From contig NZ_CP166850.1 of assembly GCF_041346945.1 (NCBI RefSeq), positions 6,494,501-6,558,500 on the forward strand: DNA of 64,000 nucleotides. The letters are read 5' to 3'. Made by a program: the position numbers and the translations under genes. Of the stretch, positions 1 through 64,000 are shown in pieces. Within the stretch, counting starts at the first letter, position 1. The number at the start of each line of letters is the position of its first letter. The stretch comes from Amycolatopsis sp. cg9. Lineage in GTDB: Bacteria > Actinomycetota > Actinomycetes > Mycobacteriales > Pseudonocardiaceae. The notes under the pieces are model-generated. The model was not told the DNA's origin. It was given only the letters and a program-made list of their open reading frames with translations, and did not search any database.

Positions 1-244
1 CCAGCGCGGTGCTGATCTTGGTGTTGATGTTGTCCCATTCCTGGATCTGGACGGTGACCTTCGCGCCGGTGGCCTTTTCGAACGCGGCGGTGATCGCCGC
101 GGTGGCCTTGTCGCTCAGGTCGCCGTTCATCAGCCAGACGGTCAGCGTGTTCCCGCCGGCGGCGGGCGCGGGGGTTTCGGCGCCGCAGGCACTGGCGGTC
201 AGGGCGGTGACGGCCAGTGCGGCGGCGAGGATGCGTCTGCGCAT
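1..244 (-). CDS. Sugar ABC transporter substrate-binding lipoprotein, N-terminal part
   Basis: Only the first 81 codons are inside the window; the gene runs off the left edge. The start is the ATG complementary to 242-244. The protein opens with a lipoprotein signal (MRRRILAAALAVTALTASAC, lipobox TASAC) and continues with LTVWLMNGD and an FEKATGAKVTVQIQEWDN stretch, the usual N-terminus of extracellular solute-binding family 1 proteins that deliver oligosaccharides to an ABC permease. It lies 33 bp downstream of the GH16/CBM gene on the same strand, so the two are probably co-transcribed: enzyme first, uptake next. The substrate cannot be told from this fragment; the DasR-like box upstream of the operon hints at GlcNAc or chitin-derived sugars. 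Confidence 0.85.
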   Translation of the reverse strand, partial: MRRRILAAALAVTALTASACGAETPAPAAGGNTLTVWLMNGDLSDKATAAITAAFEKATGAKVTVQIQEWDNINTKISTAL

Positions 245-277
245 GGGGATTCCCGGGAGGCGTGAGGGGGTGCGGGG

Positions 278-1459
278 TCAGCAGTGGCCGAGGTCGGCCC
301 ACTGGGCGGTGAGACCGGGCTCGGAGCCCTGGGTCCACCAGTTCGCCTGCCAGAGGTGGGCGCTGTGCTTCACGCGCTGGCCGCCGAGGTACACCGTGCC
401 CCAGTCCCATTCCGGCGCCGTCGAGCAGTCGGCGGGCTGGGACGGCGTGGTCGGGGTCGTCGGCGTCGTGGGGGTGGTCGGCTTGGTGGTCGTGGTCGGC
501 GGCGGGCTGGTCGGGGTGGTGCACCCGGTGACGGTGTCCACGTGGGCCGTTCCGGCGGTCCGGTACTGCGCGGCCTTCGCCGTGGCGTCCGCGGGTGCGA
601 CGACCTGGTTGCCGGCGTAGTAGGTCCAGTCCACCTGCTCGGTGTAGACGCTGTTCCCGCTCGTGTGGCCCGCCGTGTCGATGAACCACATGTTGTAGTT
701 GATCGACATCGGCGTGCGCGGGTAGACCGGGTTGCCCTGGGCGTCGGTGGTGTGGTCGGCGGTCAGGACGCCGTCGATGTAGTACTTGACGTGCCCGCCG
801 GAGACCTGCGTGACGATGTCGTGCCAGCCGGCCAGGCTGCGGTTCTGCGCGGTGGACGTGCGCAGGCCGTCCCACGTCGGGTTGTTCCAGTAGGTGTACC
901 AGCTGGTCTGGTAGTTCGCCTGCGAGCCGCCCCAGCCGCCGTTGGGCAGGTATTCGGAGAAGTCCAGCTCGCTGTAGAGCGGGTCGCGGTCGTACCGCAG
1001 CGGCGAGATCGTGAAGTAGGTCTCGTTGACGTGGTCGCCGTCGGTGCCGCTGTCCGGCGCGTCGGTGAAGCGGACGCGGCTGGCGTACGTGCCTTCGAAG
1101 AACCGCAGCTGGTTCTGGTACAGCTCGGCGTGCGTGGTGCCGTTCGCGGAGCCGTCGGTGCTCGCGGTCAGCTGGGCGACGCGTTCGCCGTTGACGGCAG
1201 GGAAGCTGACGTTGCCGGTCAGCCACCGAGCCCCGGGCACACCGGGGCTGCCGACGTCGTTGCGGGTGGTCCACCCGGCCCCGCTGAAGGCGGAGTCGGT
1301 GGGCGAGGCGTAGTGGAAGTCGTCGAAGAGCACACCGCAGTCGGCGGCCGCGGCGGCCGACGGGCTGGCGTCGGCCCCGCCGGAGAGGATCAGGGCCGTG
1401 GCGGCCACGGTGGCGATGCTCGTCAGGGCTGCGGTGGTGGTCCGGGTGGTGCGGGACAT
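278..1459 (-). CDS. Secreted GH16-like glycoside hydrolase with C-terminal CBM5/12 chitin-binding domain
   Basis: The 393-residue protein has a signal peptide (about 1-38), a jelly-roll GH16-type catalytic region (about 40-290) with the family motif ELDFSE around residue 168, where the two Glu of E-x-D-x-x-E are nucleophile and acid/base, a Pro/Thr-rich linker (about 312-342), and a C-terminal CBM5/12 module (about 343-393) with the aromatic WDWGTVYLGG and WQANWWTQG segments typical of chitin-binding type 3 domains. GH16 enzymes usually hydrolyse beta-1,3 or mixed-linked glucans; the chitin-binding module suggests fungal wall as target. It leads the operon with the substrate-binding lipoprotein. 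A DasR-type box lies 38 bp upstream of the start. The exact glycan is not decided by sequence. Confidence 0.85.
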   Translation of the reverse strand: MSRTTRTTTAALTSIATVAATALILSGGADASPSAAAAADCGVLFDDFHYASPTDSAFSGAGWTTRNDVGSPGVPGARWLTGNVSFPAVNGERVAQLTASTDGSANGTTHAELYQNQLRFFEGTYASRVRFTDAPDSGTDGDHVNETYFTISPLRYDRDPLYSELDFSEYLPNGGWGGSQANYQTSWYTYWNNPTWDGLRTSTAQNRSLAGWHDIVTQVSGGHVKYYIDGVLTADHTTDAQGNPVYPRTPMSINYNMWFIDTAGHTSGNSVYTEQVDWTYYAGNQVVAPADATAKAAQYRTAGTAHVDTVTGCTTPTSPPPTTTTKPTTPTTPTTPTTPSQPADCSTAPEWDWGTVYLGGQRVKHSAHLWQANWWTQGSEPGLTAQWADLGHC

Positions 1460-1496
1460 GGGTCTCCTCCTGGGGATGCCGTCCGCGGGGAGGCCG

Positions 1497-1512
1497 ATTG
1501 GTCTAGACGAAT
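1497..1512 (-). promoter_or_regulatory. DasR-responsive-element-like box
   Basis: The plus strand reads ATTGGTCTAGACGAAT. The published Streptomyces dre consensus is close to ACTGGTCTAGACCAGT; the core TGGTCTAGAC is exact and only part of the right half-site differs. It sits 38 bp before the start of the GH16/CBM gene, a normal operator position. DasR is a GntR/HutC regulator released by glucosamine-6-phosphate. This fits a chitin-binding enzyme followed by a sugar transporter. No dasR gene is in the window. Confidence 0.6.
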
Positions 1513-1534
1513 CGGGTGGCCAGTACCCTCCTCC

Positions 1535-1580
1535 TGACCATTGGTCATGTCAAGAAGCCGGCAGAACTTACCTTTGGTAA
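1535..1580. promoter_or_regulatory. Pair of matching 13-bp palindromes upstream of acyl-CoA dehydrogenase
   Basis: TGACCATTGGTCA (1535-1547) and TTACCTTTGGTAA (1568-1580) both fit TNACCNTTGGTNA and are centred 33 bp apart, about three helical turns. They lie 60-105 bp upstream of the acyl-CoA dehydrogenase start and about 75 bp upstream of the divergent GH16 gene. Two copies of one pattern on one helix face suggest a cooperative repressor or activator of the fatty-acid-type operon. The regulator is not identified. Confidence 0.5.
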
Positions 1581-1640
1581 TTTCCGGCGCCGTGCCGCCC
1601 GAGCGGTGAAGATGGGGTCAGCCGACCGAGAGGACCGGGA

Positions 1641-2807
1641 ATGGACGGGCTGACCGAAGAGGAGGCCGCGATCGTCGCGGTGGTGCGCGACTTCGTGGAC
1701 CGCGACGTCCGGCCGTCGGCGCGGGAACTGGACCACGCCGACACCTACCCCGAGGCGCTCATCGAGCAGATGAAGCGGCTCGGCGTCTTCGGGCTGGCCG
1801 TCCCCGAGCCGTGGGGCGAGGCGCAGGTGTCCGCGCAGTGCTACGCCGCGATCACCGAGGAGCTGGCGCGCGGCTGGATGAGCCTGGCCGGCGCGATGGG
1901 CGGGCACACCGTGGTCGCGAAGCTCATCGCCGAGCACGGCACGCGCGAGCAGCAGGACCACTACCTGCCGCGGCTGGCCACCGGCGAGGTCCGCGCGACG
2001 ATGGCGCTGACCGAGCCGGGTGGCGGCTCCGACCTGCAGGCCCTGCGCACCACCGCCCGCCGCGACGGGGACGGCTACGTCGTCGACGGCGCCAAGACGT
2101 GGATCACCAACGCCCGCCGCTCGCAGCTCGTCGCGCTGCTGTGCAAGACCGATCCGCACGCCGAACCCGCGCACGCGGGCATCAGCATCCTGCTCGTCGA
2201 GCACGGGCCGGGCTTCGAGGTCGCCCGCGACCTGCCGAAGCTCGGGTACAAGGGCGTCGAGAGCTGCGAGTTGTCCTTTGTGGACTTCCGGACGCCGTCG
2301 ACGTCGCTGCTGGGCGGGGTCGAGGGCAAGGGCTTCGCGCAGATGATGCGGGGCCTGGAGATCGGCCGGATCCAGGTCGCCTCGCGCGCGCTCGGCGTCG
2401 GCCGCGCCGCGCTGGAGGATTCCCTGCGCTACGCCCAGGAACGCGAGGCGTTCGGGAAGCCGATCTGGCAGCACCAGTCGGTCGGCAACCACCTGGCCGA
2501 CATGGCCACCAAGCTGGAGGCGGCGCGCCAGCTCGTCCGCCACGCCGCCCGCCGCTACGACTCCGGGGAAAGGGCCGACCTCGAAGCCGGCATGGCGAAG
2601 CTGTTCGCCTCGGAGACCGCGATGGAGGTCGCGCTGGCCGCGGTGCGCATCCACGGCGGCTACGGCTACTCCACGGAGTTCGACGTCGAACGCTACTTCC
2701 GGGACGCGCCGCTGATGATCGTCGGCGAGGGCACCAACGAAATCCAGCGCACGGTCATCGCGCGGCAGCTGGTCAAGCGCCACCCGATCGGCGGTGATCG
2801 CGCGTGA
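1641..2807 (+). CDS. Acyl-CoA dehydrogenase
   Basis: This 388-residue FAD enzyme has the full acyl-CoA dehydrogenase fold: N-terminal helical domain (about 5-115), middle beta domain with the FAD-contacting MALTEPGGGSD segment and WITNA motif (about 120-215), and C-terminal helical domain (about 230-380). The VGEGTNEIQR stretch near residue 360 carries the usual catalytic Glu that removes the alpha proton. It should oxidise an acyl-CoA thioester to the 2-enoyl-CoA and pass electrons to ETF. Its stop overlaps the GTG start of the next gene, so the two are translationally coupled and probably work in sequence. The chain length or branching of the substrate cannot be read from sequence. Confidence 0.92.
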   Translation: MDGLTEEEAAIVAVVRDFVDRDVRPSARELDHADTYPEALIEQMKRLGVFGLAVPEPWGEAQVSAQCYAAITEELARGWMSLAGAMGGHTVVAKLIAEHGTREQQDHYLPRLATGEVRATMALTEPGGGSDLQALRTTARRDGDGYVVDGAKTWITNARRSQLVALLCKTDPHAEPAHAGISILLVEHGPGFEVARDLPKLGYKGVESCELSFVDFRTPSTSLLGGVEGKGFAQMMRGLEIGRIQVASRALGVGRAALEDSLRYAQEREAFGKPIWQHQSVGNHLADMATKLEAARQLVRHAARRYDSGERADLEAGMAKLFASETAMEVALAAVRIHGGYGYSTEFDVERYFRDAPLMIVGEGTNEIQRTVIARQLVKRHPIGGDRA

Positions 2808-3577
2808 GCACCGAACCGATCCTCCCCGGGCCCGCCCGCGCCCTGGGTGCGCTGCTCGGGGTCCCGGTCCCTGAAGACGGCGTCCTGCCGCTGCTGTGGC
2901 ACTGGGTGTACCTGCTCGACCGGCCCGCCCAGGCCGACCTGGGCGCGGACGGGCATCCGGTGCGCCCCGGGACGCCGCCCGGGCGGCGCATGTGGGCCGG
3001 CGGCCGGGTGCGCACGACCGGGGAACTCCGCTGGGGCGAGGAGGCGACCCGCCGCTCGGAAGTCCTGGCGACGCGCGAGAAGCAGGGCCGGTCCGGGCCG
3101 CTCACCTTCGTGACGGTGGCCCACCGCATCCACCAGGCCGGCCGGCTCGTCGTCGACGAAGAGCAGGACATCGTCTACCGCGGGGCCACCACCGGGGAGG
3201 CGCCGCCGGCCGACGGTCCGGAGGTGCCGCCGGAGGTGGGGGAGTGGGCCCTGGACGTGACGCCCACGCTGCTGTTCCGCTTCTCGGCGCTGACCTACAA
3301 CGCCCACCGCATCCACTACGACCGCGACTACTGCCGCGACGTGGAGGGCTACCCCGGCCTGCTCACCCACGGGCCGCTGCAGGCGGTCGCGATGGCCGAA
3401 GCCGCCCGGGCCCGCGGGGTCGCCGGGCCGCTGGCCTTCGAGTACCGGCTCGTGGCGCCGCTGTTCGACTTCCAGGGGCTGATCGCCTCGGCCCGGCCGG
3501 GCGCGGACGCGACGGCGACGGCCGTCCGCGACCGGTCCGGGCGGCGGACGGCCGCCGGAACCTTGCGGCCCGGGTAG
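2804..3577 (+). CDS. FAS1-like/MaoC-type acyl-CoA hydratase (mesaconyl/itaconyl-CoA hydratase-like)
   Basis: The GTG start overlaps the upstream stop (GTGA at 2804-2807). The 257-residue protein resembles the double hot-dog family that includes mesaconyl-C4-CoA and itaconyl-CoA hydratases: an N-terminal FAS1-like dehydratase half with PGRRMWAGGRV and then EEQDIVYRG, and a C-terminal half with the FRFSALTYNAHRIHYDRDY segment where Asn/His residues of the hydratase motif lie. It would hydrate the enoyl-CoA made by the dehydrogenase encoded just before it. With only these two genes the pathway remains open; branched C5 acyl-CoA or dicarboxyl-CoA catabolism is a reasonable guess. Confidence 0.8.
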   Translation: MSTEPILPGPARALGALLGVPVPEDGVLPLLWHWVYLLDRPAQADLGADGHPVRPGTPPGRRMWAGGRVRTTGELRWGEEATRRSEVLATREKQGRSGPLTFVTVAHRIHQAGRLVVDEEQDIVYRGATTGEAPPADGPEVPPEVGEWALDVTPTLLFRFSALTYNAHRIHYDRDYCRDVEGYPGLLTHGPLQAVAMAEAARARGVAGPLAFEYRLVAPLFDFQGLIASARPGADATATAVRDRSGRRTAAGTLRPG

Positions 3578-3631
3578 CCCGTCACGGGCGGTCCGGGGTG
3601 CGCAGCGCACGGTCACAACCTCGTCGCAGAT

Positions 3632-3643
3632 ATTGTAAACAAT
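3632..3643. promoter_or_regulatory. GntR operator copy 1 of the aromatic cluster
   Basis: ATTGTAAACAAT is an inverted repeat of ATTGT around two bases. The same ATTGT-NN-ACAAT unit occurs at 9411, 10246 and 10957, each time next to a transcription unit of the meta-cleavage cluster. This copy is 55 bp before the hydratase start. Confidence 0.65.
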
Positions 3644-3698
3644 TTCATCGACGATTAGGGTGCGACCGACAAGCACCGCGAAGCGACGAGGATTGACC

Positions 3699-4721
3699 TT
3701 GATCATCGACTGCCACGGCCACTACACCACCGCACCGCCCGCGCTCGCGGCGTGGCGCGACCGGCAGATCGCCGCCCTGGCCGGCTCTGCCGCCGCGCCC
3801 GTGCGGGCCGACCTGCGGATCAGTGACGACGAACTGCGCGAGACGATCGAGCCGAACCAGCTGAAGCTGATGGACGAACGCGGGATCGACCTGACGATCT
3901 TCTCGCCCCGCGCGTCCTTCATGGCCCACCACGTCGGCGGCTTCGAGACGTCGTCGGAGTGGGCCGCCCTCTGCAACGAGCTCTGCCACCGAGTGAGCAC
4001 GCTCTACCCGGACCGGTTCGCCCCCGCGGCGATGCTCCCGCAGTCCCCGGGCGTCGACCCGGCCACCTGCCTCCCCGAGCTGACCCGCTGCGTCGAGGAG
4101 TACGGCGCCGTCGCGCTGAACCTCAACCCCGACCCCAGCGGCGGGCACTGGACGGCCCCGCCGCTGACCGACCGGTCGTGGTACCCGATCTACGAGAAGA
4201 TGGTGGAGTACGACATCCCGGCGATGGTGCACGTCTCCACCAGCGTCAACCCGGCGTTCCACACGACCGGCGCGCACTACCTCAACGCCGACACGACCGC
4301 GTTCATGCAGCTCGTGCAGGGCGACCTGTTCACCGACTTCCCGGCGCTGCGGCTGATCATCCCGCACGGCGGCGGCGCGGTGCCCTACCACTGGGGCCGG
4401 TTCCGCGGCCTCGCCATGGCGCTGGGCAAGCCCGAGCTCGAGGACCACGTGCTGGGCAACGTCTTCTTCGACACCTGCGTCTACCACCAGCCGGGGTCCG
4501 ACCTGCTCTTCGACGTCGTCCCGGCCCGCAACATCCTCTTCGCGTCCGAGATGATCGGCGCGGTCCGCAGCGTCGACCCGCGCACCGGCCACCACTTCGA
4601 CGACACCCGCCGGTACGCCGAAGCGAAACTGTCCGAAGCGGACTGGGCGGCGATCCGGGAGCACAACGCCCGTACCGTCTACCCGCGCCTGGACGCGCTG
4701 CTGAAGGGGCAGGGCCGGTGA
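3699..4721 (+). CDS. ligJ: 4-oxalomesaconate hydratase (amidohydrolase family)
   Basis: The predicted 340-residue enzyme belongs to the metal-dependent amidohydrolase group of LigJ, which adds water to 4-oxalomesaconate to give 4-carboxy-4-hydroxy-2-oxoadipate in protocatechuate/gallate meta-cleavage. The N-terminus IIDCHGHY carries the HxH metal ligands; IEPNQLKLMDERGIDLTIFSPRA and the later LIIPHGGGAVPYHWGRF are typical of this subgroup. I chose the TTG at 3699 because GAGGA at 3687-3691 gives a normal ribosome-binding spacing and the family usually starts right at this beta strand; an upstream in-frame GTG at 3660 would add 13 residues and lacks a good site. Its stop overlaps the GTG of the lactonase gene. 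A GntR operator copy lies upstream. Confidence 0.88.
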   Translation: MIIDCHGHYTTAPPALAAWRDRQIAALAGSAAAPVRADLRISDDELRETIEPNQLKLMDERGIDLTIFSPRASFMAHHVGGFETSSEWAALCNELCHRVSTLYPDRFAPAAMLPQSPGVDPATCLPELTRCVEEYGAVALNLNPDPSGGHWTAPPLTDRSWYPIYEKMVEYDIPAMVHVSTSVNPAFHTTGAHYLNADTTAFMQLVQGDLFTDFPALRLIIPHGGGAVPYHWGRFRGLAMALGKPELEDHVLGNVFFDTCVYHQPGSDLLFDVVPARNILFASEMIGAVRSVDPRTGHHFDDTRRYAEAKLSEADWAAIREHNARTVYPRLDALLKGQGR

Positions 4722-5632
4722 CCGCGCCCAAGACGCCGGGCTGGCTGGACTGGTACGCCGGTCCGGCCACACCGGACTTCTCCCTGCCGCCCGGCGCGGT
4801 CGACGCCCACTGCCACGTCTTCGGGCCGCAGGCGGAGTTCCCGTTCGCGCCCGAGCGGAAGTACACGCCCTGCGACGCGAGCAAGGACCAGCTCTTCGCG
4901 CTGCGCGACCACCTCGGGGTGTCCCGGAACGTCGTCGTGCAGGCCACCTGCCACGGCGCCGACAACTCCGCGATGCTCGACGCCGTCCGCGCGGCCGGCG
5001 AGCGCGCCCGCGGCGTCGCGACCGTGCGGCCCGACATCGGGGACGCGGAACTGCGCGAGCTCGACGCGGCCGGCGTCCGGGGCGTGCGGTTCAACTTCGT
5101 CAAACGGCTGGTCGACGCGGCGCCCACGGAGGACCTGGCCGCGATCGCGAAGAAGATCGCCCCGCTCGGCTGGCACGTCGTGCTCTACTTCGAAGCCGCC
5201 GACCTGCCCGGGCTCGAGGACTTCTTCGGGACGCTGCCGGTGCCGCTGGTGATCGACCACATGGGACGGCCGGACGTCACGAAACCGGTGCGGGGCGAGG
5301 AGTTCGAGCGGTTCCTGCGCTTCGCCGGCCGCACCGACGTCTGGGTGAAGGTGAGCTGCCCCGAGCGGCTCACCGTGACCGGGCCGCCGGCCCTGGACGG
5401 CGAACGGCACGCCTACACCGACGTCGTGCCGTTCGCCCGCCGCGTCGTCGAGGAGTTCCCCGACCGGGTGCTGTGGGGGACCGACTGGCCGCACCCGAAC
5501 CTCAAGAGCCACATGCCCGACGACGGGCTGCTCGTCGACCACGTGCCGCTGATCGCGGAAACCGCGGCGGCGCAGCGGAAGCTGCTGGTCGACAACCCGA
5601 TGCGCCTCTACTGGCCCGGCGAAACCGCCTGA
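4718..5632 (+). CDS. ligI: 2-pyrone-4,6-dicarboxylate lactonase (amidohydrolase family)
   Basis: The GTG start overlaps the ligJ stop (GTGA). The 304-residue protein matches LigI-type lactonases, which hydrolyse 2-pyrone-4,6-dicarboxylate to 4-oxalomesaconate. It shows VDAHCHVFGP near residue 28 (metal-site HxH), the PFAPERKYTPCDAS segment, LVIDHMGRPD, and WGTDWPHPN near residue 250 with the conserved Asp of the amidohydrolase centre. Product of LigI is the substrate for the tautomerase and LigJ encoded nearby, so the chemistry is continuous. Its presence implies that the pyrone intermediate is formed in this cell, either from a gallate-type ring cleavage or through a semialdehyde dehydrogenase that is not visible here. 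Confidence 0.88.
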   Translation: MTAPKTPGWLDWYAGPATPDFSLPPGAVDAHCHVFGPQAEFPFAPERKYTPCDASKDQLFALRDHLGVSRNVVVQATCHGADNSAMLDAVRAAGERARGVATVRPDIGDAELRELDAAGVRGVRFNFVKRLVDAAPTEDLAAIAKKIAPLGWHVVLYFEAADLPGLEDFFGTLPVPLVIDHMGRPDVTKPVRGEEFERFLRFAGRTDVWVKVSCPERLTVTGPPALDGERHAYTDVVPFARRVVEEFPDRVLWGTDWPHPNLKSHMPDDGLLVDHVPLIAETAAAQRKLLVDNPMRLYWPGETA

Positions 5633-5652
5633 AACCCCCCGAAGGGCATGCA

Positions 5653-7020
5653 ATGCAGCACGCCAACGCGCTCAACCGGCTGAACCGCCTGCCGATCTCG
5701 CGCTTCCACAAGATCACCCTGATCGCCGTCTCGTTCGCGTACTTCTTCGAGTTCGCGGACATCAACAGCTTCGCCACCACCGCGCCCAAGCTCATCAAGC
5801 TGTGGGGCGTGACGGTCGACCAGGTCGCGTACGTGACCTCGCTGTCGTTCGTCGGGATGTTCTTCGGGTCCGTCGTCGCGAGCACGATCGCCGACCGCTG
5901 GGGCCGGAAGAACGCGCTGATGTGGACCACCGTCTGGTTCGGCGTCTTCTCGTTCGCCGCGGTGTTCTCCTGGGACGTCGTGTCGCTGGGCGTGTTCCGC
6001 GTCCTCACTTCGGCCGGCCTCTCGGCGATGACCGTCGTCGCGGTCATCTACGTCAACGAGCTCTACCCGGCGGCCAACCGCGGCAAGTACCAGGCCTACG
6101 CGATCGTGATCGGCATCTGCGGCACGCCGGTGACCAACCTGATCGCGAGCGTCGTGGTCCCGCTCGGCGACTGGGAGTGGCGGCTGGTCTACCTGTGGGG
6201 CGCGCTCGGCGTCCTGCTGGTGCTGTTCACCCGGCAGCTGAAGGAATCGCCGCGCTGGTACGAAAGCCGGGGCGAGCACGCGAAGGCCGACGCGGTGCTG
6301 CGGGAGATCGAGGCGCTGGTCGCGGCGGAGAAGGGCCCGCTGCCGGAGCCGGCGCCGCCGATCGAGGAAGCGCCGGTGGCCAAGGCGCCGCTGCGGTTGC
6401 TGCTGCGCAAGAAGTACCTGCTGCCCACGCTGCTGCTCACGGTCCTGTGGGTGACGCAGACGATCGGGTTCTTCGGGTATTCGAGCTGGGCGCCGACGTT
6501 GCTGGCCAAGGAGGGCTTCAGCGTCGAGAAGTCGGTCTTCTACGTGGCGCTGACGACGGTCGGCGCGCCGCTCGGGTCGTACCTGGCGGCCCTGGTCACC
6601 GACCGCTTCGAGCGCAAGTGGTGCCTGGTCGCGTTCGGCGGGATCATCGCGCTGTGCGGCCTGTTCTACGGGCTGACGTTCAACCCGGTCCTGATCGTGG
6701 TCTTCGGCTTCCTGGTCAACATGTTCGAGCGCGGCTACACGGCTCTCGGGTACGCGTACTCGCCGGAGCTGTTCGACACCCGCGGCCGCTCGCTGGGCAC
6801 GGGCGTGTCGTACGGCCTCGGGCGGCTGTCGAACGCGGCCGGGCCGCTGATCGTGGCGTCGCTGTACAACGGCAGTGGCTACCAGAGCGTGTTCTTCTTC
6901 ATCGCGGGCACCTGGCTGGTCGGCGCGGTGGTGCTGGCGCTGTTCGGACCGCGGACCCGCCGGGCCCGGCTCGCCCAGACCGCCGCCGAGCCGGCCGGGA
7001 CGGGGACCGGGATGTCCTGA
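5653..7020 (+). CDS. MFS transporter of the aromatic cluster (sugar/aromatic-acid porter type)
   Basis: The protein has 455 residues and about 12 membrane segments. Family signatures are visible: DRWGRKNA in the loop after helix 2, RVLTSAGLSAMTVVAVIYVNELYP around helix 4, and a long central loop (about 205-245) with PEPAPPIEEAP. TM1 contains FFEFADINSF, the acidic-residue position often used by substrate-proton symporters. It follows the LigI gene by 20 bp and is the last gene of that operon, so uptake of the aromatic acid or of a cleavage intermediate is the likely job. An IS element begins six bases after its stop codon. Confidence 0.85.
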   Translation: MQHANALNRLNRLPISRFHKITLIAVSFAYFFEFADINSFATTAPKLIKLWGVTVDQVAYVTSLSFVGMFFGSVVASTIADRWGRKNALMWTTVWFGVFSFAAVFSWDVVSLGVFRVLTSAGLSAMTVVAVIYVNELYPAANRGKYQAYAIVIGICGTPVTNLIASVVVPLGDWEWRLVYLWGALGVLLVLFTRQLKESPRWYESRGEHAKADAVLREIEALVAAEKGPLPEPAPPIEEAPVAKAPLRLLLRKKYLLPTLLLTVLWVTQTIGFFGYSSWAPTLLAKEGFSVEKSVFYVALTTVGAPLGSYLAALVTDRFERKWCLVAFGGIIALCGLFYGLTFNPVLIVVFGFLVNMFERGYTALGYAYSPELFDTRGRSLGTGVSYGLGRLSNAAGPLIVASLYNGSGYQSVFFFIAGTWLVGAVVLALFGPRTRRARLAQTAAEPAGTGTGMS

Positions 7021-7047
7021 ACGAGGTGTGATGTCCGGGGAGGTTGG

Positions 7048-7868
7048 TCAGCCGGGTGATCGGTGGCTTGCCTCCGGTGGATGAGTGGGGTCGGTGATGA
7101 TTGTAGAAGTGCAGCCAGCCTGGTAGCGCCGCCCGGCGTAGGCCCAGCCTTCGGCCAGGGTGCGGTGGAACCGTTCGATCTTGCCGTTGGTTTGGGGCCG
7201 GTAGGGCCGGGTCCGTTTCGGGACGACGCCCAGCTCGGCGCAGGTGTCCCGCCAGGCGTGCGAGCGGTAGGCCGACCCGTTGTCCGACAGCACCCGCTCG
7301 ACGATCACGCCCAGCTCGGCGAACCAGGCCACTGCCCGGCGCCGCACCGCGATGGCAGTCACTGCTGTCTCGTCGGCGTGGATTTCGGCGTAGGCGACAT
7401 GGGAGTGATCATCGATGACGGTGTGCAGCATGGCGGTGCCGGTGCGGGGCTTGTAGTCCGCGCCGCGGGTCAGGCCCGGGGTCGCTCGTTTGTTGATCTC
7501 GCCTTGCTGCCGGCCGACGAAGCGGTGTCCGCCGCCGTCGGGGATGTTGCCGAACTTGGTGACATCGACGTGGATCAGCGACCCGGGATGGCCGTGCTCG
7601 TAGCGGCGCAACGGCTCACCGGTGACCCGGTCGAGCCGGAAGAGGCGGTTGATCCGGCAGCGGGTCAGCACCGCGTGCGCCGTGGAGGCGGGCAGGTCGA
7701 GCCGGCCGCCGATCTGGACCGGGCCCAGCCGCTGCAGCCACCGCAGCCGCACGATGGCCCGGACGAGGTGTGCGGGGGTGCGGGCCGGGCTGTGGTGCGG
7801 GCGGCTGCGATCAGGCGGGCGAGCCGCAGGCGGGTGCGTGGGGTCAGGGTGGCGTTAGGGTGGGACAC
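7048..7868 (-). pseudogene. IS481-family transposase, two lesions
   Basis: Translation starts as MSHPNATLTPRTRLRLARLI at 7868, the usual start of this family, but the helix-turn-helix region that should follow (roughly 40 residues) is missing and the frame then changes: the continuation SRPHHSPARTPAHL and VRAIVRLRWLQRLG is in another frame. The central frame (7752 downward) keeps the catalytic core, with VDVTKF (first Asp), LSDNGSAY (second Asp) and TNGKIERFHRT (Glu). A second frame shift occurs after GWAYA near 7110; the expected AALPGWLHFYNHHRPH tail is present in a different frame. The element should therefore be unable to move without help. Confidence 0.85.
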
Positions 7869-7928
7869 GAAGGCCTCCGGTGGGCGAAGCGGTTCCTAGA
7901 CAGCTCCACTTCACATCCGGAGGCCTTC
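7869..7928. repeat. Stem-loop just upstream of the transposase start
   Basis: GAAGGCCTCCGG at 7869-7880 and its exact reverse complement at 7917-7928 can pair across a 36-base loop, immediately in front of the transposase start codon and inside the element. It could block translation from outside transcripts, a common protective device in insertion sequences. The remaining bases to the right end (7929-7974) show nothing further. Confidence 0.6.
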
Positions 7929-8022
7929 ACCTGTCTGCACGACAGGCCGTCACAAGGTCACCTCAACTCGGGAAAACGTCCCTGAACATAACAACGAGGC
8001 GCCGCCGCCGGCCCGGGGGCGG

Positions 8023-9330
8023 TCAGACGGTCTGCGCGACGGGCCGGGCCTGCGCCGTCCGCCGGATCAGGGCGACCATCGCCGCGCCCAGGAGACCGGC
8101 CACCGCGAAGACCAGGAAGCCCAAGGTGGACAGTCCGCTCGCGACCAGGACGCCGCCGAGCCAGGGGCCGAACACCGCGCCGAGGCGGCCGACGCCGGAG
8201 ACCCAGCCCAGGGCGGTCGCGCGGCTGTCGGCGGGGTAGTAGGCGCCGACCGCCGCGTAGATCAGCGTCTGCGCGCTGAACAGCCACGCGCCGGTGAGGA
8301 ACACGACGAGGTACGTGACCACCAGCGGCAGGTGCACCGCCAGCAGGCCGACGCCGCCCGCGGTGAGGGCGAACCAGGTGATCGCGACCGGCCGGGCCCC
8401 GAACCGGTCGGCGAGCCGGCCGGCGACGAGCATGCCCGCGATGCCGCCCAGGTTGATCACCAGCAGGAAGCTGATCGCGGAGCCGAGGTTGTAACCGCTG
8501 CCGCGCATCATCGTCGGCAGCCAGGTGTTGACGCCGTACACCAGCAGCAGGCCGGCGAAGGAGGCGATCCAGAACAGCACCGTCGTCAGCCGGACCGACG
8601 GCGTGAACAGGCCCCGCAGGCCGCCGCGCTTGTCCTCGGCCGGTTCGGGGGCGAACGCGGCCAGCGCGACCGCGTGCCGGTCCGCGATCGCCTGCGCCCG
8701 TTCGGTCTTCCCCTTGGCCAGCAGGAAGGTCAGCGACTCGGGCAGCAGGAAGACGATCGCCGGGAGCACCGGGACGAGCAGCAGCGCGCCCAGCCAGTAC
8801 ACCGAGCGCCAGCCCAGCGATCCGACCAGCGTCATCCCGAGCGCGCCGGCCAGCGCGCCGCCCGCCTGGTGCGCCGTCATCACCGTGGTGACGGCGAGGT
8901 TCCTCCGCCACGCCGGCGCGTACTCCATGACCATCGCGATCGCCGACGGCAGCAGCCCGCCGAGCCCCACGCCGGCGACGAACCGCGCTGCCCCGAACCA
9001 GGGCGGTGCCGGGGCGGCGGCGCTGGCGGCCGCGGCGAGCGAAAAGACGACGACGCCGGTGATGATGATCTTCCGGCGCCCGATCCGGTCGGTGAGGATG
9101 CCGGCCGAGAGCGCGCCGAGCATCATCCCGAACGTCGTCAGGCTGCCGATCGTCCCGCCGGTGACGGCGGTCAGGCCGAAGCCCTTGTCCGCCAGCACGC
9201 CCGGCAGGGTCGCGCCGTAGACGAAGAGGTCCAGGCCGTCGAGCAGGACCAGGACCCAGCACAGCGCGGTCACCCGGAGCGAGAGCCGGACCGTGGCGGC
9301 GGTCGAGCCGCCGGATTCTCGTACGGACAT
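8023..9330 (-). CDS. Aromatic acid:H+ symporter, MFS (PcaK/AAHS type)
   Basis: The 435-residue protein has 12 predicted membrane segments. Helix 1 carries LLDGLDLFVYGATLP, matching the D-G-x-D feature of the aromatic acid:H+ symporter family (PcaK, BenK), and DRIGRRKIIITG is the conserved loop 2-3 motif; GVGLGGLLPSAIAMVMEYAP is the helix-4 signature. AAHS carriers import protocatechuate, gallate, 4-hydroxybenzoate or vanillate. It is downstream of the DUF1932 dehydrogenase gene on the same strand; the 75-bp gap plus the end of that gene holds one GntR operator copy, so it may have its own regulated promoter. Confidence 0.87.
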   Translation of the reverse strand: MSVRESGGSTAATVRLSLRVTALCWVLVLLDGLDLFVYGATLPGVLADKGFGLTAVTGGTIGSLTTFGMMLGALSAGILTDRIGRRKIIITGVVVFSLAAAASAAAPAPPWFGAARFVAGVGLGGLLPSAIAMVMEYAPAWRRNLAVTTVMTAHQAGGALAGALGMTLVGSLGWRSVYWLGALLLVPVLPAIVFLLPESLTFLLAKGKTERAQAIADRHAVALAAFAPEPAEDKRGGLRGLFTPSVRLTTVLFWIASFAGLLLVYGVNTWLPTMMRGSGYNLGSAISFLLVINLGGIAGMLVAGRLADRFGARPVAITWFALTAGGVGLLAVHLPLVVTYLVVFLTGAWLFSAQTLIYAAVGAYYPADSRATALGWVSGVGRLGAVFGPWLGGVLVASGLSTLGFLVFAVAGLLGAAMVALIRRTAQARPVAQTV

Positions 9331-9405
9331 CCTCGTCCCTTTCGTCCCGGGGCTGCGAAGAGGTCCGAAGCTACATCGTGTGAGATATTGAACACAAGAC
9401 TCAAT

Positions 9406-10194
9406 TCAAGATTGTTGACAATCCTGTGAATCAGCTAGGTGCCGAAGCTGGTCGCGGGCGGCCGCGGCGACGTCGGCCCGGACGTCGAGCTCCCCGAGCA
9501 TCTCGGCGGCGGCCGCCATCTCGGCGGTGCGGCGGACGGCGTGCCGGTAGGAGCCGCTGACCAGCCGGTCCACCGTGGCGGCACCGGCGGCGGTCAGTTC
9601 GCCGACGACGACCTCGCGCAGCCAGTCTTCGCAGCCGGCGGCGCGGGCGGCCTGGAGAGCTTCGACCACGGCGGCGGACATGCCCTTGAAGAACACGCTG
9701 CGGAGCAGCTTGCGCTCGGCGGCGAGCCCGGCCTCCCCGGGCACGACCTCGACGGCCGCGCCGAGGCCGTTCAGGGTGGCGGCGACGGCTTCGGCGGCCT
9801 TTCCGCTGCTCAGCATGGGGACGCGCAGACCGCGGCCGGGGACCGGGGCCATGATCGCGACGTCGGCGAACGGGACGTCGTGCGCGGCGGCGAGTTCGGC
9901 CAGTCGGCGCTTCGTGCCGGGCGCGGCGGTGTTCAGGTCGGCCCAGACCGCACCCGGGCGCAGGCCGGCGAGCCCGGCGCGAAGCGCGTCGACCGCCGCC
10001 GAAGCGCTGTTCACGCTGAGCACGAGCTCGGCCCCCTCGGCCGCGTCGGCTTCGGACCCGGTGACGACGACGCCCGCCGCGGCGGCGCGGACGGCCGGGT
10101 CGTACGCGCGCACCACCGCCCCGGCCGCCGCCAGGTCGCGGGCCAGTTCGCTGCCCGCTTCCCCCAATCCGAGTACCGCGATGGTTCCGGTCAT
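9406..10194 (-). CDS. NAD(P)-binding dehydrogenase with DUF1932 domain (6-phosphogluconate-dehydrogenase-like)
   Basis: The 262-residue protein begins with a Rossmann motif, IAVLGLGEAGSELA, and carries the beta-hydroxyacid-dehydrogenase architecture: N-terminal NAD(P) domain (about 1-155) followed by an all-helical DUF1932 C-domain (about 180-250). The start ATG complements 10192-10194. It is divergent from the GntR gene and lies between two operator copies; the second operator overlaps its last four codons. Its reaction is not known. In this cluster the missing step is oxidation of a hydroxymuconate semialdehyde to the pyrone, normally done by LigC of another family, so this protein is a candidate stand-in, but that is inference only. 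Confidence 0.75.
   Translation of the reverse strand: MTGTIAVLGLGEAGSELARDLAAAGAVVRAYDPAVRAAAAGVVVTGSEADAAEGAELVLSVNSASAAVDALRAGLAGLRPGAVWADLNTAAPGTKRRLAELAAAHDVPFADVAIMAPVPGRGLRVPMLSSGKAAEAVAATLNGLGAAVEVVPGEAGLAAERKLLRSVFFKGMSAAVVEALQAARAAGCEDWLREVVVGELTAAGAATVDRLVSGSYRHAVRRTAEMAAAAEMLGELDVRADVAAAARDQLRHLADSQDCQQS
9411..9422. promoter_or_regulatory. GntR operator copy 2
   Basis: ATTGTTGACAAT, identical to the core of copy 4. It overlaps the 3' end of the DUF1932 gene and lies 80 bp upstream of the AAHS transporter start, so it can control an internal promoter for the transporter. Confidence 0.65.
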
Positions 10195-10245
10195 AGCAGA
10201 ATCCTCCTTGCCAGCTACGATCGAGTACACGATGTGCTCGACAAA

Positions 10246-10257
10246 ATTGTCAACAAA
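10246..10257. promoter_or_regulatory. GntR operator copy 3, divergent promoter region
   Basis: ATTGTCAACAAA matches ATTGT-NN-ACAAT with one mismatch. It is in the 75-bp gap between the divergent DUF1932 and GntR genes, 13 bp before the GntR start codon. This is where an autoregulating repressor would bind. Confidence 0.6.
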
Positions 10258-10269
10258 CGGAGTCGGGGT

Positions 10270-10944
10270 ATGACCGAGAGTGCTGCGGACCGGCAGCCGG
10301 GGGAGCGTTCGGTGGTGGCGGCCATCCGGGACGCCATCGTCCGCGGCGAGTTCGTACCCAACCAGCGGCTGGTCGAGGCGGACCTGTCCGCCCAGTTCGC
10401 CGCGAGCCGCGCCACCGTGCGGGCCGCGCTGATCGAGCTCACCAACGAAGGGCTCGTCGAGCGCGTGCAGAACCGCGGGGCCCGCGTGCGCGCGGTGTCC
10501 CTGGAGGAGGCCGTCGAGATCTCCGAGGTGCGGATGATGCTCGAATCGCTGTGCGCGGCCAAGGCGGCCGAGCGTGTTTCCGACGCCGAGGTCGGCGAGC
10601 TGCGCGAACTCGGCGAGCTCATGCACCAGGCCGTCGCGAGCGGGGACGTCGTCGGGTACTCCGGGCTCAACCAGCGCCTGCACCGGCGGGTCCGCGAGAT
10701 CAGCGGGCAGCAGACGGCCGCGCAGGTGCTCGAACGGCTGCGCGGGCAGAGCGTCCGGCACCAGTTCCGGCTGGCGATGCGGCCCGGCCGGCCGCAGGTC
10801 TCGCTGCCGGAACACCTCGCGATCATCGACGCCATCTGCGCGCACCACCCCGAGCGGGCGGCCGAAGCCGCGCGGGTGCACCTCGGCAGCGTGATCGAGG
10901 CGCTCAAGGCGGCCGACGCCGAGGTTTCGCCGCTGCACCCGTAA
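10270..10944 (+). CDS. GntR-family transcriptional regulator, FCD type
   Basis: The 224-residue protein has an N-terminal winged helix (about 8-75; VVAAIRDAIVRGEFVPNQRLVEADLSA and then ASRATVRAALIELTNEGLVERV) and a C-terminal helical FCD ligand domain (about 85-210) with the conserved Asn/His positions near LNQRLHRRV and PEHLAIIDA. GntR/FCD proteins typically repress catabolic operons and are released by a pathway acid. It sits between the two halves of the aromatic cluster, and the four ATTGT-NN-ACAAT sites around it are the obvious binding sites. I take ATG 10270 as start because GGAG lies at 10259-10262 and the sequence from there is family-like. Confidence 0.9.
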   Translation: MTESAADRQPGERSVVAAIRDAIVRGEFVPNQRLVEADLSAQFAASRATVRAALIELTNEGLVERVQNRGARVRAVSLEEAVEISEVRMMLESLCAAKAAERVSDAEVGELRELGELMHQAVASGDVVGYSGLNQRLHRRVREISGQQTAAQVLERLRGQSVRHQFRLAMRPGRPQVSLPEHLAIIDAICAHHPERAAEAARVHLGSVIEALKAADAEVSPLHP

Positions 10945-10947
10945 GAC

Positions 10948-10990
10948 GTCTACAAGATTGTTGACAATCTTGTAGACGGAACCGTACGGT
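10948..10990 (+). promoter_or_regulatory. GntR operator copy 4 with -35/-10 promoter of the aldolase operon
   Basis: Positions 10948-10977 form a perfect palindrome: two 14-base arms around a TG centre. The arms begin GTCTACAAGATTGT. The -35 hexamer TTGACA (10961-10966) lies in its middle and a -10-like TACGGT (10985-10990) follows after 18 bp. A transcript starting 7-8 bases later would begin at the ATG (10998), giving a leaderless mRNA. Bound regulator would cover the -35 box, so repression is the simplest reading. Confidence 0.7.
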
Positions 10991-10997
10991 GGCAGGC

Positions 10998-11702
10998 ATG
11001 AAGCCCGTCATCGTCACCGACCCACCGCGCGCGGACCTCGAGCAGGTGACGCGCCTGGCCGACTACGGCGTCGCCACCGTGCACGAGGCCCTCGGCCGCT
11101 CCGGGCTGCTCGGGCCCGGCCTGCGGCCCATCCAGGACGGCGTGCGCGTCGGCGGCACCGCCGTCACCGCGCTCTGCTGGCCCGGCGACAACCTGATGAT
11201 CCACGCGGCCGTCGAGCAGTGCCGCGAAGGCGACGTTCTCGTCGTCACCACGACTTCGCCGTGCCAGGACGGGCTCTTCGGAGAACTCTTCGCCACCGCG
11301 CTGCGCCACCGCGGGGTGCGCGGGCTGGTCACCACCACCGGCGTCCGCGACGTCACCGACCTGCGCGCCCTCGGCTTCCCGGTGTGGTCGGCCGCGATCA
11401 GCGCGCAGGGCACGGTCAAGGCGACCGCCGGCGCGGTCAACGTCCCCGTCGCCATCGGCGGCCAGCTGATCCGCCCGGGCGACGCGATCCTCGCCGACGA
11501 CGACGGCGTCCTGCGCGTCCGCCGCGAGGATGTCCTGACCGGACTGGACGCCGCGAAAGCGCGCCTGGAAAAGGAAGCCGCCGCCCGGGAGGCGTTCGCC
11601 ACCGGCCAGCTCGGCCTGGACCGCTACGGGCTGCGCGAAAAGCTCGAGGCCCTCGGCGTCCGGTACCTGACCGCCGAGGAGTACGAGAAGGAGCAGGCAT
11701 GA
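10998..11702 (+). CDS. ligK: 4-carboxy-4-hydroxy-2-oxoadipate aldolase, RraA-like class II
   Basis: The 234-residue protein belongs to the HMG/CHA aldolase group with the RraA fold. It should split 4-carboxy-4-hydroxy-2-oxoadipate into pyruvate and oxaloacetate, the last step of the route that LigJ feeds. The divalent-metal and substrate loop GVRDVTDLRALGFPVW (near residues 117-132) contains the conserved Arg and Asp, and GGQLIRPGDAILADDDGVLRV is the usual C-terminal signature. An in-frame GTG three codons earlier exists, but the ATG at 10998 coincides with the predicted transcription start and gives the family-typical start. It overlaps the tautomerase gene by ATGA. Confidence 0.87.
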   Translation: MKPVIVTDPPRADLEQVTRLADYGVATVHEALGRSGLLGPGLRPIQDGVRVGGTAVTALCWPGDNLMIHAAVEQCREGDVLVVTTTSPCQDGLFGELFATALRHRGVRGLVTTTGVRDVTDLRALGFPVWSAAISAQGTVKATAGAVNVPVAIGGQLIRPGDAILADDDGVLRVRREDVLTGLDAAKARLEKEAAAREAFATGQLGLDRYGLREKLEALGVRYLTAEEYEKEQA

Positions 11703-12742
11703 CCGGCGTCCGCTGCATGCTGATGCGGGGCGGCACCTCGAAAGGCGCCTACTTCCTCGCCGGGGACCTGCCCGCCGACCCCGCGGCCCGCGACGACCTG
11801 CTGCTGCGGATCATGGGCACCCCCGACCCGCGCCAGATCGACGGCCTCGGCGGCGCCCAGCCGGTCACCAGCAAGGTCGCGATCGTCTCGGCCGCCGACG
11901 ACCCCGGCCACGACGTCGACTACCTGTTCCTGCAGCTCGGCGTCGAAGAAGCGACCGTCTCCGACCGGCAGACGTGCGGCAACCTCCTGGCCGGCGTCGG
12001 GCAGTTCGCCGTCGAACGCGGCCTCGTGCCCGCCGGCCCCGACCGCACCACCGTGCGCGTGCGGCTGGTCAACACCGGAACCATCGCCGTCTCGACGTTC
12101 GCCACCCCCGGCGGCGAAGTCGACTACCGCGGCGGCACGGCCATCTCCGGCGTCCCCGGCACCGCCGCCCCGGTGGAGCTGGACTTCACCGGGACCGAAG
12201 GATCCGTCTGCGGCAGCCTGCTGCCCACCGGCCGCGTCCGCGACGACGTCGGCGGCATCGAAGTGTCCTGTGTGGACAACGGAATGCCGGTCGTCGTCGC
12301 GCGCGCCGCGGATCTCGGCATCACCGGGTACGAGCCGGTCGAGGAGCTCGCCGGCACCGAGCTCGCCGGCCGGATCGACGCCCTGCGCGTCGAAGCCGGG
12401 AAGCTGATGGGCCTCGGCGACGTCCGCGGCAGCTCCATCCCCAAGACCACGCTGGTCGCCGCGCCGCGCGACGGCGGCGCCATCTGCACCCGGACCTTCA
12501 TCCCGGTCAAGCCGCACCCGTCGATCGGCGTGCTCGGCGGCGTCAGCGTCGTCACGGCGCTGCTGCTCGACGGCGCCGTCGGCCACGAGCTGCTCGAAAC
12601 CGGCAACGGACCCGTCCAGCTCGAGCACCCGAGCGGAAAACTCGCCGTGGCGATCGAATTCGAAGACTCCCGCGTCCGCCGCTCGACCGTGCTCCGGACC
12701 GCGCGGAAGGTGTTCGACGGCACCGTTTTCCCCCGTTCCTGA
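11699..12742 (+). CDS. galD: 4-oxalomesaconate tautomerase (PrpF family)
   Basis: The 347-residue protein matches PrpF-family isomerases such as GalD/LigU, which interconvert keto and enol forms of 4-oxalomesaconate. Visible signatures are the N-terminal CMLMRGGTSKGAYF, SDRQTCGNLLAGVGQFAV with the first catalytic Cys near residue 92, and the C-terminal GSSIPKTTLVAAP and FIPVKPHPSIGVLG. It bridges the lactonase product and the hydratase substrate. The ATG overlaps the aldolase stop. Plain PrpF (aconitate isomerase) is the alternative, but the neighbours argue for the aromatic pathway. Confidence 0.87.
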   Translation: MTGVRCMLMRGGTSKGAYFLAGDLPADPAARDDLLLRIMGTPDPRQIDGLGGAQPVTSKVAIVSAADDPGHDVDYLFLQLGVEEATVSDRQTCGNLLAGVGQFAVERGLVPAGPDRTTVRVRLVNTGTIAVSTFATPGGEVDYRGGTAISGVPGTAAPVELDFTGTEGSVCGSLLPTGRVRDDVGGIEVSCVDNGMPVVVARAADLGITGYEPVEELAGTELAGRIDALRVEAGKLMGLGDVRGSSIPKTTLVAAPRDGGAICTRTFIPVKPHPSIGVLGGVSVVTALLLDGAVGHELLETGNGPVQLEHPSGKLAVAIEFEDSRVRRSTVLRTARKVFDGTVFPRS

Positions 12743-12752
12743 GGAGCCAGCC

Positions 12753-13709
12753 ATGCCCGAACCCTCGCCGCGCCACGAGATCGCGCACCTCGGCCACGTC
12801 GAACTGCGCACGCCGGAGCCGGAGAAGAGCCTCGACTTCTTCGTCCGCGTGCTCGGCCTGACCGAGAACGGCACCGACGGCGACTCGGTCTACCTGCGCA
12901 CGTGGGACGACTACGAGCACCACAGCCTGAAGCTCACCGCGGCGAAGACGTCCGGTGTCGGGCGGACGGCGCTGCGCGCGTCGAGCGAGGACGCCCTCGA
13001 GCGCCGGGTGGTGGCGCTGGAAGAGCGCGGGCTCGGCATCGGCTGGGTCGATGGCGACACCGGGATCGGCCCCACGTACCTGTTCCGCGACCCGGACGGG
13101 CACGAACTCGAGCTGTACTGGGAGACCGAGCGCTACGCGCCACCGGAACACCTGCGGCCCGCGCTCAAGAACCAGGCGCAGGCATACCCCGGGCGCGGGG
13201 TCGGCGTCCGCCGCCTCGACCACGTCAACTACCTGGCCGAGACCGCGGAAGCCAACGGGCGGTTCATCTGCGACGCGCTCGGCGGCCGCGTCACCGAACA
13301 GATCCGGCTCGACAGCGGCGTCATTTCCGGGCAGTGGACGCACTTCGCGCAGAAGTCCTACGACCTCGTCTACACCAACGACCGGACGGGTTCTCGCGGG
13401 CGCCTGCACCACATCGCCTTCGCGACCGACACCCGCGAAGACATCCTGCGCGCGGCCGACATCGCGCTCGAAAACGGCGTCCACATCGAGACCGGGCCGC
13501 ACAAACACGCCATCCAGCAGACGTTCTTCCTCTACGTCTACGAACCGGGCGGCAACCGCGTCGAGCTGTGCAACCCCACCGGGCGGCTGATCTTCGCGCC
13601 GGACTGGGAGCCGGTCACCTGGACCGAGGCCGAGCGCGCCAAGGGCCAGGCGTGGGGGCTGAAGACGATCGAGTCCTTCCACACGCACGGCACCCCGCCG
13701 GTGGCGTAG
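12753..13709 (+). CDS. Type I extradiol ring-cleavage dioxygenase (VOC superfamily, XylE-like)
   Basis: The 318-residue protein has two vicinal-oxygen-chelate domains: N-terminal (about 8-130, IAHLGHVELRTPEPEKSLDF) and catalytic C-terminal (about 150-285). The three iron ligands are visible: His in RRLDHVNYL (about 154), His in GRLHHIAF (about 219), Glu in GGNRVELCN (about 270). Length and domain order match catechol 2,3-dioxygenase of the XylE type. It is 10 bp after the tautomerase gene, so it is probably in the same operon. In known pathways of this shape the ring is opened by the unrelated type II LigAB enzymes, so the true substrate here is uncertain. Confidence 0.88.
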   Translation: MPEPSPRHEIAHLGHVELRTPEPEKSLDFFVRVLGLTENGTDGDSVYLRTWDDYEHHSLKLTAAKTSGVGRTALRASSEDALERRVVALEERGLGIGWVDGDTGIGPTYLFRDPDGHELELYWETERYAPPEHLRPALKNQAQAYPGRGVGVRRLDHVNYLAETAEANGRFICDALGGRVTEQIRLDSGVISGQWTHFAQKSYDLVYTNDRTGSRGRLHHIAFATDTREDILRAADIALENGVHIETGPHKHAIQQTFFLYVYEPGGNRVELCNPTGRLIFAPDWEPVTWTEAERAKGQAWGLKTIESFHTHGTPPVA

Positions 13710-13783
13710 TGGTGGACCGCGGCTCCAGGCACTACGCTGAGCGCTTCAGGCGGCGCTCTCCGTGACAGCCTGGGGGGTGGGGG

Positions 13784-15001
13784 ATGGCCGGGACGTGGTC
13801 GGCGTTCGCGGTGCGGGGGTTCCGGGAGGTGTGGCTCGCCGGTCTGCTTTCGGTGGCCGGGGACCAGCTGGCCCGCGTCGCGTTGTCCATTCTCGTGTTC
13901 CAGCGCACGGGTTCGGCGGCGCTGAGCGCGGCCACGTACGCGCTTTCGATGCTGCCCGCGCTCGTTTCGGGGGCGCTGCTGTCGTGGCTGGCCGACCGGT
14001 TCCCGCGGCGCCGCGTCATGGTGGTGTGCGACGTCGCCCGTGCGGCGCTCGTCGCGGTGATGGCCGTGCCCGCGACGCCGCTGCCGCTGATGGCCGCGCT
14101 GCTGGTGCTCGTCCAGCTCGCCGAAGCGCCGTTCTCCGCGGCGCAGGGCGCGGTCCTGCCGGAGCTGCTCGGCACGCGGTACGAAGCGGGCCAGGCGGTG
14201 CAGCAGGTCACCACGCAGCTGTGCCTGGTGCTGGGGTTCGCGGCGGCCGCGTTCGTGGTGACCGGGGTCGGCGCGCACACCGCGCTGGCGATCGACGCCG
14301 CCACCTTCGCCGTTTCGGCGCTGCTGATCCGCGCGGGGCTGGACAGCCACCCGCCACCGGGCGGCCGCGCCCGGCACGGGACGTCGTGGTGGCGGCAGGT
14401 CGCCGGCGGCGCGGTCGCCGTCCGCCGCGACCGGACGCTCTCGACACTGGTGTGGCTGGGCTGGCTGGCGTTGTTCACCGTCGTCCCCGAAGGGCTCGCG
14501 GTGCCGTTCGCCCGGGAGATCGGCGCGGGCGGCGGCTGGATCGGGGTGCTGCTCGCCGCGGAACCGGCGGGCGCGGTCGCGGGCGCGCTGCTGCTGCGGC
14601 TGGTCGCGCGGCGGGTGCGGGTGCGCGCGCTGGGCGTGCTCGCGGTCGGGACGTCGGCGCCGCTGGTGGCCTACTGGGCCCAGCCCGCGCTGGGCACGGC
14701 GCTGGCGCTGCTGTTCTTGTCCGGGGTGTGCTCGGCGTACCAGGTCACGGCGGGGGCGACGTTCGTCCAGCTCTCCCCGCCGCCGCTGCGTGGCCGGGCC
14801 CTCGGCTTCGCGCGGACCGGGATGATCGCCGGGCAGGGCCTCGGCATCGTCCTCGGCGGCGTGCTCGCACAACTGGCCGGCGCGGCGACGGCGATCGCCG
14901 TGGCGGGCACCGCGGGAGCGCTGGTCGCGCTCGCCGCGGCCGCCGCGTGGTCGCGCCGGCGGCCGGACGCGGTCTCGGCCGCGCTGCCGGCCGAAGCCTG
15001 A
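13784..15001 (+). CDS. MFS exporter (MFS_3, EntS/macrolide-efflux-like)
   Basis: The 405-residue protein has 12 predicted membrane helices and the MFS_3 style N-terminus FREVWLAGLLSVAGDQLARVALSILVFQRTGSA, with DRFPRRRVMVVCD in loop 2-3. Relatives export siderophores or drugs. A GGGGTGGGGG purine stretch precedes the ATG. It stands alone, pointing away from the aromatic cluster and toward the array of MSDKGW mini-genes on the opposite strand, whose last copy ends seven bases after its stop. Export of the processed peptide is a possible link but rests only on adjacency. Confidence 0.82.
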   Translation: MAGTWSAFAVRGFREVWLAGLLSVAGDQLARVALSILVFQRTGSAALSAATYALSMLPALVSGALLSWLADRFPRRRVMVVCDVARAALVAVMAVPATPLPLMAALLVLVQLAEAPFSAAQGAVLPELLGTRYEAGQAVQQVTTQLCLVLGFAAAAFVVTGVGAHTALAIDAATFAVSALLIRAGLDSHPPPGGRARHGTSWWRQVAGGAVAVRRDRTLSTLVWLGWLALFTVVPEGLAVPFAREIGAGGGWIGVLLAAEPAGAVAGALLLRLVARRVRVRALGVLAVGTSAPLVAYWAQPALGTALALLFLSGVCSAYQVTAGATFVQLSPPPLRGRALGFARTGMIAGQGLGIVLGGVLAQLAGAATAIAVAGTAGALVALAAAAAWSRRRPDAVSAALPAEA

Positions 15002-15008
15002 CCCGGGT

Positions 15009-15029
15009 TCACCAGCCTTTGTCGCTCAT
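15009..15029 (-). CDS. Mini-gene encoding hexapeptide MSDKGW, copy 4 (distal)
   Basis: Seven codons on the minus strand spell Met-Ser-Asp-Lys-Gly-Trp-stop (TGA). An AAGGAG Shine-Dalgarno lies six bases upstream of the ATG. Lys is AAA here. The block from ATG to TGA is identical to the other three copies apart from the synonymous third base of the Lys codon. The gene is too short for standard gene finders. Function unknown. Confidence 0.65.
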   Translation of the reverse strand: MSDKGW

Positions 15030-15077
15030 CGCGTGCTCCTTTTCGGTGGCGGGGGACGGTCGGGCGGTCGTGGGGGT

Positions 15078-15098
15078 TCACCAGCCCTTGTCGCTCAT
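15078..15098 (-). CDS. Mini-gene encoding hexapeptide MSDKGW, copy 3
   Basis: It encodes the same six residues and TGA stop as the neighbouring copies, with Lys as AAG. GAGGAG lies six bases upstream of the ATG, an ideal ribosome-binding site. The preceding copy starts 66 bp upstream and the next follows 69 bp downstream; the spacers between copies have diverged while the codons have not. Confidence 0.65.
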   Translation of the reverse strand: MSDKGW

Positions 15099-15143
15099 CG
15101 CTTGCTCCTCGTCGGTGGTGGTGGGTGGGTGCGATCGTGGGGC

Positions 15144-15164
15144 TCACCAGCCTTTGTCGCTCAT
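15144..15164 (-). CDS. Mini-gene encoding hexapeptide MSDKGW, copy 2
   Basis: Same hexapeptide, Lys as AAA. GAGGAG is six bases upstream of the ATG. The conserved unit extends over the ribosome-binding site and the GCACGCG before the start, so each copy looks like an independent translation unit on one transcript. Confidence 0.65.
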   Translation of the reverse strand: MSDKGW

Positions 15165-15214
15165 CGCGTGCTCCTCTTCTCGATGCCCGGGGGAACGGGG
15201 GCGGACGTCCGGGT

Positions 15215-15235
15215 TCACCAGCCCTTGTCGCTCAT
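15215..15235 (-). CDS. Mini-gene encoding hexapeptide MSDKGW, copy 1 (promoter-proximal)
   Basis: Same hexapeptide, Lys as AAG. The ribosome-binding site is the least typical of the four (GGAAAGGCGAGCCG before ATG). It is the first copy after the 163-bp gap shared with the divergent GGDEF gene, where the promoter of the array must lie; a TATCC-like -10 is possible there but not convincing. Confidence 0.6.
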   Translation of the reverse strand: MSDKGW

Positions 15236-15321
15236 CGGCTCGCCTTTCCGTGCGGTTCGTCCGGTCTCGGATACCCGGAATGGTCCCAGCCGCCCGGTCG
15301 GGTCGCGCCGTGGGGAAACGG

Positions 15322-15350
15322 CTGACACCCGACCGCAACGCGACTACCCT
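15322..15350 (+). promoter_or_regulatory. Candidate promoter of the GGDEF gene
   Basis: CTGACA (15322-15327) and TACCCT (15345-15350) are separated by 17 bp and lie 49 bp before the ATG of the diguanylate cyclase gene, which has its own GGGGAGG ribosome site. A sigma-70-type match only; no mapped start. Confidence 0.4.
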
Positions 15351-15398
15351 GGGCGAGCAGGTGTTCACCGGCGCGGAGCAGGGCGGGGAGGCGCTGCG

Positions 15399-16676
15399 AT
15401 GAGCGGAGACACGAGCACTCCGGGGGATTGGGCTCCACCGCGGTGGAAGCTGTGGTCGTTGCCCGGGCGGGTGCGGTTCTTCGTACTGGCTGTCGATCTG
15501 GCGGCGCTGGCCGTCCTGGTGGTGGCGGCGCGGGCGGCGCCCTCGCCGCAGCAGTGGGCGACGGCCGGCTGGCTCGCCGCGGCCGCGTTGCCGCACCTGC
15601 ACGCCTCGCACCTGATCGAGCAGCGGCGTCGCGATCGTTCCGGCTCGCCGTACGTCGACCTCTGCAGCGTCTGGATCTTCGCCGGGGTGCTCGCCCTGCC
15701 GCTGGTGCTGGAGCTGGCGCTGGTCGCGGTGATCTACGGCCACCGCTGGCTGCTGGTCAACCGCTTCGACCCGGTCCGCCCGCCGCACCGCACGGTGTTC
15801 ACCGCCGCCACGCTCGCCTTGGCGGCGGCCGCCGCGGCCGCCGTGCTGCGGCTGACCGGCGCGCACGAGCACCTCCTCCACGTCGGCGACGGCGCCCGGC
15901 CCGGCTGGGCGGACCTCGCCGCCGTGCTCGCCGCGGGCGCCGTGCAGTGGACGGTCAACACCGCGCTCGTCGGCGCGGTCATCGCCTGGACGGTCACCGT
16001 CGAGCACCCCCGCCGGCTGCTGGGCAGCGCCTCGGACAACCTCCTGGAGGTCAGCCAGCTGGCGCTCGGCGTCTTCGTCGCGCTCGCCCTGCTGTGGTGG
16101 CCGCCCGCGGCGCTGCTGATGATCATCCCGACGTTCGCGCTGCACCAGTGCGTCCAGCTCGACCAGCTCAAGCTGGCCGCGCGCACCGACCAGCGCACCG
16201 GGCTGCTCAACGCGATCGCGTGGCACCAGCAGGCCGAGCGGGCGCTCGAGCGCGCCCGCACCACCGGCGGCCGGACCGGGGTGCTGATGATCGACCTCGA
16301 CTGGTTCAAGCGCATCAACGACACCCACGGCCACCCGGTCGGCGACGACGTCCTCGCCGAGGTGGCCACCGTGCTCGCGAAGACCGTCCGGCGCGGGGAC
16401 ACGGTCGGGCGGTACGGCGGGGAAGAGTTCGCGGTCCTGCTGCCCGACGTCGACGAAGCCGAGGTCCGGGCGGTCGCCGAGCGGATCCGCGTCCGGATCC
16501 GGGCGCTGCGCATCACCGCGCCCACCGGCGAACCGGTCGCGCTGTCGGCGACCATCGGCGCGGCCCTGCACCCGGCGGTGGCCGAAGCGGGCCTGGACGG
16601 GATCATCCGCGCGGCCGACGAAGCCCTGTACGCGGGCAAGAAAGCGGGCCGGGACCGGGTGGCGCTCGCGCTCTAA
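15399..16676 (+). CDS. Membrane-bound diguanylate cyclase (GGDEF)
   Basis: The 425-residue protein has an N-terminal membrane part with about six or seven helices (residues about 25-250) and a cytoplasmic GGDEF domain (about 260-420). The active-site loop reads RYGGEEFAV, an accepted GGEEF variant, and the RRGD five residues before it forms the RxxD inhibitory site for product feedback. DLDWFKRINDTHGHPVGDDVL is the usual metal- and substrate-binding region. It should make cyclic di-GMP from two GTP. No EAL domain is present. It converges with the LacI gene, the two ends overlapping by a few bases. Confidence 0.93.
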   Translation: MSGDTSTPGDWAPPRWKLWSLPGRVRFFVLAVDLAALAVLVVAARAAPSPQQWATAGWLAAAALPHLHASHLIEQRRRDRSGSPYVDLCSVWIFAGVLALPLVLELALVAVIYGHRWLLVNRFDPVRPPHRTVFTAATLALAAAAAAAVLRLTGAHEHLLHVGDGARPGWADLAAVLAAGAVQWTVNTALVGAVIAWTVTVEHPRRLLGSASDNLLEVSQLALGVFVALALLWWPPAALLMIIPTFALHQCVQLDQLKLAARTDQRTGLLNAIAWHQQAERALERARTTGGRTGVLMIDLDWFKRINDTHGHPVGDDVLAEVATVLAKTVRRGDTVGRYGGEEFAVLLPDVDEAEVRAVAERIRVRIRALRITAPTGEPVALSATIGAALHPAVAEAGLDGIIRAADEALYAGKKAGRDRVALAL

Positions 16677-17665
16677 GCGGGGCTGGTGCCGCGCACGACG
16701 AGCCGGTGCGGGGCGACGATCGACCGGGGTGCCGCGGCCGGCTGGGTCAGCCGGTCCAGCGCCAGCTCCGCGATGCGGTCCTTGTCCGGCGACACCGTCG
16801 TGAGGGCCGGGACGCTGTAGCGGCCGTCCTCGATGTCGTCGAAGCCCACCAGCGCCAGCGCGTCCGGTACCGCGACCCCGCGGTCGGCGGCGGCCCGCAG
16901 CGCGCCCAGGGCGAGCTCGTCGGTGAAGCAGAAGACCGCGTCCGGCGGTTCGGGCCGGTCCAGCAGGGCCAGCAGCGCCGCGTGGCCGTCGGCGCGGTGC
17001 AGCCGCCGCACCGCGACCTCCAGCTCCGGGTCGGCCGGCAAGCCCGCGTCGGCCAGCGCCTGGCGGTAGCCGGTGAGGCGCTGGCGGGCCGTCGCGTTCA
17101 GCGAGCGCGGCTGGATGCCCAGCGCCGCGACGCGCCGGCGGCCGCCGGCCAGCAGGTGGGCGGTGGCTTCGCGCGCCGCCGCGACGTTGTCGATCGCGAC
17201 GTGGTCGACGCCCGCCGTGCCGTCGTGCTCGCCGAGCAGCACCAGCGGGACCGGGTCGGTGCGCGCGGCCAGCTCCGCGGGCGCCACCGCCCACGGGCTG
17301 AACAGGACACCGTCGACCAGCTGGCTGCGCTGCCCGTGCAGCAGCTGCTTCTCGCGCTCGGCGTCGCCGTCGGTCTGGTCGATGAGCACCGTCAGGCCGC
17401 GGGCCTCGGCGATGCGCACGGTCCGCGCGGCGAGCTCGGCGAAGTACGGCGAATCGATCTCGGGGATCACCAGCGCGATCAGCCCGGTCCGGCCGCGCCG
17501 CAGCGTCCGGGCGGCCAGGTTCGGCCGGTAGCCGAGCGCGTCGATGCTGGCCTGCACCCGCTCGCGGGTCGCCGGGGCCACGTAGCGGAACCCGTTGACC
17601 ACGTTGGACACCGTCCGGACGGACACGCCCGCGTGCTCGGCCACGTCGCGCAGTTTGGGGTTCAC
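16673..17665 (-). CDS. LacI-family transcriptional regulator
   Basis: The 330-residue regulator has the N-terminal LacI helix-turn-helix (NPKLRDVAEHAGVSVRTVSNVVNGF, residues 2-26) with the hinge at about 45-58, and a periplasmic-binding-protein-like effector domain (about 62-330). The GTG at 17663-17665 is chosen because the HTH begins directly after it. It is divergent from the PhyH dioxygenase gene, and a 26-bp perfect palindrome between them is the clear operator. A sugar or sugar-like effector is usual for this family, but the ligand is unknown. Confidence 0.9.
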   Translation of the reverse strand: MNPKLRDVAEHAGVSVRTVSNVVNGFRYVAPATRERVQASIDALGYRPNLAARTLRRGRTGLIALVIPEIDSPYFAELAARTVRIAEARGLTVLIDQTDGDAEREKQLLHGQRSQLVDGVLFSPWAVAPAELAARTDPVPLVLLGEHDGTAGVDHVAIDNVAAAREATAHLLAGGRRRVAALGIQPRSLNATARQRLTGYRQALADAGLPADPELEVAVRRLHRADGHAALLALLDRPEPPDAVFCFTDELALGALRAAADRGVAVPDALALVGFDDIEDGRYSVPALTTVSPDKDRIAELALDRLTQPAAAPRSIVAPHRLVVRGTSPA

Positions 17666-17681
17666 CGGGGCAGCGTACCTC

Positions 17682-17707
17682 TTGCAACGTGGCATGCCAC
17701 GTTGCAA
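17682..17707. promoter_or_regulatory. 26-bp perfect palindrome, LacI operator
   Basis: Each arm reads TTGCAACGTGGCA followed by its exact complement with no spacer. It lies 16 bp before the LacI start and 37 bp before the PhyH start, so one site can control both. Such length and symmetry without a central mismatch is unusual for a LacI operator, which normally spans 14-20 bp. Confidence 0.75.
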
Positions 17708-17744
17708 ACTGAGGTGCCACGCCGTCGTGCCCCAGGAGGCCAGG

Positions 17745-18593
17745 ATGACCTCGCACCAGACCGCCCCCGCTCCGCTGCCCGCCGCCGAGCTCGCGACGCT
17801 GACCGAGCGCCTGCACCGGGACGGCATCATCGGCCTGCCCCAGGCGTTCACCCGCGACTGGGTCCGGCGCCTCGGCGAAGACATCGACACGGCGTTCGCC
17901 GAGGCCCGTGCCCGGCCGGACGGCGCCGTCGGCCGCGGGCCGAACCGCTTCTACGTCGAGATCCACCCGGAGCAGCTGCGGGGGTTCGCCGAGCTGGCGG
18001 GCCACCCGTGGATCACGGCCGTCGCCGAAGCGGTGCTGGGGCCGGACTACCGGATCGTCGAGGTCGGCTTCGACGTTCCGCTGGCCGGCGCGGCCGACCA
18101 GCCGTGGCACCGGGACTTCCCGATGCCGGAGGAGACCGCCCGCCACCGCAGGCTGACGTCGCTGGCGGTCAACGTGACCGCGGTCGACACCGAGCCGGAC
18201 ATGGGCCCGTTCGAAATCGCGCCCGGCACGCACTGGGACGACGGCACCGCCTTCGACCACGGCATGTTCCCGCCGCGGACGGCGTACCCGCGCTACCGGG
18301 AGCTCGCGGCGCGCAAGTTCCCGCGGATGGGGGACATCTCGATCCGCTCGGCGCTGACGGTCCACCGCGGCACGGCGAACCACTCGGCGAAGTCCCGCCC
18401 GGTCCTCGTCCTCGGCCTCGACGCGCCGGGCGCGGGCAACGACGCCCGCCACGACACCGCCGTCACCCGCGAATTCCGGGCCTCACTGCCGGAATCCGTG
18501 CGCGCGCACCTGGACTGCCCGGTCGTCGACGTCCTGCGGCCGATCACCCAGAAACACACGATCGAAGGACTGGTGATGGGCGACGCGGGGTAG
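17745..18593 (+). CDS. Phytanoyl-CoA dioxygenase (PhyH) family Fe(II)/2-oxoglutarate oxygenase
   Basis: The 282-residue protein shows the non-haem iron triad of the PhyH family: WHRDFPM near residue 125 (HxD) and the distal His in TVHRGTANHS near residue 210-215, followed by an Arg (SKSRPVLVLG) that binds 2-oxoglutarate. The family hydroxylates very different small molecules, from phytanoyl-CoA to ectoine. CCAGGAGG precedes the ATG. Control by a divergent LacI regulator suggests a carbohydrate or polyol-like substrate rather than a fatty acyl-CoA. No obvious pathway partner is adjacent. Confidence 0.85.
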   Translation: MTSHQTAPAPLPAAELATLTERLHRDGIIGLPQAFTRDWVRRLGEDIDTAFAEARARPDGAVGRGPNRFYVEIHPEQLRGFAELAGHPWITAVAEAVLGPDYRIVEVGFDVPLAGAADQPWHRDFPMPEETARHRRLTSLAVNVTAVDTEPDMGPFEIAPGTHWDDGTAFDHGMFPPRTAYPRYRELAARKFPRMGDISIRSALTVHRGTANHSAKSRPVLVLGLDAPGAGNDARHDTAVTREFRASLPESVRAHLDCPVVDVLRPITQKHTIEGLVMGDAG

Positions 18594-18633
18594 CGCCGAT
18601 GTTTGCCGCGCCCGGACGCGGGCATACCTGGCC

Positions 18634-18774
18634 ATGGCTGATGCGGGAATCACCGAACTGACGGGCCGCGCCGGAGTCATCGCGGCGTTGCGACGCGTAC
18701 TGCTCGCCTTCGGGGTCGGCGGCGCACTGGCGTGCCTCGCCTGGATGGCGTTGTGGCTGGCCATGCACCTTTGA
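18634..18774 (+). CDS. Small single-membrane-span protein (46 aa)
   Basis: A short reading frame: a polar N-terminus MADAGITELTGRAGVIAALR followed by one hydrophobic helix (RVLLAFGVGGALACLAWMA and beyond) ending in HL. A -10-like CATACCT ends five bases before the ATG, so the mRNA may be leaderless. The frame ends six bases before a strong hairpin terminator that also serves the small gene on the opposite strand, which supports it being a real gene. No family recognised. Confidence 0.5.
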   Translation: MADAGITELTGRAGVIAALRRVLLAFGVGGALACLAWMALWLAMHL

Positions 18775-18780
18775 GGGCCC

Positions 18781-18809
18781 GGCGCCGGCCGGGGTTCCCG
18801 GCCGGCGCC
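18781..18809. terminator. Bidirectional terminator between two tiny convergent genes
   Basis: A perfect 13-bp GC-only stem (GGCGCCGGCCGGG paired with its complement) closes a GTT loop. It lies 6 bp after the stop of the 46-residue gene and 6 bp after the stop of the 41-residue gene on the other strand. Confidence 0.8.
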
Positions 18810-18815
18810 GCGGGC

Positions 18816-18941
18816 TCACTGGCAGGCTTCGCAGTCCGGGTCGTCGATCCGGCAGGCGGCGCCGTCGGTGAGCTCGAAGTCGAAGTCGTCCAGCGCGGGC
18901 ACGGCCGGCGCGGTGGCTTCTTCCGGGGTGGTGGTGGACAT
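18816..18941 (-). CDS. 41-residue peptide, RiPP-precursor-like
   Basis: The start is the ATG at 18939-18941, preceded by GAGGGAG at a good distance. The peptide has a Thr/Glu/Pro/Ala-rich N-terminal half, an acidic leader-like LDDFDFELTDG, and a short Cys-containing tail, ACRIDDPDCEACQ, with three Cys and a CxxC near the end. The layout recalls leader-core precursors, and FDFE is reminiscent of the FxLD motif in FxLD-type lanthipeptides, although the tail lacks Ser/Thr. No lanthipeptide, lasso or radical SAM enzyme is in the window. It could equally be a small metal- or redox-binding protein. The name is a hypothesis. Confidence 0.5.
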   Translation of the reverse strand: MSTTTPEEATAPAVPALDDFDFELTDGAACRIDDPDCEACQ

Positions 18942-19110
18942 GGCGCTCCCTCGGGTCGAACGGGTTCTCTCCGGGTGTAGCGCCGAAGATCGCCGGGCAT
19001 TCCGTGACCCGCGCCACAGTCGACATATCGGCAGCCCAGGGTGGCGCGACCGCACCACGTCGTCAGCGGACGGGCCCGGTCTTCCGCCCCATGGGGCGCA
19101 TCGGCGGAGC

Positions 19111-19446
19111 TCAGCGACCCCGGCGGCGGCTCACCACGGCGGCGACCGCCACCGCGACCCCAGCCGCGGCGAATACCCCCGTGGCGACCGGGCTCAAGAA
19201 CTTCGACAAGCTCGGTGCGCTGCTCGGCCCCAGCAGCCAGGCCCCGGCCAAAGCGGCATACACCGCCGTCAGGCCGGCGGCCCACCAGCGCAACGAATTC
19301 CCGGCACGCAAGGTGCCGACCAGGACGACGGCGATGGGGACGACGCTCAGGAAAGCGAACTGGCCGAGCACCATGATCGGCACCGTCCAGGCCGCGACGA
19401 GCACGGCGGTCGAAGTGCGGCGGGCCGGAACTGTGGTCGTGGTCAT
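19111..19446 (-). CDS. Small membrane protein, partner of SRPBCC protein
   Basis: The 111-residue protein has about four hydrophobic helices (residues about 12-100) and a basic C-terminal tail, SRRRGR. GAGGAG lies seven bases before the ATG (19444-19446). It follows the SRPBCC gene by 17 bp on the same strand and is presumably co-transcribed and controlled by the TetR gene upstream. It resembles DoxX-size or generic four-helix proteins, but I do not recognise a family. Confidence 0.7.
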   Translation of the reverse strand: MTTTTVPARRTSTAVLVAAWTVPIMVLGQFAFLSVVPIAVVLVGTLRAGNSLRWWAAGLTAVYAALAGAWLLGPSSAPSLSKFLSPVATGVFAAAGVAVAVAAVVSRRRGR

Positions 19447-19463
19447 CGGGTTCTCCTCGTGGT

Positions 19464-20069
19464 TCAGCGGTGGCAGGGGGCTTCGGCGGTCGTCTTGAGG
19501 TCGGCCAGCCAGGCGTCGAGCCCCGGGGCCAGGTACTTGATGGCGGTCGCCGGGTCGGCTTCGATCTGCTCGCCCGTCCAGCTCTCCTCGGTGCGGACGA
19601 GGACGCCGCCGCGGGCCGGGGTGAACGTCCAGACGTGCACGCCCCGGTCGATGCGCAGGCCCTCGCCGATGGCCGGGCCGCTCCAGCGGATGCAGCGGCC
19701 CGGCTGGGACTGGTGGACGGTCGACGTGATGACCAGCGTGGTCGCCGGGGTCGCGGGGGTGGCCGGGACCGGGGTCGTCCACCGGAACCGCGAGCCGGGC
19801 CGCAGCGGGCCGGGGTCGAGGCGCTTCGCGCCGCTGACGGCGCTCTGCCACGAAGGCCAGCCCGCGACGTCGGTCTGCAGGTTCCAGACCGCGCCCGGCG
19901 GCGCCTTGATCAGCGTTTCGGTCCGGTAGTGCAGCCGGGCGGCGGGGTCGATCCCCTCGCCGCGGCAGGTGACGGGCTGCACCGAGGCCGCGGGTGCGGC
20001 GGGAGCGGCGACGCCGAGCAGTCCGGCGGCCAGGGGCAGGGCGAGCAAGGTGGTGCGCAAGCGGGTCAC
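19464..20069 (-). CDS. Exported SRPBCC (START-like) ligand-binding protein
   Basis: The 201-residue protein starts with a signal peptide (MTRLRTTLLALPLAAGLLGV, cleavage around residue 28) and continues with a helix-grip fold of the polyketide cyclase/SRPBCC type: RTETLIKAPPGAVWNLQTDV, WPSWQSAV, GSRFRW and the C-terminal helix ATAIKYLAPGLDAWLADLK. These proteins bind hydrophobic ligands in a deep cavity. Two Cys (about 35 and 199) could form a disulphide outside the cell. It is divergent from a TetR gene with mirrored operators between them, a typical ligand-responsive pair. Confidence 0.78.
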   Translation of the reverse strand: MTRLRTTLLALPLAAGLLGVAAPAAPAASVQPVTCRGEGIDPAARLHYRTETLIKAPPGAVWNLQTDVAGWPSWQSAVSGAKRLDPGPLRPGSRFRWTTPVPATPATPATTLVITSTVHQSQPGRCIRWSGPAIGEGLRIDRGVHVWTFTPARGGVLVRTEESWTGEQIEADPATAIKYLAPGLDAWLADLKTTAEAPCHR

Positions 20070-20103
20070 GGGGTTCTCCTTGTTGTTAGTGCCTGTTGTG
20101 ATA

Positions 20104-20161
20104 GTTAGAAGCTATAACCAACGCGGAGTGAGTGTCAATAGGAAAAGTGATAGCCTCTAAC
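20104..20161. promoter_or_regulatory. Mirrored TetR operators in the divergent promoter
   Basis: GTTAGAAGCTATAAC (20104-20118) and the reverse complement of 20147-20161 (GTTAGAGGCTATCAC) agree at 13 of 15 positions; each also contains its own TAG-NNN-CTA palindrome. The right copy ends one base before the TetR GTG start and covers a -10-like TAGCCT (20151-20156), so the TetR mRNA is probably leaderless and the gene self-repressed. Confidence 0.65.
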
Positions 20162-20162
20162 C

Positions 20163-20792
20163 GTGACGGAGAGCCCGCGGGAGCGCTACCGCGCCCAAGT
20201 GCGTGAAGAGATCAAGCGGCACGCCTGGGAGCAGATCGCCGCGGCCGGCGTGCCGGCGCTGTCGCTCAACGCCATCGCCAAGCGGGTGGGCATGAGCGGC
20301 CCGGCGCTGTACCGGTACTTCGCGAGCCGGGACGAGCTGATCACCGCGCTCATCCGGGACGCCTACCGCAGCATCGCCGACGTCGTCCAGGGTGTGCGCG
20401 GCCAGGGCGTCGCCATGCTGGCCAAGGTCATCCGGGACTGGGCGCGCAGCGACCCGCAGCGCTACTTCCTCATCTACGGCACGCCCGTCCCCGGCTACCA
20501 CGCGCCCGCCGACACGACCGCGCTCTCGCACGAGGTGATGGTCGTGCTGATCGAAGCCTGCGCGGAACTGCCCGAGCCGGAGGTCCCGTCGCCGTTCGAC
20601 GAGCACCTCGAGACCCATCGCGAGTGGGCGGGCGGCAGCGGGGTCACGGCCGGGGCGCTGCGCCGCGCGCTGGCCTTCTGGACCCGCCTGCACGGCGTGC
20701 TCTCCCTCGAGCTGGCCGGCCACTTCGCGGGCATGAAGTTCGATCCCGACCTGCTGATCGACGAAGAGCTGACGGCGCTCGCGCTGGACTGA
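20163..20792 (+). CDS. TetR/AcrR-family regulator with WHG-type C-domain
   Basis: The 209-residue protein has a TetR helix-turn-helix (about 10-56: VREEIKRHAWEQIAAAGVPALSL, AKRVGMSGPALYRYFASRDEL) and a C-terminal ligand domain of the WHG type with RYFLIYGTPVPGY near residue 100. The start is GTG without an upstream ribosome site, consistent with a leaderless transcript. It is divergent from the SRPBCC gene and is the likely repressor of that pair. Confidence 0.9.
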   Translation: MTESPRERYRAQVREEIKRHAWEQIAAAGVPALSLNAIAKRVGMSGPALYRYFASRDELITALIRDAYRSIADVVQGVRGQGVAMLAKVIRDWARSDPQRYFLIYGTPVPGYHAPADTTALSHEVMVVLIEACAELPEPEVPSPFDEHLETHREWAGGSGVTAGALRRALAFWTRLHGVLSLELAGHFAGMKFDPDLLIDEELTALALD

Positions 20793-20955
20793 CCCACCCA
20801 TTTCGGACACCGGATCCGCGGCGATCCCGCACGTCCACGTGCCTAGTCGTCAAATTTCTGAATCATGTCAAGTTCTTGCATGTTGTCTCCTCGTTGTTGC
20901 ATGCTCGTGAGGCTCGCGCTCCCTCCCCTGCCGCTCTCGACGAAGAGAAGACGCC

Positions 20956-23900
20956 ATGACACGCATGCGCTTGCCCCGGCTCCTGGCCGGATTCCTCGCC
21001 GTGGGGCTGTCCGTCGCCGGGCTCTCCCTCGCCTCCGCCGCCGGCAGTCCGCCGCCTCCGGCGCAAGCCGCGGCCGCCGTCGCCGACGTGCCGCTGGCCC
21101 GCACGGTCTCGGCCAGCAGCGCGCTGCCCGGCTACCCGGTCGCCAACACGGTCGACGGGAACCAGGCCAGCTACTGGGAGTCCGCCAACAACGCGTTCCC
21201 GCAGTGGCTCCAGGCCGACCTCGGCTCGGCGAAGCCGCTCTCGCGGATCGTGCTGAAACTGCCCGCCACCTGGGAGTCCCGCACCCAGACCCTCGCCGTG
21301 CGGGGCAGCACCGACGGCAGCGCGTTCACCGACCTCGTCGCCTCGGCCGGGTACGCGTTCGCGCCGAGCGCCGGCACTGTCACCATCCCGGTGACAGTGA
21401 CGACCCGGTACGTGCGCCTGCAGATCACCGGCAACACGCAGTGGCCCGCCGCGCAGCTCTCGGAGTTCGAGCTGTACGGCCCGGACTCCGGCGACACGCA
21501 GGCGCCCACCGCGCCGGCGAACCTCGCCCTGACCGAGCCCGGCGCCGGCCAGATCCGGCTGACGTGGTCGGCCTCGACCGACGACGTCGGCGTCACCGGC
21601 TACACCGTCTACCGCGACGGCACCCCGGTCACCACCGTCACCGGCACCACCTTCACCGAGACGCGGCCCGCGGGCACGCGCGTCGAGTACTTCGTGCGCG
21701 CCAAGGACGCCGCCGGCCACGAGTCCGCCGACAGTGGCCACGTCGTGCGCCAGGGCACCCAGGCCGGGCAGAACCTGGCCGCCGGCAAGCCGATCGAGGC
21801 GACCTCGAGCGTCTTCTCCTTCGTCGCCGCCAACGCCAACGACAACAACACCGGTACGTACTGGGAATCCGCCGCGGGCTACCCGAACTCGCTGACCGTG
21901 AAGCTCGGCGCCGGTGCCGACCTCGACGCCGTCGTCGTGCGGCTCGACCCGGACGCCGTCTGGGGCGCGCGGACGCAGAACTTCGAGGTGCTCGGCCGCG
22001 ACCAGGGCGCCACGGCGTTCACCACGCTCAAGGCCCGCGCCGACTACCGCTTCGACCCGGCCGCCGGCCAGAACACGGTGACCATCCCGGTCACCGGGCG
22101 CGCCGCGGACGTGCGGCTGCAGTTCTTCGCCAACTCGGGAGCGCCGGGTGCGCAGGTCGCGGAGTTCCAGGTGCTCGGCACGCCGGCGCCGAACCCCGAC
22201 CTGGTCGTCACCGGCACGACCTGGACCCCGGCGAACCCGGACGAGACCAGCCAGGTCACCGTTTCGGCGACGGTGAAGAACGCGGGCACCGCGGCCGCGC
22301 CCGCCACGACCGTGAACGTCGCACTGGGCGGCACGGTCGTCGGCAACGCCGCCGTCGGCGCGCTCGCCGCGGGGGCGGCCACCACGCTGACCGTGAACGC
22401 GGGCACGCGGCCGCAGGGCAGCTACCAGGTCACCGCGACCGTCGACCCGGCCGACACCGTCGTCGAGCAGAACGACACCAACAACACCTACACCGCACCC
22501 GCACCGCTGGTCGTCGCCCAGGCGCCGGGACCGGACCTCGAGGTCACCGGCATCACGTCGAACCCGCCGAACCCGGCGGCCGGCGCGGCGGTGTCGTTCA
22601 CCGTGGCCGTGCACAACCGCGGCACCGGCGGCGCGGGCGCCTCGGTGACCCGGCTGACCGCGGGGGCCACCACGCTGAGCGGCAGCACGCCCGCCGTCGC
22701 GGCCGGGTCCACAGTGGACGTCGCCATCGCGGGCACGTGGACCGCGACCAGCGGCGGCGCGACCCTCGCCGCGACCGCCGACGCGACGAACACGGTCGCG
22801 GAGACCAACGAATCCAACAACGGGCTGTCCCGCACGATCGTGGTCGGCCGCGGCGCGGCCCTGCCGTACACCGAATACGAGGCGGAAAGCGCGCAGTACC
22901 AAGGGCAGCTGCTCGAAGCCGACCCGCTGCGCACGTTCGGGCACACCAACTTCGCGACCGAATCCTCCGGCCGCCGATCGGTGCGGCTGGCGAACCAGGG
23001 CCAATACGTCGAGGTCACGTCGGTGAACCAGGCGAACTCGATCGTCGTCCGCAACTCCGTGCCCGACGCGCCCGCCGGCGGCGGCCAGGACTTCACGCTC
23101 AGCCTGTACGTCAACGGCACCTTCGCGCAGAAGCTGACGCTGTCGTCCAAGCACAGCTGGCTCTACGGCACCACCGACGACCCCGAAGGCCTGACCAACA
23201 CCCCGCAGGCCGACGCGCGCCGGCTGTTCGACGAGTCGCACGCGCTGCTGAGCCAGTCGTACCCGGCGGGCACGAAGTTCAAGCTGCAGCGGGACAACGG
23301 CGACAGCGCGGCCTACTACGTCATCGACCTGGTCGACCTGGAACAGGTCGCGCCGGCGCTGCCGAAGCCGGCCGAGTGCACGTCGATCACGGCGTACGGC
23401 GCGGTGCCGGACGACGGCGTCGACGACGCCCCGGCGATCCAGCGCGCGGTCACCGACGACCAGAACGGCGTCATCCCGTGCGTGTGGATCCCCGAAGGCC
23501 AGTGGCGGCAGGAGGCGAAGATCCTCACCGACGACCCGACCGTGCCCAACGGCGGCGGGCAGTACAACCAGGTCGGCATCTCCGACGTCAGCATCCGCGG
23601 CGCCGGCATGTGGCGCTCGCAGCTGTACTCGCTGATCCAGCCGCAGGACGCGGGCACCATCAACCACCCGCACGAAGGCAACTTCGGGTTCGACATCGAC
23701 AAGAACACGCAGATCTCCGACATCGCGATCTTCGGCTCCGGCCGGATCCGCGGCGGTGACGGCAACGCCGAGGGCGGGGTCGGCCTCAACGGCCGCTTCG
23801 GCACCGGCACCAAGATCTCGAACGTCTGGATCGAGCACGCGAACGTCGGCGTGTGGGTCGGCCGCGACTACAGCAACAAGCCGGAGCTGTGGGGCCCCGC

Positions 23901-24603
23901 CGACGGGCTCCAGTTCAGCGGCATGCGGATCCGCGACACCTACGCCGACGGCATCAACCTCACCAACGGCACGCGGAATTCGAAGGTGTTCGACTCGTCG
24001 TTCCGCACCACCGGCGACGACTCCCTCGCCGTGTGGGCCAACCAGTACGTGAAGGACCCGTCGGTGGACATCGCGCACGACAACGCCTTCACCAACAACA
24101 CCATCCAGCTCCCGTGGCGCGCGAACGGCATCGCGATCTACGGCGGCTACGGCAACAAGATCGAGAACAACCTGGTGTCCGACACGATGAACTACCCGGG
24201 GATCATGCTGGCGACCGACCACGACCCGCTGCCGTTCTCCGGGCAGACGCTGATCGCGAACAACGCCCTGTACCGCTGCGGCGGCGTGTTCTGGGGCGAG
24301 CAGCAGAAGTTCGGCGCGATCACGTTCTTCGCGCAGGGCAAGGACATCACCGGGGTGACGCTGCGGGACACGGAGATCCACGACTCCACCTACGACGGCA
24401 TCCAGTTCAAGACCGGCGGCGGGACCATGAACGTGGCCGTCACGAACGTCAAGATCGACAAGTCGAACAACGGGGCCGGCATCCTCGCGATGAGCGGCGC
24501 CCGCGGCAGCGCGACCTTGTCGAACGTGACGATCACGAACTCGTCGGCGGGCAACGTCGTCGTCGAGCCGGGGTCGCAGTTCGTGCTCACCGGCGCGCCC
24601 TGA
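20956..24603 (+). CDS. Secreted multi-domain GH87-like alpha-1,3-glucanase (mycodextranase/mutanase type)
   Basis: The 1215-residue protein reads: signal peptide (1-39), F5/8 type C discoidin domain (about 42-175), fibronectin type III (178-265), second discoidin domain (271-411), two CARDB domains (412-520, 525-632), a CBM6/35-like domain beginning YTEYEAESAQYQG (636-795), and a right-handed parallel beta-helix (about 803-1215). The helix contains DTYADGINLTNG and RTTGDDSLAVW, Asp-rich turns where GH87 enzymes have their catalytic acids. Domain order fits bacterial alpha-1,3-glucanases that attack fungal or dental-plaque glucans. Only the lack of a direct alignment keeps the family call short of certain; another beta-helix hydrolase is the alternative. 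GAAGAGAAG precedes the ATG. Confidence 0.75.
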   Translation: MTRMRLPRLLAGFLAVGLSVAGLSLASAAGSPPPPAQAAAAVADVPLARTVSASSALPGYPVANTVDGNQASYWESANNAFPQWLQADLGSAKPLSRIVLKLPATWESRTQTLAVRGSTDGSAFTDLVASAGYAFAPSAGTVTIPVTVTTRYVRLQITGNTQWPAAQLSEFELYGPDSGDTQAPTAPANLALTEPGAGQIRLTWSASTDDVGVTGYTVYRDGTPVTTVTGTTFTETRPAGTRVEYFVRAKDAAGHESADSGHVVRQGTQAGQNLAAGKPIEATSSVFSFVAANANDNNTGTYWESAAGYPNSLTVKLGAGADLDAVVVRLDPDAVWGARTQNFEVLGRDQGATAFTTLKARADYRFDPAAGQNTVTIPVTGRAADVRLQFFANSGAPGAQVAEFQVLGTPAPNPDLVVTGTTWTPANPDETSQVTVSATVKNAGTAAAPATTVNVALGGTVVGNAAVGALAAGAATTLTVNAGTRPQGSYQVTATVDPADTVVEQNDTNNTYTAPAPLVVAQAPGPDLEVTGITSNPPNPAAGAAVSFTVAVHNRGTGGAGASVTRLTAGATTLSGSTPAVAAGSTVDVAIAGTWTATSGGATLAATADATNTVAETNESNNGLSRTIVVGRGAALPYTEYEAESAQYQGQLLEADPLRTFGHTNFATESSGRRSVRLANQGQYVEVTSVNQANSIVVRNSVPDAPAGGGQDFTLSLYVNGTFAQKLTLSSKHSWLYGTTDDPEGLTNTPQADARRLFDESHALLSQSYPAGTKFKLQRDNGDSAAYYVIDLVDLEQVAPALPKPAECTSITAYGAVPDDGVDDAPAIQRAVTDDQNGVIPCVWIPEGQWRQEAKILTDDPTVPNGGGQYNQVGISDVSIRGAGMWRSQLYSLIQPQDAGTINHPHEGNFGFDIDKNTQISDIAIFGSGRIRGGDGNAEGGVGLNGRFGTGTKISNVWIEHANVGVWVGRDYSNKPELWGPADGLQFSGMRIRDTYADGINLTNGTRNSKVFDSSFRTTGDDSLAVWANQYVKDPSVDIAHDNAFTNNTIQLPWRANGIAIYGGYGNKIENNLVSDTMNYPGIMLATDHDPLPFSGQTLIANNALYRCGGVFWGEQQKFGAITFFAQGKDITGVTLRDTEIHDSTYDGIQFKTGGGTMNVAVTNVKIDKSNNGAGILAMSGARGSATLSNVTITNSSAGNVVVEPGSQFVLTGAP

Positions 24604-24605
24604 GC

Positions 24606-24644
24606 CTGGGCAGCGGCGCCCGCGTCCCGGGCGCCGCTGCCCAG
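24606..24644. terminator. Bidirectional terminator
   Basis: A perfect 17-bp stem (left arm CTGGGCAGCGGCGCCCG, 24606-24622; right arm 24628-24644) with a 5-base loop. It separates the convergent glucanase and serine protease genes and is 2 bp and 17 bp from their stop codons. Confidence 0.85.
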
Positions 24645-24661
24645 CACCAGCCGATCACGGG

Positions 24662-25531
24662 TCACCCGGTCTGGGCGCGGATCCAGTCCGCCACGACGTC
24701 CACCCGCGCGATCGTCTCGGCCCCGGGCTGCGGGCACGGCGGCCCGGTGTTGACGATGGCGACCAGCGTCCCGGTGCGGTCGTCGCCGGAGACGAAGAAC
24801 GGGCCGCCCGAATCCTCCGGGCACGGGCCGTTTTCGACGGTTCGCGTACCCACCGGCACGGCTTCCAGCGTCGACTGGCCGATGCCCGAGACCGTGAAGC
24901 GCCCGCGTTTGAGGTGGTCGGACGGCCCGAGCACGGTCGCCGAGTGCGAGCCCCAGCCGGCGAACTGCAGCTGCCGGCCCACCACCGGCCGCTCGCGGTT
25001 CAGCTCGACCGGCACGATGTCGGTGATCGCGAGGTCGAGCTTCGCCAGCGCCAGGTCGTTCAGCGGGGACTGCCGGACGTCGACGACCTTCGCCGTGTGC
25101 CCGCCGGGATCGGTGTCCTTCAGGCGGCCGACGGTCACCGTCATCGTGTACCGCGGCCGGCCGCCGACCCGCGCGTCGGCCAGGTCGTGGAAGCAGTGCC
25201 CGGCGGTCACGACCCACTGCGGCGCGACCAGCGCCCCGCTGCAGGCGCCGTCGCGCACGCCGCCGCCCGCGACGGGGATGTCGTCCGACGTCAGCTTCGC
25301 GTTGAAGGGCAAGGTGGGGGTGGGCGCGGGCCGGGTGGTCGTGGTCACCGGCGCCGGGGCGGGGGCCGCCGGGTCGGGCAGCCCGTGCCCGCCGGCCGCG
25401 GCGGCCAGGACGGACCCGGCGACCGGCACGCCGGTGGTGGTGTGCGCGAACGCGAGCCCGGCCCCGGCCAGCACCGCGAGGGCGGTGGCCCGCGGCCGGA
25501 AGAGCCGTCGTCGGTGCGAAGAAGTCCTCAC
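24662..25531 (-). CDS. Secreted trypsin-like serine protease (S1)
   Basis: The 289-residue protein has a signal/anchor segment (about 12-45), a Pro/Thr-rich stretch (about 50-75) and a chymotrypsin-fold domain. The triad is visible: TAGHC (His near 112), NDLALAKLD (Asp near 160), and CPEDSGGPFF (Ser near 240). CSGALVAPQWVVTAGHC is the usual start of the first barrel. The missing classical IVGG activation site suggests either a different processing point or self-contained activity. It follows the TetR gene by 67 bp. Confidence 0.88.
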   Translation of the reverse strand: MRTSSHRRRLFRPRATALAVLAGAGLAFAHTTTGVPVAGSVLAAAAGGHGLPDPAAPAPAPVTTTTRPAPTPTLPFNAKLTSDDIPVAGGGVRDGACSGALVAPQWVVTAGHCFHDLADARVGGRPRYTMTVTVGRLKDTDPGGHTAKVVDVRQSPLNDLALAKLDLAITDIVPVELNRERPVVGRQLQFAGWGSHSATVLGPSDHLKRGRFTVSGIGQSTLEAVPVGTRTVENGPCPEDSGGPFFVSGDDRTGTLVAIVNTGPPCPQPGAETIARVDVVADWIRAQTG

Positions 25532-25598
25532 ACCCCTGATACACGGGCGGGAGCCCGGAATGGTTGCGCGTTTCGCGCGCGAACCGCGTCGGCGCCGG

Positions 25599-26225
25599 TC
25601 AGGCGGGTGGTGCCGCGATCGCCGGCCACAGCACCGAGACGACGGCGGCCGGGATCCCGTCCTTGCCGTCGCCCCGGTAGAAGGCGGCGAAGTAGCTGCC
25701 GAAGCACAGCGTGGCGATGGTGTGCTTGTCGATGCCGTCCCGGACCGCGCCGCTGGCCTGGAGCTGGGTCAGCACGTTCTCGACCAGCGCGACGCGCGGT
25801 TCGACGGCGTGCTCGCGCAGGATGCCGAGCAGCTCCGGGGTGCGGATCGCCTCGCCGGCGAAGTTGCCCATCAGCACCATGGCGTCCGGGTTGAAGTACG
25901 CGGGGTCCAGCCGCCGGACCGCTTCGGTGAAGGCCTCCCGCGGGGCCAGCCGGCTCAAGTCCACTGTGTACGAATCGCGCTGTTTGCGGAAACCGTAGTC
26001 CAGCGCGTCCACGACCAGGTCGAACTTGGTGCGCCACCGGCGGTACAGCGTCGGGCGGCTGACCTTCGCGTCCGTCGCGATGTCGCCGATGGTCATCAGC
26101 GAGTAGCCGTCGCGGACCAGCCGCGCCCGGGTGGCCAGGATGATCGCTTCGTCGAGCGCCGCGTCGCGGGGACGGCCGCCGGGGCGCGACGCGGCTTCTT
26201 CGTCGGTCGCGTCCCGGGAAGCCAT
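25599..26225 (-). CDS. TetR-family transcriptional regulator
   Basis: The 208-residue protein has an N-terminal HTH (about 25-72: IILATRARLVRDGYSLMTIGDIATDAKVSRPTLYRRWRTK) and a TetR_C ligand domain. It starts 9 bp after the stop of the CU044_5270-type gene, so it is probably the third gene of the sigma-factor operon. Its target cannot be told; the protease gene next downstream is one possibility. Confidence 0.88.
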   Translation of the reverse strand: MASRDATDEEAASRPGGRPRDAALDEAIILATRARLVRDGYSLMTIGDIATDAKVSRPTLYRRWRTKFDLVVDALDYGFRKQRDSYTVDLSRLAPREAFTEAVRRLDPAYFNPDAMVLMGNFAGEAIRTPELLGILREHAVEPRVALVENVLTQLQASGAVRDGIDKHTIATLCFGSYFAAFYRGDGKDGIPAAVVSVLWPAIAAPPA

Positions 26226-26234
26226 CTCCGCAGC

Positions 26235-27131
26235 CTAACGTCCGGGGCGCTGCCCCACCCGGTCGACGAACGTCTTCACGGTCACCGCGCTGTCCCGGGT
26301 GCCCAGGAACCGGTGGGTGGTGGCGTCGAAGACGAGCACTTCCGGCCGTGCCTTCGGCGACGAGCCGGGCGGGACCGGCCAGGTGATCCCGACCCCCGGT
26401 CGGCCGGCGCCGTCGGTGACGTGGTCCAGCGCCGTCAGGCCGGGCACCTTCGCCGCCGCCGCGAACAGCGCCGCGTAGGACGCGGGCCGGAGGGCGTGCT
26501 CGTAGGCGAGGCTGATCACGTCCTTGCCCAGCGCGTTGACGTCGCCCCGCTCGCCGCTGTGGTGTTCTTCGAGGTAGGCGAGCATCGCGTCCGCGGTCGT
26601 CGGCAGGTCCGTCCGGTAGGCGGGGGAGGGACGGCAGTCTTCGAGCGTCCCTTCCTTGCTCGGGTCGTTCGCGCCGTAGACGGGTGCTTTGCCGTCGCGG
26701 CAGCCGGGGATCTTCGTGTCGCCGATCAGTCCGTCGCGGGTGCCGTCGACCGAGAACCACACCTCCCGCACGGAGTGGTCGCTGCGTTCGGTTTTCACGT
26801 ACAGGAACTGGTCCGGGCGCGGGACCGCGGCCTGCTCCCCGAGCGCCGCGCCCGCCGCCTCGGTGAGCACCCGCACCGGATCGGCGTGCGCGACACCGAC
26901 ACCGACGCCGACCCCGGCGCCGGTTTCGCCGGCCGGCGCGAGCGCCACGACGGCGGTGATGCCCGCGGCCAGCGCGGCGGCGGCTCCGGCCGTCCAGAAC
27001 CACCGCTTCGCCCGCCGAGGCCGCCCGGTGCGCGCCGCGGCCAGCAGCCGCTCCCGGGCGGGGGCGAGGTCCTCCGCCGTCGCGAGGCCGACGGCGTCCG
27101 CGCGCTCGCGGATCAGGTCCAGGTCATCCAT
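26235..27131 (-). CDS. CU044_5270-type membrane protein, sigma-factor partner
   Basis: The 298-residue protein has a short cytoplasmic N-terminus (about 1-42), one membrane helix (about 45-67) and an extracytoplasmic domain with three Cys. Proteins of this architecture are regularly encoded right after ECF sigma factors in actinomycetes and are named CU044_5270 family; they take the position of an anti-sigma factor, although the N-terminus lacks a zinc-binding HxxxCxxC motif. The ATG overlaps the sigma gene by 8 bp, which supports coupled synthesis. Confidence 0.75.
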   Translation of the reverse strand: MDDLDLIRERADAVGLATAEDLAPARERLLAAARTGRPRRAKRWFWTAGAAAALAAGITAVVALAPAGETGAGVGVGVGVAHADPVRVLTEAAGAALGEQAAVPRPDQFLYVKTERSDHSVREVWFSVDGTRDGLIGDTKIPGCRDGKAPVYGANDPSKEGTLEDCRPSPAYRTDLPTTADAMLAYLEEHHSGERGDVNALGKDVISLAYEHALRPASYAALFAAAAKVPGLTALDHVTDGAGRPGVGITWPVPPGSSPKARPEVLVFDATTHRFLGTRDSAVTVKTFVDRVGQRPGR

Positions 27132-27711
27132 GATCGGAGGTCTCCTTCACGAGGTCGAGGGCACCGAGTTCGGCGCGGACGCGGTGGCGGGCGCGGCTGA
27201 GCCGCGACTTCACGGTGCCGACGGGGATGGCCAGCGCTTCGGCGACCTCCGGGTAGCCGAGCCCTTCGGCGGCGACGAGCAGCAGCACGTCCCGCTCGCG
27301 GGGCCGCAGCCCGGCCAGCGCCCGGTCGAGCCGCGCGCCGAGGGCCTGGGCGGTGACCCTCTCGGCGACGCGGTCGTCGTGCCCGGTTTCGGCGGGTGGC
27401 GGCCCGAGGGCCAGCCGGAGCTTCAGCTCGCGCACCTCCGCCCGCCGCTGCCGCGCGACGAGGTTCGTGGCGATGCCGTAGAGCCACGGCCGGGCGTCCG
27501 GCCGGGCCGGGTCGAACTTGCCCCGGTTGTCGAACGCGATCAGGAAGGTGTCGGCGAGGACGTCGTCCGCGCTTGCCGGACCGAGGCGCCGGACCAGGTA
27601 GCGGTGGATGTGCCGCGCGTGGCGGTCGAAGATCACCGCGAACAGGCTCGGCTCCCGCCGCGACCGCGTGATCACGCTCGCGTCGTCGTCTTCCGTGTCT
27701 TCCGGGGTCAT
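27124..27711 (-). CDS. ECF RNA polymerase sigma factor
   Basis: The 195-residue protein has sigma region 2 (about 22-95: FAVIFDRHARHIHRYLVRRLG, ADDVLADTFLIAF, PWLYGIATNLV) and region 4 (about 128-182: LRPRERDVLLLVAAEGLGYPEVA, IPVGTVKSRLSRARHRVR). It should direct RNA polymerase to promoters with a GGAAC-type -35. A GGAAC occurs upstream on the same strand in the 107-bp gap after the MarR gene, with a weak -10 about 16 bp later; self-activation is possible but not convincing from sequence. Confidence 0.93.
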   Translation of the reverse strand: MTPEDTEDDDASVITRSRREPSLFAVIFDRHARHIHRYLVRRLGPASADDVLADTFLIAFDNRGKFDPARPDARPWLYGIATNLVARQRRAEVRELKLRLALGPPPAETGHDDRVAERVTAQALGARLDRALAGLRPRERDVLLLVAAEGLGYPEVAEALAIPVGTVKSRLSRARHRVRAELGALDLVKETSDHG

Positions 27712-27818
27712 CGCCCGCCTTCCGCTGCTGCCGGTGTCCTCAGCTGTTCACGGAACGGGCGGGCCGGGTTCCGGAATCGGGGCCGCTCGCGGCCGAAAGT
27801 GACACAGGTCACCCGGCT

Positions 27819-28283
27819 TCAGGGGCAGTCTTCGGCCGCCAGCATGCCGCGGCTGGCCTCGCCGAGGCCGTCGGCCAGCGCGCTCAGCTGGTCCGGGGTG
27901 AGGACGTCGAGCAGCAGCTCCCGCACGAGGGCGACGTGCCCGGGCTCGGCCTGGGCCAGCCGGGCCGCGCCCTCGTCGGTCAGCACGGCGTAGACAGCGC
28001 GGACGTCGCTCTCGCACGCGCGCCGCCGGACGAGCCCGGCCTGCTCCAGCTGGCCGATCTGGTAGGTCAGCCCGCTCTTGGAGTTGGACACGGCGCAGGC
28101 GAGTTCGGCCATCCGCAGCTCGCGGCCCGGTGCCCCGCCGAGCCGGGCGAGGATCTCGTACTGGAGGTGGGACAGGCCGGCGTCGCGCTTGAGCTGCTGG
28201 TCCAGCCGCTGGTGGAGCAGGGTGAAGGTGCTGCGGAACGCGTTCCAGGCGCGCTTTTCCCGCGCGTTCAGCGGACCACCCAT
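27819..28283 (-). CDS. MarR-family transcriptional regulator
   Basis: The 154-residue protein has the MarR winged helix: LQYEILARLGGAPGRELRMAELA, SNSKSGLTYQIGQLEQAGLVRR and the wing with ESDVRAVYAVLTDEGAARL. The start ATG complements 28281-28283. It is divergent from an AraC-type gene, and a near-perfect palindrome is placed between them. One Cys pair (AELACAVSN and RRRACESD) might sense oxidation; that is speculation. Confidence 0.9.
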   Translation of the reverse strand: MGGPLNAREKRAWNAFRSTFTLLHQRLDQQLKRDAGLSHLQYEILARLGGAPGRELRMAELACAVSNSKSGLTYQIGQLEQAGLVRRRACESDVRAVYAVLTDEGAARLAQAEPGHVALVRELLLDVLTPDQLSALADGLGEASRGMLAAEDCP

Positions 28284-28301
28284 GCGGCAACGGTACCCGT
28301 T

Positions 28302-28340
28302 GTTCAAATTCGAACCCGTGCTCAGCGCCGCTGTTAGGGT
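28302..28340 (+). promoter_or_regulatory. MarR-type operator and promoter of the AraC gene
   Basis: GTTCAAATTCGAAC (28302-28315) is symmetric at 12 of 14 positions. A -10-like TAGGGT (28335-28340) ends six bases before the GTG at 28347, so the AraC transcript is probably leaderless, and the palindrome reaches into its -35 position. Confidence 0.55.
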
Positions 28341-28346
28341 CGGCGC

Positions 28347-29210
28347 GTGATGTTCGATCCCGGAACCGCGGCCCGGGTGCGGCTCTGCAGCCGGCGGGAC
28401 AACGGCTGGGCCGCGGTGCTCGTGCGGCTGCTCGACAACGCCCCGGAAGCCGAACTCGACCTCCCGCCCGCCGACGAGCAGACGGTCGTGGTGGTCGGGG
28501 CGGGCACCACGACGATCGAGTCGCGGCACGGCGCGCGGTGGCGCCGGGCGGACTACGGCCCGGGTTCGATCGGCCTGACCGCACCCGGCCACCCGGCCCG
28601 GCTCCGCTGGCGCGGCCCCGGGCGCACCCTGACCACGCACGTCCACCTGCCGGCCGCGCTGGTCGACCGGACGGCCCTCGAGCTGTGGGGCCGCGACGCG
28701 AACCGCCTCGGCCGCCCGGACGCCCTCGCCGTCGAAGACCCGGTGCTGGCGTCGGTCGCCGGGGCACTGGGTTCGGCGGCCCTCGCGGGCGCCGACGAGC
28801 TGTACGCGGAATCGGCGGCGGCGTTCCTGGCGGTCCACCTCCTGACCCGCCACGCGGCGGCACCCCCGCCCCGCGTCCCGGGCCGCGACGAGCTGCGCAC
28901 CCGCCGGGCCGTCCAGTTCATCCGCGACAACCACCACCGCCCCCTCACCCTGGCCGACATGGCGGCGGCGGCCGACCTGAGCCCGTTCCACTTCCTGCGC
29001 GTCTTCAAGACGGCGACGGGGCAGACGCCGTACCGCTACCTGACCCGCGTCCGGGTGGAGCAGGCGTGCCGGCACCTGGAGCGGGGCGAGCTGTCGGTGA
29101 CGGAGATCGCGCAGGCGTGCGGGTTCGCGACGCCGTCGCGGTTCGCTTCGGCGTTCCGGGCGCAGATCGGGCAGCCGCCGTCGGCGTACCGGACCGCGGT
29201 GCGGAGCTAG
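28347..29210 (+). CDS. AraC-family transcriptional regulator
   Basis: The 287-residue protein has an N-terminal cupin-like half (about 1-170) and a C-terminal double HTH (about 185-287): AVQFIRDNHHRPLTLADMAAAADLSPFHFLRVFK and then EIAQACGFATPSRFASAFR. The translation start is GTG 28347 or ATG 28350. It overlaps the lipoprotein gene on the opposite strand by 4 bp at their stop codons. Function of the pair with MarR is unknown. Confidence 0.9.
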   Translation: MMFDPGTAARVRLCSRRDNGWAAVLVRLLDNAPEAELDLPPADEQTVVVVGAGTTTIESRHGARWRRADYGPGSIGLTAPGHPARLRWRGPGRTLTTHVHLPAALVDRTALELWGRDANRLGRPDALAVEDPVLASVAGALGSAALAGADELYAESAAAFLAVHLLTRHAAAPPPRVPGRDELRTRRAVQFIRDNHHRPLTLADMAAAADLSPFHFLRVFKTATGQTPYRYLTRVRVEQACRHLERGELSVTEIAQACGFATPSRFASAFRAQIGQPPSAYRTAVRS

Positions 29211-30097
29211 CAGCCGGCCGCGACCGGCTGATCGGTGCCGGTGTAGAGGTACGAGTCCGGGACGTAGCCGGTGCCGACGAAGTTCCACAGCGAGCTCGTC
29301 CCGTACGGGCCCTCGACCGCGAACCAGGTGAGGGTGCAGTCGATCCGCACCAGCGCGCCGGGCGCGAGCGTGCCGACCGGCCGGTTGCCCGCGTCGACGA
29401 CCTTGACCGGCTGATCGGTGAGGACGACTCCCCACCCGGCCGTCTGCGGCCGCAAGCTCGCCACGGCGTCGGGGCAGAACGCGGTGTAGGCGAGGTAGCT
29501 CAGCACGGCCTGGTCGTCGGGGTTCCGGGGATCGAGGTCGCGCAGGACGCTGAAGTACTCGGTGGCGACCCGGAACGCCTCGCCGACGGAATCGGCGTCC
29601 GTCTGCTCCCCGTGCAGGTACAGGGCCACTTCGGCGGCGTACCACCGAGAGCCGAGCGGGGTGCCGTCGGCGAGCATGGTGCCCACTTCGTCGCAGGCGG
29701 CCCGGCGGAACGCGCTGCGGATCTCCTTCTTGGCTTCGTCCTCGAGCTCGGCGCGGAAGTCGTCGATCCAGCTCGTCCGGTTCTCGCGCTCGGCGCTCCG
29801 GTAGCTGGTGGTGGCCTTCCGGGCCGATTCCCGCGCGGCGGCGGTTCCTTCGGTCGCCGCCGCGCTGTGCGCCGACTTCGAAATCCCCTCGAGTTCGGTG
29901 ACCCCGGCCTTCGCGGTGGGACCGTCGAGCGCGCTCACCGCGTTGTGCACCAGCACCTGCTTTTCGGCCGCCCGCGCTTCCCATTCCGCCGCGGTCGCCG
30001 CGGCTTTGGCGACCTTCCCGCAGCCGGTGAGCGCGCAGGCGGCGCACAGGACCACCACCAGGGCCGCGAAGGGAAACCGGGCTCGCGAATACGACAT
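29207..30097 (-). CDS. Lipoprotein with C-terminal SH3-like domain
   Basis: The start at 30097 is chosen because GGGAGGTG precedes it and the protein then begins MSYSRARFPFAALVVVLCAA and the lipobox LTGC (Cys near residue 26). Residues about 30-190 are helical and charged, with coiled-coil-like KATTSYRSAERENR; residues about 225-290 form an SH3-type beta domain (QPVKVVDAGNRPVGTLAPGA, WFAVEGPYG, GYVPDSYLY). It is probably anchored on the outer face of the membrane and binds the cell wall. No enzymatic motif seen. Confidence 0.75.
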   Translation of the reverse strand: MSYSRARFPFAALVVVLCAACALTGCGKVAKAAATAAEWEARAAEKQVLVHNAVSALDGPTAKAGVTELEGISKSAHSAAATEGTAAARESARKATTSYRSAERENRTSWIDDFRAELEDEAKKEIRSAFRRAACDEVGTMLADGTPLGSRWYAAEVALYLHGEQTDADSVGEAFRVATEYFSVLRDLDPRNPDDQAVLSYLAYTAFCPDAVASLRPQTAGWGVVLTDQPVKVVDAGNRPVGTLAPGALVRIDCTLTWFAVEGPYGTSSLWNFVGTGYVPDSYLYTGTDQPVAAGC

Positions 30098-30248
30098 CGG
30101 GCACCTCCCGGGACGGGCAGGGCGAATCCTCGCCGAAGAGTCGCTCGCCCGGGGCGGCGCGTTACGGCACTGCCACCCGCAATAAACGGCCGCTCCGGCA
30201 GCAATCACGGGAAGGCGGCTCCGGGGGCCGCGGGGCTAGCGTCGCCGG

Positions 30249-30719
30249 GTGTCCACTCCAGAAATCGAAGCGAGCGTCAACGGGGAGGCCGTGCGGTTGC
30301 GGCTCGACCCGCGGGAGTCGCTGCTCGACGTCCTGCGGGAACGCCTCGGGCTGACCGGTACCAAGAAGGGCTGCGACCAGGGCCACTGCGGGGCCTGCAC
30401 GGTCCACCTCGACGGGCGGCGCGTGGTGTCCTGCCTGACGCCCGCCGTGCAGGTCGACGGGCAGGAGGTGACCACCATCGAGGGGGTCGCCGGGCCGGGG
30501 GGCGGGCTGCACCCGCTGCAGCAGGCCTTCGTCGACCACGACGCCCTCCAGTGCGGCTACTGCACGCCCGGCCAGATCATGTCCGGGCTCGCCTGCATCG
30601 CCGAGGGGCACGCCGGTGACGACGAGCAGGTGCGCGAGTACCTGAGCGGCAACCTGTGCCGGTGCGGGGCCTACGCCGGGATCGTCGCCGCCGTGCGGCA
30701 AATCGCCGGGGAGGGCTGA
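30249..30719 (+). CDS. paoA: [2Fe-2S] subunit of molybdenum aldehyde oxidoreductase
   Basis: The 156-residue protein carries both clusters of the xanthine-oxidase family small subunit: plant-ferredoxin type CDQGHCGACTVHLDG (about 42-56) and the C-terminal all-helical cluster with QCGYCTPGQ (about 101) and GNLCRCGAY (about 137). It passes electrons from the molybdenum centre to FAD. The GTG start has no ribosome site; a -10-like TAGCGT (30237-30242) suggests a leaderless mRNA. Unlike E. coli PaoA it has no Tat signal, so the complex should be cytoplasmic. Confidence 0.88.
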   Translation: MSTPEIEASVNGEAVRLRLDPRESLLDVLRERLGLTGTKKGCDQGHCGACTVHLDGRRVVSCLTPAVQVDGQEVTTIEGVAGPGGGLHPLQQAFVDHDALQCGYCTPGQIMSGLACIAEGHAGDDEQVREYLSGNLCRCGAYAGIVAAVRQIAGEG

Positions 30720-31717
30720 TGCGGCCCTTCGCCCACGTCGTTCCGGACAGCGTCGGCTCCGCCGTCGAGGCGCTGCGCGACGCCGTGCCCGGTACCCGGA
30801 TCCTGGCCGGCGGCACCACGCTGTACGACCTGATGAAGCTCGGCATCGAGACGCCGCCCGCCGTCGTCGACGTGCACCGGCTGCCCGAGCTGACCGCCGT
30901 CGACGCCGGTGGGCGCGAACTCGTCTTCGGTGCCGGGGCGCGGATGGCCGACGTCGCCGACCACCCCGCCGTGCGCGCCGGGTACCCCGCGCTGTCGGAG
31001 TCGCTGTGGCGCGCGGCCTCCCAGCAGCTGCGGAACATGGCCACCGTCGGCGGCAACCTGTTGCAGCGCACGCGGTGCGGCTACTTCCGCGGCGGCCCCG
31101 AGTTCCCCTGCAACAAACGCGAACCCGGCAGTGGCTGCGCCGCGCGCGGAGGGCACGACCGCACCCTCGCGCTGCTCGGCACCAGCGACGCCTGCATCGC
31201 GACCTACCCCGGCGACTGGGCCGTCGCGCTGCTCGCCTTCGACGCGGTCGTCGACGTCGCCGGCCCCGGCGGCGAACGCACGGTCCCGCTGGCGGAGCTG
31301 CACGTCGAACCGGGCGACGACCCGGCCCGCGAACACGTCCTCGACGCCCGCGAGCTGATCCTGCGCATCCGCGTCCCGGTGACGCCCGCCGGCCGCGGGT
31401 CGGTCTACCTGAAGATCCGCGACCGCGAGTCCTACGCCTTCGCCCTCGCCTCGGCCGCGGTCGCGCTCACCGTGGACGACGGCGTCGTCGGCGACTGCCG
31501 GATCGCGCTCGGCGGCGTGGCCACCCGGCCGTGGCGGGCGGCGGAAGCCGAACGCGCCCTGCGCGGTGCGCCGCTGACCGCCGAGAACGCCCGGCGCGCC
31601 GGCGAGATCGCGTTCGCCGGCGCGCGGCCCGGCACCCACAACGGGTTCCGGGTCGAACTGGGCATCCGCACGGTCGCCGACGCCGTGCTGACGGCCGGGG
31701 AGCGGGCGGCCCGATGA
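30719..31717 (+). CDS. paoB: FAD and [4Fe-4S] subunit of PaoABC-type aldehyde oxidoreductase
   Basis: The 332-residue protein is a CO-dehydrogenase-type flavoprotein: RILAGGTTLYDLMK (FAD pyrophosphate loop, about 22-35) and ATVGGNLLQRTRC (about 107-119). The stretch RTRCGYF, PEFPCNKREPGSGC and SDACIA supplies four Cys in the spacing that binds the extra [4Fe-4S] cluster known from E. coli PaoB/YagS and absent from ordinary CoxM-type subunits. The start ATG overlaps the previous stop (TGATG). Confidence 0.87.
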   Translation: MRPFAHVVPDSVGSAVEALRDAVPGTRILAGGTTLYDLMKLGIETPPAVVDVHRLPELTAVDAGGRELVFGAGARMADVADHPAVRAGYPALSESLWRAASQQLRNMATVGGNLLQRTRCGYFRGGPEFPCNKREPGSGCAARGGHDRTLALLGTSDACIATYPGDWAVALLAFDAVVDVAGPGGERTVPLAELHVEPGDDPAREHVLDARELILRIRVPVTPAGRGSVYLKIRDRESYAFALASAAVALTVDDGVVGDCRIALGGVATRPWRAAEAERALRGAPLTAENARRAGEIAFAGARPGTHNGFRVELGIRTVADAVLTAGERAAR

Positions 31718-33885
31718 CCGACACGCGCCGCGTGGACGCCCACGAAAAAGTCACCGGCACGGCCGCCTACGGCACCGACCGCGTCCCGGACGGCGTCGTC
31801 CACGCGGCCCTCGCCCCGGCCCGGATCGGTCGCGGCCGGGTGTCCGATGTGGACACCAGTGCGGCCGAGGCCGTGCCCGGCGTGCTCCTCGTCGTGACCC
31901 GCTTCGACGCCGGCGAGCTGCGCGGCCCGGGGTTCATCATGGGCGGCGGGTTCGCGTTCCAGAGCCTGCAGCCGCTGCTGGACGACCGGATCGCCTACCG
32001 CGGCCAGCCGATCGCACTGGTCGTGGCCGAAACCCCGGTCGCCGCCACCGAAGCGGCTTCGCTCGTCACCGCCGGGTACGAACCCGAGCCGGTCGCCGTC
32101 CACCTCGGCGCCGACGGCGCGACCACCCTGGTGCAGGAAGAGGCGATCCCGCTGCCGTTCCTCGCCGACATCAAGGTCGGCGACGCCGACGCAGGCGTCG
32201 ACGCCAGCCCGGTGCGGATCGACCGCACCTACGAGCACGCGGCGCAGCACGCCGTGCCGATGGAGCTGAACGGCGCCGTCGTCGAGTGGCGCGACGGCAC
32301 GCTCGTCGTGCACGAGGGCACCCAGAACGCGGCCGCGGTCCGGCACGGGCTCGCCCAGCAGCTCGGCCTCGACGCGGCGCACATCGAGGTGCGGTCGCCG
32401 TACGTCGGCGGCGGGTTCGGCCAGAAGAACTCGCTCCAGCCGCACCTCGCGCCGCTCGCGCTGGTGAGCCGCCGCCTCGGCCGCCCGGTCAAGCTCGTGC
32501 TGACGCGCGCGCAGACCTTCCACAACGGCAGCTTCCGCCCGGCCACCCGCCACCGCGTCCGCCTCGGCGCCGACGCGTCCGGCAAGATCCTCGCCGCCGT
32601 GCACGAGGTCGACCAGCAGACCTCCCGCCACGACCTGTTCCCGGCCATGCACACCGAAGTCACTTCGCGGCTGTACGGCTTCGAAGCGTTCCGCGGCCGG
32701 CACCGGCTCGTGCGGACCGACGTGCAGACCCCCGGGTACGTGCGGGCGCCGTTCGAGAGCTCGGCGATGTTCGCGTTCGAGTCGGCGGTCGACGAGCTGG
32801 CCCACGCCACCGGCCAGGACCCGGTCGCGCTGCGGCTGGCCAACGACACGATGACCGACCCGGTCAGCGGGCGGCCGTTCTCCACGCGGTTCCTCGCCGA
32901 ATGCCTCCGCCGCGGCGCGGACCGGTTCGGCTGGGCGGACCGCGACCCCGAACCCGGCTCGATGCGGGCCGGCGACGGCTCGCTGCTCGGCTGGGGCGTC
33001 GCCGTGGGCACCTACCCGGGTCACGTCGCGCCCGCCGTCGCGCACCTGACCGCGGGTGCCGACGGCCGCGTGGCGGTCGCCGTCGACGGCCACGAAATGG
33101 GCCAGGGCATCCGGTCGGCGATCGCGCTGCTCGTCGCGGACGACCTCGGCATCGCCGTGCGGGACGTCGAAGTCCGGGTCGGCGACACCCGCGTCGCGCC
33201 GCAGCACCTCACGGCGGGTTCGTGGGGCACGGCGACGGCCCTGCCCGCGGTGCACGCCGGGCTGCGGGAGCTGCGCAAGCACCTGAACACCGCCGACACC
33301 GGGCCCGTGGACGTCGCCGCGGCCGTCGGCCGCGCCGGGCACCCGGTCGAGGTCGAGGTGGCGACGGTCGGCGCCGGGCAGGGACCCGAGGTGGTGGACC
33401 AGTCGAAGGCGGGGCACCTGGCCATCGCCGGCCCGGTCTACCCGGAGTTCAGCACGTTCAGCTGGGTCGCCCACTTCGTCGAGGTCCGGGTGGAGCCCAC
33501 GACGTGCCGGATCCGCGTGCCGCGCGTGGTCAGCGTCGTCGACTGCGGCCGGGTGGCGAGCCCGGTGACCGCGGCGAGCCAGGTGCGCGGAGGCGTGCTC
33601 TGGGGCGTCGGTGGGGCGCTGCGCGAGGAGAGCCTGGCCGACCCGCGGTTCGGCGGGTTCCTCAATGCCACGCTCGAGGAGTACCCGGTCGTGGTCAACG
33701 CCGACGCCCCGCGCGTCGACGTCGACTTCGTGGACCGGCCCGACCTGCTGTTCAACCCGGTCGGGGTGAAGGGGCTCGGCGAGGTTGCGATGGTCGGGGT
33801 CGCGGCGGCCGTGGCCAACGCCGTCCACCACGCCACCGGGCGGCGGCACCTCCGCCTGCCGATCCGCGTCGATGACGTCCTCTAG
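31714..33885 (+). CDS. paoC: Molybdenum-binding catalytic subunit of aldehyde oxidoreductase
   Basis: The 723-residue subunit is of the xanthine-dehydrogenase family and PaoC/YagR size. It contains the molybdopterin-cytosine-dinucleotide-binding regions SPYVGGGFGQKN (about 230), GYVRAPFESSAMFAFES (about 340), DGHEMGQGI (about 458) and the C-terminal GVKGLGEVAMVG, whose Glu (about 691) is the catalytic base. Together with the two upstream genes (ATGA overlap) it should oxidise aldehydes, probably aromatic ones, to acids. No XdhC/PaoD-type insertion chaperone gene follows, so one must be elsewhere. Confidence 0.9.
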   Translation: MTDTRRVDAHEKVTGTAAYGTDRVPDGVVHAALAPARIGRGRVSDVDTSAAEAVPGVLLVVTRFDAGELRGPGFIMGGGFAFQSLQPLLDDRIAYRGQPIALVVAETPVAATEAASLVTAGYEPEPVAVHLGADGATTLVQEEAIPLPFLADIKVGDADAGVDASPVRIDRTYEHAAQHAVPMELNGAVVEWRDGTLVVHEGTQNAAAVRHGLAQQLGLDAAHIEVRSPYVGGGFGQKNSLQPHLAPLALVSRRLGRPVKLVLTRAQTFHNGSFRPATRHRVRLGADASGKILAAVHEVDQQTSRHDLFPAMHTEVTSRLYGFEAFRGRHRLVRTDVQTPGYVRAPFESSAMFAFESAVDELAHATGQDPVALRLANDTMTDPVSGRPFSTRFLAECLRRGADRFGWADRDPEPGSMRAGDGSLLGWGVAVGTYPGHVAPAVAHLTAGADGRVAVAVDGHEMGQGIRSAIALLVADDLGIAVRDVEVRVGDTRVAPQHLTAGSWGTATALPAVHAGLRELRKHLNTADTGPVDVAAAVGRAGHPVEVEVATVGAGQGPEVVDQSKAGHLAIAGPVYPEFSTFSWVAHFVEVRVEPTTCRIRVPRVVSVVDCGRVASPVTAASQVRGGVLWGVGGALREESLADPRFGGFLNATLEEYPVVVNADAPRVDVDFVDRPDLLFNPVGVKGLGEVAMVGVAAAVANAVHHATGRRHLRLPIRVDDVL

Positions 33886-33953
33886 CCAGGCCGTGGACGG
33901 AGCGGCCGGCGGTCTGCCGGCCGGACGCGCTGAGCCCGGCCGCGCTCGCCGAA

Positions 33954-34865
33954 GTGCGCCGGGCCCAGCCCCGGCGGGGGCTGCTCGGCCTGGCCTTCGT
34001 GCTGCCGGTGACGGCACTGCTCGCCGCGGGCGCGGGCGGCCCCGCGCGGACGGCGGAGCTGCTCGGGCCGGTCGTCACGTTCGCGCTGCCGGTCGTCGCG
34101 GTGATCGCGTTCTGGTGGGTGGACTGGCCCGGCAGCCTGCTGCGCGGCGGCTGGACGGGTGTCTCCGACACCGCGCTCGTGACGGCCGGGGGAGCCGGCC
34201 TGGCGCTGCTCGCCCGTGCGGTGACCGGGGCGGCGGCCGTGCCGCTGGCGGCCGGCATCTTCACGCTCGTCCTGCAGCTGACGCTGGTCGGCGAAGGCCG
34301 GCCGCTGCGGGGCCGGGGCACGCGCTGGCCTGGCGTGGCGGCGCTCGCGCTGTGCTGGGTGGCCGGGCTGGCGCTCTACCTGGGCCTGGTCCGGACGGGC
34401 CTGGTGCGGGGTGAGGACTACGGCGCCTGGTTCGCGGTGCTGGGCGCGTGGCAGATGGTGTGCTACGTGGCGTTGCGAGGCTGGCCGTTCGCCCGGATCC
34501 GGCGGCCGGCGGTCCGCCTGGCGACCGCGCACGGCGCCGTCGTCGCCGGCACCTGGACCACCTGGGCGTGGGTGACACCCCCGGTCGCCGGCGCGGTCGT
34601 CGCGTCCGTGCTCGTGGTGGCGATGCTCTTCGAGGCCTGGCCCGCGATCCGGTTCACCCCGCTCGCGGGCCGGGCCCTCGTCCTGGCGCTGGTGGCGCTG
34701 CTGACCGCGGCCCTGTCGTGGACGTTGCCGCGGGTCGCGCGCTGGGCGGCGGTGCCGGACCACCTCGTCGGCGGCTGGGTCACGCACACGACGTTGAACG
34801 CGCTCAGCCTGGCGGTGATCCTGCACGTCGCGGTCTGGCGCCGCTGGCCCGCGTCAGCGCCGTGA
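33954..34865 (+). CDS. Polytopic membrane protein, unknown function
   Basis: About 303 residues with eight or nine hydrophobic segments, rich in Ala, Leu, Val and Trp, and no catalytic motif that I recognise. The start is uncertain: GTG 33954 begins just before the first helix (RRAQPRRGLLGLAFVLPVTALLAAG), but no good ribosome site is visible and the in-frame upstream 60 bp contains no ATG. Its 3' end overlaps the small minus-strand gene by 12 bp. Confidence 0.65.
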   Translation: MRRAQPRRGLLGLAFVLPVTALLAAGAGGPARTAELLGPVVTFALPVVAVIAFWWVDWPGSLLRGGWTGVSDTALVTAGGAGLALLARAVTGAAAVPLAAGIFTLVLQLTLVGEGRPLRGRGTRWPGVAALALCWVAGLALYLGLVRTGLVRGEDYGAWFAVLGAWQMVCYVALRGWPFARIRRPAVRLATAHGAVVAGTWTTWAWVTPPVAGAVVASVLVVAMLFEAWPAIRFTPLAGRALVLALVALLTAALSWTLPRVARWAAVPDHLVGGWVTHTTLNALSLAVILHVAVWRRWPASAP

Positions 34866-34964
34866 GTCGGCGGCCGCCAGCTGCTCGGTGATCTGGTCGA
34901 GCAGCTCGGTCGCGGCCTGGTCCAACGCGGCCAGGTCGGCCAGGGTCGTCTCGGCGGTCGTCAC
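34854..34964 (-). CDS. Tiny acidic helical protein (36 aa)
   Basis: GTG start at 34964 overlaps the stop of the upstream gene (GTGA), a mark of translational coupling. The product, MTTAETTLADLAALDQAATE followed by LLDQITEQLAAADSRR, is predicted to be one amphipathic helix. A second GTG six bases upstream sits very close to a GGAGG. No family recognised; likely a small partner of the protein encoded before it. Confidence 0.55.
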   Translation of the reverse strand: MTTAETTLADLAALDQAATELLDQITEQLAAADSRR

Positions 34965-35305
34965 GGGCACGGTTCCTCCTCCAGCGCCTCGTGGCGGGCG
35001 ACGACGGCTTCGGCGAACGCGGTGTGCACGCGGACGTACTCGTCGCGGCCGACCGCCGAGTCGGCCCATTCGTGCCAGCGGATGTGCGCTTCGGCGACGT
35101 CGATCCGGGCGGCGGCCGCGACCTCGGCGGGCGAGGTGCCGGCGAGGACCGCGTGGTGCATGAGGGACGGCGAGGAGCGCCGGGCGAGCTCGGCCAGCGC
35201 GGCCAGGCGGGCCAGCTCGGCGAGCGTGTCGGACGTGACCGGACGGGGACGCGGCCGGGGGACCGGACGGGAGTTTTCGAGTCCGTCGGTCAGCACGCTG
35301 GTCAT
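34961..35305 (-). CDS. Small helical protein (114 aa), unknown
   Basis: The ATG at 35305 has AGGAG nine bases upstream; a longer frame to 35359 is less likely. The first 40 residues are Pro/Arg-rich (ENSRPVPRPRPRPVTSDT), then come helices LAELARLAALAELARRSSP and a segment AVLAGTSPAEVAAAARIDVAEAHIRW that looks like a degenerate helix-turn-helix. It could be a small DNA-binding or scaffold protein. It is co-translated with the 36-residue product. Confidence 0.6.
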   Translation of the reverse strand: MTSVLTDGLENSRPVPRPRPRPVTSDTLAELARLAALAELARRSSPSLMHHAVLAGTSPAEVAAAARIDVAEAHIRWHEWADSAVGRDEYVRVHTAFAEAVVARHEALEEEPCP

Positions 35306-35343
35306 CAAACGACTCCTGGTCGGAGGCAACCTGAACGGCGGAC

Positions 35344-35370
35344 GTTTACCCCGCCTCACCGGGGTTAAAC
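35344..35370 (-). terminator. Hairpin after the GH43 gene
   Basis: GTTTACCCCG and CGGGGTTAAAC can pair with one bulged A around a CCTCAC-type loop, about 50 bp downstream of the GH43 stop on the minus strand. Confidence 0.5.
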
Positions 35371-35416
35371 GCGCCGCCAGGTGACCTCCATCTCACCGGT
35401 TCGCGTGACATCGGTC

Positions 35417-38400
35417 TCAGGTCGCGCGGACCGCACCGCAGTGCCACGGGATCCGCTGCGGCCGCACGCTTTCCAGCGTCGGTTTCACCGGCTCGATCGT
35501 GCCGTCGCGGCGGAAGGTGACCTTGTCGATCGTCGTCTCGCGGTGGGTGCCGTCGCCGCCGGGGATGCCGAAGCGGTGGTAGGCCAGGTACCAGTCGTCG
35601 GTGCCCGGGACCCGCAGCATCGAGCTGTGCCCGGTGCCGAGGACACCGAGGTGGGCGTCCTTGCTCAGGAGCAGGCCGCGGTTGGTGAACGGCCCGGCCG
35701 GGCTCGGCGCCGTCGCGTAGCCGACGCGGTAGTCCTCGCTGCGCGTGTCGTCGATCGACCAGCTCAGGTAGTACGTGCCGTTCCGCTCCGCCGTGAACAG
35801 GCCCTCGCGGAAGCCGTCCAGGCCGGTCAGGCGGGTGATCTTCGCCGGGTCGTAGGACACCATGTCGTCGTTCAGCGGGACGACGTAGGCGTTGCCGTTG
35901 CCCCAGTAGAGGTACGGCTGCCCGGTGTGGTCGACGAAGACCGCCGGGTCGATCGCCTGCCCGCCGTCGGGGTTGGCCGCGATGAGCGGCTTGCCGGAGT
36001 CGGTGAACGGGCCGGTCGGCGAGTCGCTCACCGCCACGCCGATCTTGGCTTCGGCGCAGAAGTAGAAGTAGTACTTGCCGCCGCGCTCGGCGATCGTCGG
36101 TGCCCAGGCGTTCTTGTCGGCCCAGCCCACGTCGGGGCCGAGGTCGAGGATGACGCCGTCGTCCGTCCAGTGCACCAGGTCCTTCGACGACCACGCCGAG
36201 AACTTCGTCCCGCTCCAGCCGTCGAAGCCGTCCGTGGTCGGGTACAGGTAGTACGTGTCGCCGAACGCGACGATGTTCGGGTCGGCCTGGTAGCCGGGCA
36301 GGACCGGGCTCCGCACCTCGTGCGCCTCGACGGTCCACACGCGACGGTCGCCGCCCGCGCCGACGACCGTGACCCGCTTGGGCGTGCTGAGGTCGAGCGG
36401 TTTCCCGTTGCCGGGCTTGGTGGTCGCGCCCGGCGCGAGCCCGAACGACGGGGCCAGCCCGCGCAGGTCGGTGCCCGGCCGGACGGGGAGCACGACCGTC
36501 CCGGCGCCGGAGTCGATGACCGCCGGCGTCTTGAGCGAGGCGAGTTCCACCGACCGGATGGCGGTGCTGTTCGAGGGCAGCGCGGAGACTTCGAGCCCGG
36601 ACAGCGCCCGGTCGTACAGCCGCACGTCCTTCATCTTGCCGGTCAACGTCTTGTCGCTCGCGTACACCGACCGGCCGAGGTAGTTGGCCGCCGTGACGCC
36701 GCCGCCGAGGTCCGACGGCTTGATCGTGGCGTTCGCGTTGCGGGCGACCTCGACGCCGTCGAGGTAGAGCACCGCCACGCCGTCGCCGACCGTCAGCGTC
36801 ACGTTCTTCCACACCCCGCGCGGCAGCCCGCCGCCGGAAGCCACTTGCTGTTCGGTGGTCCAGTTCCCGGTGGCGATGGCGCCGCGCAGCCCGCCGCTCG
36901 CGGTGCCGCCGGTGGTGAACAGGTAGCCGTTGCCGGTCCCGTCCCTGGCCGTGTTGCCCAGGCCCCACAGGAAGTACGGCGTCTGCTGGGCCGGGTCGAC
37001 CAGGACGTCGGCCGAGACGGTGGCCGCGGCGGCGCCGGTGAGCAGGTTGTTCGGCAGCTGGACGTGCCCGTTCTTGCCGCCGAACGAGAGCGCGCCGTCG
37101 CTCCAGGCGACGTCACCGGCGAGGGCGCCGTCGTAGCCGTGCCCGGTGGTGTCGGTCGCGACCGTGCCGGACTTCGCGTCGAGCGGCCAGTGCGCGACGA
37201 GCCCGTTCGCGTCGGCCTTCACCGGCGCCGGGGGAGCGCTCAGCCGGTTCATCTCCGTCTGCGTGACGGGCAGGACGGTGCCGTGACGCGGCGACGACGG
37301 CAGGTGCGCGCCCGCGGACATCGTCCACTTGCCGGAGGCGAGGTCGGTGGTCTCGAACGGGACGTAGCCGCGGCCGCCGAACTCGTCGATGAACAGGTAC
37401 CACTTGTTCTCGGTGTTGGACTTGAAGCCGGTGGGCCCTTCGCCCGCGGAGAGCCCGGGGCTGGTCGCGGTCGCCTTGCCGATGCAGTCGGCGACGAAGC
37501 CGTAGTGCGGGTCGAGCAGGTCGGTGGACTTCTCTTCGGTGATGAACTTGCTGCACGGCGTCGAGGACGTGGTGTTGCGCTCGTCCTTGGTGAAGCGGTA
37601 GTAGGTGTCCTGGTCCTTGATGACCGTCGAGTCGATCACCGAGTAGCCCGGGTCGATCCACACCTGCGGCGCGCTGAAGCTGACGAAGTCGCGGGTGGTC
37701 GCGTACATCATGCGGTTGTAGCTGTCGCCGGTGTGGTCCGGGTCGTTCTCGGCGTAGAGCTTGGACGCCCAGTAGACGACGTACGTGCCGCGTTTGGCGT
37801 CCCAGAAGGCTTCCGGCGCCCAGGTGTTCCCGGCGGTGGGCGGGGAGACCTGCACGCTGCGCTGGCGCGACCAGTGCGCGAGGTCGGTCGACTCCCACAC
37901 CATGATCGACCGGCTCCCGGTCCGCTGGGCGGCGTCCCAGCCCCGGCCGGCGTAGATCCGCAGGTCGGTGGCGAGCAGGTAGAACTTGTCGCCGTCGGGG
38001 GAGCGCAGGATGAACGGGTCGCGCACACCGAGCTCGCCGAGGCTCGACTTGAGGACCGGCCGTCCGTTGTTGAGCTCGGTGAAGTTCAGCGGGTCGTTGC
38101 CGCGGCTGAGCGCGGAGTAGATCTGCTCGCCGTCGGACGTGCCTTCGCCGGTGAAGTAGAAGAAGCTGTACCCGGCCAAGGGTTCCTGGACCGGCTTGGG
38201 GACGACGGTGGCGGTGAACCGCCGGGTGGCGCTTTCCCCTCCCGCGGTCACTTTCGCGGTGAGGCCGACGCGCACGGGCGCGCTCCCCGCCGGCGGCCGG
38301 GTCACTTCCCCGGTCGGGGTGATGACGGCGGGCGCGCTGGACGTCCAGCTGACACTCGTGCCGCCCGGCCCGGCGGCCGGGAGCGTGAGGTTGCCGCGGA

Positions 38401-38542
38401 CGTCGTCGATGCCGGGCACGGAAAGGCTTTCGGCGGCGGCCCTCACGGCGGGCGAAGGCGCCGCGCTCGCACCGGGGACGGGGACGAGCGCGGCCGCGAC
38501 GGCCAGGACGACGCCGAAATGGCGCGGGGAGAACAACTTCAT
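35417..38542 (-). CDS. Secreted enzyme with two GH43 domains flanking a LamG domain
   Basis: The 1041-residue protein has a signal peptide (about 1-28), a bacterial Ig-like domain (about 35-115), a first five-bladed beta-propeller of the GH43 type (about 120-440; VRDPFILRSPDG with the catalytic Asp, NTWAPEAFWD, GEGPTGFK), a LamG-type domain (about 445-640), a short Ig-like segment, and a second GH43 propeller (about 745-1035; QADPNIVAFGDTYYLY, DKNAWAPTIAERGG, DGFREGLFTAERNG with the acid Glu). GH43 enzymes act on arabinan, xylan or arabinogalactan side chains. Two catalytic propellers in one chain imply two linkages attacked together. A LacI-type operator lies just upstream of its start. Confidence 0.88.
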   Translation of the reverse strand: MKLFSPRHFGVVLAVAAALVPVPGASAAPSPAVRAAAESLSVPGIDDVRGNLTLPAAGPGGTSVSWTSSAPAVITPTGEVTRPPAGSAPVRVGLTAKVTAGGESATRRFTATVVPKPVQEPLAGYSFFYFTGEGTSDGEQIYSALSRGNDPLNFTELNNGRPVLKSSLGELGVRDPFILRSPDGDKFYLLATDLRIYAGRGWDAAQRTGSRSIMVWESTDLAHWSRQRSVQVSPPTAGNTWAPEAFWDAKRGTYVVYWASKLYAENDPDHTGDSYNRMMYATTRDFVSFSAPQVWIDPGYSVIDSTVIKDQDTYYRFTKDERNTTSSTPCSKFITEEKSTDLLDPHYGFVADCIGKATATSPGLSAGEGPTGFKSNTENKWYLFIDEFGGRGYVPFETTDLASGKWTMSAGAHLPSSPRHGTVLPVTQTEMNRLSAPPAPVKADANGLVAHWPLDAKSGTVATDTTGHGYDGALAGDVAWSDGALSFGGKNGHVQLPNNLLTGAAAATVSADVLVDPAQQTPYFLWGLGNTARDGTGNGYLFTTGGTASGGLRGAIATGNWTTEQQVASGGGLPRGVWKNVTLTVGDGVAVLYLDGVEVARNANATIKPSDLGGGVTAANYLGRSVYASDKTLTGKMKDVRLYDRALSGLEVSALPSNSTAIRSVELASLKTPAVIDSGAGTVVLPVRPGTDLRGLAPSFGLAPGATTKPGNGKPLDLSTPKRVTVVGAGGDRRVWTVEAHEVRSPVLPGYQADPNIVAFGDTYYLYPTTDGFDGWSGTKFSAWSSKDLVHWTDDGVILDLGPDVGWADKNAWAPTIAERGGKYYFYFCAEAKIGVAVSDSPTGPFTDSGKPLIAANPDGGQAIDPAVFVDHTGQPYLYWGNGNAYVVPLNDDMVSYDPAKITRLTGLDGFREGLFTAERNGTYYLSWSIDDTRSEDYRVGYATAPSPAGPFTNRGLLLSKDAHLGVLGTGHSSMLRVPGTDDWYLAYHRFGIPGGDGTHRETTIDKVTFRRDGTIEPVKPTLESVRPQRIPWHCGAVRAT

Positions 38543-38566
38543 CGTTGTACCCTTCGGGCGCGGCGG

Positions 38567-38584
38567 GATGTTAGCGTTAACATC
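38567..38584 (-). promoter_or_regulatory. LacI-type operator in front of the GH43 gene
   Basis: GATGTTAGCGTTAACATC: seven-base arms GATGTTA/TAACATC around GCGT. It is close to the TGTTAGCGCTAACA class of operators bound by LacI-family regulators of plant-polysaccharide genes in actinomycetes. It lies 25 bp before the start codon. No cognate regulator is adjacent. Confidence 0.6.
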
Positions 38585-38729
38585 AAGCGGGGCACGCTGA
38601 CCTTATGTCCGCTTCGGGTGGTGGTCAAGAGCCGAACGGAGCGGCGGGACGCCGTCGCACCGGTGTGCCCCGGGCGGTCTCAGCGGCGCGGGCGATGTCA
38701 TGAACGACTCTTTCCTGTCGTCCGGCGAG

Positions 38730-38746
38730 GTGAACGGGTCGTTCAC
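38730..38746 (-). terminator. Short hairpin after the TetR gene
   Basis: GTGAAC and GTTCAC pair around GGGTC, 32 bp after the TetR stop. The surrounding bases (a second GAACGAC copy at 38702) look like a worn copy of a repeated intergenic element. Weak as a terminator. Confidence 0.35.
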
Positions 38747-38777
38747 GGCATCGCGGGCCGGTGCCGGGCGAAGAGCG

Positions 38778-39338
38778 TCAGTGGCCGGCGCCGGCGAGGC
38801 CGTCCAGGAACACGCGCACCAGCCGCTCGGCCGGTTCCGTCCGCTCCCGCGGGGCCGGCCCGGCGACCAGCGCCGCCTCGTGCATTTCGAACAGCAGGGC
38901 CAGGTCCGCCGGCTCCAGGTCGGCGCGCACGCCGCCTTCGCGCTGGGCTCGCTCGAAAGCCGGGCGCAGCAAGGCGATCAGCGCGTGCGTGTACTGCCGC
39001 TGGCTGCGTTCCGGCAGCTCCCGGAACACCCGGACGAGCGGCCGCCGCCGGGCCTGCATCGCCAGTACGCGCCGCAGCAGCTCGAGGAACGGTTCGTCGC
39101 GCACCAGGCCCTTGAGCGCGGCGAGGTGGTGCGCCGCGACGGCGAACGCCAGTGCCGTGCGGTCGGGGAAGTGCCGGTAGACCGTCGCGCGGCCGAGACC
39201 GGCCCGGCGCGCCACTTCGTCCAGGGCGACGTCGGCCTCTCCGCTGAACACCTCGTCGGCGGCGCGCAGGATCGCTTCGCGGTTGCGGCGCGCGTCGACG
39301 CGCCGGGGTACGGCCGAAGACGGTCGCCCTGCGCGCAT
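38778..39338 (-). CDS. TetR-family regulator of the oxidase/lipase operon
   Basis: The 186-residue protein has the HTH at about 16-62 (ILRAADEVFSGEADVALDEVARRAGLGRATVYRHFPDRTAL) and a C-terminal ligand domain. It is divergent from the cholesterol-oxidase-like gene with a 12-bp palindrome between them. Repression of that operon is the natural inference. Confidence 0.9.
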   Translation of the reverse strand: MRAGRPSSAVPRRVDARRNREAILRAADEVFSGEADVALDEVARRAGLGRATVYRHFPDRTALAFAVAAHHLAALKGLVRDEPFLELLRRVLAMQARRRPLVRVFRELPERSQRQYTHALIALLRPAFERAQREGGVRADLEPADLALLFEMHEAALVAGPAPRERTEPAERLVRVFLDGLAGAGH

Positions 39339-39349
39339 GGGCCATCACG

Positions 39350-39363
39350 TTACTCGCGAGTAG
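39350..39363. promoter_or_regulatory. TetR operator palindrome
   Basis: TACTCGCGAGTA at 39351-39362 is perfectly symmetric. It lies 12 bp upstream of the TetR start and about 78 bp upstream of the oxidase start. Similar TACTCGCGAGTA motifs are typical of small TetR regulators. Confidence 0.65.
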
Positions 39364-39440
39364 TGAGACCGGCAATCCGTTCCATCTCTCGGTTCGGGTT
39401 CCTACCGTCACCCCAGGTCACGACTACGCCGGAGGAGCCC

Positions 39441-40994
39441 ATGCCCGTCCTGAACCGCCGCACCGTCCTGAAGGGTGCCGCCGCCGTCGCCGGGGCCGCC
39501 GCCCTCGGCGCCGCCCGGGTCACCCGGGAGGATCACCGGGTCGTCGTCATCGGGTCCGGGTTCGGCGGCGGGGTGACGGCGCTGCGGCTGGCCCAGGCCG
39601 GGGTGCCGGTGCTGGTGCTCGAACGCGGGCGGCGCTGGCCGACCGGGCCCGACGCCGAGACGTTCCCGCACCCGACGTCGCCGGACAAGCGGATCTTCTG
39701 GCTCGGCTCGGCGCCTTCGCTGCCGGGACTGCCGTCGCTGCCGCCGTTCGAGCGCTACACCGGGCTGCTGGAACAGGTCGGCGGCCAGGGCATGAGCATG
39801 ATGTGCGCCGCGGGCGTCGGCGGCGGCTCGCTCGTCTACCAGGGCATGACGCTGCAGCCGACGGCCGAGCTGTTCCACGCCTGCTTCCCCGAGCAGCTCG
39901 ACTACGCCCGGATGGCGGCCGAGCACTACCCCCGCGTCGCCGCGATGCTGGGCGTGGAGACCGCGCCGGACGCCCTCGTCGAGAGCAAGACGTACCGGGC
40001 CGCCCGGGTCTTCGCCCGCAACGCCCGCGCCGCCGGGTACGCCGTCGAGAAGATCCCGATGCCGATCGACTGGGACTTCGCGCTGCGCGAGCTCGACGGC
40101 GAGGTGAAACCGTCCTACACCAACGGGGACTGCGCGCTCGGGGTCAACAACGGCGGCAAGCACTCGGTCGACGTCACCTACCTCGCGGCCGCCGAAGCGA
40201 CCGGCCGCTGCACCGTGGCGGCCCTCCACAACGTCACCGACGTCGCGCTCGCCCCGGACGGCCGCTGGGAGATCCGCGTCGACCGCATCGACACCGCCGG
40301 GACCGTGCTCGAAAAGAAGGTCCTGACCGCGAACGCGCTCGTCATGGCGGCCGGCACGGCGAACACGACCCGGCTGCTGATGCGCGCGGGCGCGAAGGGC
40401 GACATCCCCGACCTGCCCGACGAGCTGGGCGCCGGCTGGGGCACCAACGGCGACCGCATCTACACCTGGACGAACCTCGCCGACGACTTCGGCGCGCCGC
40501 AGGGCGGGCCGGTCGTCTACGGCAGCAAGGAATGGGACGACCCGGCGACGGCCAACACCGTCATCCAGGCGTCCCTGCCACCGCTGCCGGACCTGCGCAC
40601 CACGATGCTCGTCGGCTACGGCATCAGCGCCGGGCGCGGCCGGTTCGTCTATGACGCCGCGAAGGACGACGCCGTCCTGCACTGGCCGTCCGGCGCCGAC
40701 GCGAAGCTGAGCGCGCGCATCCACGAGCGGATTTCCCGCATCGCCGGGCCGCTCGGCGTGCTGCTCGACACCACCGCCGTCGTGCCCAGCACGTGGCACC
40801 CGCTCGGCGGCGCCGCGATGGGCGCGGTCTGCGACCTCGAAGGCCGCGTGCTCGGGCACCGGGGCCTGTACGTCCTCGACGGCGCCCTGATGCCGGGGAC
40901 GACGGCGGCCTGCAACCCCTCGATGACCATCGCCGCCGTCGCCGAACGCGCGCTGGACCACCTGATCGCCGAAGACGTCGACCGCGTCTTCTAG
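39441..40994 (+). CDS. Exported GMC-family oxidase, cholesterol-oxidase-like
   Basis: The 517-residue protein has a Tat-type signal (NRRTVLKGAAAVAGAAALGAA, residues 5-25) and an FAD-binding start RVVVIGSGFGGGVTALRLA (about 33-51). CAAGVGGGSLVYQG lies in the FAD domain and the C-terminus carries WHPLGGAAMG (catalytic His near 449) and NPSMTIAAVAER (conserved Asn near 493), the pair used by ChoA-type cholesterol oxidases. It probably oxidises a 3-beta-hydroxysterol to the 3-keto-4-ene form outside the cell. GGAGGAG precedes the ATG. Another secondary-alcohol substrate cannot be excluded. Confidence 0.85.
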   Translation: MPVLNRRTVLKGAAAVAGAAALGAARVTREDHRVVVIGSGFGGGVTALRLAQAGVPVLVLERGRRWPTGPDAETFPHPTSPDKRIFWLGSAPSLPGLPSLPPFERYTGLLEQVGGQGMSMMCAAGVGGGSLVYQGMTLQPTAELFHACFPEQLDYARMAAEHYPRVAAMLGVETAPDALVESKTYRAARVFARNARAAGYAVEKIPMPIDWDFALRELDGEVKPSYTNGDCALGVNNGGKHSVDVTYLAAAEATGRCTVAALHNVTDVALAPDGRWEIRVDRIDTAGTVLEKKVLTANALVMAAGTANTTRLLMRAGAKGDIPDLPDELGAGWGTNGDRIYTWTNLADDFGAPQGGPVVYGSKEWDDPATANTVIQASLPPLPDLRTTMLVGYGISAGRGRFVYDAAKDDAVLHWPSGADAKLSARIHERISRIAGPLGVLLDTTAVVPSTWHPLGGAAMGAVCDLEGRVLGHRGLYVLDGALMPGTTAACNPSMTIAAVAERALDHLIAEDVDRVF

Positions 40995-41024
40995 CCGCCC
41001 TCCCGGACTCGACGAGGAGTTCCC

Positions 41025-42194
41025 ATGCGTCGCTTGTGGACGGTCCTGCTGACCGTCGTCCTGCTGATCACCACCGCCGGGCCGGTGGACGCGGCCACGG
41101 ATCCGCCGCGCGGCCCGGACGGCGACGCGTTCTACACGCCGCCGAGCCCGCTGCCGGCCGGCGCGGACGGCGACGTCGTGTGGTGGCGGCCGCTGCCGGA
41201 CCGGTCCGGGGCGAAGGGCTACCTGGTGCTCTACCGGTCGAGGTCCGCGACGGACACCCCGATCGCGGTGTCCGGCCGGGTCCTGGTCCCGTCGGCCCCG
41301 TGGACCGGCGCCGGGCCGCGGCCGATCGTCTCGGTGGCCAGCGGCACGCGCGGCATCGGAGACCGCTGCGCGCCGTCGAAGTTCCAGCCGGACTACGAGA
41401 AACCGCTGTTCGTCGACGCGATGCTGAGCCGCGGCTGGGCGGTGGCGATCACCGACTACGAGGGCCTCGGCACCCCCGGCCGGCACACCTACGTCGTCGG
41501 CCGGTCCGAGGGCCACACGGTGATCGACGCGGCCCGCGCGGCCACCCGGCTGCCGGCCGCGGGCCTGGCGCCGGGCGGCCCGGTCGCGTTCTCCGGCTAC
41601 TCGCAGGGCGGCGGGGGCGCGGCCTGGGCGGGCGAGCTGGCGCCGTCGTACGCGCCCGAGCTGACCGTCGCGGGCATCACCGCCGGCGGCACACCCGCGG
41701 ACCTGGACGCGGTGGCGAAGAGCCTCGACGGCGGCATTGGGTTCGGCTTCCTGCTGCTCTCGGCGCTCGGCCTGGACGCGGCCTACCCCGAGCTGGACCT
41801 GCCCGCCTACCTCAACGACCGCGGCCGCACGCTGTACGCGACCCAGCAGGACGCCTGCGTCGACGCGGTGTTCGGCTACGCCTTCGGGCACATCGCCGAC
41901 TACACGACGGCGAACCCGCTGACCACGGCGAAGTGGCAGGCGCGGCTGGCCGAGAACGAGCTCGGCGCCCGGCCGCCGAAGGCCCCGGTCTTCCTGTTCC
42001 ACGGCTCCGCCGACGAGATCATCCCCTTGGCACAGGCGCAAACCCTGCGCCGCGGGTACTGCGCGGCGGGCGTCCCGGTCACGTGGGGCACCTACCTCGG
42101 CGAGCACGTGACGACGCTGGCGTTCTCGGCCGGCGACGTCGTGGGCTACCTGGCCGACCGGTTCGCGGGCAAGCCGCCGCGTTCCGACTGCTGA
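41025..42194 (+). CDS. Secreted lipase/esterase (LIP family alpha/beta hydrolase)
   Basis: The 389-residue protein has a signal peptide (about 1-24) and the secretory-lipase layout: GYSQGGGGAAWA (Ser near 189), Asp in FHGSADEIIP (about 328) and His in LGEHVTTLAF (about 363). The family includes triacylglycerol and acyl-ester hydrolases of actinomycetes. It begins 30 bp after the oxidase gene with GAGGAG before the ATG, so both are one operon; removal of the acyl group from a sterol ester followed by oxidation would be a sensible joint task. Confidence 0.85.
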   Translation: MRRLWTVLLTVVLLITTAGPVDAATDPPRGPDGDAFYTPPSPLPAGADGDVVWWRPLPDRSGAKGYLVLYRSRSATDTPIAVSGRVLVPSAPWTGAGPRPIVSVASGTRGIGDRCAPSKFQPDYEKPLFVDAMLSRGWAVAITDYEGLGTPGRHTYVVGRSEGHTVIDAARAATRLPAAGLAPGGPVAFSGYSQGGGGAAWAGELAPSYAPELTVAGITAGGTPADLDAVAKSLDGGIGFGFLLLSALGLDAAYPELDLPAYLNDRGRTLYATQQDACVDAVFGYAFGHIADYTTANPLTTAKWQARLAENELGARPPKAPVFLFHGSADEIIPLAQAQTLRRGYCAAGVPVTWGTYLGEHVTTLAFSAGDVVGYLADRFAGKPPRSDC

Positions 42195-42204
42195 GCCCGG
42201 TCGG

Positions 42205-42792
42205 TCAGGCCCGGCGGCGGACCAGCGGCAGGAAGACCTCGTCGACGATCTCGGCGAGCACGGCGTCGTCCACTGTGGTCAGCCCGCGGGTGAGGTATTC
42301 GTTGCGGAGCAGCACGAGCGCGACGGTGGCGACCCGCGGGTGCCGCGCTTCGGGGGGTGCTTCGCCGCGGGCGACGGCCTGGTCGAGGACCGTCAGCCAG
42401 GTGCTCGCGGCGCCTTCGGTGGCCTGCTCGTTCAGCCGTGCCAGTAGTTCCGGCTCGTCGCCGACGCCGGCCAGGAGGCCGCGGAGGATCCGGGCGGCGG
42501 GGGAGGACTGGCCGCAGTTGATCGCGCGCAGCAGCGTCAAGACGTCTTCGCGCAGGTCGCCTGTGTCGGGCGGGCTCAACCGGTCGCCGGCGAGGTGCCG
42601 GTAGGCGGCGACGCCGAGCGCGGCGCGGTTCGGCCAGCGGCGGTAGATCGCGTTCTTGTTGGTCCCCGCCCGCTGCGCCACGCGTTCCATGGTCAGCCCG
42701 GCGTAGCCCGCCTCGGCGAGCTCGTCCGCCGCGGCGCGCAGGATCGCGTCTTCGAGCTCCGTGCCGCGGCGCCGGGTCTTCACTTCGGCCAT
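42205..42792 (-). CDS. TetR-family regulator of the TIM-barrel gene
   Basis: The 195-residue protein starts at the ATG complementary to 42790-42792. HTH: ILRAAADELAEAGYAGLTM, ERVAQRAGTNKNAIYRRWPNR (about 17-60), then a TetR_C ligand domain. It is divergent from the TIM-barrel gene; a 20-bp perfect palindrome between the two is the operator candidate, plus a related GGTACCGACCGTACC at 42794-42808 directly in front of its own start. Confidence 0.9.
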   Translation of the reverse strand: MAEVKTRRRGTELEDAILRAAADELAEAGYAGLTMERVAQRAGTNKNAIYRRWPNRAALGVAAYRHLAGDRLSPPDTGDLREDVLTLLRAINCGQSSPAARILRGLLAGVGDEPELLARLNEQATEGAASTWLTVLDQAVARGEAPPEARHPRVATVALVLLRNEYLTRGLTTVDDAVLAEIVDEVFLPLVRRRA

Positions 42793-42818
42793 GGGTACCG
42801 ACCGTACCGCAGCTATAA

Positions 42819-42838
42819 GGTACGGTACGTACCGTACC
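42819..42838. promoter_or_regulatory. 20-bp perfect palindromic TetR operator
   Basis: The left arm is GGTACGGTAC and the right arm its exact complement. It lies 20 bp upstream of the TIM-barrel start and 26 bp upstream of the TetR start. TATAAGG at 42814-42820 overlaps its edge and may be a -10 box. Confidence 0.8.
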
Positions 42839-42858
42839 CAAACTGGAGGACCCGCGAC

Positions 42859-43860
42859 ATGCGAGCCAAGGGCATCGGCTACGACACCGGCTTCGAGCGC
42901 GGCGGGCGGTTCAACCGCCCCTTCGACCCGGACCTGGTCCGCCGCGAGCTGGCGGTCATCCGCCACGACCTGCACTGCACGGCCGTCCGGCTGATCGGCA
43001 CCGACCTCGACCGGATCGACTTCGCCGCCCGTGAGGCGGCCGCGCTGGGGCTGGAGGTGTGGTTCTCGCCGTTCCCCTGGGACCGCCGGCCGGAGGAGAT
43101 CCTCGACCAGTTCGCCGACGGCGCGGCCCGGGCCGAACGGCTGCGCGAAGGGGGTGCCGAGGTCGTGTTCGTCACCGGCGCCGAACTGAGCCTGTTCAAC
43201 CACGGCTTCCTCCCCGGCGACGGCATCGAGGAACGCCTGGCGAACCTCCTCGCCGACCGGGCGCTCATCGCGGACCTCCCGGCGCGCGTCAACGACTTCC
43301 TCGCCCGCGCGGCCGAGGTGGTCCGCGCCCGCTTCGGCGGTCGGATCACGTACGCGTCGGTGCCCTTGGAGCGGGTGGACTGGACGCCGTTCGACATCGT
43401 CTCGGTCGACGCGCACCGCTCGAAGGAGGTGGCGCACCAGTACCGCGACGGCATCCGCACGCTGGTGGCCTCGGGCAAACCGGTGGCGATCACGGAGTTC
43501 GGCGTGACCCCGTACCGCGGCGCGGCCGACCTGGGCGCCCGCTGCGGCGAGATCGTCGAGTACGAGGGGGAGGTCCCGGTCCGGCTGAAGGGCGCGTACG
43601 TCCGCGACGAGGAGGAGCAGGCCAGGTACTTCCGCGAGCTGCTGGCGGTGTTCAGCGCGGAAGGCGTCGACGCGGCTTTCGCGTGCACGTTCGCCTGCTA
43701 CGGCCTGGTGCACCGCCCGGACCCGGCCGAGGACCTGGACATGGCGAGCTGGGGCGTGGTGAAGGTGCTGGAGAACGGAACCGGCGAAACGTACCCGGAC
43801 GTGCCGTGGGAACCGAAAGCGGCGTTCGGCGCGCTGGCGGAGTGCTACGCCGGGCCCTGA
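42859..43860 (+). CDS. TIM-barrel protein resembling clan GH-A glycosidases (often annotated abortive infection protein)
   Basis: The 333-residue protein opens with MRAKGIGYDTGFERGG and alternates strands and helices like a (beta/alpha)8 barrel. Two Glu stand where clan GH-A retaining glycosidases have them: VTGAELSLF (near residue 109, after strand 4) and AITEFGVTPY (near 213, after strand 7), with EVWFSPFPWD earlier. Relatives in actinomycete genomes are often named abortive infection protein, for which I see no basis in the sequence. No signal peptide. TGGAGG precedes the ATG. Intracellular glycoside hydrolysis under TetR control is the inference; substrate unknown. Confidence 0.65.
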   Translation: MRAKGIGYDTGFERGGRFNRPFDPDLVRRELAVIRHDLHCTAVRLIGTDLDRIDFAAREAAALGLEVWFSPFPWDRRPEEILDQFADGAARAERLREGGAEVVFVTGAELSLFNHGFLPGDGIEERLANLLADRALIADLPARVNDFLARAAEVVRARFGGRITYASVPLERVDWTPFDIVSVDAHRSKEVAHQYRDGIRTLVASGKPVAITEFGVTPYRGAADLGARCGEIVEYEGEVPVRLKGAYVRDEEEQARYFRELLAVFSAEGVDAAFACTFACYGLVHRPDPAEDLDMASWGVVKVLENGTGETYPDVPWEPKAAFGALAECYAGP

Positions 43861-43863
43861 GCG

Positions 43864-43942
43864 CCCCAATGTGGCGTTGGGTGCGTCTGACGCACCGAAC
43901 GCCACATTGGGTGCGTCCAACGCACCGAACGCCACATTGGGG
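43864..43942. repeat. Three-copy 22-bp intergenic repeat forming a large hairpin
   Basis: The unit GCACCGAACGCCACATTGGG occurs twice directly (43891-43911 and 43922-43942 region) and once inverted (43864-43886, one mismatch). The outer copies can form a 23-bp stem. It fills the gap between two convergent genes and probably ends transcription in both directions. The repetitive, non-coding nature suggests a genome-wide repeat family. Confidence 0.75.
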
Positions 43943-43945
43943 TGC

Positions 43946-46759
43946 TTATGGAGCCCAGGGCGCCGCGACGGTCCAGCTGCTGTCCGCCGTCAGCGTCTGC
44001 GGGCGGTCCGAGCCCGTGCCGCCGCCCGAGGCGATGTAGACCGCCGAGTCGAAGTGGCGCAGGAACGCGCCCGGGATGTTCAGCGACTCGAACGTCACGC
44101 CGGTGCCGCTCAGGCCCGGCCGGCTGCAGAACGTCGCGTCCGCGCGCATCAGCGCCGAGCCGTCGTCCGGGGAGTTCCGGACGCGGCCGTCCTGGTGGCG
44201 CAGGAACTGGCCCGGGTAGTTCACCGACTCGAACGAGTAGCACGACGACTCGCCCAGCCCGCGCCGCACCGTGTACGTCGCGTCCTGCTTCAGCAGCGCG
44301 CTGCTGCCGCTGGTCACCACCGCCGTGTAGGCGAGGCCGCCCGAATGGCGCAGGTAGCGGTCGGTGTAGCCCCACGTCGTCACCCGCAGCGACTGGCGCG
44401 CGTTCACCGCCAGGGCTACCGAGCTGCGCCACAACGCCGGCGCCGAGACGTCCCACGTCGCGTCGGCCGCGAAGCTCGTCGCGGTGTCCCACGGGTTCGG
44501 TCCCCCGCTGAGGGCCAGGTACACGGTTTCGTTGTAGTGCCGCAAGAACCGGCCGGGGAGGTTCAGCGACTCGAACGACGTGCCGCCGGCGGCGAGACCC
44601 GGCCGGGAGCACCAGGTGGCGTCCGCGCCGAACGAGCCGCCCGTGTCGCTGTCGATGCGGACGCGGTTGTCCGCGTGGCGCAGGAACTTCCCGGGGAAGT
44701 TGACCGACTCGAACGAGAAGCAGCGCGAGTCCGCCAGCCCCGCGACCGTGCGGAACGCGGCGTCCTGGCGGGCCCCGTCCGCGCTGCCGGTGGTCAGGAC
44801 GTCCGTGCGGGCGAACGAATCCGCGTGCCGCAGGTACCGGTCGGTGTACCCGGGGGTGGTCACCCGGAACGACCGGACGTGCCCGAGCGTCAGCGGCGCG
44901 GCCGCGTTCAGGTTCCTGGACGCGGCGATCAGGTCGGTGTGCGCCGCGCGGACGCGGGCGGTGTCGACCTTCTGCACCCGCCGGTCGTACGTCAGCAGCC
45001 CGTTGTACTCGCCTTCGACGTCGGTGATCTCCGTGTACACGAACGCCGACAGGCCCTTGGTGGTCATCAGCTGCCGCGCGTCCCGGACCATGCCCGTGTA
45101 GCGGTCGTTCAGCTGCGCCGCGCTCGACATCTGCTCGTAGGCGAAGAAGTTGCCGGTGGGGCTGTACTCGTGGCCGGGGTTGCGCAGGCCGAGGCCGCCG
45201 AACTCGCCGAGCACCGACACGCGGGTGCCGGACGGCCGCGGGGCGTCCGGTCCGGTGTAGACGTGCCAGTCGATGATGTCGCCGGTGCCCGGGTCACCCT
45301 TCGACGCGCAGCAGTTGAACCCGCTGTGCGCGTTCACCAGCCGGGTCGGGTCGTAGTTCTTGATGCTGGTCGTGACGCGCTTGGTCTCGTCGAGGTTCCA
45401 CTCGCCCCAGCCTTCGTTGAACGGCACGTACGTGACGACGGCGGGGGAGAAGCGGTGCTCGTCGACGATCTCGCGCGCTTCGGTCTCGAACTCGGCGATC
45501 TGCGCGGGTGTCCGGCTGCTGTCCGCCGTCGGTGTCGACGGGATGTCCTGCCACACCAGCAGTCCCAGCCGGTCGGCCCAGTAGTACCAGCGCGCCGGCT
45601 CGACCTTGATGTGCTTGCGTACCATGGTGAAGCCGAGTTCCTTGTGCTTCTGCAGGTCCGAAGCCAGCGCCGCGTCGGTCGGCGCGGTGTACAGGCCGTC
45701 CGGCCAGAACCCCTGGTCCAGCGTGCCGGCCTGGAACACGAACTCGCCGTTGAGCGTCGGCCGCAGCACGCCGTTCACGTTCTTCGTGCCCACCTCGCGC
45801 ATGCCGAAGTAGCTGACCACCTGGTCGACCGTCGTGCCCGAGGCGTTGCGCAGCGAGACCCGCAGGTCGTAGAGGAACGGGTCGTCGGGCGACCACCGCC
45901 GCGCGTTCGGCACCGGCACCGAGAACTCCGTGAAGCCGCCGGTCGCGCTGCCGACGACGGCGCCGCCGGTCATCGACTCGGCGAGCACGGAGTAGCCGCT
46001 GACGTTCCCGCGGCCGAACACCCGCACGCGGGCGGTGTTGTTCGCGAGGTTCGGGTAGATGTCGACCGAAAAGATCGACGACGGCGCCGTCGGCTCGAGC
46101 CAGACGGTCTGCCAGATCCCCGAAGTGGGCGTGTAGAAGATGTTCGACGGCGTGGTGGCCTGCTTGCCGACCGGCTGCTTCTCGCCGCGGCCGTCGGTCG
46201 GGTCGTAGACGCGCACGACGATTTCGTTGGTGCCGCCGGTGAGCCGCGCGGTGATGTCGGCTTCGAACCGGTCGTAGCCGCCCTTGTGCGAAGCGACCTG
46301 GACCCCGTTGACCCAGACGGTCGCTTCGTAGTCGACGGCGCCGAAGTGCAGCTGCACGTTCCGGCCGGCCCAGGCCGCCGGCACGGTGAAGGTGCGGCGG
46401 TAGAACATCAGGTCGCGGTTGTCGTTGCGCATGATGCCCGACAGGGCCGACTCGACGGGGTAGGGCACCAGGATGCGTTCGGGCAGCGTCTGCCCGAGCG
46501 GGGGCGCGGCGTAGCGGTCGACGCTGCCGCCCGCGCCGGTGGCGGGGTTGAGGAACTCCCATTCGCCGTTGAGGGACTGCCAGTCGGGCCGCTGCATCTG
46601 CGGCCGCGGGTATTCGGGCAGCGGGTTCGTGGTGCTGACCTCGGACGTCCACGGCGTGGACAGCGGCGGGGGTTTGGGGGTGACGGCGGCGTTCGCGGCG
46701 GGTGGCGCCACGACGAACGGGGACAGCAGCGCGAGGACCAGGGCGGCGAAGCGGCGCAT
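43946..46759 (-). CDS. Secreted GH2-family hydrolase with two AbfB (CBM42) domains
   Basis: The 937-residue protein has a signal peptide (about 1-25), the GH2 sugar-binding jelly roll (about 45-215), Ig-like domain (about 220-320) and TIM barrel (about 325-600). Catalytic residues: acid/base Glu in PFNEGWGEWN (about 445) and nucleophile Glu in VLGEFGGLG (about 510). Two AbfB beta-trefoils follow (about 635-780 and 800-937) with repeated ESVNFPGKFLRH, ESLNLPGRFLRH, ESVNYPGQFLRH and ESLNIPGAFLRH. AbfB modules bind arabinofuranose side chains. A beta-galactosidase or beta-glucuronidase-like activity on arabinogalactan or arabinoxylan is likely. Confidence 0.87.
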   Translation of the reverse strand: MRRFAALVLALLSPFVVAPPAANAAVTPKPPPLSTPWTSEVSTTNPLPEYPRPQMQRPDWQSLNGEWEFLNPATGAGGSVDRYAAPPLGQTLPERILVPYPVESALSGIMRNDNRDLMFYRRTFTVPAAWAGRNVQLHFGAVDYEATVWVNGVQVASHKGGYDRFEADITARLTGGTNEIVVRVYDPTDGRGEKQPVGKQATTPSNIFYTPTSGIWQTVWLEPTAPSSIFSVDIYPNLANNTARVRVFGRGNVSGYSVLAESMTGGAVVGSATGGFTEFSVPVPNARRWSPDDPFLYDLRVSLRNASGTTVDQVVSYFGMREVGTKNVNGVLRPTLNGEFVFQAGTLDQGFWPDGLYTAPTDAALASDLQKHKELGFTMVRKHIKVEPARWYYWADRLGLLVWQDIPSTPTADSSRTPAQIAEFETEAREIVDEHRFSPAVVTYVPFNEGWGEWNLDETKRVTTSIKNYDPTRLVNAHSGFNCCASKGDPGTGDIIDWHVYTGPDAPRPSGTRVSVLGEFGGLGLRNPGHEYSPTGNFFAYEQMSSAAQLNDRYTGMVRDARQLMTTKGLSAFVYTEITDVEGEYNGLLTYDRRVQKVDTARVRAAHTDLIAASRNLNAAAPLTLGHVRSFRVTTPGYTDRYLRHADSFARTDVLTTGSADGARQDAAFRTVAGLADSRCFSFESVNFPGKFLRHADNRVRIDSDTGGSFGADATWCSRPGLAAGGTSFESLNLPGRFLRHYNETVYLALSGGPNPWDTATSFAADATWDVSAPALWRSSVALAVNARQSLRVTTWGYTDRYLRHSGGLAYTAVVTSGSSALLKQDATYTVRRGLGESSCYSFESVNYPGQFLRHQDGRVRNSPDDGSALMRADATFCSRPGLSGTGVTFESLNIPGAFLRHFDSAVYIASGGGTGSDRPQTLTADSSWTVAAPWAP

Positions 46760-47058
46760 CGAACTCCTCCGGGGACGCGCACGGAACCGCGCACCGGCCT
46801 GGCGGGGACGGCGGAGCACTCCGGGCGGGGCGGGCACGTCGAGCCCGGAGCACTACCGCGGGCTCGGCGAATCGAACGTAACACGGAACACGGACAAACG
46901 GAATGACGCAGAAAACACCAGACAATCAACACCAGACCACGCGAACACCAGGTCCACGCGCGAGCCGCCCACGCGGTTGCACCTCACCCTCGGTGTGCGT
47001 CCGATAGCAGCAGGCAACTACGCTGTTCGGAGCATTCGCGCACCGGAGGAGGTCCGGG
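46760..47058. other. Intergenic region between divergent GH2 and PAP2 genes
   Basis: This is the longest gap without a gene. It contains a CTCCTC ribosome site for GH2 (minus strand), GGAGGAGG for PAP2 (47044-47051), and an A/C-rich stretch (46875-46970) that is less G+C-rich than its surroundings and probably holds both promoters. Short direct copies of ACACGGA occur at 46880-46895. No clear palindrome or small ORF was seen. Confidence 0.5.
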
Positions 47059-47910
47059 GTGGTTCCCGCCCGTCGCTGGCTGGTCGTCGCGGCCGTGTGC
47101 GCCGTCGTCCTGGCCGCGGTCTACTTCCTCGCCGTCTGGACGGGGCCCGGCCAGGAGCTGGAGAACGCCGCCCTGCGCGGAGCCGACGAAGCCGCCGCGC
47201 GGGACCAGGCGGTCGCCGACGCGAGCCTGAGCCGGATCACCCTGGTTTCGCTGGCCGCCGCGGTGGTCGTGGTCGCGCTGGTCGGCCTGCTGCGCCGCCG
47301 CCGGGACCTCGCCTTCGCGGCGGTCGGCGTGATCGTCGCCGGTCAGCTCGTGACGCAGGTGCTCAAGCGGTTCGTGCTGCCCCGGCCGGGCCTCGTCGAG
47401 GTGACCGGGCACTACGCCGGCAACAGCCTGCCGAGCGGGCACACGACGATCGCCATGACCGTGCTGTTCGCCGCCCTGCTCGTGGTGCCCTACCGCTGGC
47501 GCGGAGTGACGCTCTTCTTCCTGCTCTCCTGGGCGGTCGGCATCGGCGCGTACACGGTGACGGCGAAGTGGCACCGGCTCTCCGACACGCTCGCCGCGGA
47601 CGCGATCGCCCTCGCGCTCGCCTGCCTGGCGTCGTGGTGGCTCGCCCGGCGCGGGGCCGTGCGCCGCCACGACGGGCCGCGCCGGCTCCCGCGGGTGCTC
47701 GTCGTGACCGTCGCCGCCCTCGGGGCCGTGGTGTTCCTGGGCCTCGGCACCGTCCTCATCGGAGCGTCGCTGGCGGGCGGCGGGTACGCGGAAACGGTGC
47801 GGGACAACGCCTGGGTCGTCTACCTGGCCGCGAATTCGTTCGCCTCCTTCGGATCCGTCGCCGCGGCACTGGTGTTCCTGGCGACCTGGCGACGGCTGGA
47901 GATCGCGTGA
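47059..47910 (+). CDS. PAP2-family membrane phosphatase
   Basis: The 283-residue protein has about seven membrane helices and the three phosphatidic-acid-phosphatase motifs: KRFVLPRP (about 112-119), PSGH (about 134-137) and KWHRLSDTLAAD (about 171-182), where the second and third His are catalytic. The substrate is probably undecaprenyl or phosphatidyl phosphate at the outer face of the membrane. GTG start with GGAGGAGG upstream; it overlaps the YdcF gene by GTGA. Confidence 0.88.
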   Translation: MVPARRWLVVAAVCAVVLAAVYFLAVWTGPGQELENAALRGADEAAARDQAVADASLSRITLVSLAAAVVVVALVGLLRRRRDLAFAAVGVIVAGQLVTQVLKRFVLPRPGLVEVTGHYAGNSLPSGHTTIAMTVLFAALLVVPYRWRGVTLFFLLSWAVGIGAYTVTAKWHRLSDTLAADAIALALACLASWWLARRGAVRRHDGPRRLPRVLVVTVAALGAVVFLGLGTVLIGASLAGGGYAETVRDNAWVVYLAANSFASFGSVAAALVFLATWRRLEIA

Positions 47911-48917
47911 ACCCGGCCCTGCTCCCGCTCGCCGCGGCCGTCTTCTGCTTCGCCGTCTTCCTGGTCAGCTTCCTGCTCGACCGCCGCAAGCTGCGCAACG
48001 GCTTCTACCTGTTCTTCGCGCTGGCGTTCTTCGGTCTCACCCTGCTCGCGCTGCTGGCGTCGATCTCGCCGGAGGCCGCGGCCTTCGTCGCGCTCGGGCT
48101 GGTCGCCTTGATCCCGCTCACCATCGTCGTGCTGGCGGTGTTCCTGATCGGCAACGGCGTCACGATGCTGCGCCGCGAAGGCCGCCGCCCGGCCAACCTG
48201 CTGTCGCTGGCCGCCGGCGTCGGCATCGTGGCGCTCATCGTCTTCGACTTCGTGGTCGGGCAGCTGGGCTGGCCGCCGCTGGAAGCGGTCCGCGACAGCG
48301 TCGACGGCATCGTCGCCTACCTGTCGTTCCTCTTCGCCTGCTTCCTGCTGTACTCGCTGGTGTACGGGCGGATCCGCACCCGCCGCCCGCTGGACTTCGT
48401 GGTGGTGCTCGGATCCGGCCTGCTCGGCGGCAGGAACGTCCCGCCCCTGCTGGCCGCCCGCCTCGACCGCGGGCGCCGGGTGCTGGCCGCCGAAGACCGC
48501 AAGGGCCGCGAGCCGCTGCTGGTCACCTCCGGCGGGCAAGGGCCGGGCGAAGACCTGCCGGAGTCGCACGCGATGGCGGACTACCTCGCCGGCCGTGGCG
48601 TACCGCGCGAGCGGATCGTGCTCGAAGACCGTTCGCGGACGACGCGGGAGAACCTGGCGTTCAGCGCCGGCCTCATGCGGGACCGGCGGCCGGACTACCG
48701 CTGCGTCGTCGTCACCAACAACTTCCACGTCCTGCGCGCGGCCCTGCTCGCCCGCAAGACCAAGGTGAACGGCCAGGTCATCGGCGCGCCGACGGCGTGG
48801 TACTTCTGGCCGAGCGCGACGCTGCGCGAGTTCGCGGCCATCATCGTGGACCACAAGGTCCTCAACGGCGTCGTCTGCGCGGTGATCGTCCTGGCGAGCG
48901 TGCTGAAAGCGGTGTAG
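47907..48917 (+). CDS. YdcF/ElyC-type DUF218 membrane protein
   Basis: The 336-residue protein has four or five N-terminal membrane helices (about 3-155) followed by a DUF218 domain: VVVLGSGLLGG, LLVTSGGQGPGEDLPESHAMADYL, RIVLEDRSRTTRENLAFS and CVVVTNNFHVLRA. Members with this topology are linked to cell-envelope and lipid-carrier homeostasis (ElyC, SanA). It follows PAP2 with a GTGA overlap, so both may act on lipid-linked intermediates. Confidence 0.87.
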   Translation: MNPALLPLAAAVFCFAVFLVSFLLDRRKLRNGFYLFFALAFFGLTLLALLASISPEAAAFVALGLVALIPLTIVVLAVFLIGNGVTMLRREGRRPANLLSLAAGVGIVALIVFDFVVGQLGWPPLEAVRDSVDGIVAYLSFLFACFLLYSLVYGRIRTRRPLDFVVVLGSGLLGGRNVPPLLAARLDRGRRVLAAEDRKGREPLLVTSGGQGPGEDLPESHAMADYLAGRGVPRERIVLEDRSRTTRENLAFSAGLMRDRRPDYRCVVVTNNFHVLRAALLARKTKVNGQVIGAPTAWYFWPSATLREFAAIIVDHKVLNGVVCAVIVLASVLKAV

Positions 48918-48947
48918 CCGCTATGATCCGACCAGCGTCGTCGGGGG

Positions 48948-49607
48948 ATGGGGAGCACGTTGTCGTTCCAGTACTACCTGTACGTCAGTGACAGCAAGGT
49001 GGACATGCTGCTCGCGCAGATGGCCCCGGGCTTCACGCGCAAGCGCACCACCGAGGTGAGCGTGAACCTGAAGCTCTTCGGGGGCAAGCAGTCCTCGGAG
49101 GCGCCGGCGGGCGGTGAGCGCACGGCGAAGCTGCAGCGGGTGGTCCGCTACCTGGAGGAGCACGGCGACCTCGGCACGGTCGACGAGCCCGGCCAGTTCT
49201 TCTGGGGACTGCTGCCGATGAGCTGGGGACCGTTCCCCGCCGAGCCGACGCTCGCGTACTTCGGCGGGAGCACCGGGCGGACCGTCGTCGGGCTCGGCGG
49301 CTCCGGGCACCACATCCTCGGCGGCGGCCCCGCGCCCGCCGGCGTGCCCCGGTCGGTGCTGCCGTCGATGCTCGCCGGGCTGCGCAGCGACCCGGAGATC
49401 GGCGCCCTGACCGAAGCGATCAAGCACGAGGAGGACGGCGCGCACAAGGGTGCGCTGGCCGCGGTGCAGCGCGCCAACGAGGCCATGCCGGGGCCGGACC
49501 AGAACCTCGAGTTCGTCGCCAAGCGGCTGCTGACCGGGCCCAGTCCCACCGACGGCGGCGTGACCGTCGTGCTCGGCACCCCGCTGTACGTGGCGCAGGT
49601 GGACTAG
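48948..49607 (+). CDS. Conserved actinobacterial protein, kinase-operon partner
   Basis: The 219-residue protein begins MGSTLSFQYYLYVSDSKVDM; I think it belongs to an uncharacterised family (DUF7019-like) but cannot check. The start may instead be TTG 48960, which has GGGGAG upstream. No membrane helix or enzyme motif is visible; residues about 30-65 are basic, 150-185 helical. Its stop codon is immediately followed by the ATG of the kinase gene, so the two are a translationally linked pair and this protein is a candidate substrate or sensor. Confidence 0.7.
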   Translation: MGSTLSFQYYLYVSDSKVDMLLAQMAPGFTRKRTTEVSVNLKLFGGKQSSEAPAGGERTAKLQRVVRYLEEHGDLGTVDEPGQFFWGLLPMSWGPFPAEPTLAYFGGSTGRTVVGLGGSGHHILGGGPAPAGVPRSVLPSMLAGLRSDPEIGALTEAIKHEEDGAHKGALAAVQRANEAMPGPDQNLEFVAKRLLTGPSPTDGGVTVVLGTPLYVAQVD

Positions 49608-52600
49608 ATGTGGTCCCCGGGGGACGTCGTGCTCGGGGTGTACGAAGTCCGTGACGTCGTCACGACCGGCGGCATGGGCCTGGTGTACCGGGTGTGGCAC
49701 CGCCAGTGGGGGATGGAGCTGGCGGTCAAGACCCCGCGCCAGGAGCTGGTCGCGTCCCCCGCCGACGCCGAGCGGTTCGAGGCCGAGGCGGAGACCTGGG
49801 TCGGGCTCGGCGCGCACCCGCACGTGGTGAGCTGCGCCTACGTCCGCCGCGTCGACGGCACGCCCCGGGTGTTCGCCGAATGGGCCGGCGGCGGCAGCCT
49901 CGCCGAGGCGGTCCGCGATCGCGCGCTCTACGACGGCGGCCACCGCCCGGCGGTGCGCCGGATCCTCGACCTGGCGATCCAGACCGCCTGGGGGCTCGGG
50001 CACGCGCACGCGCGCGGGGTGGTCCACCAGGACGTCAAGCCCGCCAACATCATGCTCGACACCGGCGGCGCGGCGAAGGTCACCGACTTCGGCCTGGCCA
50101 ACGTCACCGGCGGCGGAGGCATGACCCCCGAGTACTGCTCGCCCGAGCAGGCCAGGGGCGAGCACCTCGGCCCGGCGACCGACGTCTGGTCGTGGGCGGT
50201 GAGCGTGCTCGAGATGTTCGCGGGCGGGCCGCCGGCGATGTTCGGGCACGCGGCGGCGGGCGTCTTCGCGCGGTTCGTCGAGGCCGGGCCCGCCGACCCG
50301 GTGCTCCCGCCGGTGCCGCCGGGCGTCGCGGACCTGCTGCGGCGGTGCTTCGCCGAGGACCCCGCGGCCCGTCCCGCCGGCTTCGGCGAACTCGCCGGCG
50401 AGCTCGCGGAGCTCTACCGCGCCACGGTCTTCGAGCCGTACCCGCGGCAGCGGCCGGACGAAGCCCCGCTGCTCGCCGACGCGTTGTCCAACCGCGCGCT
50501 GTCCCTGCTGGACCTCGGGCACGCCGAGCAGGCGGACGAGCTGTGGGACGAAGCGTTGCGGGCCGACCCGCACCACCCGCACGCGACCTACAACCGCGGC
50601 CTGCGCCGGTGGCGGGCCGGCGCGCAGACCGACCGGCAGCTGCTCGCCGAGCTCGACGCGGTGCGGCTGAGCCACGAAGGCGACCGGACCGCCGATCACC
50701 TGCTCGCCGCCGTCCACGTCGAGCGCGGGGACAAGGAATCGGCACTGCGCCTGCTGGCGGACCTGCCCGACGGCCCGGACACCGCCGCCGCCCGCGCCCT
50801 GCCGGACCGGAAGGTCACCGAGCGGCCCAGCCCGGTCTTCGTCAACCGGGCGCACCCGATCGCGCTGAGCGCCGACGGCCGGCTGGCCGCGGTGACGTTC
50901 CAGCAGCGGGAGGCCGAACTCTGGTCGCTCGCGGAAGGACGGGTGCGGTACAGCCTGACGGGCCACGAAGCCCGCCTCCGGTCGATGTCCCTGAGCGCCG
51001 ACGGCCGGGTCCTGGCTTCCGCCGACGAGAGCGGGCAGGTGCGGGTCTGGGACACGACGACGGGGGAGTGCACCCGGGTCGTGGCGGTCCCGGGCGGGGT
51101 CGAGGCGGTCGCGGTCAGCCCCGGCGGGACCGTGGTGACCACCGTCGGCGGCGACGGGTCGGTGCGGGTGCTGGGCGACGCCGTGGAACTGATCCGCGCC
51201 GGGGCCGCGGAATCCGGGTACGGCCGGGGCTGGGCGATCGCGGTCACCGGGGACGACGAGCGCGTGGTCGTGTTCGACGGCTTCGATTGGACGCTGCGGG
51301 TACTGACCCGCACCGGCGAGGAGCTGTGGCGGCTCGGCGGGCTGCGGCACAACTGCGCGCTCAGCCCCACCGCCCGCTACGCGCTTTCGGCCACGCACGA
51401 CGACCACGTGGTGCTGGTGGACCTGACGACCGCCGAGGTCACGGTCATCGGCAGCGCCCTGCTGTGGAACCAGGGTTTCAGCTGGCTGGCGGTCAGCGAC
51501 GACGGCCGCACCGCGGTGAACAGCTTCGACCTCCTGCTCCAGCACTGGCGGCTCGACGAGGGCCGGTGCACGTTCACCACGACCGTCGAAGCCCGCGACC
51601 CGATGACCGTCGCCGCGGACGCCGGCGGGCGCACGGTGCTGGTCCTGCTCGGCAGCCGCACCCCGCAGACCGTCCACACCACCGCCGTCGTCCACCTGCC
51701 CGAGCCGGGGCCCGCCGCGCCGTGGAGCTACGCCCGCCCGCAGCCGACCGACCGGATGGCCGGGGACGCGCTCATCGCGGCGGAAAACCTCGGCCTGGCG
51801 GCGGAGTTCCTCGACACCGGCCGGCTCGCCGACGCCCGGCGGCAGCTGGACATCCTGCGCGCGATGCCCGCCTACCGGCGCCACCCGGAGCTGCGGACCC
51901 TGTGGCGGCGGGTGGGGGCGGTCAGCGAGCGGATCGCCCTCGCCGGGGTGTGGCCGTCCCGCCGGTTCGACGCCGTCCTGCACGGCCACACGGCGCTCAC
52001 CCGGAACGTGCACTACGCCTTCACCGACCGCTTCAACCGGGCCGCGGCCGAGGTCGTCGACCTGCGCACCGGTGCCGTGGTGGCCGCGCCGGACCGGCAC
52101 GACCTCGACTTCGAGCGCGTGACGGCCTGCGCGGACGACCGCCACGTGCTCGCGGTGGACTCGGACGGCGCCGGAGTGCTGTGGGACCTCAGGACGGCCC
52201 GCCGCGTGGGTGTCGTCGTCCGGGACCACGTCGGGAACCCCGTGCTGCAGGACGAGAACCCGGCGTTCGAGTTCGTGCGCCACGACCTCAGCATCCTGCG
52301 CAACCGGCTGACGGGCCGGCCGCTGCACGGCTGGTCGGCGCGCGCGGACGAGCGGGTGGTGGTGTCGGGCGCGGTCGCCGTCCTGGTCAAGGACGACGGC
52401 AGCGCCCGGGTGCTGGACGTCGACCAGTTCACGGTCCTGCGCGAGGCGCGCGTTTTCGCGGGCGAGACCTCGGTCGTCGCGAGCGCCGACGGCCGGGTCG
52501 TCGTCGCGACCCCGTCCGCCTTCGACAACACCGGCGAGATCGTGCTGTCCGTCGCGGGAGCGCGCGAAGCCGTGGTGCGGGTGTCCGACGACCGGGTGGT

Positions 52601-52829
52601 GTCCCTGGCGCTGTCCGCGGACGGCGATCTCCTGCTCACGGCGTCGCGCCGGTTGCTGCGCCTGTGGCACCTGCCCACTGACGGCCTGGTCACCGAGATC
52701 GAGTGCGAGCAGGACGTCATCGACGTCGAGCTGTCGGCCGACGGGTGCGCCGCGGTGGCCGTCCTGGGCTACCACCACCTGCAGTGCTGGGAACTGGACT
52801 GGGACTACCGGCCGCGCTTACCCTCGTAG
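49608..52829 (+). CDS. Serine/threonine protein kinase with TPR-like and WD40-type C-terminal domains
   Basis: The 1073-residue protein has an N-terminal kinase domain (about 10-265): glycine loop TGGMGLVY, Lys in AVKTP, catalytic loop VVHQDVKPANIM (about 138-149, HQD instead of HRD), metal loop DFG and the APE-equivalent SPEQARG. Residues about 285-390 contain TPR-like helices (NRALSLLDLGHAEQADELWDEAL). From about 410 to the end are repeated four-strand units with LSADGRLAAVT, LSADGRVLASADESGQVRVWDT, LSADGDLLLTASRRLLRLWHL, i.e. two seven-bladed WD40-like propellers separated by a helical hairpin (about 715-790). No membrane helix is seen, so it is cytoplasmic. Confidence 0.9.
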   Translation: MWSPGDVVLGVYEVRDVVTTGGMGLVYRVWHRQWGMELAVKTPRQELVASPADAERFEAEAETWVGLGAHPHVVSCAYVRRVDGTPRVFAEWAGGGSLAEAVRDRALYDGGHRPAVRRILDLAIQTAWGLGHAHARGVVHQDVKPANIMLDTGGAAKVTDFGLANVTGGGGMTPEYCSPEQARGEHLGPATDVWSWAVSVLEMFAGGPPAMFGHAAAGVFARFVEAGPADPVLPPVPPGVADLLRRCFAEDPAARPAGFGELAGELAELYRATVFEPYPRQRPDEAPLLADALSNRALSLLDLGHAEQADELWDEALRADPHHPHATYNRGLRRWRAGAQTDRQLLAELDAVRLSHEGDRTADHLLAAVHVERGDKESALRLLADLPDGPDTAAARALPDRKVTERPSPVFVNRAHPIALSADGRLAAVTFQQREAELWSLAEGRVRYSLTGHEARLRSMSLSADGRVLASADESGQVRVWDTTTGECTRVVAVPGGVEAVAVSPGGTVVTTVGGDGSVRVLGDAVELIRAGAAESGYGRGWAIAVTGDDERVVVFDGFDWTLRVLTRTGEELWRLGGLRHNCALSPTARYALSATHDDHVVLVDLTTAEVTVIGSALLWNQGFSWLAVSDDGRTAVNSFDLLLQHWRLDEGRCTFTTTVEARDPMTVAADAGGRTVLVLLGSRTPQTVHTTAVVHLPEPGPAAPWSYARPQPTDRMAGDALIAAENLGLAAEFLDTGRLADARRQLDILRAMPAYRRHPELRTLWRRVGAVSERIALAGVWPSRRFDAVLHGHTALTRNVHYAFTDRFNRAAAEVVDLRTGAVVAAPDRHDLDFERVTACADDRHVLAVDSDGAGVLWDLRTARRVGVVVRDHVGNPVLQDENPAFEFVRHDLSILRNRLTGRPLHGWSARADERVVVSGAVAVLVKDDGSARVLDVDQFTVLREARVFAGETSVVASADGRVVVATPSAFDNTGEIVLSVAGAREAVVRVSDDRVVSLALSADGDLLLTASRRLLRLWHLPTDGLVTEIECEQDVIDVELSADGCAAVAVLGYHHLQCWELDWDYRPRLPS

Positions 52830-52922
52830 CGCCAGACATCGGATGACCAGCCCGGACCGCGGGCCAGTCCGCCGGCCGATGTGCACCCCTGCCGATCTGT
52901 CGTCAGGAAGGACACACCGACG

Positions 52923-53696
52923 ATGCCGAAATCCGTTCTGCACTCCCTCGCCGTGGCCGCGCTCGCCGTGTTCGGCGCGGCCGCCCCCGCCCAGGCGGCT
53001 CCGCTCTGGCACCCGGACCCCGCCACCGACGGCCTCAGGGCCTTCGAGGGCATCGAGGCCGACCGCGGCCACCACCACCCCGACCGCGAGTACGTGGCCG
53101 TCGAGGGCGACCACTACCGCTTCAGCATCTGGAAGGACGACCGCGACACCACCGGCGGCGGCGACCGCCAGCGCACCGAGTCGAAGGGCATGGTGCAGAA
53201 CGGCATCGCGCTCGAGATGCACGACGGCGAGGCCTGGTCGCTCTCCTACGAGATGTTCATGCCGGCCACGCTGCACGGCACCAGCAAGTTCACGCACATC
53301 TTCCAGACGAAGACCCCGTCGACCAACGGCGGCCCGTGGGTGACGCTGGACCTGACCCGCAGCGGCGGCAAGGAAGTGCTCAGCGCCCGTGCGTACGCCA
53401 ATTCGGGCTCGCCGAGCATCGCGGCCACGGACCTCGCGCCGCTGCGGGACAAGTGGATCACGATCGAATGGACGTTCACGCCGGGCTCGAAGGGCAAGGC
53501 GGCGTGCGTCGTCCGCGCCGGCACGGGGCCGGGCGCGCCGGTCGCCGCGCAGGGCAGCATGGCCGGCGTGAACATCCCCGGCCAAGGCGACTACGTCCGC
53601 CCGAAGTGGGGGATCTACCGCTCGGTCGAGAGCGCGTCGTCGGACATCCTCGACACCTACCTGCTGTTCCGGAACTACACGGCGGCCCGCAAGTAG
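52923..53696 (+). CDS. Secreted heparin-lyase-I/PL-like jelly-roll protein
   Basis: The 257-residue protein has a signal peptide (about 1-26) and a concanavalin-like beta-sandwich: FEGIEADRGHHHP, YRFSIWKDDRDTTGGGDRQRTESKG, WSLSYEMFMPATLHGTSKFTHIFQTK, WITIEWTFTPG and a C-terminal PKWGIYRS. This pattern is shared by heparin lyase I and several actinomycete polysaccharide lyases (PL13/PL20/PL7 groups). I cannot decide between glucuronan, alginate or other uronates. An AGGAAGGA ribosome site lies upstream. Confidence 0.7.
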   Translation: MPKSVLHSLAVAALAVFGAAAPAQAAPLWHPDPATDGLRAFEGIEADRGHHHPDREYVAVEGDHYRFSIWKDDRDTTGGGDRQRTESKGMVQNGIALEMHDGEAWSLSYEMFMPATLHGTSKFTHIFQTKTPSTNGGPWVTLDLTRSGGKEVLSARAYANSGSPSIAATDLAPLRDKWITIEWTFTPGSKGKAACVVRAGTGPGAPVAAQGSMAGVNIPGQGDYVRPKWGIYRSVESASSDILDTYLLFRNYTAARK

Positions 53697-53735
53697 CCGT
53701 GGCGGGCGGCGGGCGTCCGGGGTGACACTGGCGGC

Positions 53736-54977
53736 ATGAAGGTCGTCGACGGGCAGCGGAGCGCGTACCGCCCGCCGTCGACCGTCCCGCCGCCGCTGCG
53801 GCGAGGTCCGGTGCTGGTCACGGCCGCTTTCGCGGGTCTCGGCGGCGCGCTGATCCCGGCCGCCGCGGTGCCCGCGCTCTGGCGGATCTGGCAGCTGTAC
53901 GCGATGGTGTTCGGCGCGGTCGCCGCGGTCGAGGTGGTCGCCGTCGTCGCGGTGCTCGGGTGGCCGACGCGCAGGACCGCGCACTTCGGCGCGCTCTCGG
54001 CGTTCGCCGCCCTCGCCCTGTGGGTGCTCAGCCGTCCGCTGGGGCTGCTGGTCCGGCTCGATCCCTGGCAGCCGGCGGACACGGTGGTGGGCTTCACCGA
54101 CTACGTGGCCGCCGGCCTGCAGCTCGTCGCGCTGCTCGGCTTCCTGGTGGTGGCCCGGCGCCGGGCGCACCCGCGGCCGTCCGCGCTGCGGCGGGTGTCG
54201 GCGTGGATCGTGCTGTTCCCGGTCCTGCTGCTGGTCGTCGCGACCGGCGCGGCGGGCGCGGTGGCGGCCGGCGACGGCATCCGCGGCACCGGCGCCTCGG
54301 CCCTGCTCGACGGCGCCACGGTCGAGTACTGCCACCCGGACGGCGTCCCGCTGGCCATGGACCTCCGCCGGCCGCCCGGCCCCGGCCCGGCGCCGGTCGT
54401 GCTGTCCCTGCACGGCGGCGGCCTGCTGCTGGGCAACCGCAAGCCGGCCGGACCGGGCGCGCTGCTGGCCGGGACGCGGCCGGACGAGCTGACCGCCCGC
54501 GGGTTCGCCGTCGCGTCGATCGACTACCGCCTGGCGCCGGCCGCCCGCTGGCCGGCCCCGCTCGAAGACGCCCGCTGCGCGGTCCGCTTCCTCGCGGCGA
54601 ACGCGGCCGCGCTGGCGATCGACCCGGCCCGGATCGCGGTGTGGGGCACCGGCGCGGGCGGGACACTGGCGTCGCTCGTCGCGCTCACGCCGGGCACCCC
54701 CGTCCGCGCGGCGGCGGCGCTGTCGGCCCCGGCCGACTTCACGGACTTCCGCGGCCTGGACACCCTGACGCGGGCGTCGGTACTGCTGGCACTGGGCCGG
54801 TCCCCGGCGACCCTCCGGGCGGCGAGCCCGCTGACGTACCCGGCGGCGGGCGCACCCCCGTTCCTCGTCGCGGGCGGCCGGAAGTCGGCGGAGTTCGCCG
54901 ACCACCTGCGCCAGGCGGGTGTCACGGTCACGTCGTCCCCGGACGTGGCGGCGTTCTTCACGGCGGCGCTGCGCTGA
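53736..54977 (+). CDS. Membrane-anchored alpha/beta-hydrolase-fold protein lacking the catalytic triad
   Basis: The 413-residue protein has four membrane helices (about 25-195) and then an HSL-type alpha/beta domain (about 205-413). The oxyanion motif HGGGLLLG is intact (about 226) and IDYRLAPAARWPAPLEDA is classical, but the nucleophile elbow reads WGTGAGGTLA instead of W-G-x-S-A-G-G, so the Ser is Gly. The expected Asp and His near the C-terminus (GGRKSAEFADHL and SSPDVAAFF) are also absent. It is probably a pseudoenzyme with a binding or structural role. The promoter-proximal sequence gives no clear ribosome site. Confidence 0.8.
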   Translation: MKVVDGQRSAYRPPSTVPPPLRRGPVLVTAAFAGLGGALIPAAAVPALWRIWQLYAMVFGAVAAVEVVAVVAVLGWPTRRTAHFGALSAFAALALWVLSRPLGLLVRLDPWQPADTVVGFTDYVAAGLQLVALLGFLVVARRRAHPRPSALRRVSAWIVLFPVLLLVVATGAAGAVAAGDGIRGTGASALLDGATVEYCHPDGVPLAMDLRRPPGPGPAPVVLSLHGGGLLLGNRKPAGPGALLAGTRPDELTARGFAVASIDYRLAPAARWPAPLEDARCAVRFLAANAAALAIDPARIAVWGTGAGGTLASLVALTPGTPVRAAAALSAPADFTDFRGLDTLTRASVLLALGRSPATLRAASPLTYPAAGAPPFLVAGGRKSAEFADHLRQAGVTVTSSPDVAAFFTAALR

Positions 54978-55010
54978 GCGGCGTCACCGAGCGGACCGCC
55001 GGTTTTCCGG

Positions 55011-55089
55011 GCTGAAGGGGACTTTCGTCGCATCTGATGAGCTGAAGGGGACTTTCCTGTCGCCACATGCCAGGAAAGTCCCCTTCAGC
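55011..55089. repeat. Repeated hairpin element (GCTGAAGGGGACTTTC family)
   Basis: GCTGAAGGGGACTTTC occurs at 55011-55026 and 55041-55056; the second copy, extended to 19 bp, has an exact reverse complement at 55071-55089 across an 11-base loop. It lies between the convergent pseudo-esterase and GntR genes and likely serves as terminator. The precise, repeated composition suggests a dispersed genomic repeat. Confidence 0.75.
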
Positions 55090-55118
55090 CCGCCGCGGCG
55101 CTGCGCTGAGCCGGCCGC

Positions 55119-55832
55119 TCACTCCCACACGACGACGTTGCGCCGCGTCGGGACCGACGTCGGGTCCGCGCTGAACAGCTCGGGGGACCGGGCGCGGATC
55201 CGTTCCACGTCCTCGAAGACCGCCCGCAGGTGCCGGCGCATCGCCGTGCGCGCCACCGCGATGTCGCCCGCGCGGACCGCGTCGAGGATCTCCACGTGCT
55301 GCGTCGCGAACTCCGCCGGGGACTGCGCGTCGTAGAGGCCGAGGCGGCGGGCGCGGTCGAGGTGGCCCTTGGCCGAGGCCACCGTCGTCCACGCGTTCTT
55401 GTGCCCGCTGAGCGTCAGCAGGCCCTGGTGGAACGCCTCGTCGAGGGCGAAGAACTCCTCGAGGCCGATGTCCGGGTGCCGCTGCCGCTCCAGGTTGGCC
55501 AGCAGGTCCGTGACCACAGCGTCGTCCAGCGCCGCCGGCAGGTCGTCGAGCGCCGCCAGCTCCACGGCCTCGCGCAGGAACTGCGCGTCGGCGACGCGCT
55601 GCGGGTCGACCCGCGAGACGAACGAGCCGATCTGCGGGAACACCTGGACCAGGCCCTCGTCCGACAGCAGGATCAGGCCTTCGCGGACCGGGGTCCGGCT
55701 GACGCCGAGGCTCGCCGCCAGCTCGTTCTCCGACAGCGCGGCGCCGGGCGGCAGCTCGAGCGTCAGCACTTTGCGCCGCAGCGTTTCGTACACCGCGCGG
55801 CGGTTGGTCCCGCGCTTGTTCCGTTCGGTCAC
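55119..55832 (-). CDS. GntR-family regulator, FCD type, of the sugar-acid operon
   Basis: The 237-residue protein has a winged helix at about 8-75 (NRRAVYETLRRKVLTLELPPGAAL, LAASLGVSRTPVREGLILL) and an FCD effector domain (about 85-215) with the metal-site His/Asp positions (LDEAFHQGLL, HVEILDAVRAGD). GTG start at 55832. It is divergent from the mannonate dehydratase gene with a perfect 14-bp palindrome in between, the layout of UxuR/ExuR-type control by a hexuronate or mannonate. Confidence 0.92.
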   Translation of the reverse strand: MTERNKRGTNRRAVYETLRRKVLTLELPPGAALSENELAASLGVSRTPVREGLILLSDEGLVQVFPQIGSFVSRVDPQRVADAQFLREAVELAALDDLPAALDDAVVTDLLANLERQRHPDIGLEEFFALDEAFHQGLLTLSGHKNAWTTVASAKGHLDRARRLGLYDAQSPAEFATQHVEILDAVRAGDIAVARTAMRRHLRAVFEDVERIRARSPELFSADPTSVPTRRNVVVWE

Positions 55833-55854
55833 CTTGACATCCTAGCCGACAGGA

Positions 55855-55868
55855 GCTTGTATACAAGC
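55855..55868. promoter_or_regulatory. GntR operator of the sugar-acid operon
   Basis: GCTTGTATACAAGC, perfectly symmetric, 22 bp before the GntR start and 20 bp before the mannonate dehydratase start. CTTGTATACAAG is a common FCD-subfamily operator form. Confidence 0.8.
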
Positions 55869-55888
55869 ACTGATGAACAGGAGGCGCA

Positions 55889-57097
55889 GTGAGCACGATC
55901 GAACGCGCGGAGGTGCTCGTCACCTCGCCCGGCCGCAACTACGTGACGCTGCGGATCACCACGTCCGACGGCGTGACCGGCCTGGGCGACGCGACCCTCA
56001 ACGGCCGCGAGCTGGCCGTCGCGAGCTACCTGCGCGACCACCTCGTCCCGCTGCTGATCGGCCGCGACCCGGCGCGCATCGAGGACACCTGGCAGTACCT
56101 CTACCGCGGCGCGTACTGGCGCCGCGGGCCGGTGACGATGACCGCGATCGCCGCCGTCGACACCGCGCTGTGGGACATCAAGGGCAAGGTCGCCGGCCTG
56201 CCCGTCTACCAGCTGCTCGGCGGCCGCGCCCGCGACGGCGTGCTCGTCTACTCCCACGCCAGCGGCGAAGACGTCCCGGCGCTGCTGGACGACGTCGCCC
56301 GCTTCCGCGACCTCGGCTACCGCGCGATCCGCGCCCAGGCCGCTGTCCCCGGCATCGCGGGCAGCTACGGCGTCCGGCACGGCAAGGTGTACGAGCCGGC
56401 CGCGACCGCGCTGCCCGACGAACAGCCGTGGAGCACCGAGGCCTACCTGGACTTCGCCCCGACCTACCTGCGCGAAGTCCGCGAGCGCTTCGGCTTCGGC
56501 TTCCACCTGCTGCACGACGTCCACCACCGGCTCAGCCCGATCGAGGCCGCCCGGTTCGGCAAGAGCGTCGAGGACTGCCGCCTGTTCTGGATGGAAGACC
56601 CGACACCGGCGGAAAACCAGGAGGCCTTCCGGCTGATCCGCGGCCACACGACGACGCCGATCGCCGTCGGCGAGGCGCTCAGCTCCATCTGGGACGTCCA
56701 GCACCTCATCACCGAGCAGCTCATCGACTACGTGCGCACGACCGTCGTGCACGCCGGCGGCATCAGCCACCTGCGCCGCATCTTCGACCTCGCCGCGCTC
56801 TACCAGGTGCGCACCGGCTCGCACGGCGCCACCGACCTCTCCCCGGTGACACTCGCCGCGGCCGTGCACGTCGACATCTCCGTGCCGAACTTCGGCATCC
56901 AGGAGTACATGGGCTACGCCGACGAGACCGCGGAGGTCTTCCGCGGCGGACCCTCCTACGCCGACGGGATGCTGCTGCCGTCCGAAGAACCCGGCCTGGG
57001 CGTCGACTACGACGACGAAGCCGCGGAGAAGTTCCCGTACGACCCGCGCTACCTCCCGGTGGCGCGCCGCCTCGACGGCTCCGTTCACGACTGGTGA
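55889..57097 (+). CDS. manD: D-mannonate dehydratase, enolase superfamily (ManD/RspA type)
   Basis: The 402-residue protein matches the ManD group of the mandelate-racemase subfamily: [22 protein letters not shown] at the N-terminus, [13 protein letters not shown] loop (about 151-163), metal-binding region [11 protein letters not shown] (Asp near 211) and the Glu in [12 protein letters not shown] (about 237), then [10 protein letters not shown] (about 260) and [13 protein letters not shown] (His near 312). It removes water from D-mannonate to give 2-keto-3-deoxygluconate. GTG start with CAGGAGG upstream. The next gene overlaps by GTGA. Confidence 0.9.
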
Positions 57098-58353
57098 CGG
57101 CGATGAAGCGACTCAGATCGTCCACTGTGGACCTCCCGCGGGCGGTACGGCCCAAGATCGTCCACTTCGGACTCGGCGCGTTCCACCGCGCCCACCAGGC
57201 CGTGTACACCGAGGCGCCGTGGGGCATCGCCGCGGTGGCCCCGCGTTCCACCGACGTCGTCACCGCGCTGCGCGCCCAGGACTGCCTCTACACCGTGACC
57301 GACACGACCACCCGCGTCATCGGCTCGATCGTCGAGGCATTGCACCTCGGCTCGGACGCCCCGCGCGTCGGCGAGCTGCTCGCGTCGCCCGGCACCACGG
57401 TCGTGACGCTCACGATCACGGAGAAGGGGTACCGCGGCGGCCCGGTCATCGGCGCCCTCGCCGCCGGGCTCGCCGGGCGGTTCCGGCGCGGCGGCGCGCC
57501 GATCACCGTGATCTCGTGCGACAACATGACCGGCAACGGCCGCGTGCTGGAGCGCGCCGTTCGAGAATCCGTGACCGGGCCCGAGCGCGACGAAATGCTG
57601 GCCTGGCTGGCGGAATCGGTCGCGTTCCCGTCCACTGTGGTCGACCGGATCGTCCCGGCCACGACCCCGGAACACCGCGCGAAGGCCACCGAGGCGCTGG
57701 GTCTCGACGACGCCGTGCCGGTGTTCGCCGAGCCGTACCGCCAGTGGGTCCTCGAAGACGCGTTCGCCGCCGAGGTCCCGCCGTGGGACGGCGCCCGGTT
57801 CGTACCCGACGTGACGCCGTTCGAGCAGCAGAAACTGCGGCTGCTCAACGGAACGCATTCGGCTTTGGCCTACCTCGGGGCCGCGGCCGGGCACGAGACG
57901 ATCGCCGATGTCCTCGCCTCGGACTGGGGCGAGAGGTTCGTCCGCGGCTTCGGCGCCGAAGCCGCGGCGGTGCTGCCCGGCGACCACGGGCCGTACGTCG
58001 ACCAGCTCGTCGAGCGGTTCCGGAACCCGGGAATCCGGCACCGGCTGAGCCAGATCGGCTCGGACGGTTCGCTGAAGCTGCCCGAACGCTGGTTCGGCAC
58101 CCTTCGCCACGCCGGAAGCCACCCCTTGCTGGAACTCGCGTTGGCTGCCTGGGCACGTGCCACCGAACCGGACGCGCGCACCGGCATGACCGACCCACTC
58201 GCGGGCGAACTGGCCGCCTGCTGGAGCGCCCCGGACGACGTCGATGCCGTCCGGCGGCTGCTGCGGCTGGTCGGTGCCCCCGGCCTCGACCCCCTCCCGA
58301 AGGCCGTCGCCGCGCACCTGCCCGCGCTGCGAGCCGGGCGTGTCGACCTCTGA
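57094..58353 (+). CDS. uxuB: Fructuronate reductase (mannitol dehydrogenase family)
   Basis: The 419-residue protein (start GTG 57094 overlapping the stop; ATG 57103 is the alternative) has the long-chain polyol dehydrogenase layout: [20 protein letters not shown]ossmann region (about 20-39), [10 protein letters not shown] (about 149) and the catalytic Lys region [20 protein letters not shown] (about 243-262). It interconverts D-fructuronate and D-mannonate with NAD(H). Being between the dehydratase and the transporter, it feeds mannonate to ManD. Confidence 0.9.
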
Positions 58354-58384
58354 CCCCACCGATCACGAGCAACGGAGCACAGTG

Positions 58385-59671
58385 ATGACCGAAACCCCGC
58401 CGGCGGTGGCCGGGCAGCAGAACCGCACCACCCGCGACCTCGTCCGGGCCGCGATGTCCGGCTGGCTGGGCACGGCCATGGAGTTCATGGACTTCCAGCT
58501 GTACTCCCTCGCCGCGGCCATCGTGTTCAACAAGATCTTCTTCCCGGACGTCAGCCCCGCCATCGGGCTGATCGCCGCGATGGCCACCTACGGCGTCGGG
58601 TACGTGGCCCGCCTCGCCGGCGCCGTCTACTTCGGCCGGATGGGCGATCGCTTGGGGCGCAAGAAGGTCCTCTTCATCACCATCTCGCTGATGGGCGTGT
58701 CGACGACGCTGATCGGCGCGCTGCCGACGTACCAGGCCGTCGGCATCCTGGCGCCGATCCTGCTCGTCGCGCTGCGCCGCCGCGGCCTGATCGCCTCCCT
58801 GGTTTCCCTGGGCACCAACTCCGGCACGCTCGCCGCGTCCGCGTTGTGGGCGCTGCTCATCGGCGTGCTTTCCGACCAGCAGCTGCTGTCCTGGGGCTGG
58901 CGGCTGCCGTTCCTGCTCAGCTTCGTGCTGATGGTCTTCGCGGTGTGGCTGCGCCGGAACCTCAAGGAGAGCCCGGTGTTCGAGGAGCGCCCGGACGTCG
59001 TGGACGGCGTGGCGCTGTCCCGGGCCGAGCTCGAGAACCACGGTGTCCTGGAAGCCGGTCTGCGCCAGCGCAAGGGCAAAGCCTTCTTCCTGGCGCTGGG
59101 CCTGCGGTTCGGACAGGCGGGCAACTCCGGCGTCGTGCAGACGTTCCTCGTCGGCTTCGTCGCGACGACCCTCGCGGTGAGCAAGTCCGTGCCCACCACC
59201 GCGATCGTCTACGGCTCCCTGCTCGGGTTCCTGACCGTGCCGCTGGTCGGCATGCTCGGCGACCGCTTCGGGCGGCGTCCCGTGTACATCGCGCTGACGC
59301 TGCTGACCGCCGTGCTCGCGTTCCCGCTGATGTTCCTGATCACCAGCGGCACCACTCTCGCGCTCGAGGTCGGCATGATCATCGCGCTCAACGTCGGCGT
59401 GCTCGGCCTGTTCTCGCTGGAAAGCGTGGCCATGGCGGAACTGTTCGGCGCCCGCACCCGGTTCACGCAGCTCGCGCTGGCCAAGGAGATCGGCGGCATC
59501 CTCGCCACCGCCATCGGGCCGGTGGTCGCCGCGACGCTCACCGCGGCGACCGGGCACTGGTGGCCGGTCGCGGCGATGCTCGTCGGGTACTCGCTGATCA
59601 CGCTCGTGGCGACGCTCCTGTCGCCGGAGATGCGCGGCCGCGACCTGGTCCGGCTGGAGGACGCGGCGTGA
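58385..59671 (+). CDS. MHS-family MFS transporter with apparent internal deletion at helix 4
   Basis: The 428-residue protein shows the metabolite:H+ symporter N-terminus (SGWLGTAMEFMDFQLYSLAAAIVF), the GRMGDRLGRKKVLF loop and the second-half loop GDRFGRRPVY. Helix 4 is abnormal: after LAPILLVALR the sequence jumps to RRRGLIASLVSLGTNSGTLA, whereas relatives have about 25 further residues here carrying the conserved R-x-x-Q-G-x-G-A-G-A-E motif. The reading frame is intact. Either the carrier is inactive or the alignment hides a real variant. The ATG at 58385 follows an in-frame GTG at 58382. Expected cargo: the hexuronate or aldonate used by the operon. Confidence 0.8.
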   Translation: MTETPPAVAGQQNRTTRDLVRAAMSGWLGTAMEFMDFQLYSLAAAIVFNKIFFPDVSPAIGLIAAMATYGVGYVARLAGAVYFGRMGDRLGRKKVLFITISLMGVSTTLIGALPTYQAVGILAPILLVALRRRGLIASLVSLGTNSGTLAASALWALLIGVLSDQQLLSWGWRLPFLLSFVLMVFAVWLRRNLKESPVFEERPDVVDGVALSRAELENHGVLEAGLRQRKGKAFFLALGLRFGQAGNSGVVQTFLVGFVATTLAVSKSVPTTAIVYGSLLGFLTVPLVGMLGDRFGRRPVYIALTLLTAVLAFPLMFLITSGTTLALEVGMIIALNVGVLGLFSLESVAMAELFGARTRFTQLALAKEIGGILATAIGPVVAATLTAATGHWWPVAAMLVGYSLITLVATLLSPEMRGRDLVRLEDAA

Positions 59672-60657
59672 AGGCGGTGGTCGCGCACGGCGCCGGCGAC
59701 GTCCGCGTCGACGAAGTCCCGGACCCGGTGCCGGGCGAGGGGGAGGTCCTGCTCGCCGTCGAGTGGGGCGGGATCTGCGGCTCCGACCTGGCGTACTGGC
59801 GCCACGGCGCGTCCGGCACCGCGGTGCTCAAGCACCCCTTGGTGCTGGGGCACGAAGTGGCCGGGCGCGTCGACGGCCGGCCGGTCACGGTCCACCCCGC
59901 GCGGGTCGTGGGGGACGACCCGCTGCCGGCGCGGCTCGCCGGGCGCACCAACCTGCACCGGCAGGTCCGCTACTTCGGCTCGGCGGCCTTCGACCCGCAC
60001 ACCGACGGCGGGTTCTGCGAGTTCAAGGTGGTCCCCGCCGCGCAGGTCCGGCCGCTGCCCGACGGCGTCGGCACGCGGGAAGGCGCGCTGACCGAGCCCC
60101 TCGCGGTGGCGCTGCACGCCGTCGGCCGCGCCGGTGCGGTGCGCGGCCGGGACGTGCTGGTCAACGGCGCCGGCCCGATCGGCGCGCTGGTCGTGGCGGC
60201 CGCGAAGCACCGGGGCGCCCGCACGGTCGTCGCGGCGGACATCTCCGCCGGCGCGCTGGCCATCGCGCGGGCGATGGGCGCCGACGAGGTGCGTGACCTC
60301 GGCGCCGGCGACCGGCTCCCGGACGACGTCGAGGTCGTCTTCGAGGCCTCCGGCGCCCCGGCCGCGCTCGGCGGCGTGCTGCGGGCGACCGCGCGCGGCG
60401 GCACGCTCGTGCAGGTCGGCAACCTGCCCGGCCGCCCCGCGCCGGCCGAGCTCGGCGACCTGGTCACCCGCGAGATCACCTGGACCGGCTCCTACCGGTT
60501 CGCCGGCGAGCTCGACGACGCCCTGACCGCGCTGGGCGCCGGTCTCGACGTCGGCCCCCTGATCACCCGCACCTTCGCCATCGACCGCGCCGGGGAAGCC
60601 CTCGAAGCCGCGGCCGGGTCGAGCGGGAAGGTGCTGCTCCGGATCGGAGAACCATGA
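59668..60657 (+). CDS. Zinc-dependent sugar-acid dehydrogenase (L-gulonate/L-idonate 5-dehydrogenase-like)
   Basis: The 329-residue medium-chain dehydrogenase has the catalytic-zinc residues WGGICGSDLAYW (Cys near 32) and VLGHEVAGRV (His-Glu near 57-58), the FGSAAFDPHTDGGFCEF segment characteristic of IdnD, and the NAD motif NGAGPIGALVVAAA (about 168). The four-Cys structural-zinc lobe present in many relatives is missing (the stretch VVGDDPLPARLAGRTNLHRQ has no Cys). Start GTG overlaps the transporter stop. In this operon, oxidation of L-gulonate to D-fructuronate is the most useful reaction. Confidence 0.85.
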   Translation: MKAVVAHGAGDVRVDEVPDPVPGEGEVLLAVEWGGICGSDLAYWRHGASGTAVLKHPLVLGHEVAGRVDGRPVTVHPARVVGDDPLPARLAGRTNLHRQVRYFGSAAFDPHTDGGFCEFKVVPAAQVRPLPDGVGTREGALTEPLAVALHAVGRAGAVRGRDVLVNGAGPIGALVVAAAKHRGARTVVAADISAGALAIARAMGADEVRDLGAGDRLPDDVEVVFEASGAPAALGGVLRATARGGTLVQVGNLPGRPAPAELGDLVTREITWTGSYRFAGELDDALTALGAGLDVGPLITRTFAIDRAGEALEAAAGSSGKVLLRIGEP

Positions 60658-61622
60658 CCGGCTCGGTCGTCACCCTCGGCGAAACCATGGCGCTGCTGAC
60701 CACGCCCCCGGCCGGCCGGATCACCGGCGGCACGGGACTGGCCGTCGGCATCGGCGGGGCGGAGTCCAACGTCGCCATCGCGCTGGCCCGGCTCGACGTG
60801 CCGTGCACGTGGATCAGCCGCGTCGGCGACGACGCGCTCGGCGCCCTGGTGGTGAAGGAGATCCGCGGCGAAGGCGTCGACGTCGTCGTGCGGCGCGACG
60901 AGGCCGCGCCGACCGGGATGATGCTCAAGGAGTTGCGCGGCGGCCGGCCGTGGCGGGTGCGCTACTACCGCCGCGACAGCGCGGCCTCGCGGCTCTCGCC
61001 CGACGACGTCGACGAGGCGCTGATCGCGTCGGCGGCGGTGCTGCACCTGACCGGCATCACCCCGGCGCTCGGCCCCGGACCGCTGGCGGCGGTCGAGCGC
61101 GCGATCGCCGTCGCCCGCGCGCACGGCACGCTGGTGTCCTTCGACGTCAACCACCGGCGATCGCTGTGGCCCGACGACGTGGCGGCCTCCGTGCTCGCGC
61201 GGCTGGCGGCGGCCGCCGACCTCGTGTTCGCGGGACCGGCGGAAGCCACCCTGGTGCTCGAGGGCCGCTGGCCGTCTTCCGACGAGGCGACGGTCGTCGA
61301 GGGGTCCGCCTTGGCCACCCGGCTGGCCTCGCACGGACCCGCCACCGCCGTCGTCAAGCTGGGCGCGCTCGGCGCGGTGGCGCGGGACGGGGGCGAGACG
61401 ATCCACGTGGGCGCGCGGGCGGTCGAGGTGGTCGACACGGTCGGCGCGGGGGACGCCTTCGTCGGCGGCTACCTGGCCGAGCTGGCTTCCGGCCGGTCCG
61501 TCCGCGAGTGCCTGGCCACCGCGACCGCCCTCGGGACGGCGGTGTGCACGGTGCCGGGCGACTGGGAGGGCATCCCGACCCGGGCCGAGCTGGCCGCTTC
61601 GGACCTCGCCGTCGTGCGGTAG
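60654..61622 (+). CDS. kdgK: 2-keto-3-deoxygluconate kinase (PfkB family)
   Basis: The 322-residue ribokinase-fold protein has GIGGAESNVAIALARL (about 31-46, sugar binding) and the PfkB signature DTVGAGDAFVGGYLAEL (about 261-277) with the catalytic Asp. RYYRRDSAASRLSPDD (about 103) is typical of KDG kinases, which contact the keto acid with Tyr/Arg residues. It turns the dehydratase product into KDPG. ATGA overlap with the dehydrogenase gene; it closes the operon. No KDPG aldolase gene follows. Confidence 0.88.
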   Translation: MTGSVVTLGETMALLTTPPAGRITGGTGLAVGIGGAESNVAIALARLDVPCTWISRVGDDALGALVVKEIRGEGVDVVVRRDEAAPTGMMLKELRGGRPWRVRYYRRDSAASRLSPDDVDEALIASAAVLHLTGITPALGPGPLAAVERAIAVARAHGTLVSFDVNHRRSLWPDDVAASVLARLAAAADLVFAGPAEATLVLEGRWPSSDEATVVEGSALATRLASHGPATAVVKLGALGAVARDGGETIHVGARAVEVVDTVGAGDAFVGGYLAELASGRSVRECLATATALGTAVCTVPGDWEGIPTRAELAASDLAVVR

Positions 61623-61680
61623 CTTGGACGGCGTGGACGGACGGGCGATCTTCGGCGATCACTCGTACCGCTGTGACTTC

Positions 61681-61728
61681 TACGGTTGACGGTTCCCCGC
61701 CCTCGGGACCCTTTTGTCGTCAACCGTA
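61681..61728 (+). promoter_or_regulatory. Structured leader upstream of the SAHH-like gene
   Basis: TACGGTTGAC (61681-61690) pairs perfectly with GTCAACCGTA (61719-61728). Inside, GGTTCCC and GGGACC can form a second stem with one bulge. The outer stem ends directly before AAGGAAAACC and the ATG, so folding would place the ribosome site next to or within the helix base. This could be a regulatory RNA or a DNA operator. I could not match it to a known riboswitch. Confidence 0.45.
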
Positions 61729-61737
61729 AGGAAAACC

Positions 61738-62859
61738 ATGTCTTCATCCGTGCGCTGGGCGCTCAAGCACATGCCGCTGACCGCCACCGCCGTCGAGGAA
61801 GCCGCGCCCCTGCTCGCCGGGCGGCGCCTGGCGATGTGCCTGCACGTCGAGCCCAAGACGGCCGCGCTGGTCACGCTGCTCGCCCGCGCCGGCGTCGAGA
61901 TCACCCTGACCGGCTCGCCCGGCACCACCCACGACGACGTCGCTCTCGCGCTCCGGGAACTCGGGGTGGCCGTGCACACCCGCCGGGCCGACGACGAGGC
62001 CGACCACGCCCGCAACGTCGCCCGGGTGCTCGCGTGCGAACCCGACCTCACGCTCGACAACGGCGCCGACCTGACGCTTTCGCTGCTGCGGTCCGGCCCG
62101 CCGTCGGGCTGGCTCGGCGGCACCGAGGAGACGACGACCGGCGGCGTCCGGCTGCGGGAGGAACGCGTCGGGCACCCGGTCGTCGTGATCAACGATTCGC
62201 GGCTGAAACTGCTGGTGGAGAACGAATTCGGCGTCGGGCAGAGCGTCGTCCAGGGTTTCCTCAACGCCACCAACCTGATGGTGCCGGGGATGCGTGCGGC
62301 GGTGCTCGGCTACGGGCCGTGCGGGAAGGGCGTCGCGGACACGCTGTCCCGCCTCGGCGCGCGCGTCGCGGTGTGCGAACCGGATCCGATGCGCGCGCTG
62401 GAGGCCATTTTGGACGGTCACCGGGTCGGTCCTTCCGGTGAAGTCCTGGCTGACGCCCAAGCGGTTTTCACGGTGACGGGCGCTCCCGGCGTCGTCGGCG
62501 CGGAGGAACTCGCGGTCCTGCCCGACGGCGCGCTGATCGCGGGCGTCGGGCACTTCGCGTGGGAGATCGACGCGGCGGCGCTGCGGGCGGCCACGGTCCG
62601 CACGGTCGAGTACGGCGCGCCGGGCCGCCGCACGGGGCACGTGCTGACCGGCGGCCGCGAGATCGTCGTCCTCGACCAGGGCCGGATGCTCAACCTGACC
62701 GCGGCCACCGGCAACTCGATCCAGGCGATGGACCTGGGCCTGACCCTGCAGGTCCGGAGCCTGGCGGCGGTGGCGGGCGGACTGGCACCGGGTGTCCAGC
62801 CGGTCCCGGCCGCGGTGGAACACCGCATCGCGACGGACCTGGTGGCGCGGCTGAGCTAG
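61738..62859 (+). CDS. Divergent S-adenosylhomocysteine hydrolase paralogue
   Basis: The 373-residue protein keeps the AdoHcyase plan: N-terminal substrate half with CLHVEPKTAALVTLLARAGVEITLTG, hinge INDSRLKLLVENEFGVGQSVVQGFLNATN (about 164-180) and NAD domain AVLGYGPCGKGVADTLSRLG (about 187-206). Bona fide bacterial enzymes have roughly 430-495 residues, and several substrate contacts are changed: the Lys...Asp of the hinge reads K-L-L-V-E, and the C-terminal region reads ATGNSIQAMDLGLTLQ instead of the His-Pro motif. A different thioether nucleoside or ketone substrate is likely. It stands alone behind a structured leader. Confidence 0.75.
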   Translation: MSSSVRWALKHMPLTATAVEEAAPLLAGRRLAMCLHVEPKTAALVTLLARAGVEITLTGSPGTTHDDVALALRELGVAVHTRRADDEADHARNVARVLACEPDLTLDNGADLTLSLLRSGPPSGWLGGTEETTTGGVRLREERVGHPVVVINDSRLKLLVENEFGVGQSVVQGFLNATNLMVPGMRAAVLGYGPCGKGVADTLSRLGARVAVCEPDPMRALEAILDGHRVGPSGEVLADAQAVFTVTGAPGVVGAEELAVLPDGALIAGVGHFAWEIDAAALRAATVRTVEYGAPGRRTGHVLTGGREIVVLDQGRMLNLTAATGNSIQAMDLGLTLQVRSLAAVAGGLAPGVQPVPAAVEHRIATDLVARLS

Positions 62860-62860
62860 C

Positions 62861-62891
62861 TTGACCTGGAGCGCGCTCCAGGACCTAACGT
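62861..62891 (+). promoter_or_regulatory. MerR/SoxR-type promoter with 18-bp palindrome
   Basis: TTGACC (62861-62866) is followed after 19 bp by TAACGT (62886-62891), and the spacer holds the perfect palindrome CCTGGAGCGCGCTCCAGG (62865-62882). An over-long spacer filled by a dyad is the hallmark of MerR-family activation. The shape is that of a SoxR box (CCTCAAG...CTTGAGG) with different bases. The regulator gene is not in the window. Confidence 0.6.
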
Positions 62892-62926
62892 GGGGTCACT
62901 TCGACCGCACGTCAGGAGAACACCCC

Positions 62927-63802
62927 ATGGAACTCGGCTTCCACCTGCCCATCTTCGACATCGACGGCGGGCCCGCCGCCATCGCCGGCGAGCTCGCCCG
63001 GGTGGGCGCCGCGGCGGAGGAGGCCGGTGCGACCTGGTTGTCCTTCATGGACCACTACTTCCAGATCGAACCCACCGGTCTCCCCGCCGAGTCGCACATG
63101 CTGGAGGGCTACACGACGCTCGGCTACCTGGCCGCGCACACGTCCCGCATCGAGCTCGGCCTGCTGGTCACGGGCGTGACCTACCGCCACCCGGGCCTGC
63201 TCGCGAAGATCGTCACGACCCTCGACGTCCTCTCCGGCGGCCGCGCGGCCCTCGGCATCGGCGCGGCCTGGTTCGAGCGCGAGCACCAGGGGATGGGCGT
63301 GCCGTTCCCGCCGGTCGCCGAGCGCTTCGAACGGCTGGAGGAAACGCTGCGCATCTGCGGGCAGATGTGGGACCCCGCGGCCAACGGCCCGTTCGAGGGC
63401 AAGCACTACCAGCTGGCGGAGACCCTTTGTTCGCCGCAGCCGCTCCACCGCCCGAACATCCTGATCGGCGGCTCGGGCGAGCGCAAGACGCTGCGCCTGG
63501 TCGCCCAGTACGGCGACGCGTGCAACCTGTTCGGCACCTCGCCGGAGGACGTGGCCCACAAGCTCGACGTGCTGCGCCGCCACTGCGACGACGCCGGCCG
63601 CGACTATGCCGCGATCCGCAAGACGATCCTGGCCAACAACCCGCGCCCCACCCCGGAAACCCGCGACGACTTCGTCCGCTCGATGGCGGCCTACGCGAAA
63701 CTGGGCGTGCAGACGGCGATCATCACCCCGACGACGGGCGCACCGGCGGCGTGGATCGAGGCCATGGCCCCGGTGGTGCCGCAGCTGGCCTCGCTGGATT
63801 AG
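62927..63802 (+). CDS. LLM-class F420-dependent oxidoreductase
   Basis: The 291-residue protein is a luciferase-like TIM barrel: MELGFHLPIFDID, GATWLSFMDHYFQIE, LEGYTTLGYLAAHTSRIELGLLVTGVTYRHPGLLAK and ALGIGAAWFEREHQGMGVPFPP are characteristic of actinobacterial F420-using members. It transfers hydride between F420H2 and an unknown substrate. GGAGAA precedes the ATG. It has its own MerR-type promoter rather than being read with the upstream gene, which suggests a stress or xenobiotic response. Confidence 0.88.
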   Translation: MELGFHLPIFDIDGGPAAIAGELARVGAAAEEAGATWLSFMDHYFQIEPTGLPAESHMLEGYTTLGYLAAHTSRIELGLLVTGVTYRHPGLLAKIVTTLDVLSGGRAALGIGAAWFEREHQGMGVPFPPVAERFERLEETLRICGQMWDPAANGPFEGKHYQLAETLCSPQPLHRPNILIGGSGERKTLRLVAQYGDACNLFGTSPEDVAHKLDVLRRHCDDAGRDYAAIRKTILANNPRPTPETRDDFVRSMAAYAKLGVQTAIITPTTGAPAAWIEAMAPVVPQLASLD

Positions 63803-63813
63803 TCCACAAAGGA

Positions 63814-63891
63814 CTCTCGGGTCGTTTTTCGATCGCCGTGAACCACTCGGCCGGTTCCGCCGTGTGACTGGGTGAGGTGGCGACCCGAGAG
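63814..63891 (+). promoter_or_regulatory. Hairpin leader upstream of the last gene
   Basis: CTCTCGGGTCG (63814-63824) pairs perfectly with CGACCCGAGAG (63881-63891), enclosing 56 bases that contain a second possible stem (CGGCCGG...CCGCCG). The outer stem ends where the ribosome site GAGGAGGGG begins, 10 bases before the ATG. It may be a riboswitch or a terminator for the LLM gene; I do not recognise a class. Confidence 0.4.
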
Positions 63892-63900
63892 GAGGGGCTG

Positions 63901-64000
63901 ATGCCCCACACGCGCAGTACCGGACGACACCGCAAACCGGCGACGATCGGGCTGGTAGCGCTACTGGGAGTCGCGGGGGCGACCGCGACGGCGATCGCCC
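63901..64000 (+). CDS. Secreted protein, N-terminal fragment
   Basis: ATG with GAGGAGGGG upstream. The 33 visible residues are a basic N-region (MPHTRSTGRHRKPATIGLVA) followed by a hydrophobic signal-peptide core (LLGVAGATATAIA), so the protein is exported. Many actinomycete cell-wall hydrolases (Rpf, NlpC/P60) begin this way, but nothing of the mature domain is in the window, so function cannot be assigned. Confidence 0.65.
   Translation, partial: MPHTRSTGRHRKPATIGLVALLGVAGATATAIA

Follow-up and report, generated by a model that had tools for sequence, protein, structure and literature searches.

The 64-kb stretch of Amycolatopsis sp. cg9 DNA analysed here (the window) carries a tandem array of minimal open reading frames, each encoding only the hexapeptide MSDKGW. 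The array sits between a convergent transporter gene and a divergent gene with a GGDEF domain, and no gene follows it on its own strand. The features of the locus are:

13784..15001, plus strand: MFS transporter gene (MFS_1), convergent with the array, presumed exporter; its stop lies 7 bases from that of the last minigene
15009..15029, minus strand: minigene unit 4, MSDKGW, Lys AAA, ribosome site AAGGAG
15078..15098, minus strand: minigene unit 3, MSDKGW, Lys AAG, ribosome site GAGGAG
15144..15164, minus strand: minigene unit 2, MSDKGW, Lys AAA, ribosome site GAGGAG
15215..15235, minus strand: minigene unit 1 (upstream-most), MSDKGW, Lys AAG, weaker ribosome site GGAAAGG
15236..15305, minus strand: array leader, with block GGCTGGGACCATT at 15270-15305, 5' of unit 1
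15399..16676, plus strand: membrane diguanylate cyclase gene, 425 aa, a helical membrane domain (aligned at about 47-237) followed by a GGDEF domain with GGEEF

On the minus strand of the window, the frame ATG-AGC-GAC-AAR-GGC-TGG-TGA occurs four times without a mismatch, at start-to-start distances of 69, 66 and 71 bases, and the choice of AAA or AAG for Lys is the sole coding difference among the units. A first-pass annotation had described four exact MSDKGW frames at 66-71 bp intervals; this is correct and far beyond chance, as the pattern matched four times in the window with up to three mismatches tolerated and not once in 100 dinucleotide shuffles. A degenerate version matched the whole genome four times, always inside the array. 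GGAG ends 6 bases 5' of the ATG in three units, and in the upstream-most unit GGAAAGG ends 7 bases 5' of it. The background outside the array amounts to five Shine-Dalgarno-preceded frames of 5-9 codons in the window, both strands summed. By eye, the leader block GGCTGGGACCATT is also kept in distant members of the MxDKGW clade described below (including L070 and L074), and it is presumably a promoter or regulator site; a sigma-70 promoter and terminator scan of 14900-15450 returned no match. Elsewhere in the window, a small frame on the minus strand (18816-19058) ends in DGAACRIDDPDCEACQ, which by eye looks like the tail of a RiPP precursor.

The window transporter scores 90 bits against Pfam MFS_1 (cut-off 33.4). 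Its initial assignment to MFS_3 did not hold, since 23.8 bits fall below that model's cut-off of 27. Its best partial likeness is to drug and siderophore exporters, and NCBIfam exporter models match far below their cut-offs. The proposed link between the array and this neighbour is supported by comparison. MxDKGW units are present in 18 of 80 genus genomes (1–6 copies per locus; the first MSDKGW-type pattern matched 16, and G033 and G063 add MRDKGW units), and these are exactly the genomes with an MFS orthologue at 76% identity or above (co-occurrence 18/18), the next-best MFS match in the genus being 58% identical. The frames are intact in all 18 genomes with the orthologue, and the lone broken unit remnant comes from a genome whose MFS gene is almost entirely gone and whose cyclase gene is kept (G008, L054). 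This outcome favours the first-pass annotation, which had named frame-breaking changes in relatives as grounds for refutation. Similarly, G039 (L219) has lost both the array and the MFS gene and kept the cyclase gene. The cyclases of these two genomes are possibly orphan receptors.

The 50 units of the 18 clade loci encode MSDKGW (31), MRDKGW (11), MTDKGW (4), MHDKGW (2), MADKGW (1) and MSDRGW (1). One unit in each of two genomes starts with GTG and one unit stops with TAA. Lys is encoded by AAA in 26 units and by AAG in 23, against 7 AAA and 54 AAG codons in nine window genes; AAA at codon 4 of the unit thus makes up about half of the clade Lys codons, far above its usage in neighbouring genes. 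A loose MxDKGW pattern matched 33 of 390 family genomes, 18 of them the array genomes; the other 15, with one match each, were treated as chance because the reversed control pattern matched 11 genomes. A collection scan for a ribosome site plus MxDKGW returned 11 records, 9 of them from Amycolatopsis, and single matches in a Bathyarchaeota and a Chloroflexi MAG likewise look like chance.

The first-pass annotation had missed the divergent GGDEF gene, the most constant partner of the array. The window cyclase scores 146 bits against Pfam GGDEF, and the GG(E/D)EF motif is intact in 55 of 55 aligned cyclases. When the membrane domain was compared by structure, the first 13 matches listed were all membrane components of ECF transporters. 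Among ten members searched with Pfam, weak matches were obtained to MASE9 (2/10, best E 0.0044) and ECF_trnsprt (1/10, E 0.018) and none to 5TMR. Comparison points to a predicted enzyme in which a membrane domain resembling S-components precedes a GGDEF domain whose active-site motif is intact. A profile of the membrane domain (A1) recovered relatives from 375 of 386 family genomes (E 1e-15). At E 1e-40 it did so from 20 of 296 class genomes, of which two belong to the host's own family and 18 to a second family, f21. Because the cyclases used for A1 were ones with known minigenes, the share with minigenes given below is probably too high for the whole cyclase family. Plasmid records searched for the cyclase at E 1e-40 gave no match. 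An initial placement of f21 in Micromonosporaceae was dropped; for the one f21 cyclase tested, the best named homologues were from Jiangella (J. alba, 87% identical).

We then considered 82 cyclase loci: 50 picked for genus spread among the family matches listed, 26 of 40 listed places (25 from f21, one from the own family) and six paralogues from the genome of the window. L253 and L254 were left out, and a few listed places yielded no locus. On the divergent strand of the 82 upstream regions (up to 900 bases each), we counted 200 ribosome-site-preceded frames of 5-9 codons against 12.3 expected from shuffles, with nested starts of one frame counted separately and a few matches clearly non-members; the other strand held one. 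Arg stands at position two in 173 of the 200. At least one short frame was found at 57/82 loci and a repeated peptide at 33/82.

Minimal genes occupy the same slot beside paralogues of the window locus, in other Pseudonocardiaceae genera and in f21, and comparison across genomes bears out the earlier proposal of a family of multi-copy minimal genes. Slot peptides include MRGQNW, MRDKIW, MRDNNW(TR), MRDTTWS, MRGNSWD and MRNRES, as single genes or arrays, and copy number across the family runs from 1 to 14. Arrays, of up to 14 units, encode MRDNNW(TR), MRDTTWS, MRDNTWT, MRDNNWN, MRGNSWD, MRANSWD or MRDNKWSR; further peptides upstream of cyclases are MRDKIW, MREKIW, MRENTWRENTWK, MRGQTW, MRTNEIW, MRENNW and MSDNNW. 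Beside more distant MFS homologues within the genus we found mostly MRGQNW, and also MRDKIW plus in-frame double, MRGQNWTLRGQNW, MRKSQNW, MRDNNW types and MRNNTW doubles; among 50 MFS-led loci examined, L145 alone had no minimal gene. The C-terminal Trp and the Lys singled out in the first-pass annotation are present in the window-clade peptide and are not family-wide, as MRNRES, MCGRDN and MRGKDQ have no Trp. In a set of 320 units from 108 loci, 247 start with ATG and 311 stop with TGA; a ribosome-site four-mer ends 5-10 bases 5' of the start in 300 and is absent in 13, a frequency that is partly built in, the set having been filtered on peptide and ribosome-like site.

The same slot sometimes holds in-frame repeats or a seven-core precursor. 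The precursor (L255, C1 116393-116650 in the genome of the window) is 85 residues long, carries seven PTDWT cores and is encoded between MFS and cyclase genes. All five of its homologues (P0091-P0095) are hypothetical proteins, three of them named as Amycolatopsis. Similarly, four SEWH cores occur in a 39-residue frame at L215, and L218 has a 30-residue frame with one Trp.

The variation between units points to selection on the peptide, as had been claimed from the window alone. Adjacent units compared with a ribosome-site filter and no peptide filter (129 pairs in 34 loci, 37 pairs being skipped for length or distance) gave pS 0.234, pN 0.0187 and pN/pS 0.08; with a peptide filter the ratio was 0.039 (173 pairs). 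Adjacent units are 94.7% identical and the spacers that follow them 50.8%, and seven Ser changes swap between AGY and TCN codons. A conserved DNA or RNA motif, such as a protein binding site or a structured RNA, might merely resemble short genes, and within the window clade GAC, GGC and TGG are indeed invariant, with AAA/AAG nearly the sole silent change. Across clades, however, the nucleotides vary within frames that keep their start codon, stop, length and ribosome site; a pN/pS far below 1 and the serine codon-box swaps also speak against a motif, as do the lack of any Rfam match in the window and of excess RNA structure in the array. We regard this reading as very improbable. The comparisons show that the conserved entity is the peptide and that frames and ribosome sites are retained and subject to selection at the peptide level.

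Translation of the short frames could alternatively act in cis, in the style of a leader peptide, on the divergent cyclase promoter or on antisense transcription that enters the MFS gene. The array ends next to the MFS stop codon and reads towards that gene, its spacers are C-rich and its RNA shows less folding than shuffled versions (z 1.57), all of which would suit such a device. The leader peptides of mef and erm are also very short frames near efflux-type genes; they lie upstream on the same strand, whereas the array is tandem and convergent to the transporter. An attenuator has its regulated gene downstream on the same strand, and here the next gene is the convergent MFS gene with its stop 7 bases away. 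A cis-acting device also fits poorly with a copy number of 1 to 14, with peptides kept within clades and different between them, and with the many loci that have no MFS gene. Furthermore, Trp is often not the last residue of the peptide and is followed by others before the stop, so that a ribosome stall at Trp-stop cannot be general; the in-frame repeats and the seven-core precursor argue against such a stall as well, and fit peptide processing. Overall, we find cis control quite improbable.

As for the transporter, a convergent exporter-type MFS gene is present at 54 of the 82 cyclase loci. Under a rule aimed at the family, with L255 and L215 counted by hand, a peptide gene was found at 51/54 loci with this gene, at 12/28 without it, and on the opposite strand at 0/82. 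Three loci recognized by eye come in addition to these rule-based counts: L226 has 15-residue doubles, and L216 and L217 have arrays upstream of a tandem cyclase pair. The cleanest evidence for the association with the cyclase, and for an optional MFS gene, comes from the reverse test, because its starting point is the peptide alone. Of the 80 genus genomes, 32 matched an MRNRES/T pattern and none its reversed control; 27 of the 32 had 2-11 matches and five had one, and four of these five matches end in TGG and are false, the other single-match genome being G071. An MCGRDN pattern matched 24/80 (control 0). Among the 24 loci returned, a divergent cyclase (E 1e-50 or better) was found at 9/9 MRNRES array loci and 12/12 MCGRDN loci, and at none of the three false MRNRES matches, which also had no MFS gene. 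An MFS relative was found at 0/9 MRNRES loci and 11/12 MCGRDN loci, the twelfth lying at a contig end. By comparison of gene neighbourhoods, the divergent cyclase is the most constant partner of the peptide genes and the MFS transporter a usual, optional one. At the MRNRES loci, export would take another route or not occur. One 652-residue predicted protein (P0060) joins a partial MFS domain to a window-type cyclase; it was set aside as an MFS-GGDEF fusion, as it has only part of the MFS domain and may be a gene-calling artefact.

The peptides could instead be intracellular regulators that attach to the cyclase or the transporter from the cytosolic side and tune its activity without export. 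The peptides have no signal sequence, some loci have no MFS neighbour and the cyclase is the constant partner, as would be expected of such regulators. Against this stand the exporter-type gene at 54/82 loci, the repeated cores in one precursor, which suggest processing, and the S-component-like domain, whose fold suggests that the ligand enters from outside. We judge an intracellular role rather unlikely.

The genome of the window holds several such pairs, with a peptide gene, each time a different one, at six of eight scored cyclases:

window cyclase: MSDKGW, four units
second replicon C2, 31.28-31.53 kb: MRDVNW, MRKDVNW and MRDVNWTTK
C1, 116.39-116.65 kb: precursor with seven PTDWT cores
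C1, 4681.3-4681.6 kb: MRNRES, seven units
C1, 3866.3 kb: MCGRDN
C1, 2300.3 kb: MRGKDQ

No peptide gene was seen by eye in the upstream regions of the other two cyclases (L257 and L259). Across loci, peptide type correlates with cyclase distance (Mantel r 0.84, 0/5000 permutations reaching it), and the nearest-neighbour cyclase shares the peptide core in 57 of 64 cases. Comparison shows that each cyclase type has its characteristic peptide. The correlation fits private channels and follows also from the linkage of peptide and cyclase genes, for which reason it is no proof of co-evolution.

The first-pass annotation had proposed minimal RiPP precursors as one possibility. In this reading, the hexapeptide would be modified by an enzyme encoded elsewhere, the MFS protein would export the product, and the cyclase would sense the product or regulate its production. 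The size class, the tandem copies and the multi-core precursor resemble RiPP precursors, and an MFS exporter is frequent at the loci. Biarylitides (bytA/bytO) show that precursor genes of 18 bp, smaller than those of the array, exist; according to the source, bytA genes are few-codon genes missed by annotation, sometimes multi-copy and found mainly in actinomycetes, traits shared by the window genes, and the precursor is in some cases not adjacent to its enzyme (PMC13417212). Biarylitides are described there as pentapeptides with aromatics at positions 3 and 5, paired with a cognate P450 (PMC13417212), whereas the peptides of the array family have six or more residues, no aromatics at 3 and 5 (D and G in MSDKGW) and a cyclase as partner. 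There is no P450 among the eight genes at 8.0-20.1 kb searched with Pfam, although biarylitide pairs are sometimes unlinked, as the same text has it (PMC13417212). The neighbourhoods examined, partly by eye, revealed no recurring modifying enzyme, and the flanks differ by clade (thiolase-like, TetR-like, tandem cyclase, aromatic catabolism). The residues between R and W are highly variable, and some family peptides have no aromatic residue at all. We consider the RiPP proposal unsupported and unlikely to be right. A P450-like frame was seen by eye near the MRGQTW unit of L184 (G097).

Our preferred reading is that the minimal genes of the array encode a leaderless hexapeptide that works with the divergent membrane diguanylate cyclase, and we give it an even chance of being correct. 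MSDKGW would be made without a leader, and tandem copies would raise its dose. Modified or not, the peptide may leave the cell via the MFS transporter, bind the membrane domain of the cognate cyclase, be it in the producing cell or in its neighbours, and thereby alter c-di-GMP, paralogous loci in one genome serving as parallel private channels. The generalization to two actinomycete families is more tentative, falling somewhat short of an even chance: leaderless genes for peptides, about 21-50 bp long and frequently tandem, would encode private signals, often with dedicated MFS export, that are read by S-component-type membrane diguanylate cyclases, giving each genome parallel peptide-to-c-di-GMP channels.

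If the receptor model is true, the closest kind of system is autocrine peptide signalling. Phr and similar pheromones of Bacillota are short, polar, secreted peptides, one per partner protein, and come in paralogous sets per genome. The array family resembles them in its short polar peptides, with one peptide per partner protein, and in its paralogous sets. Phr-type pheromones are released by cleavage of precursors that leave through Sec, and after re-import their targets are cytosolic proteins, whereas here the peptide is the entire gene product and the partner a membrane diguanylate cyclase. The architecture predicted for the window cyclase resembles that of 5TMR/S-component-fold receptors, in which an S-component-like membrane domain is fused to an output domain, in some cases GGDEF; the available text of that source names no adjacent peptide gene (PMC11109136). 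We found no description of the peptide family, nor the string MRGQNW, in the open subset of PubMed Central, where most subscription papers are absent, and a description beyond that subset is possible. In gene form as well as in its pairing of peptide and cyclase, the family differs from every system known to us, and for this reason we judge it to be new.

Overall, these observations point to a class of genes too short for annotation and linked to c-di-GMP, which controls development and antibiotic production in actinomycetes. To our knowledge, the ligands of most membrane diguanylate cyclases are unknown. With a candidate ligand encoded beside the cyclase gene, receptor-ligand pairing becomes testable with cheap synthetic hexapeptides. 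Actinomycetes are known for gamma-butyrolactone signals (PMC4748050). The peptide arrays may represent a previously unrecognized mode of peptide signalling in soil bacteria, which, if true, would give actinomycetes a gene-encoded peptide language and perhaps provide a handle on silent antibiotic pathways.
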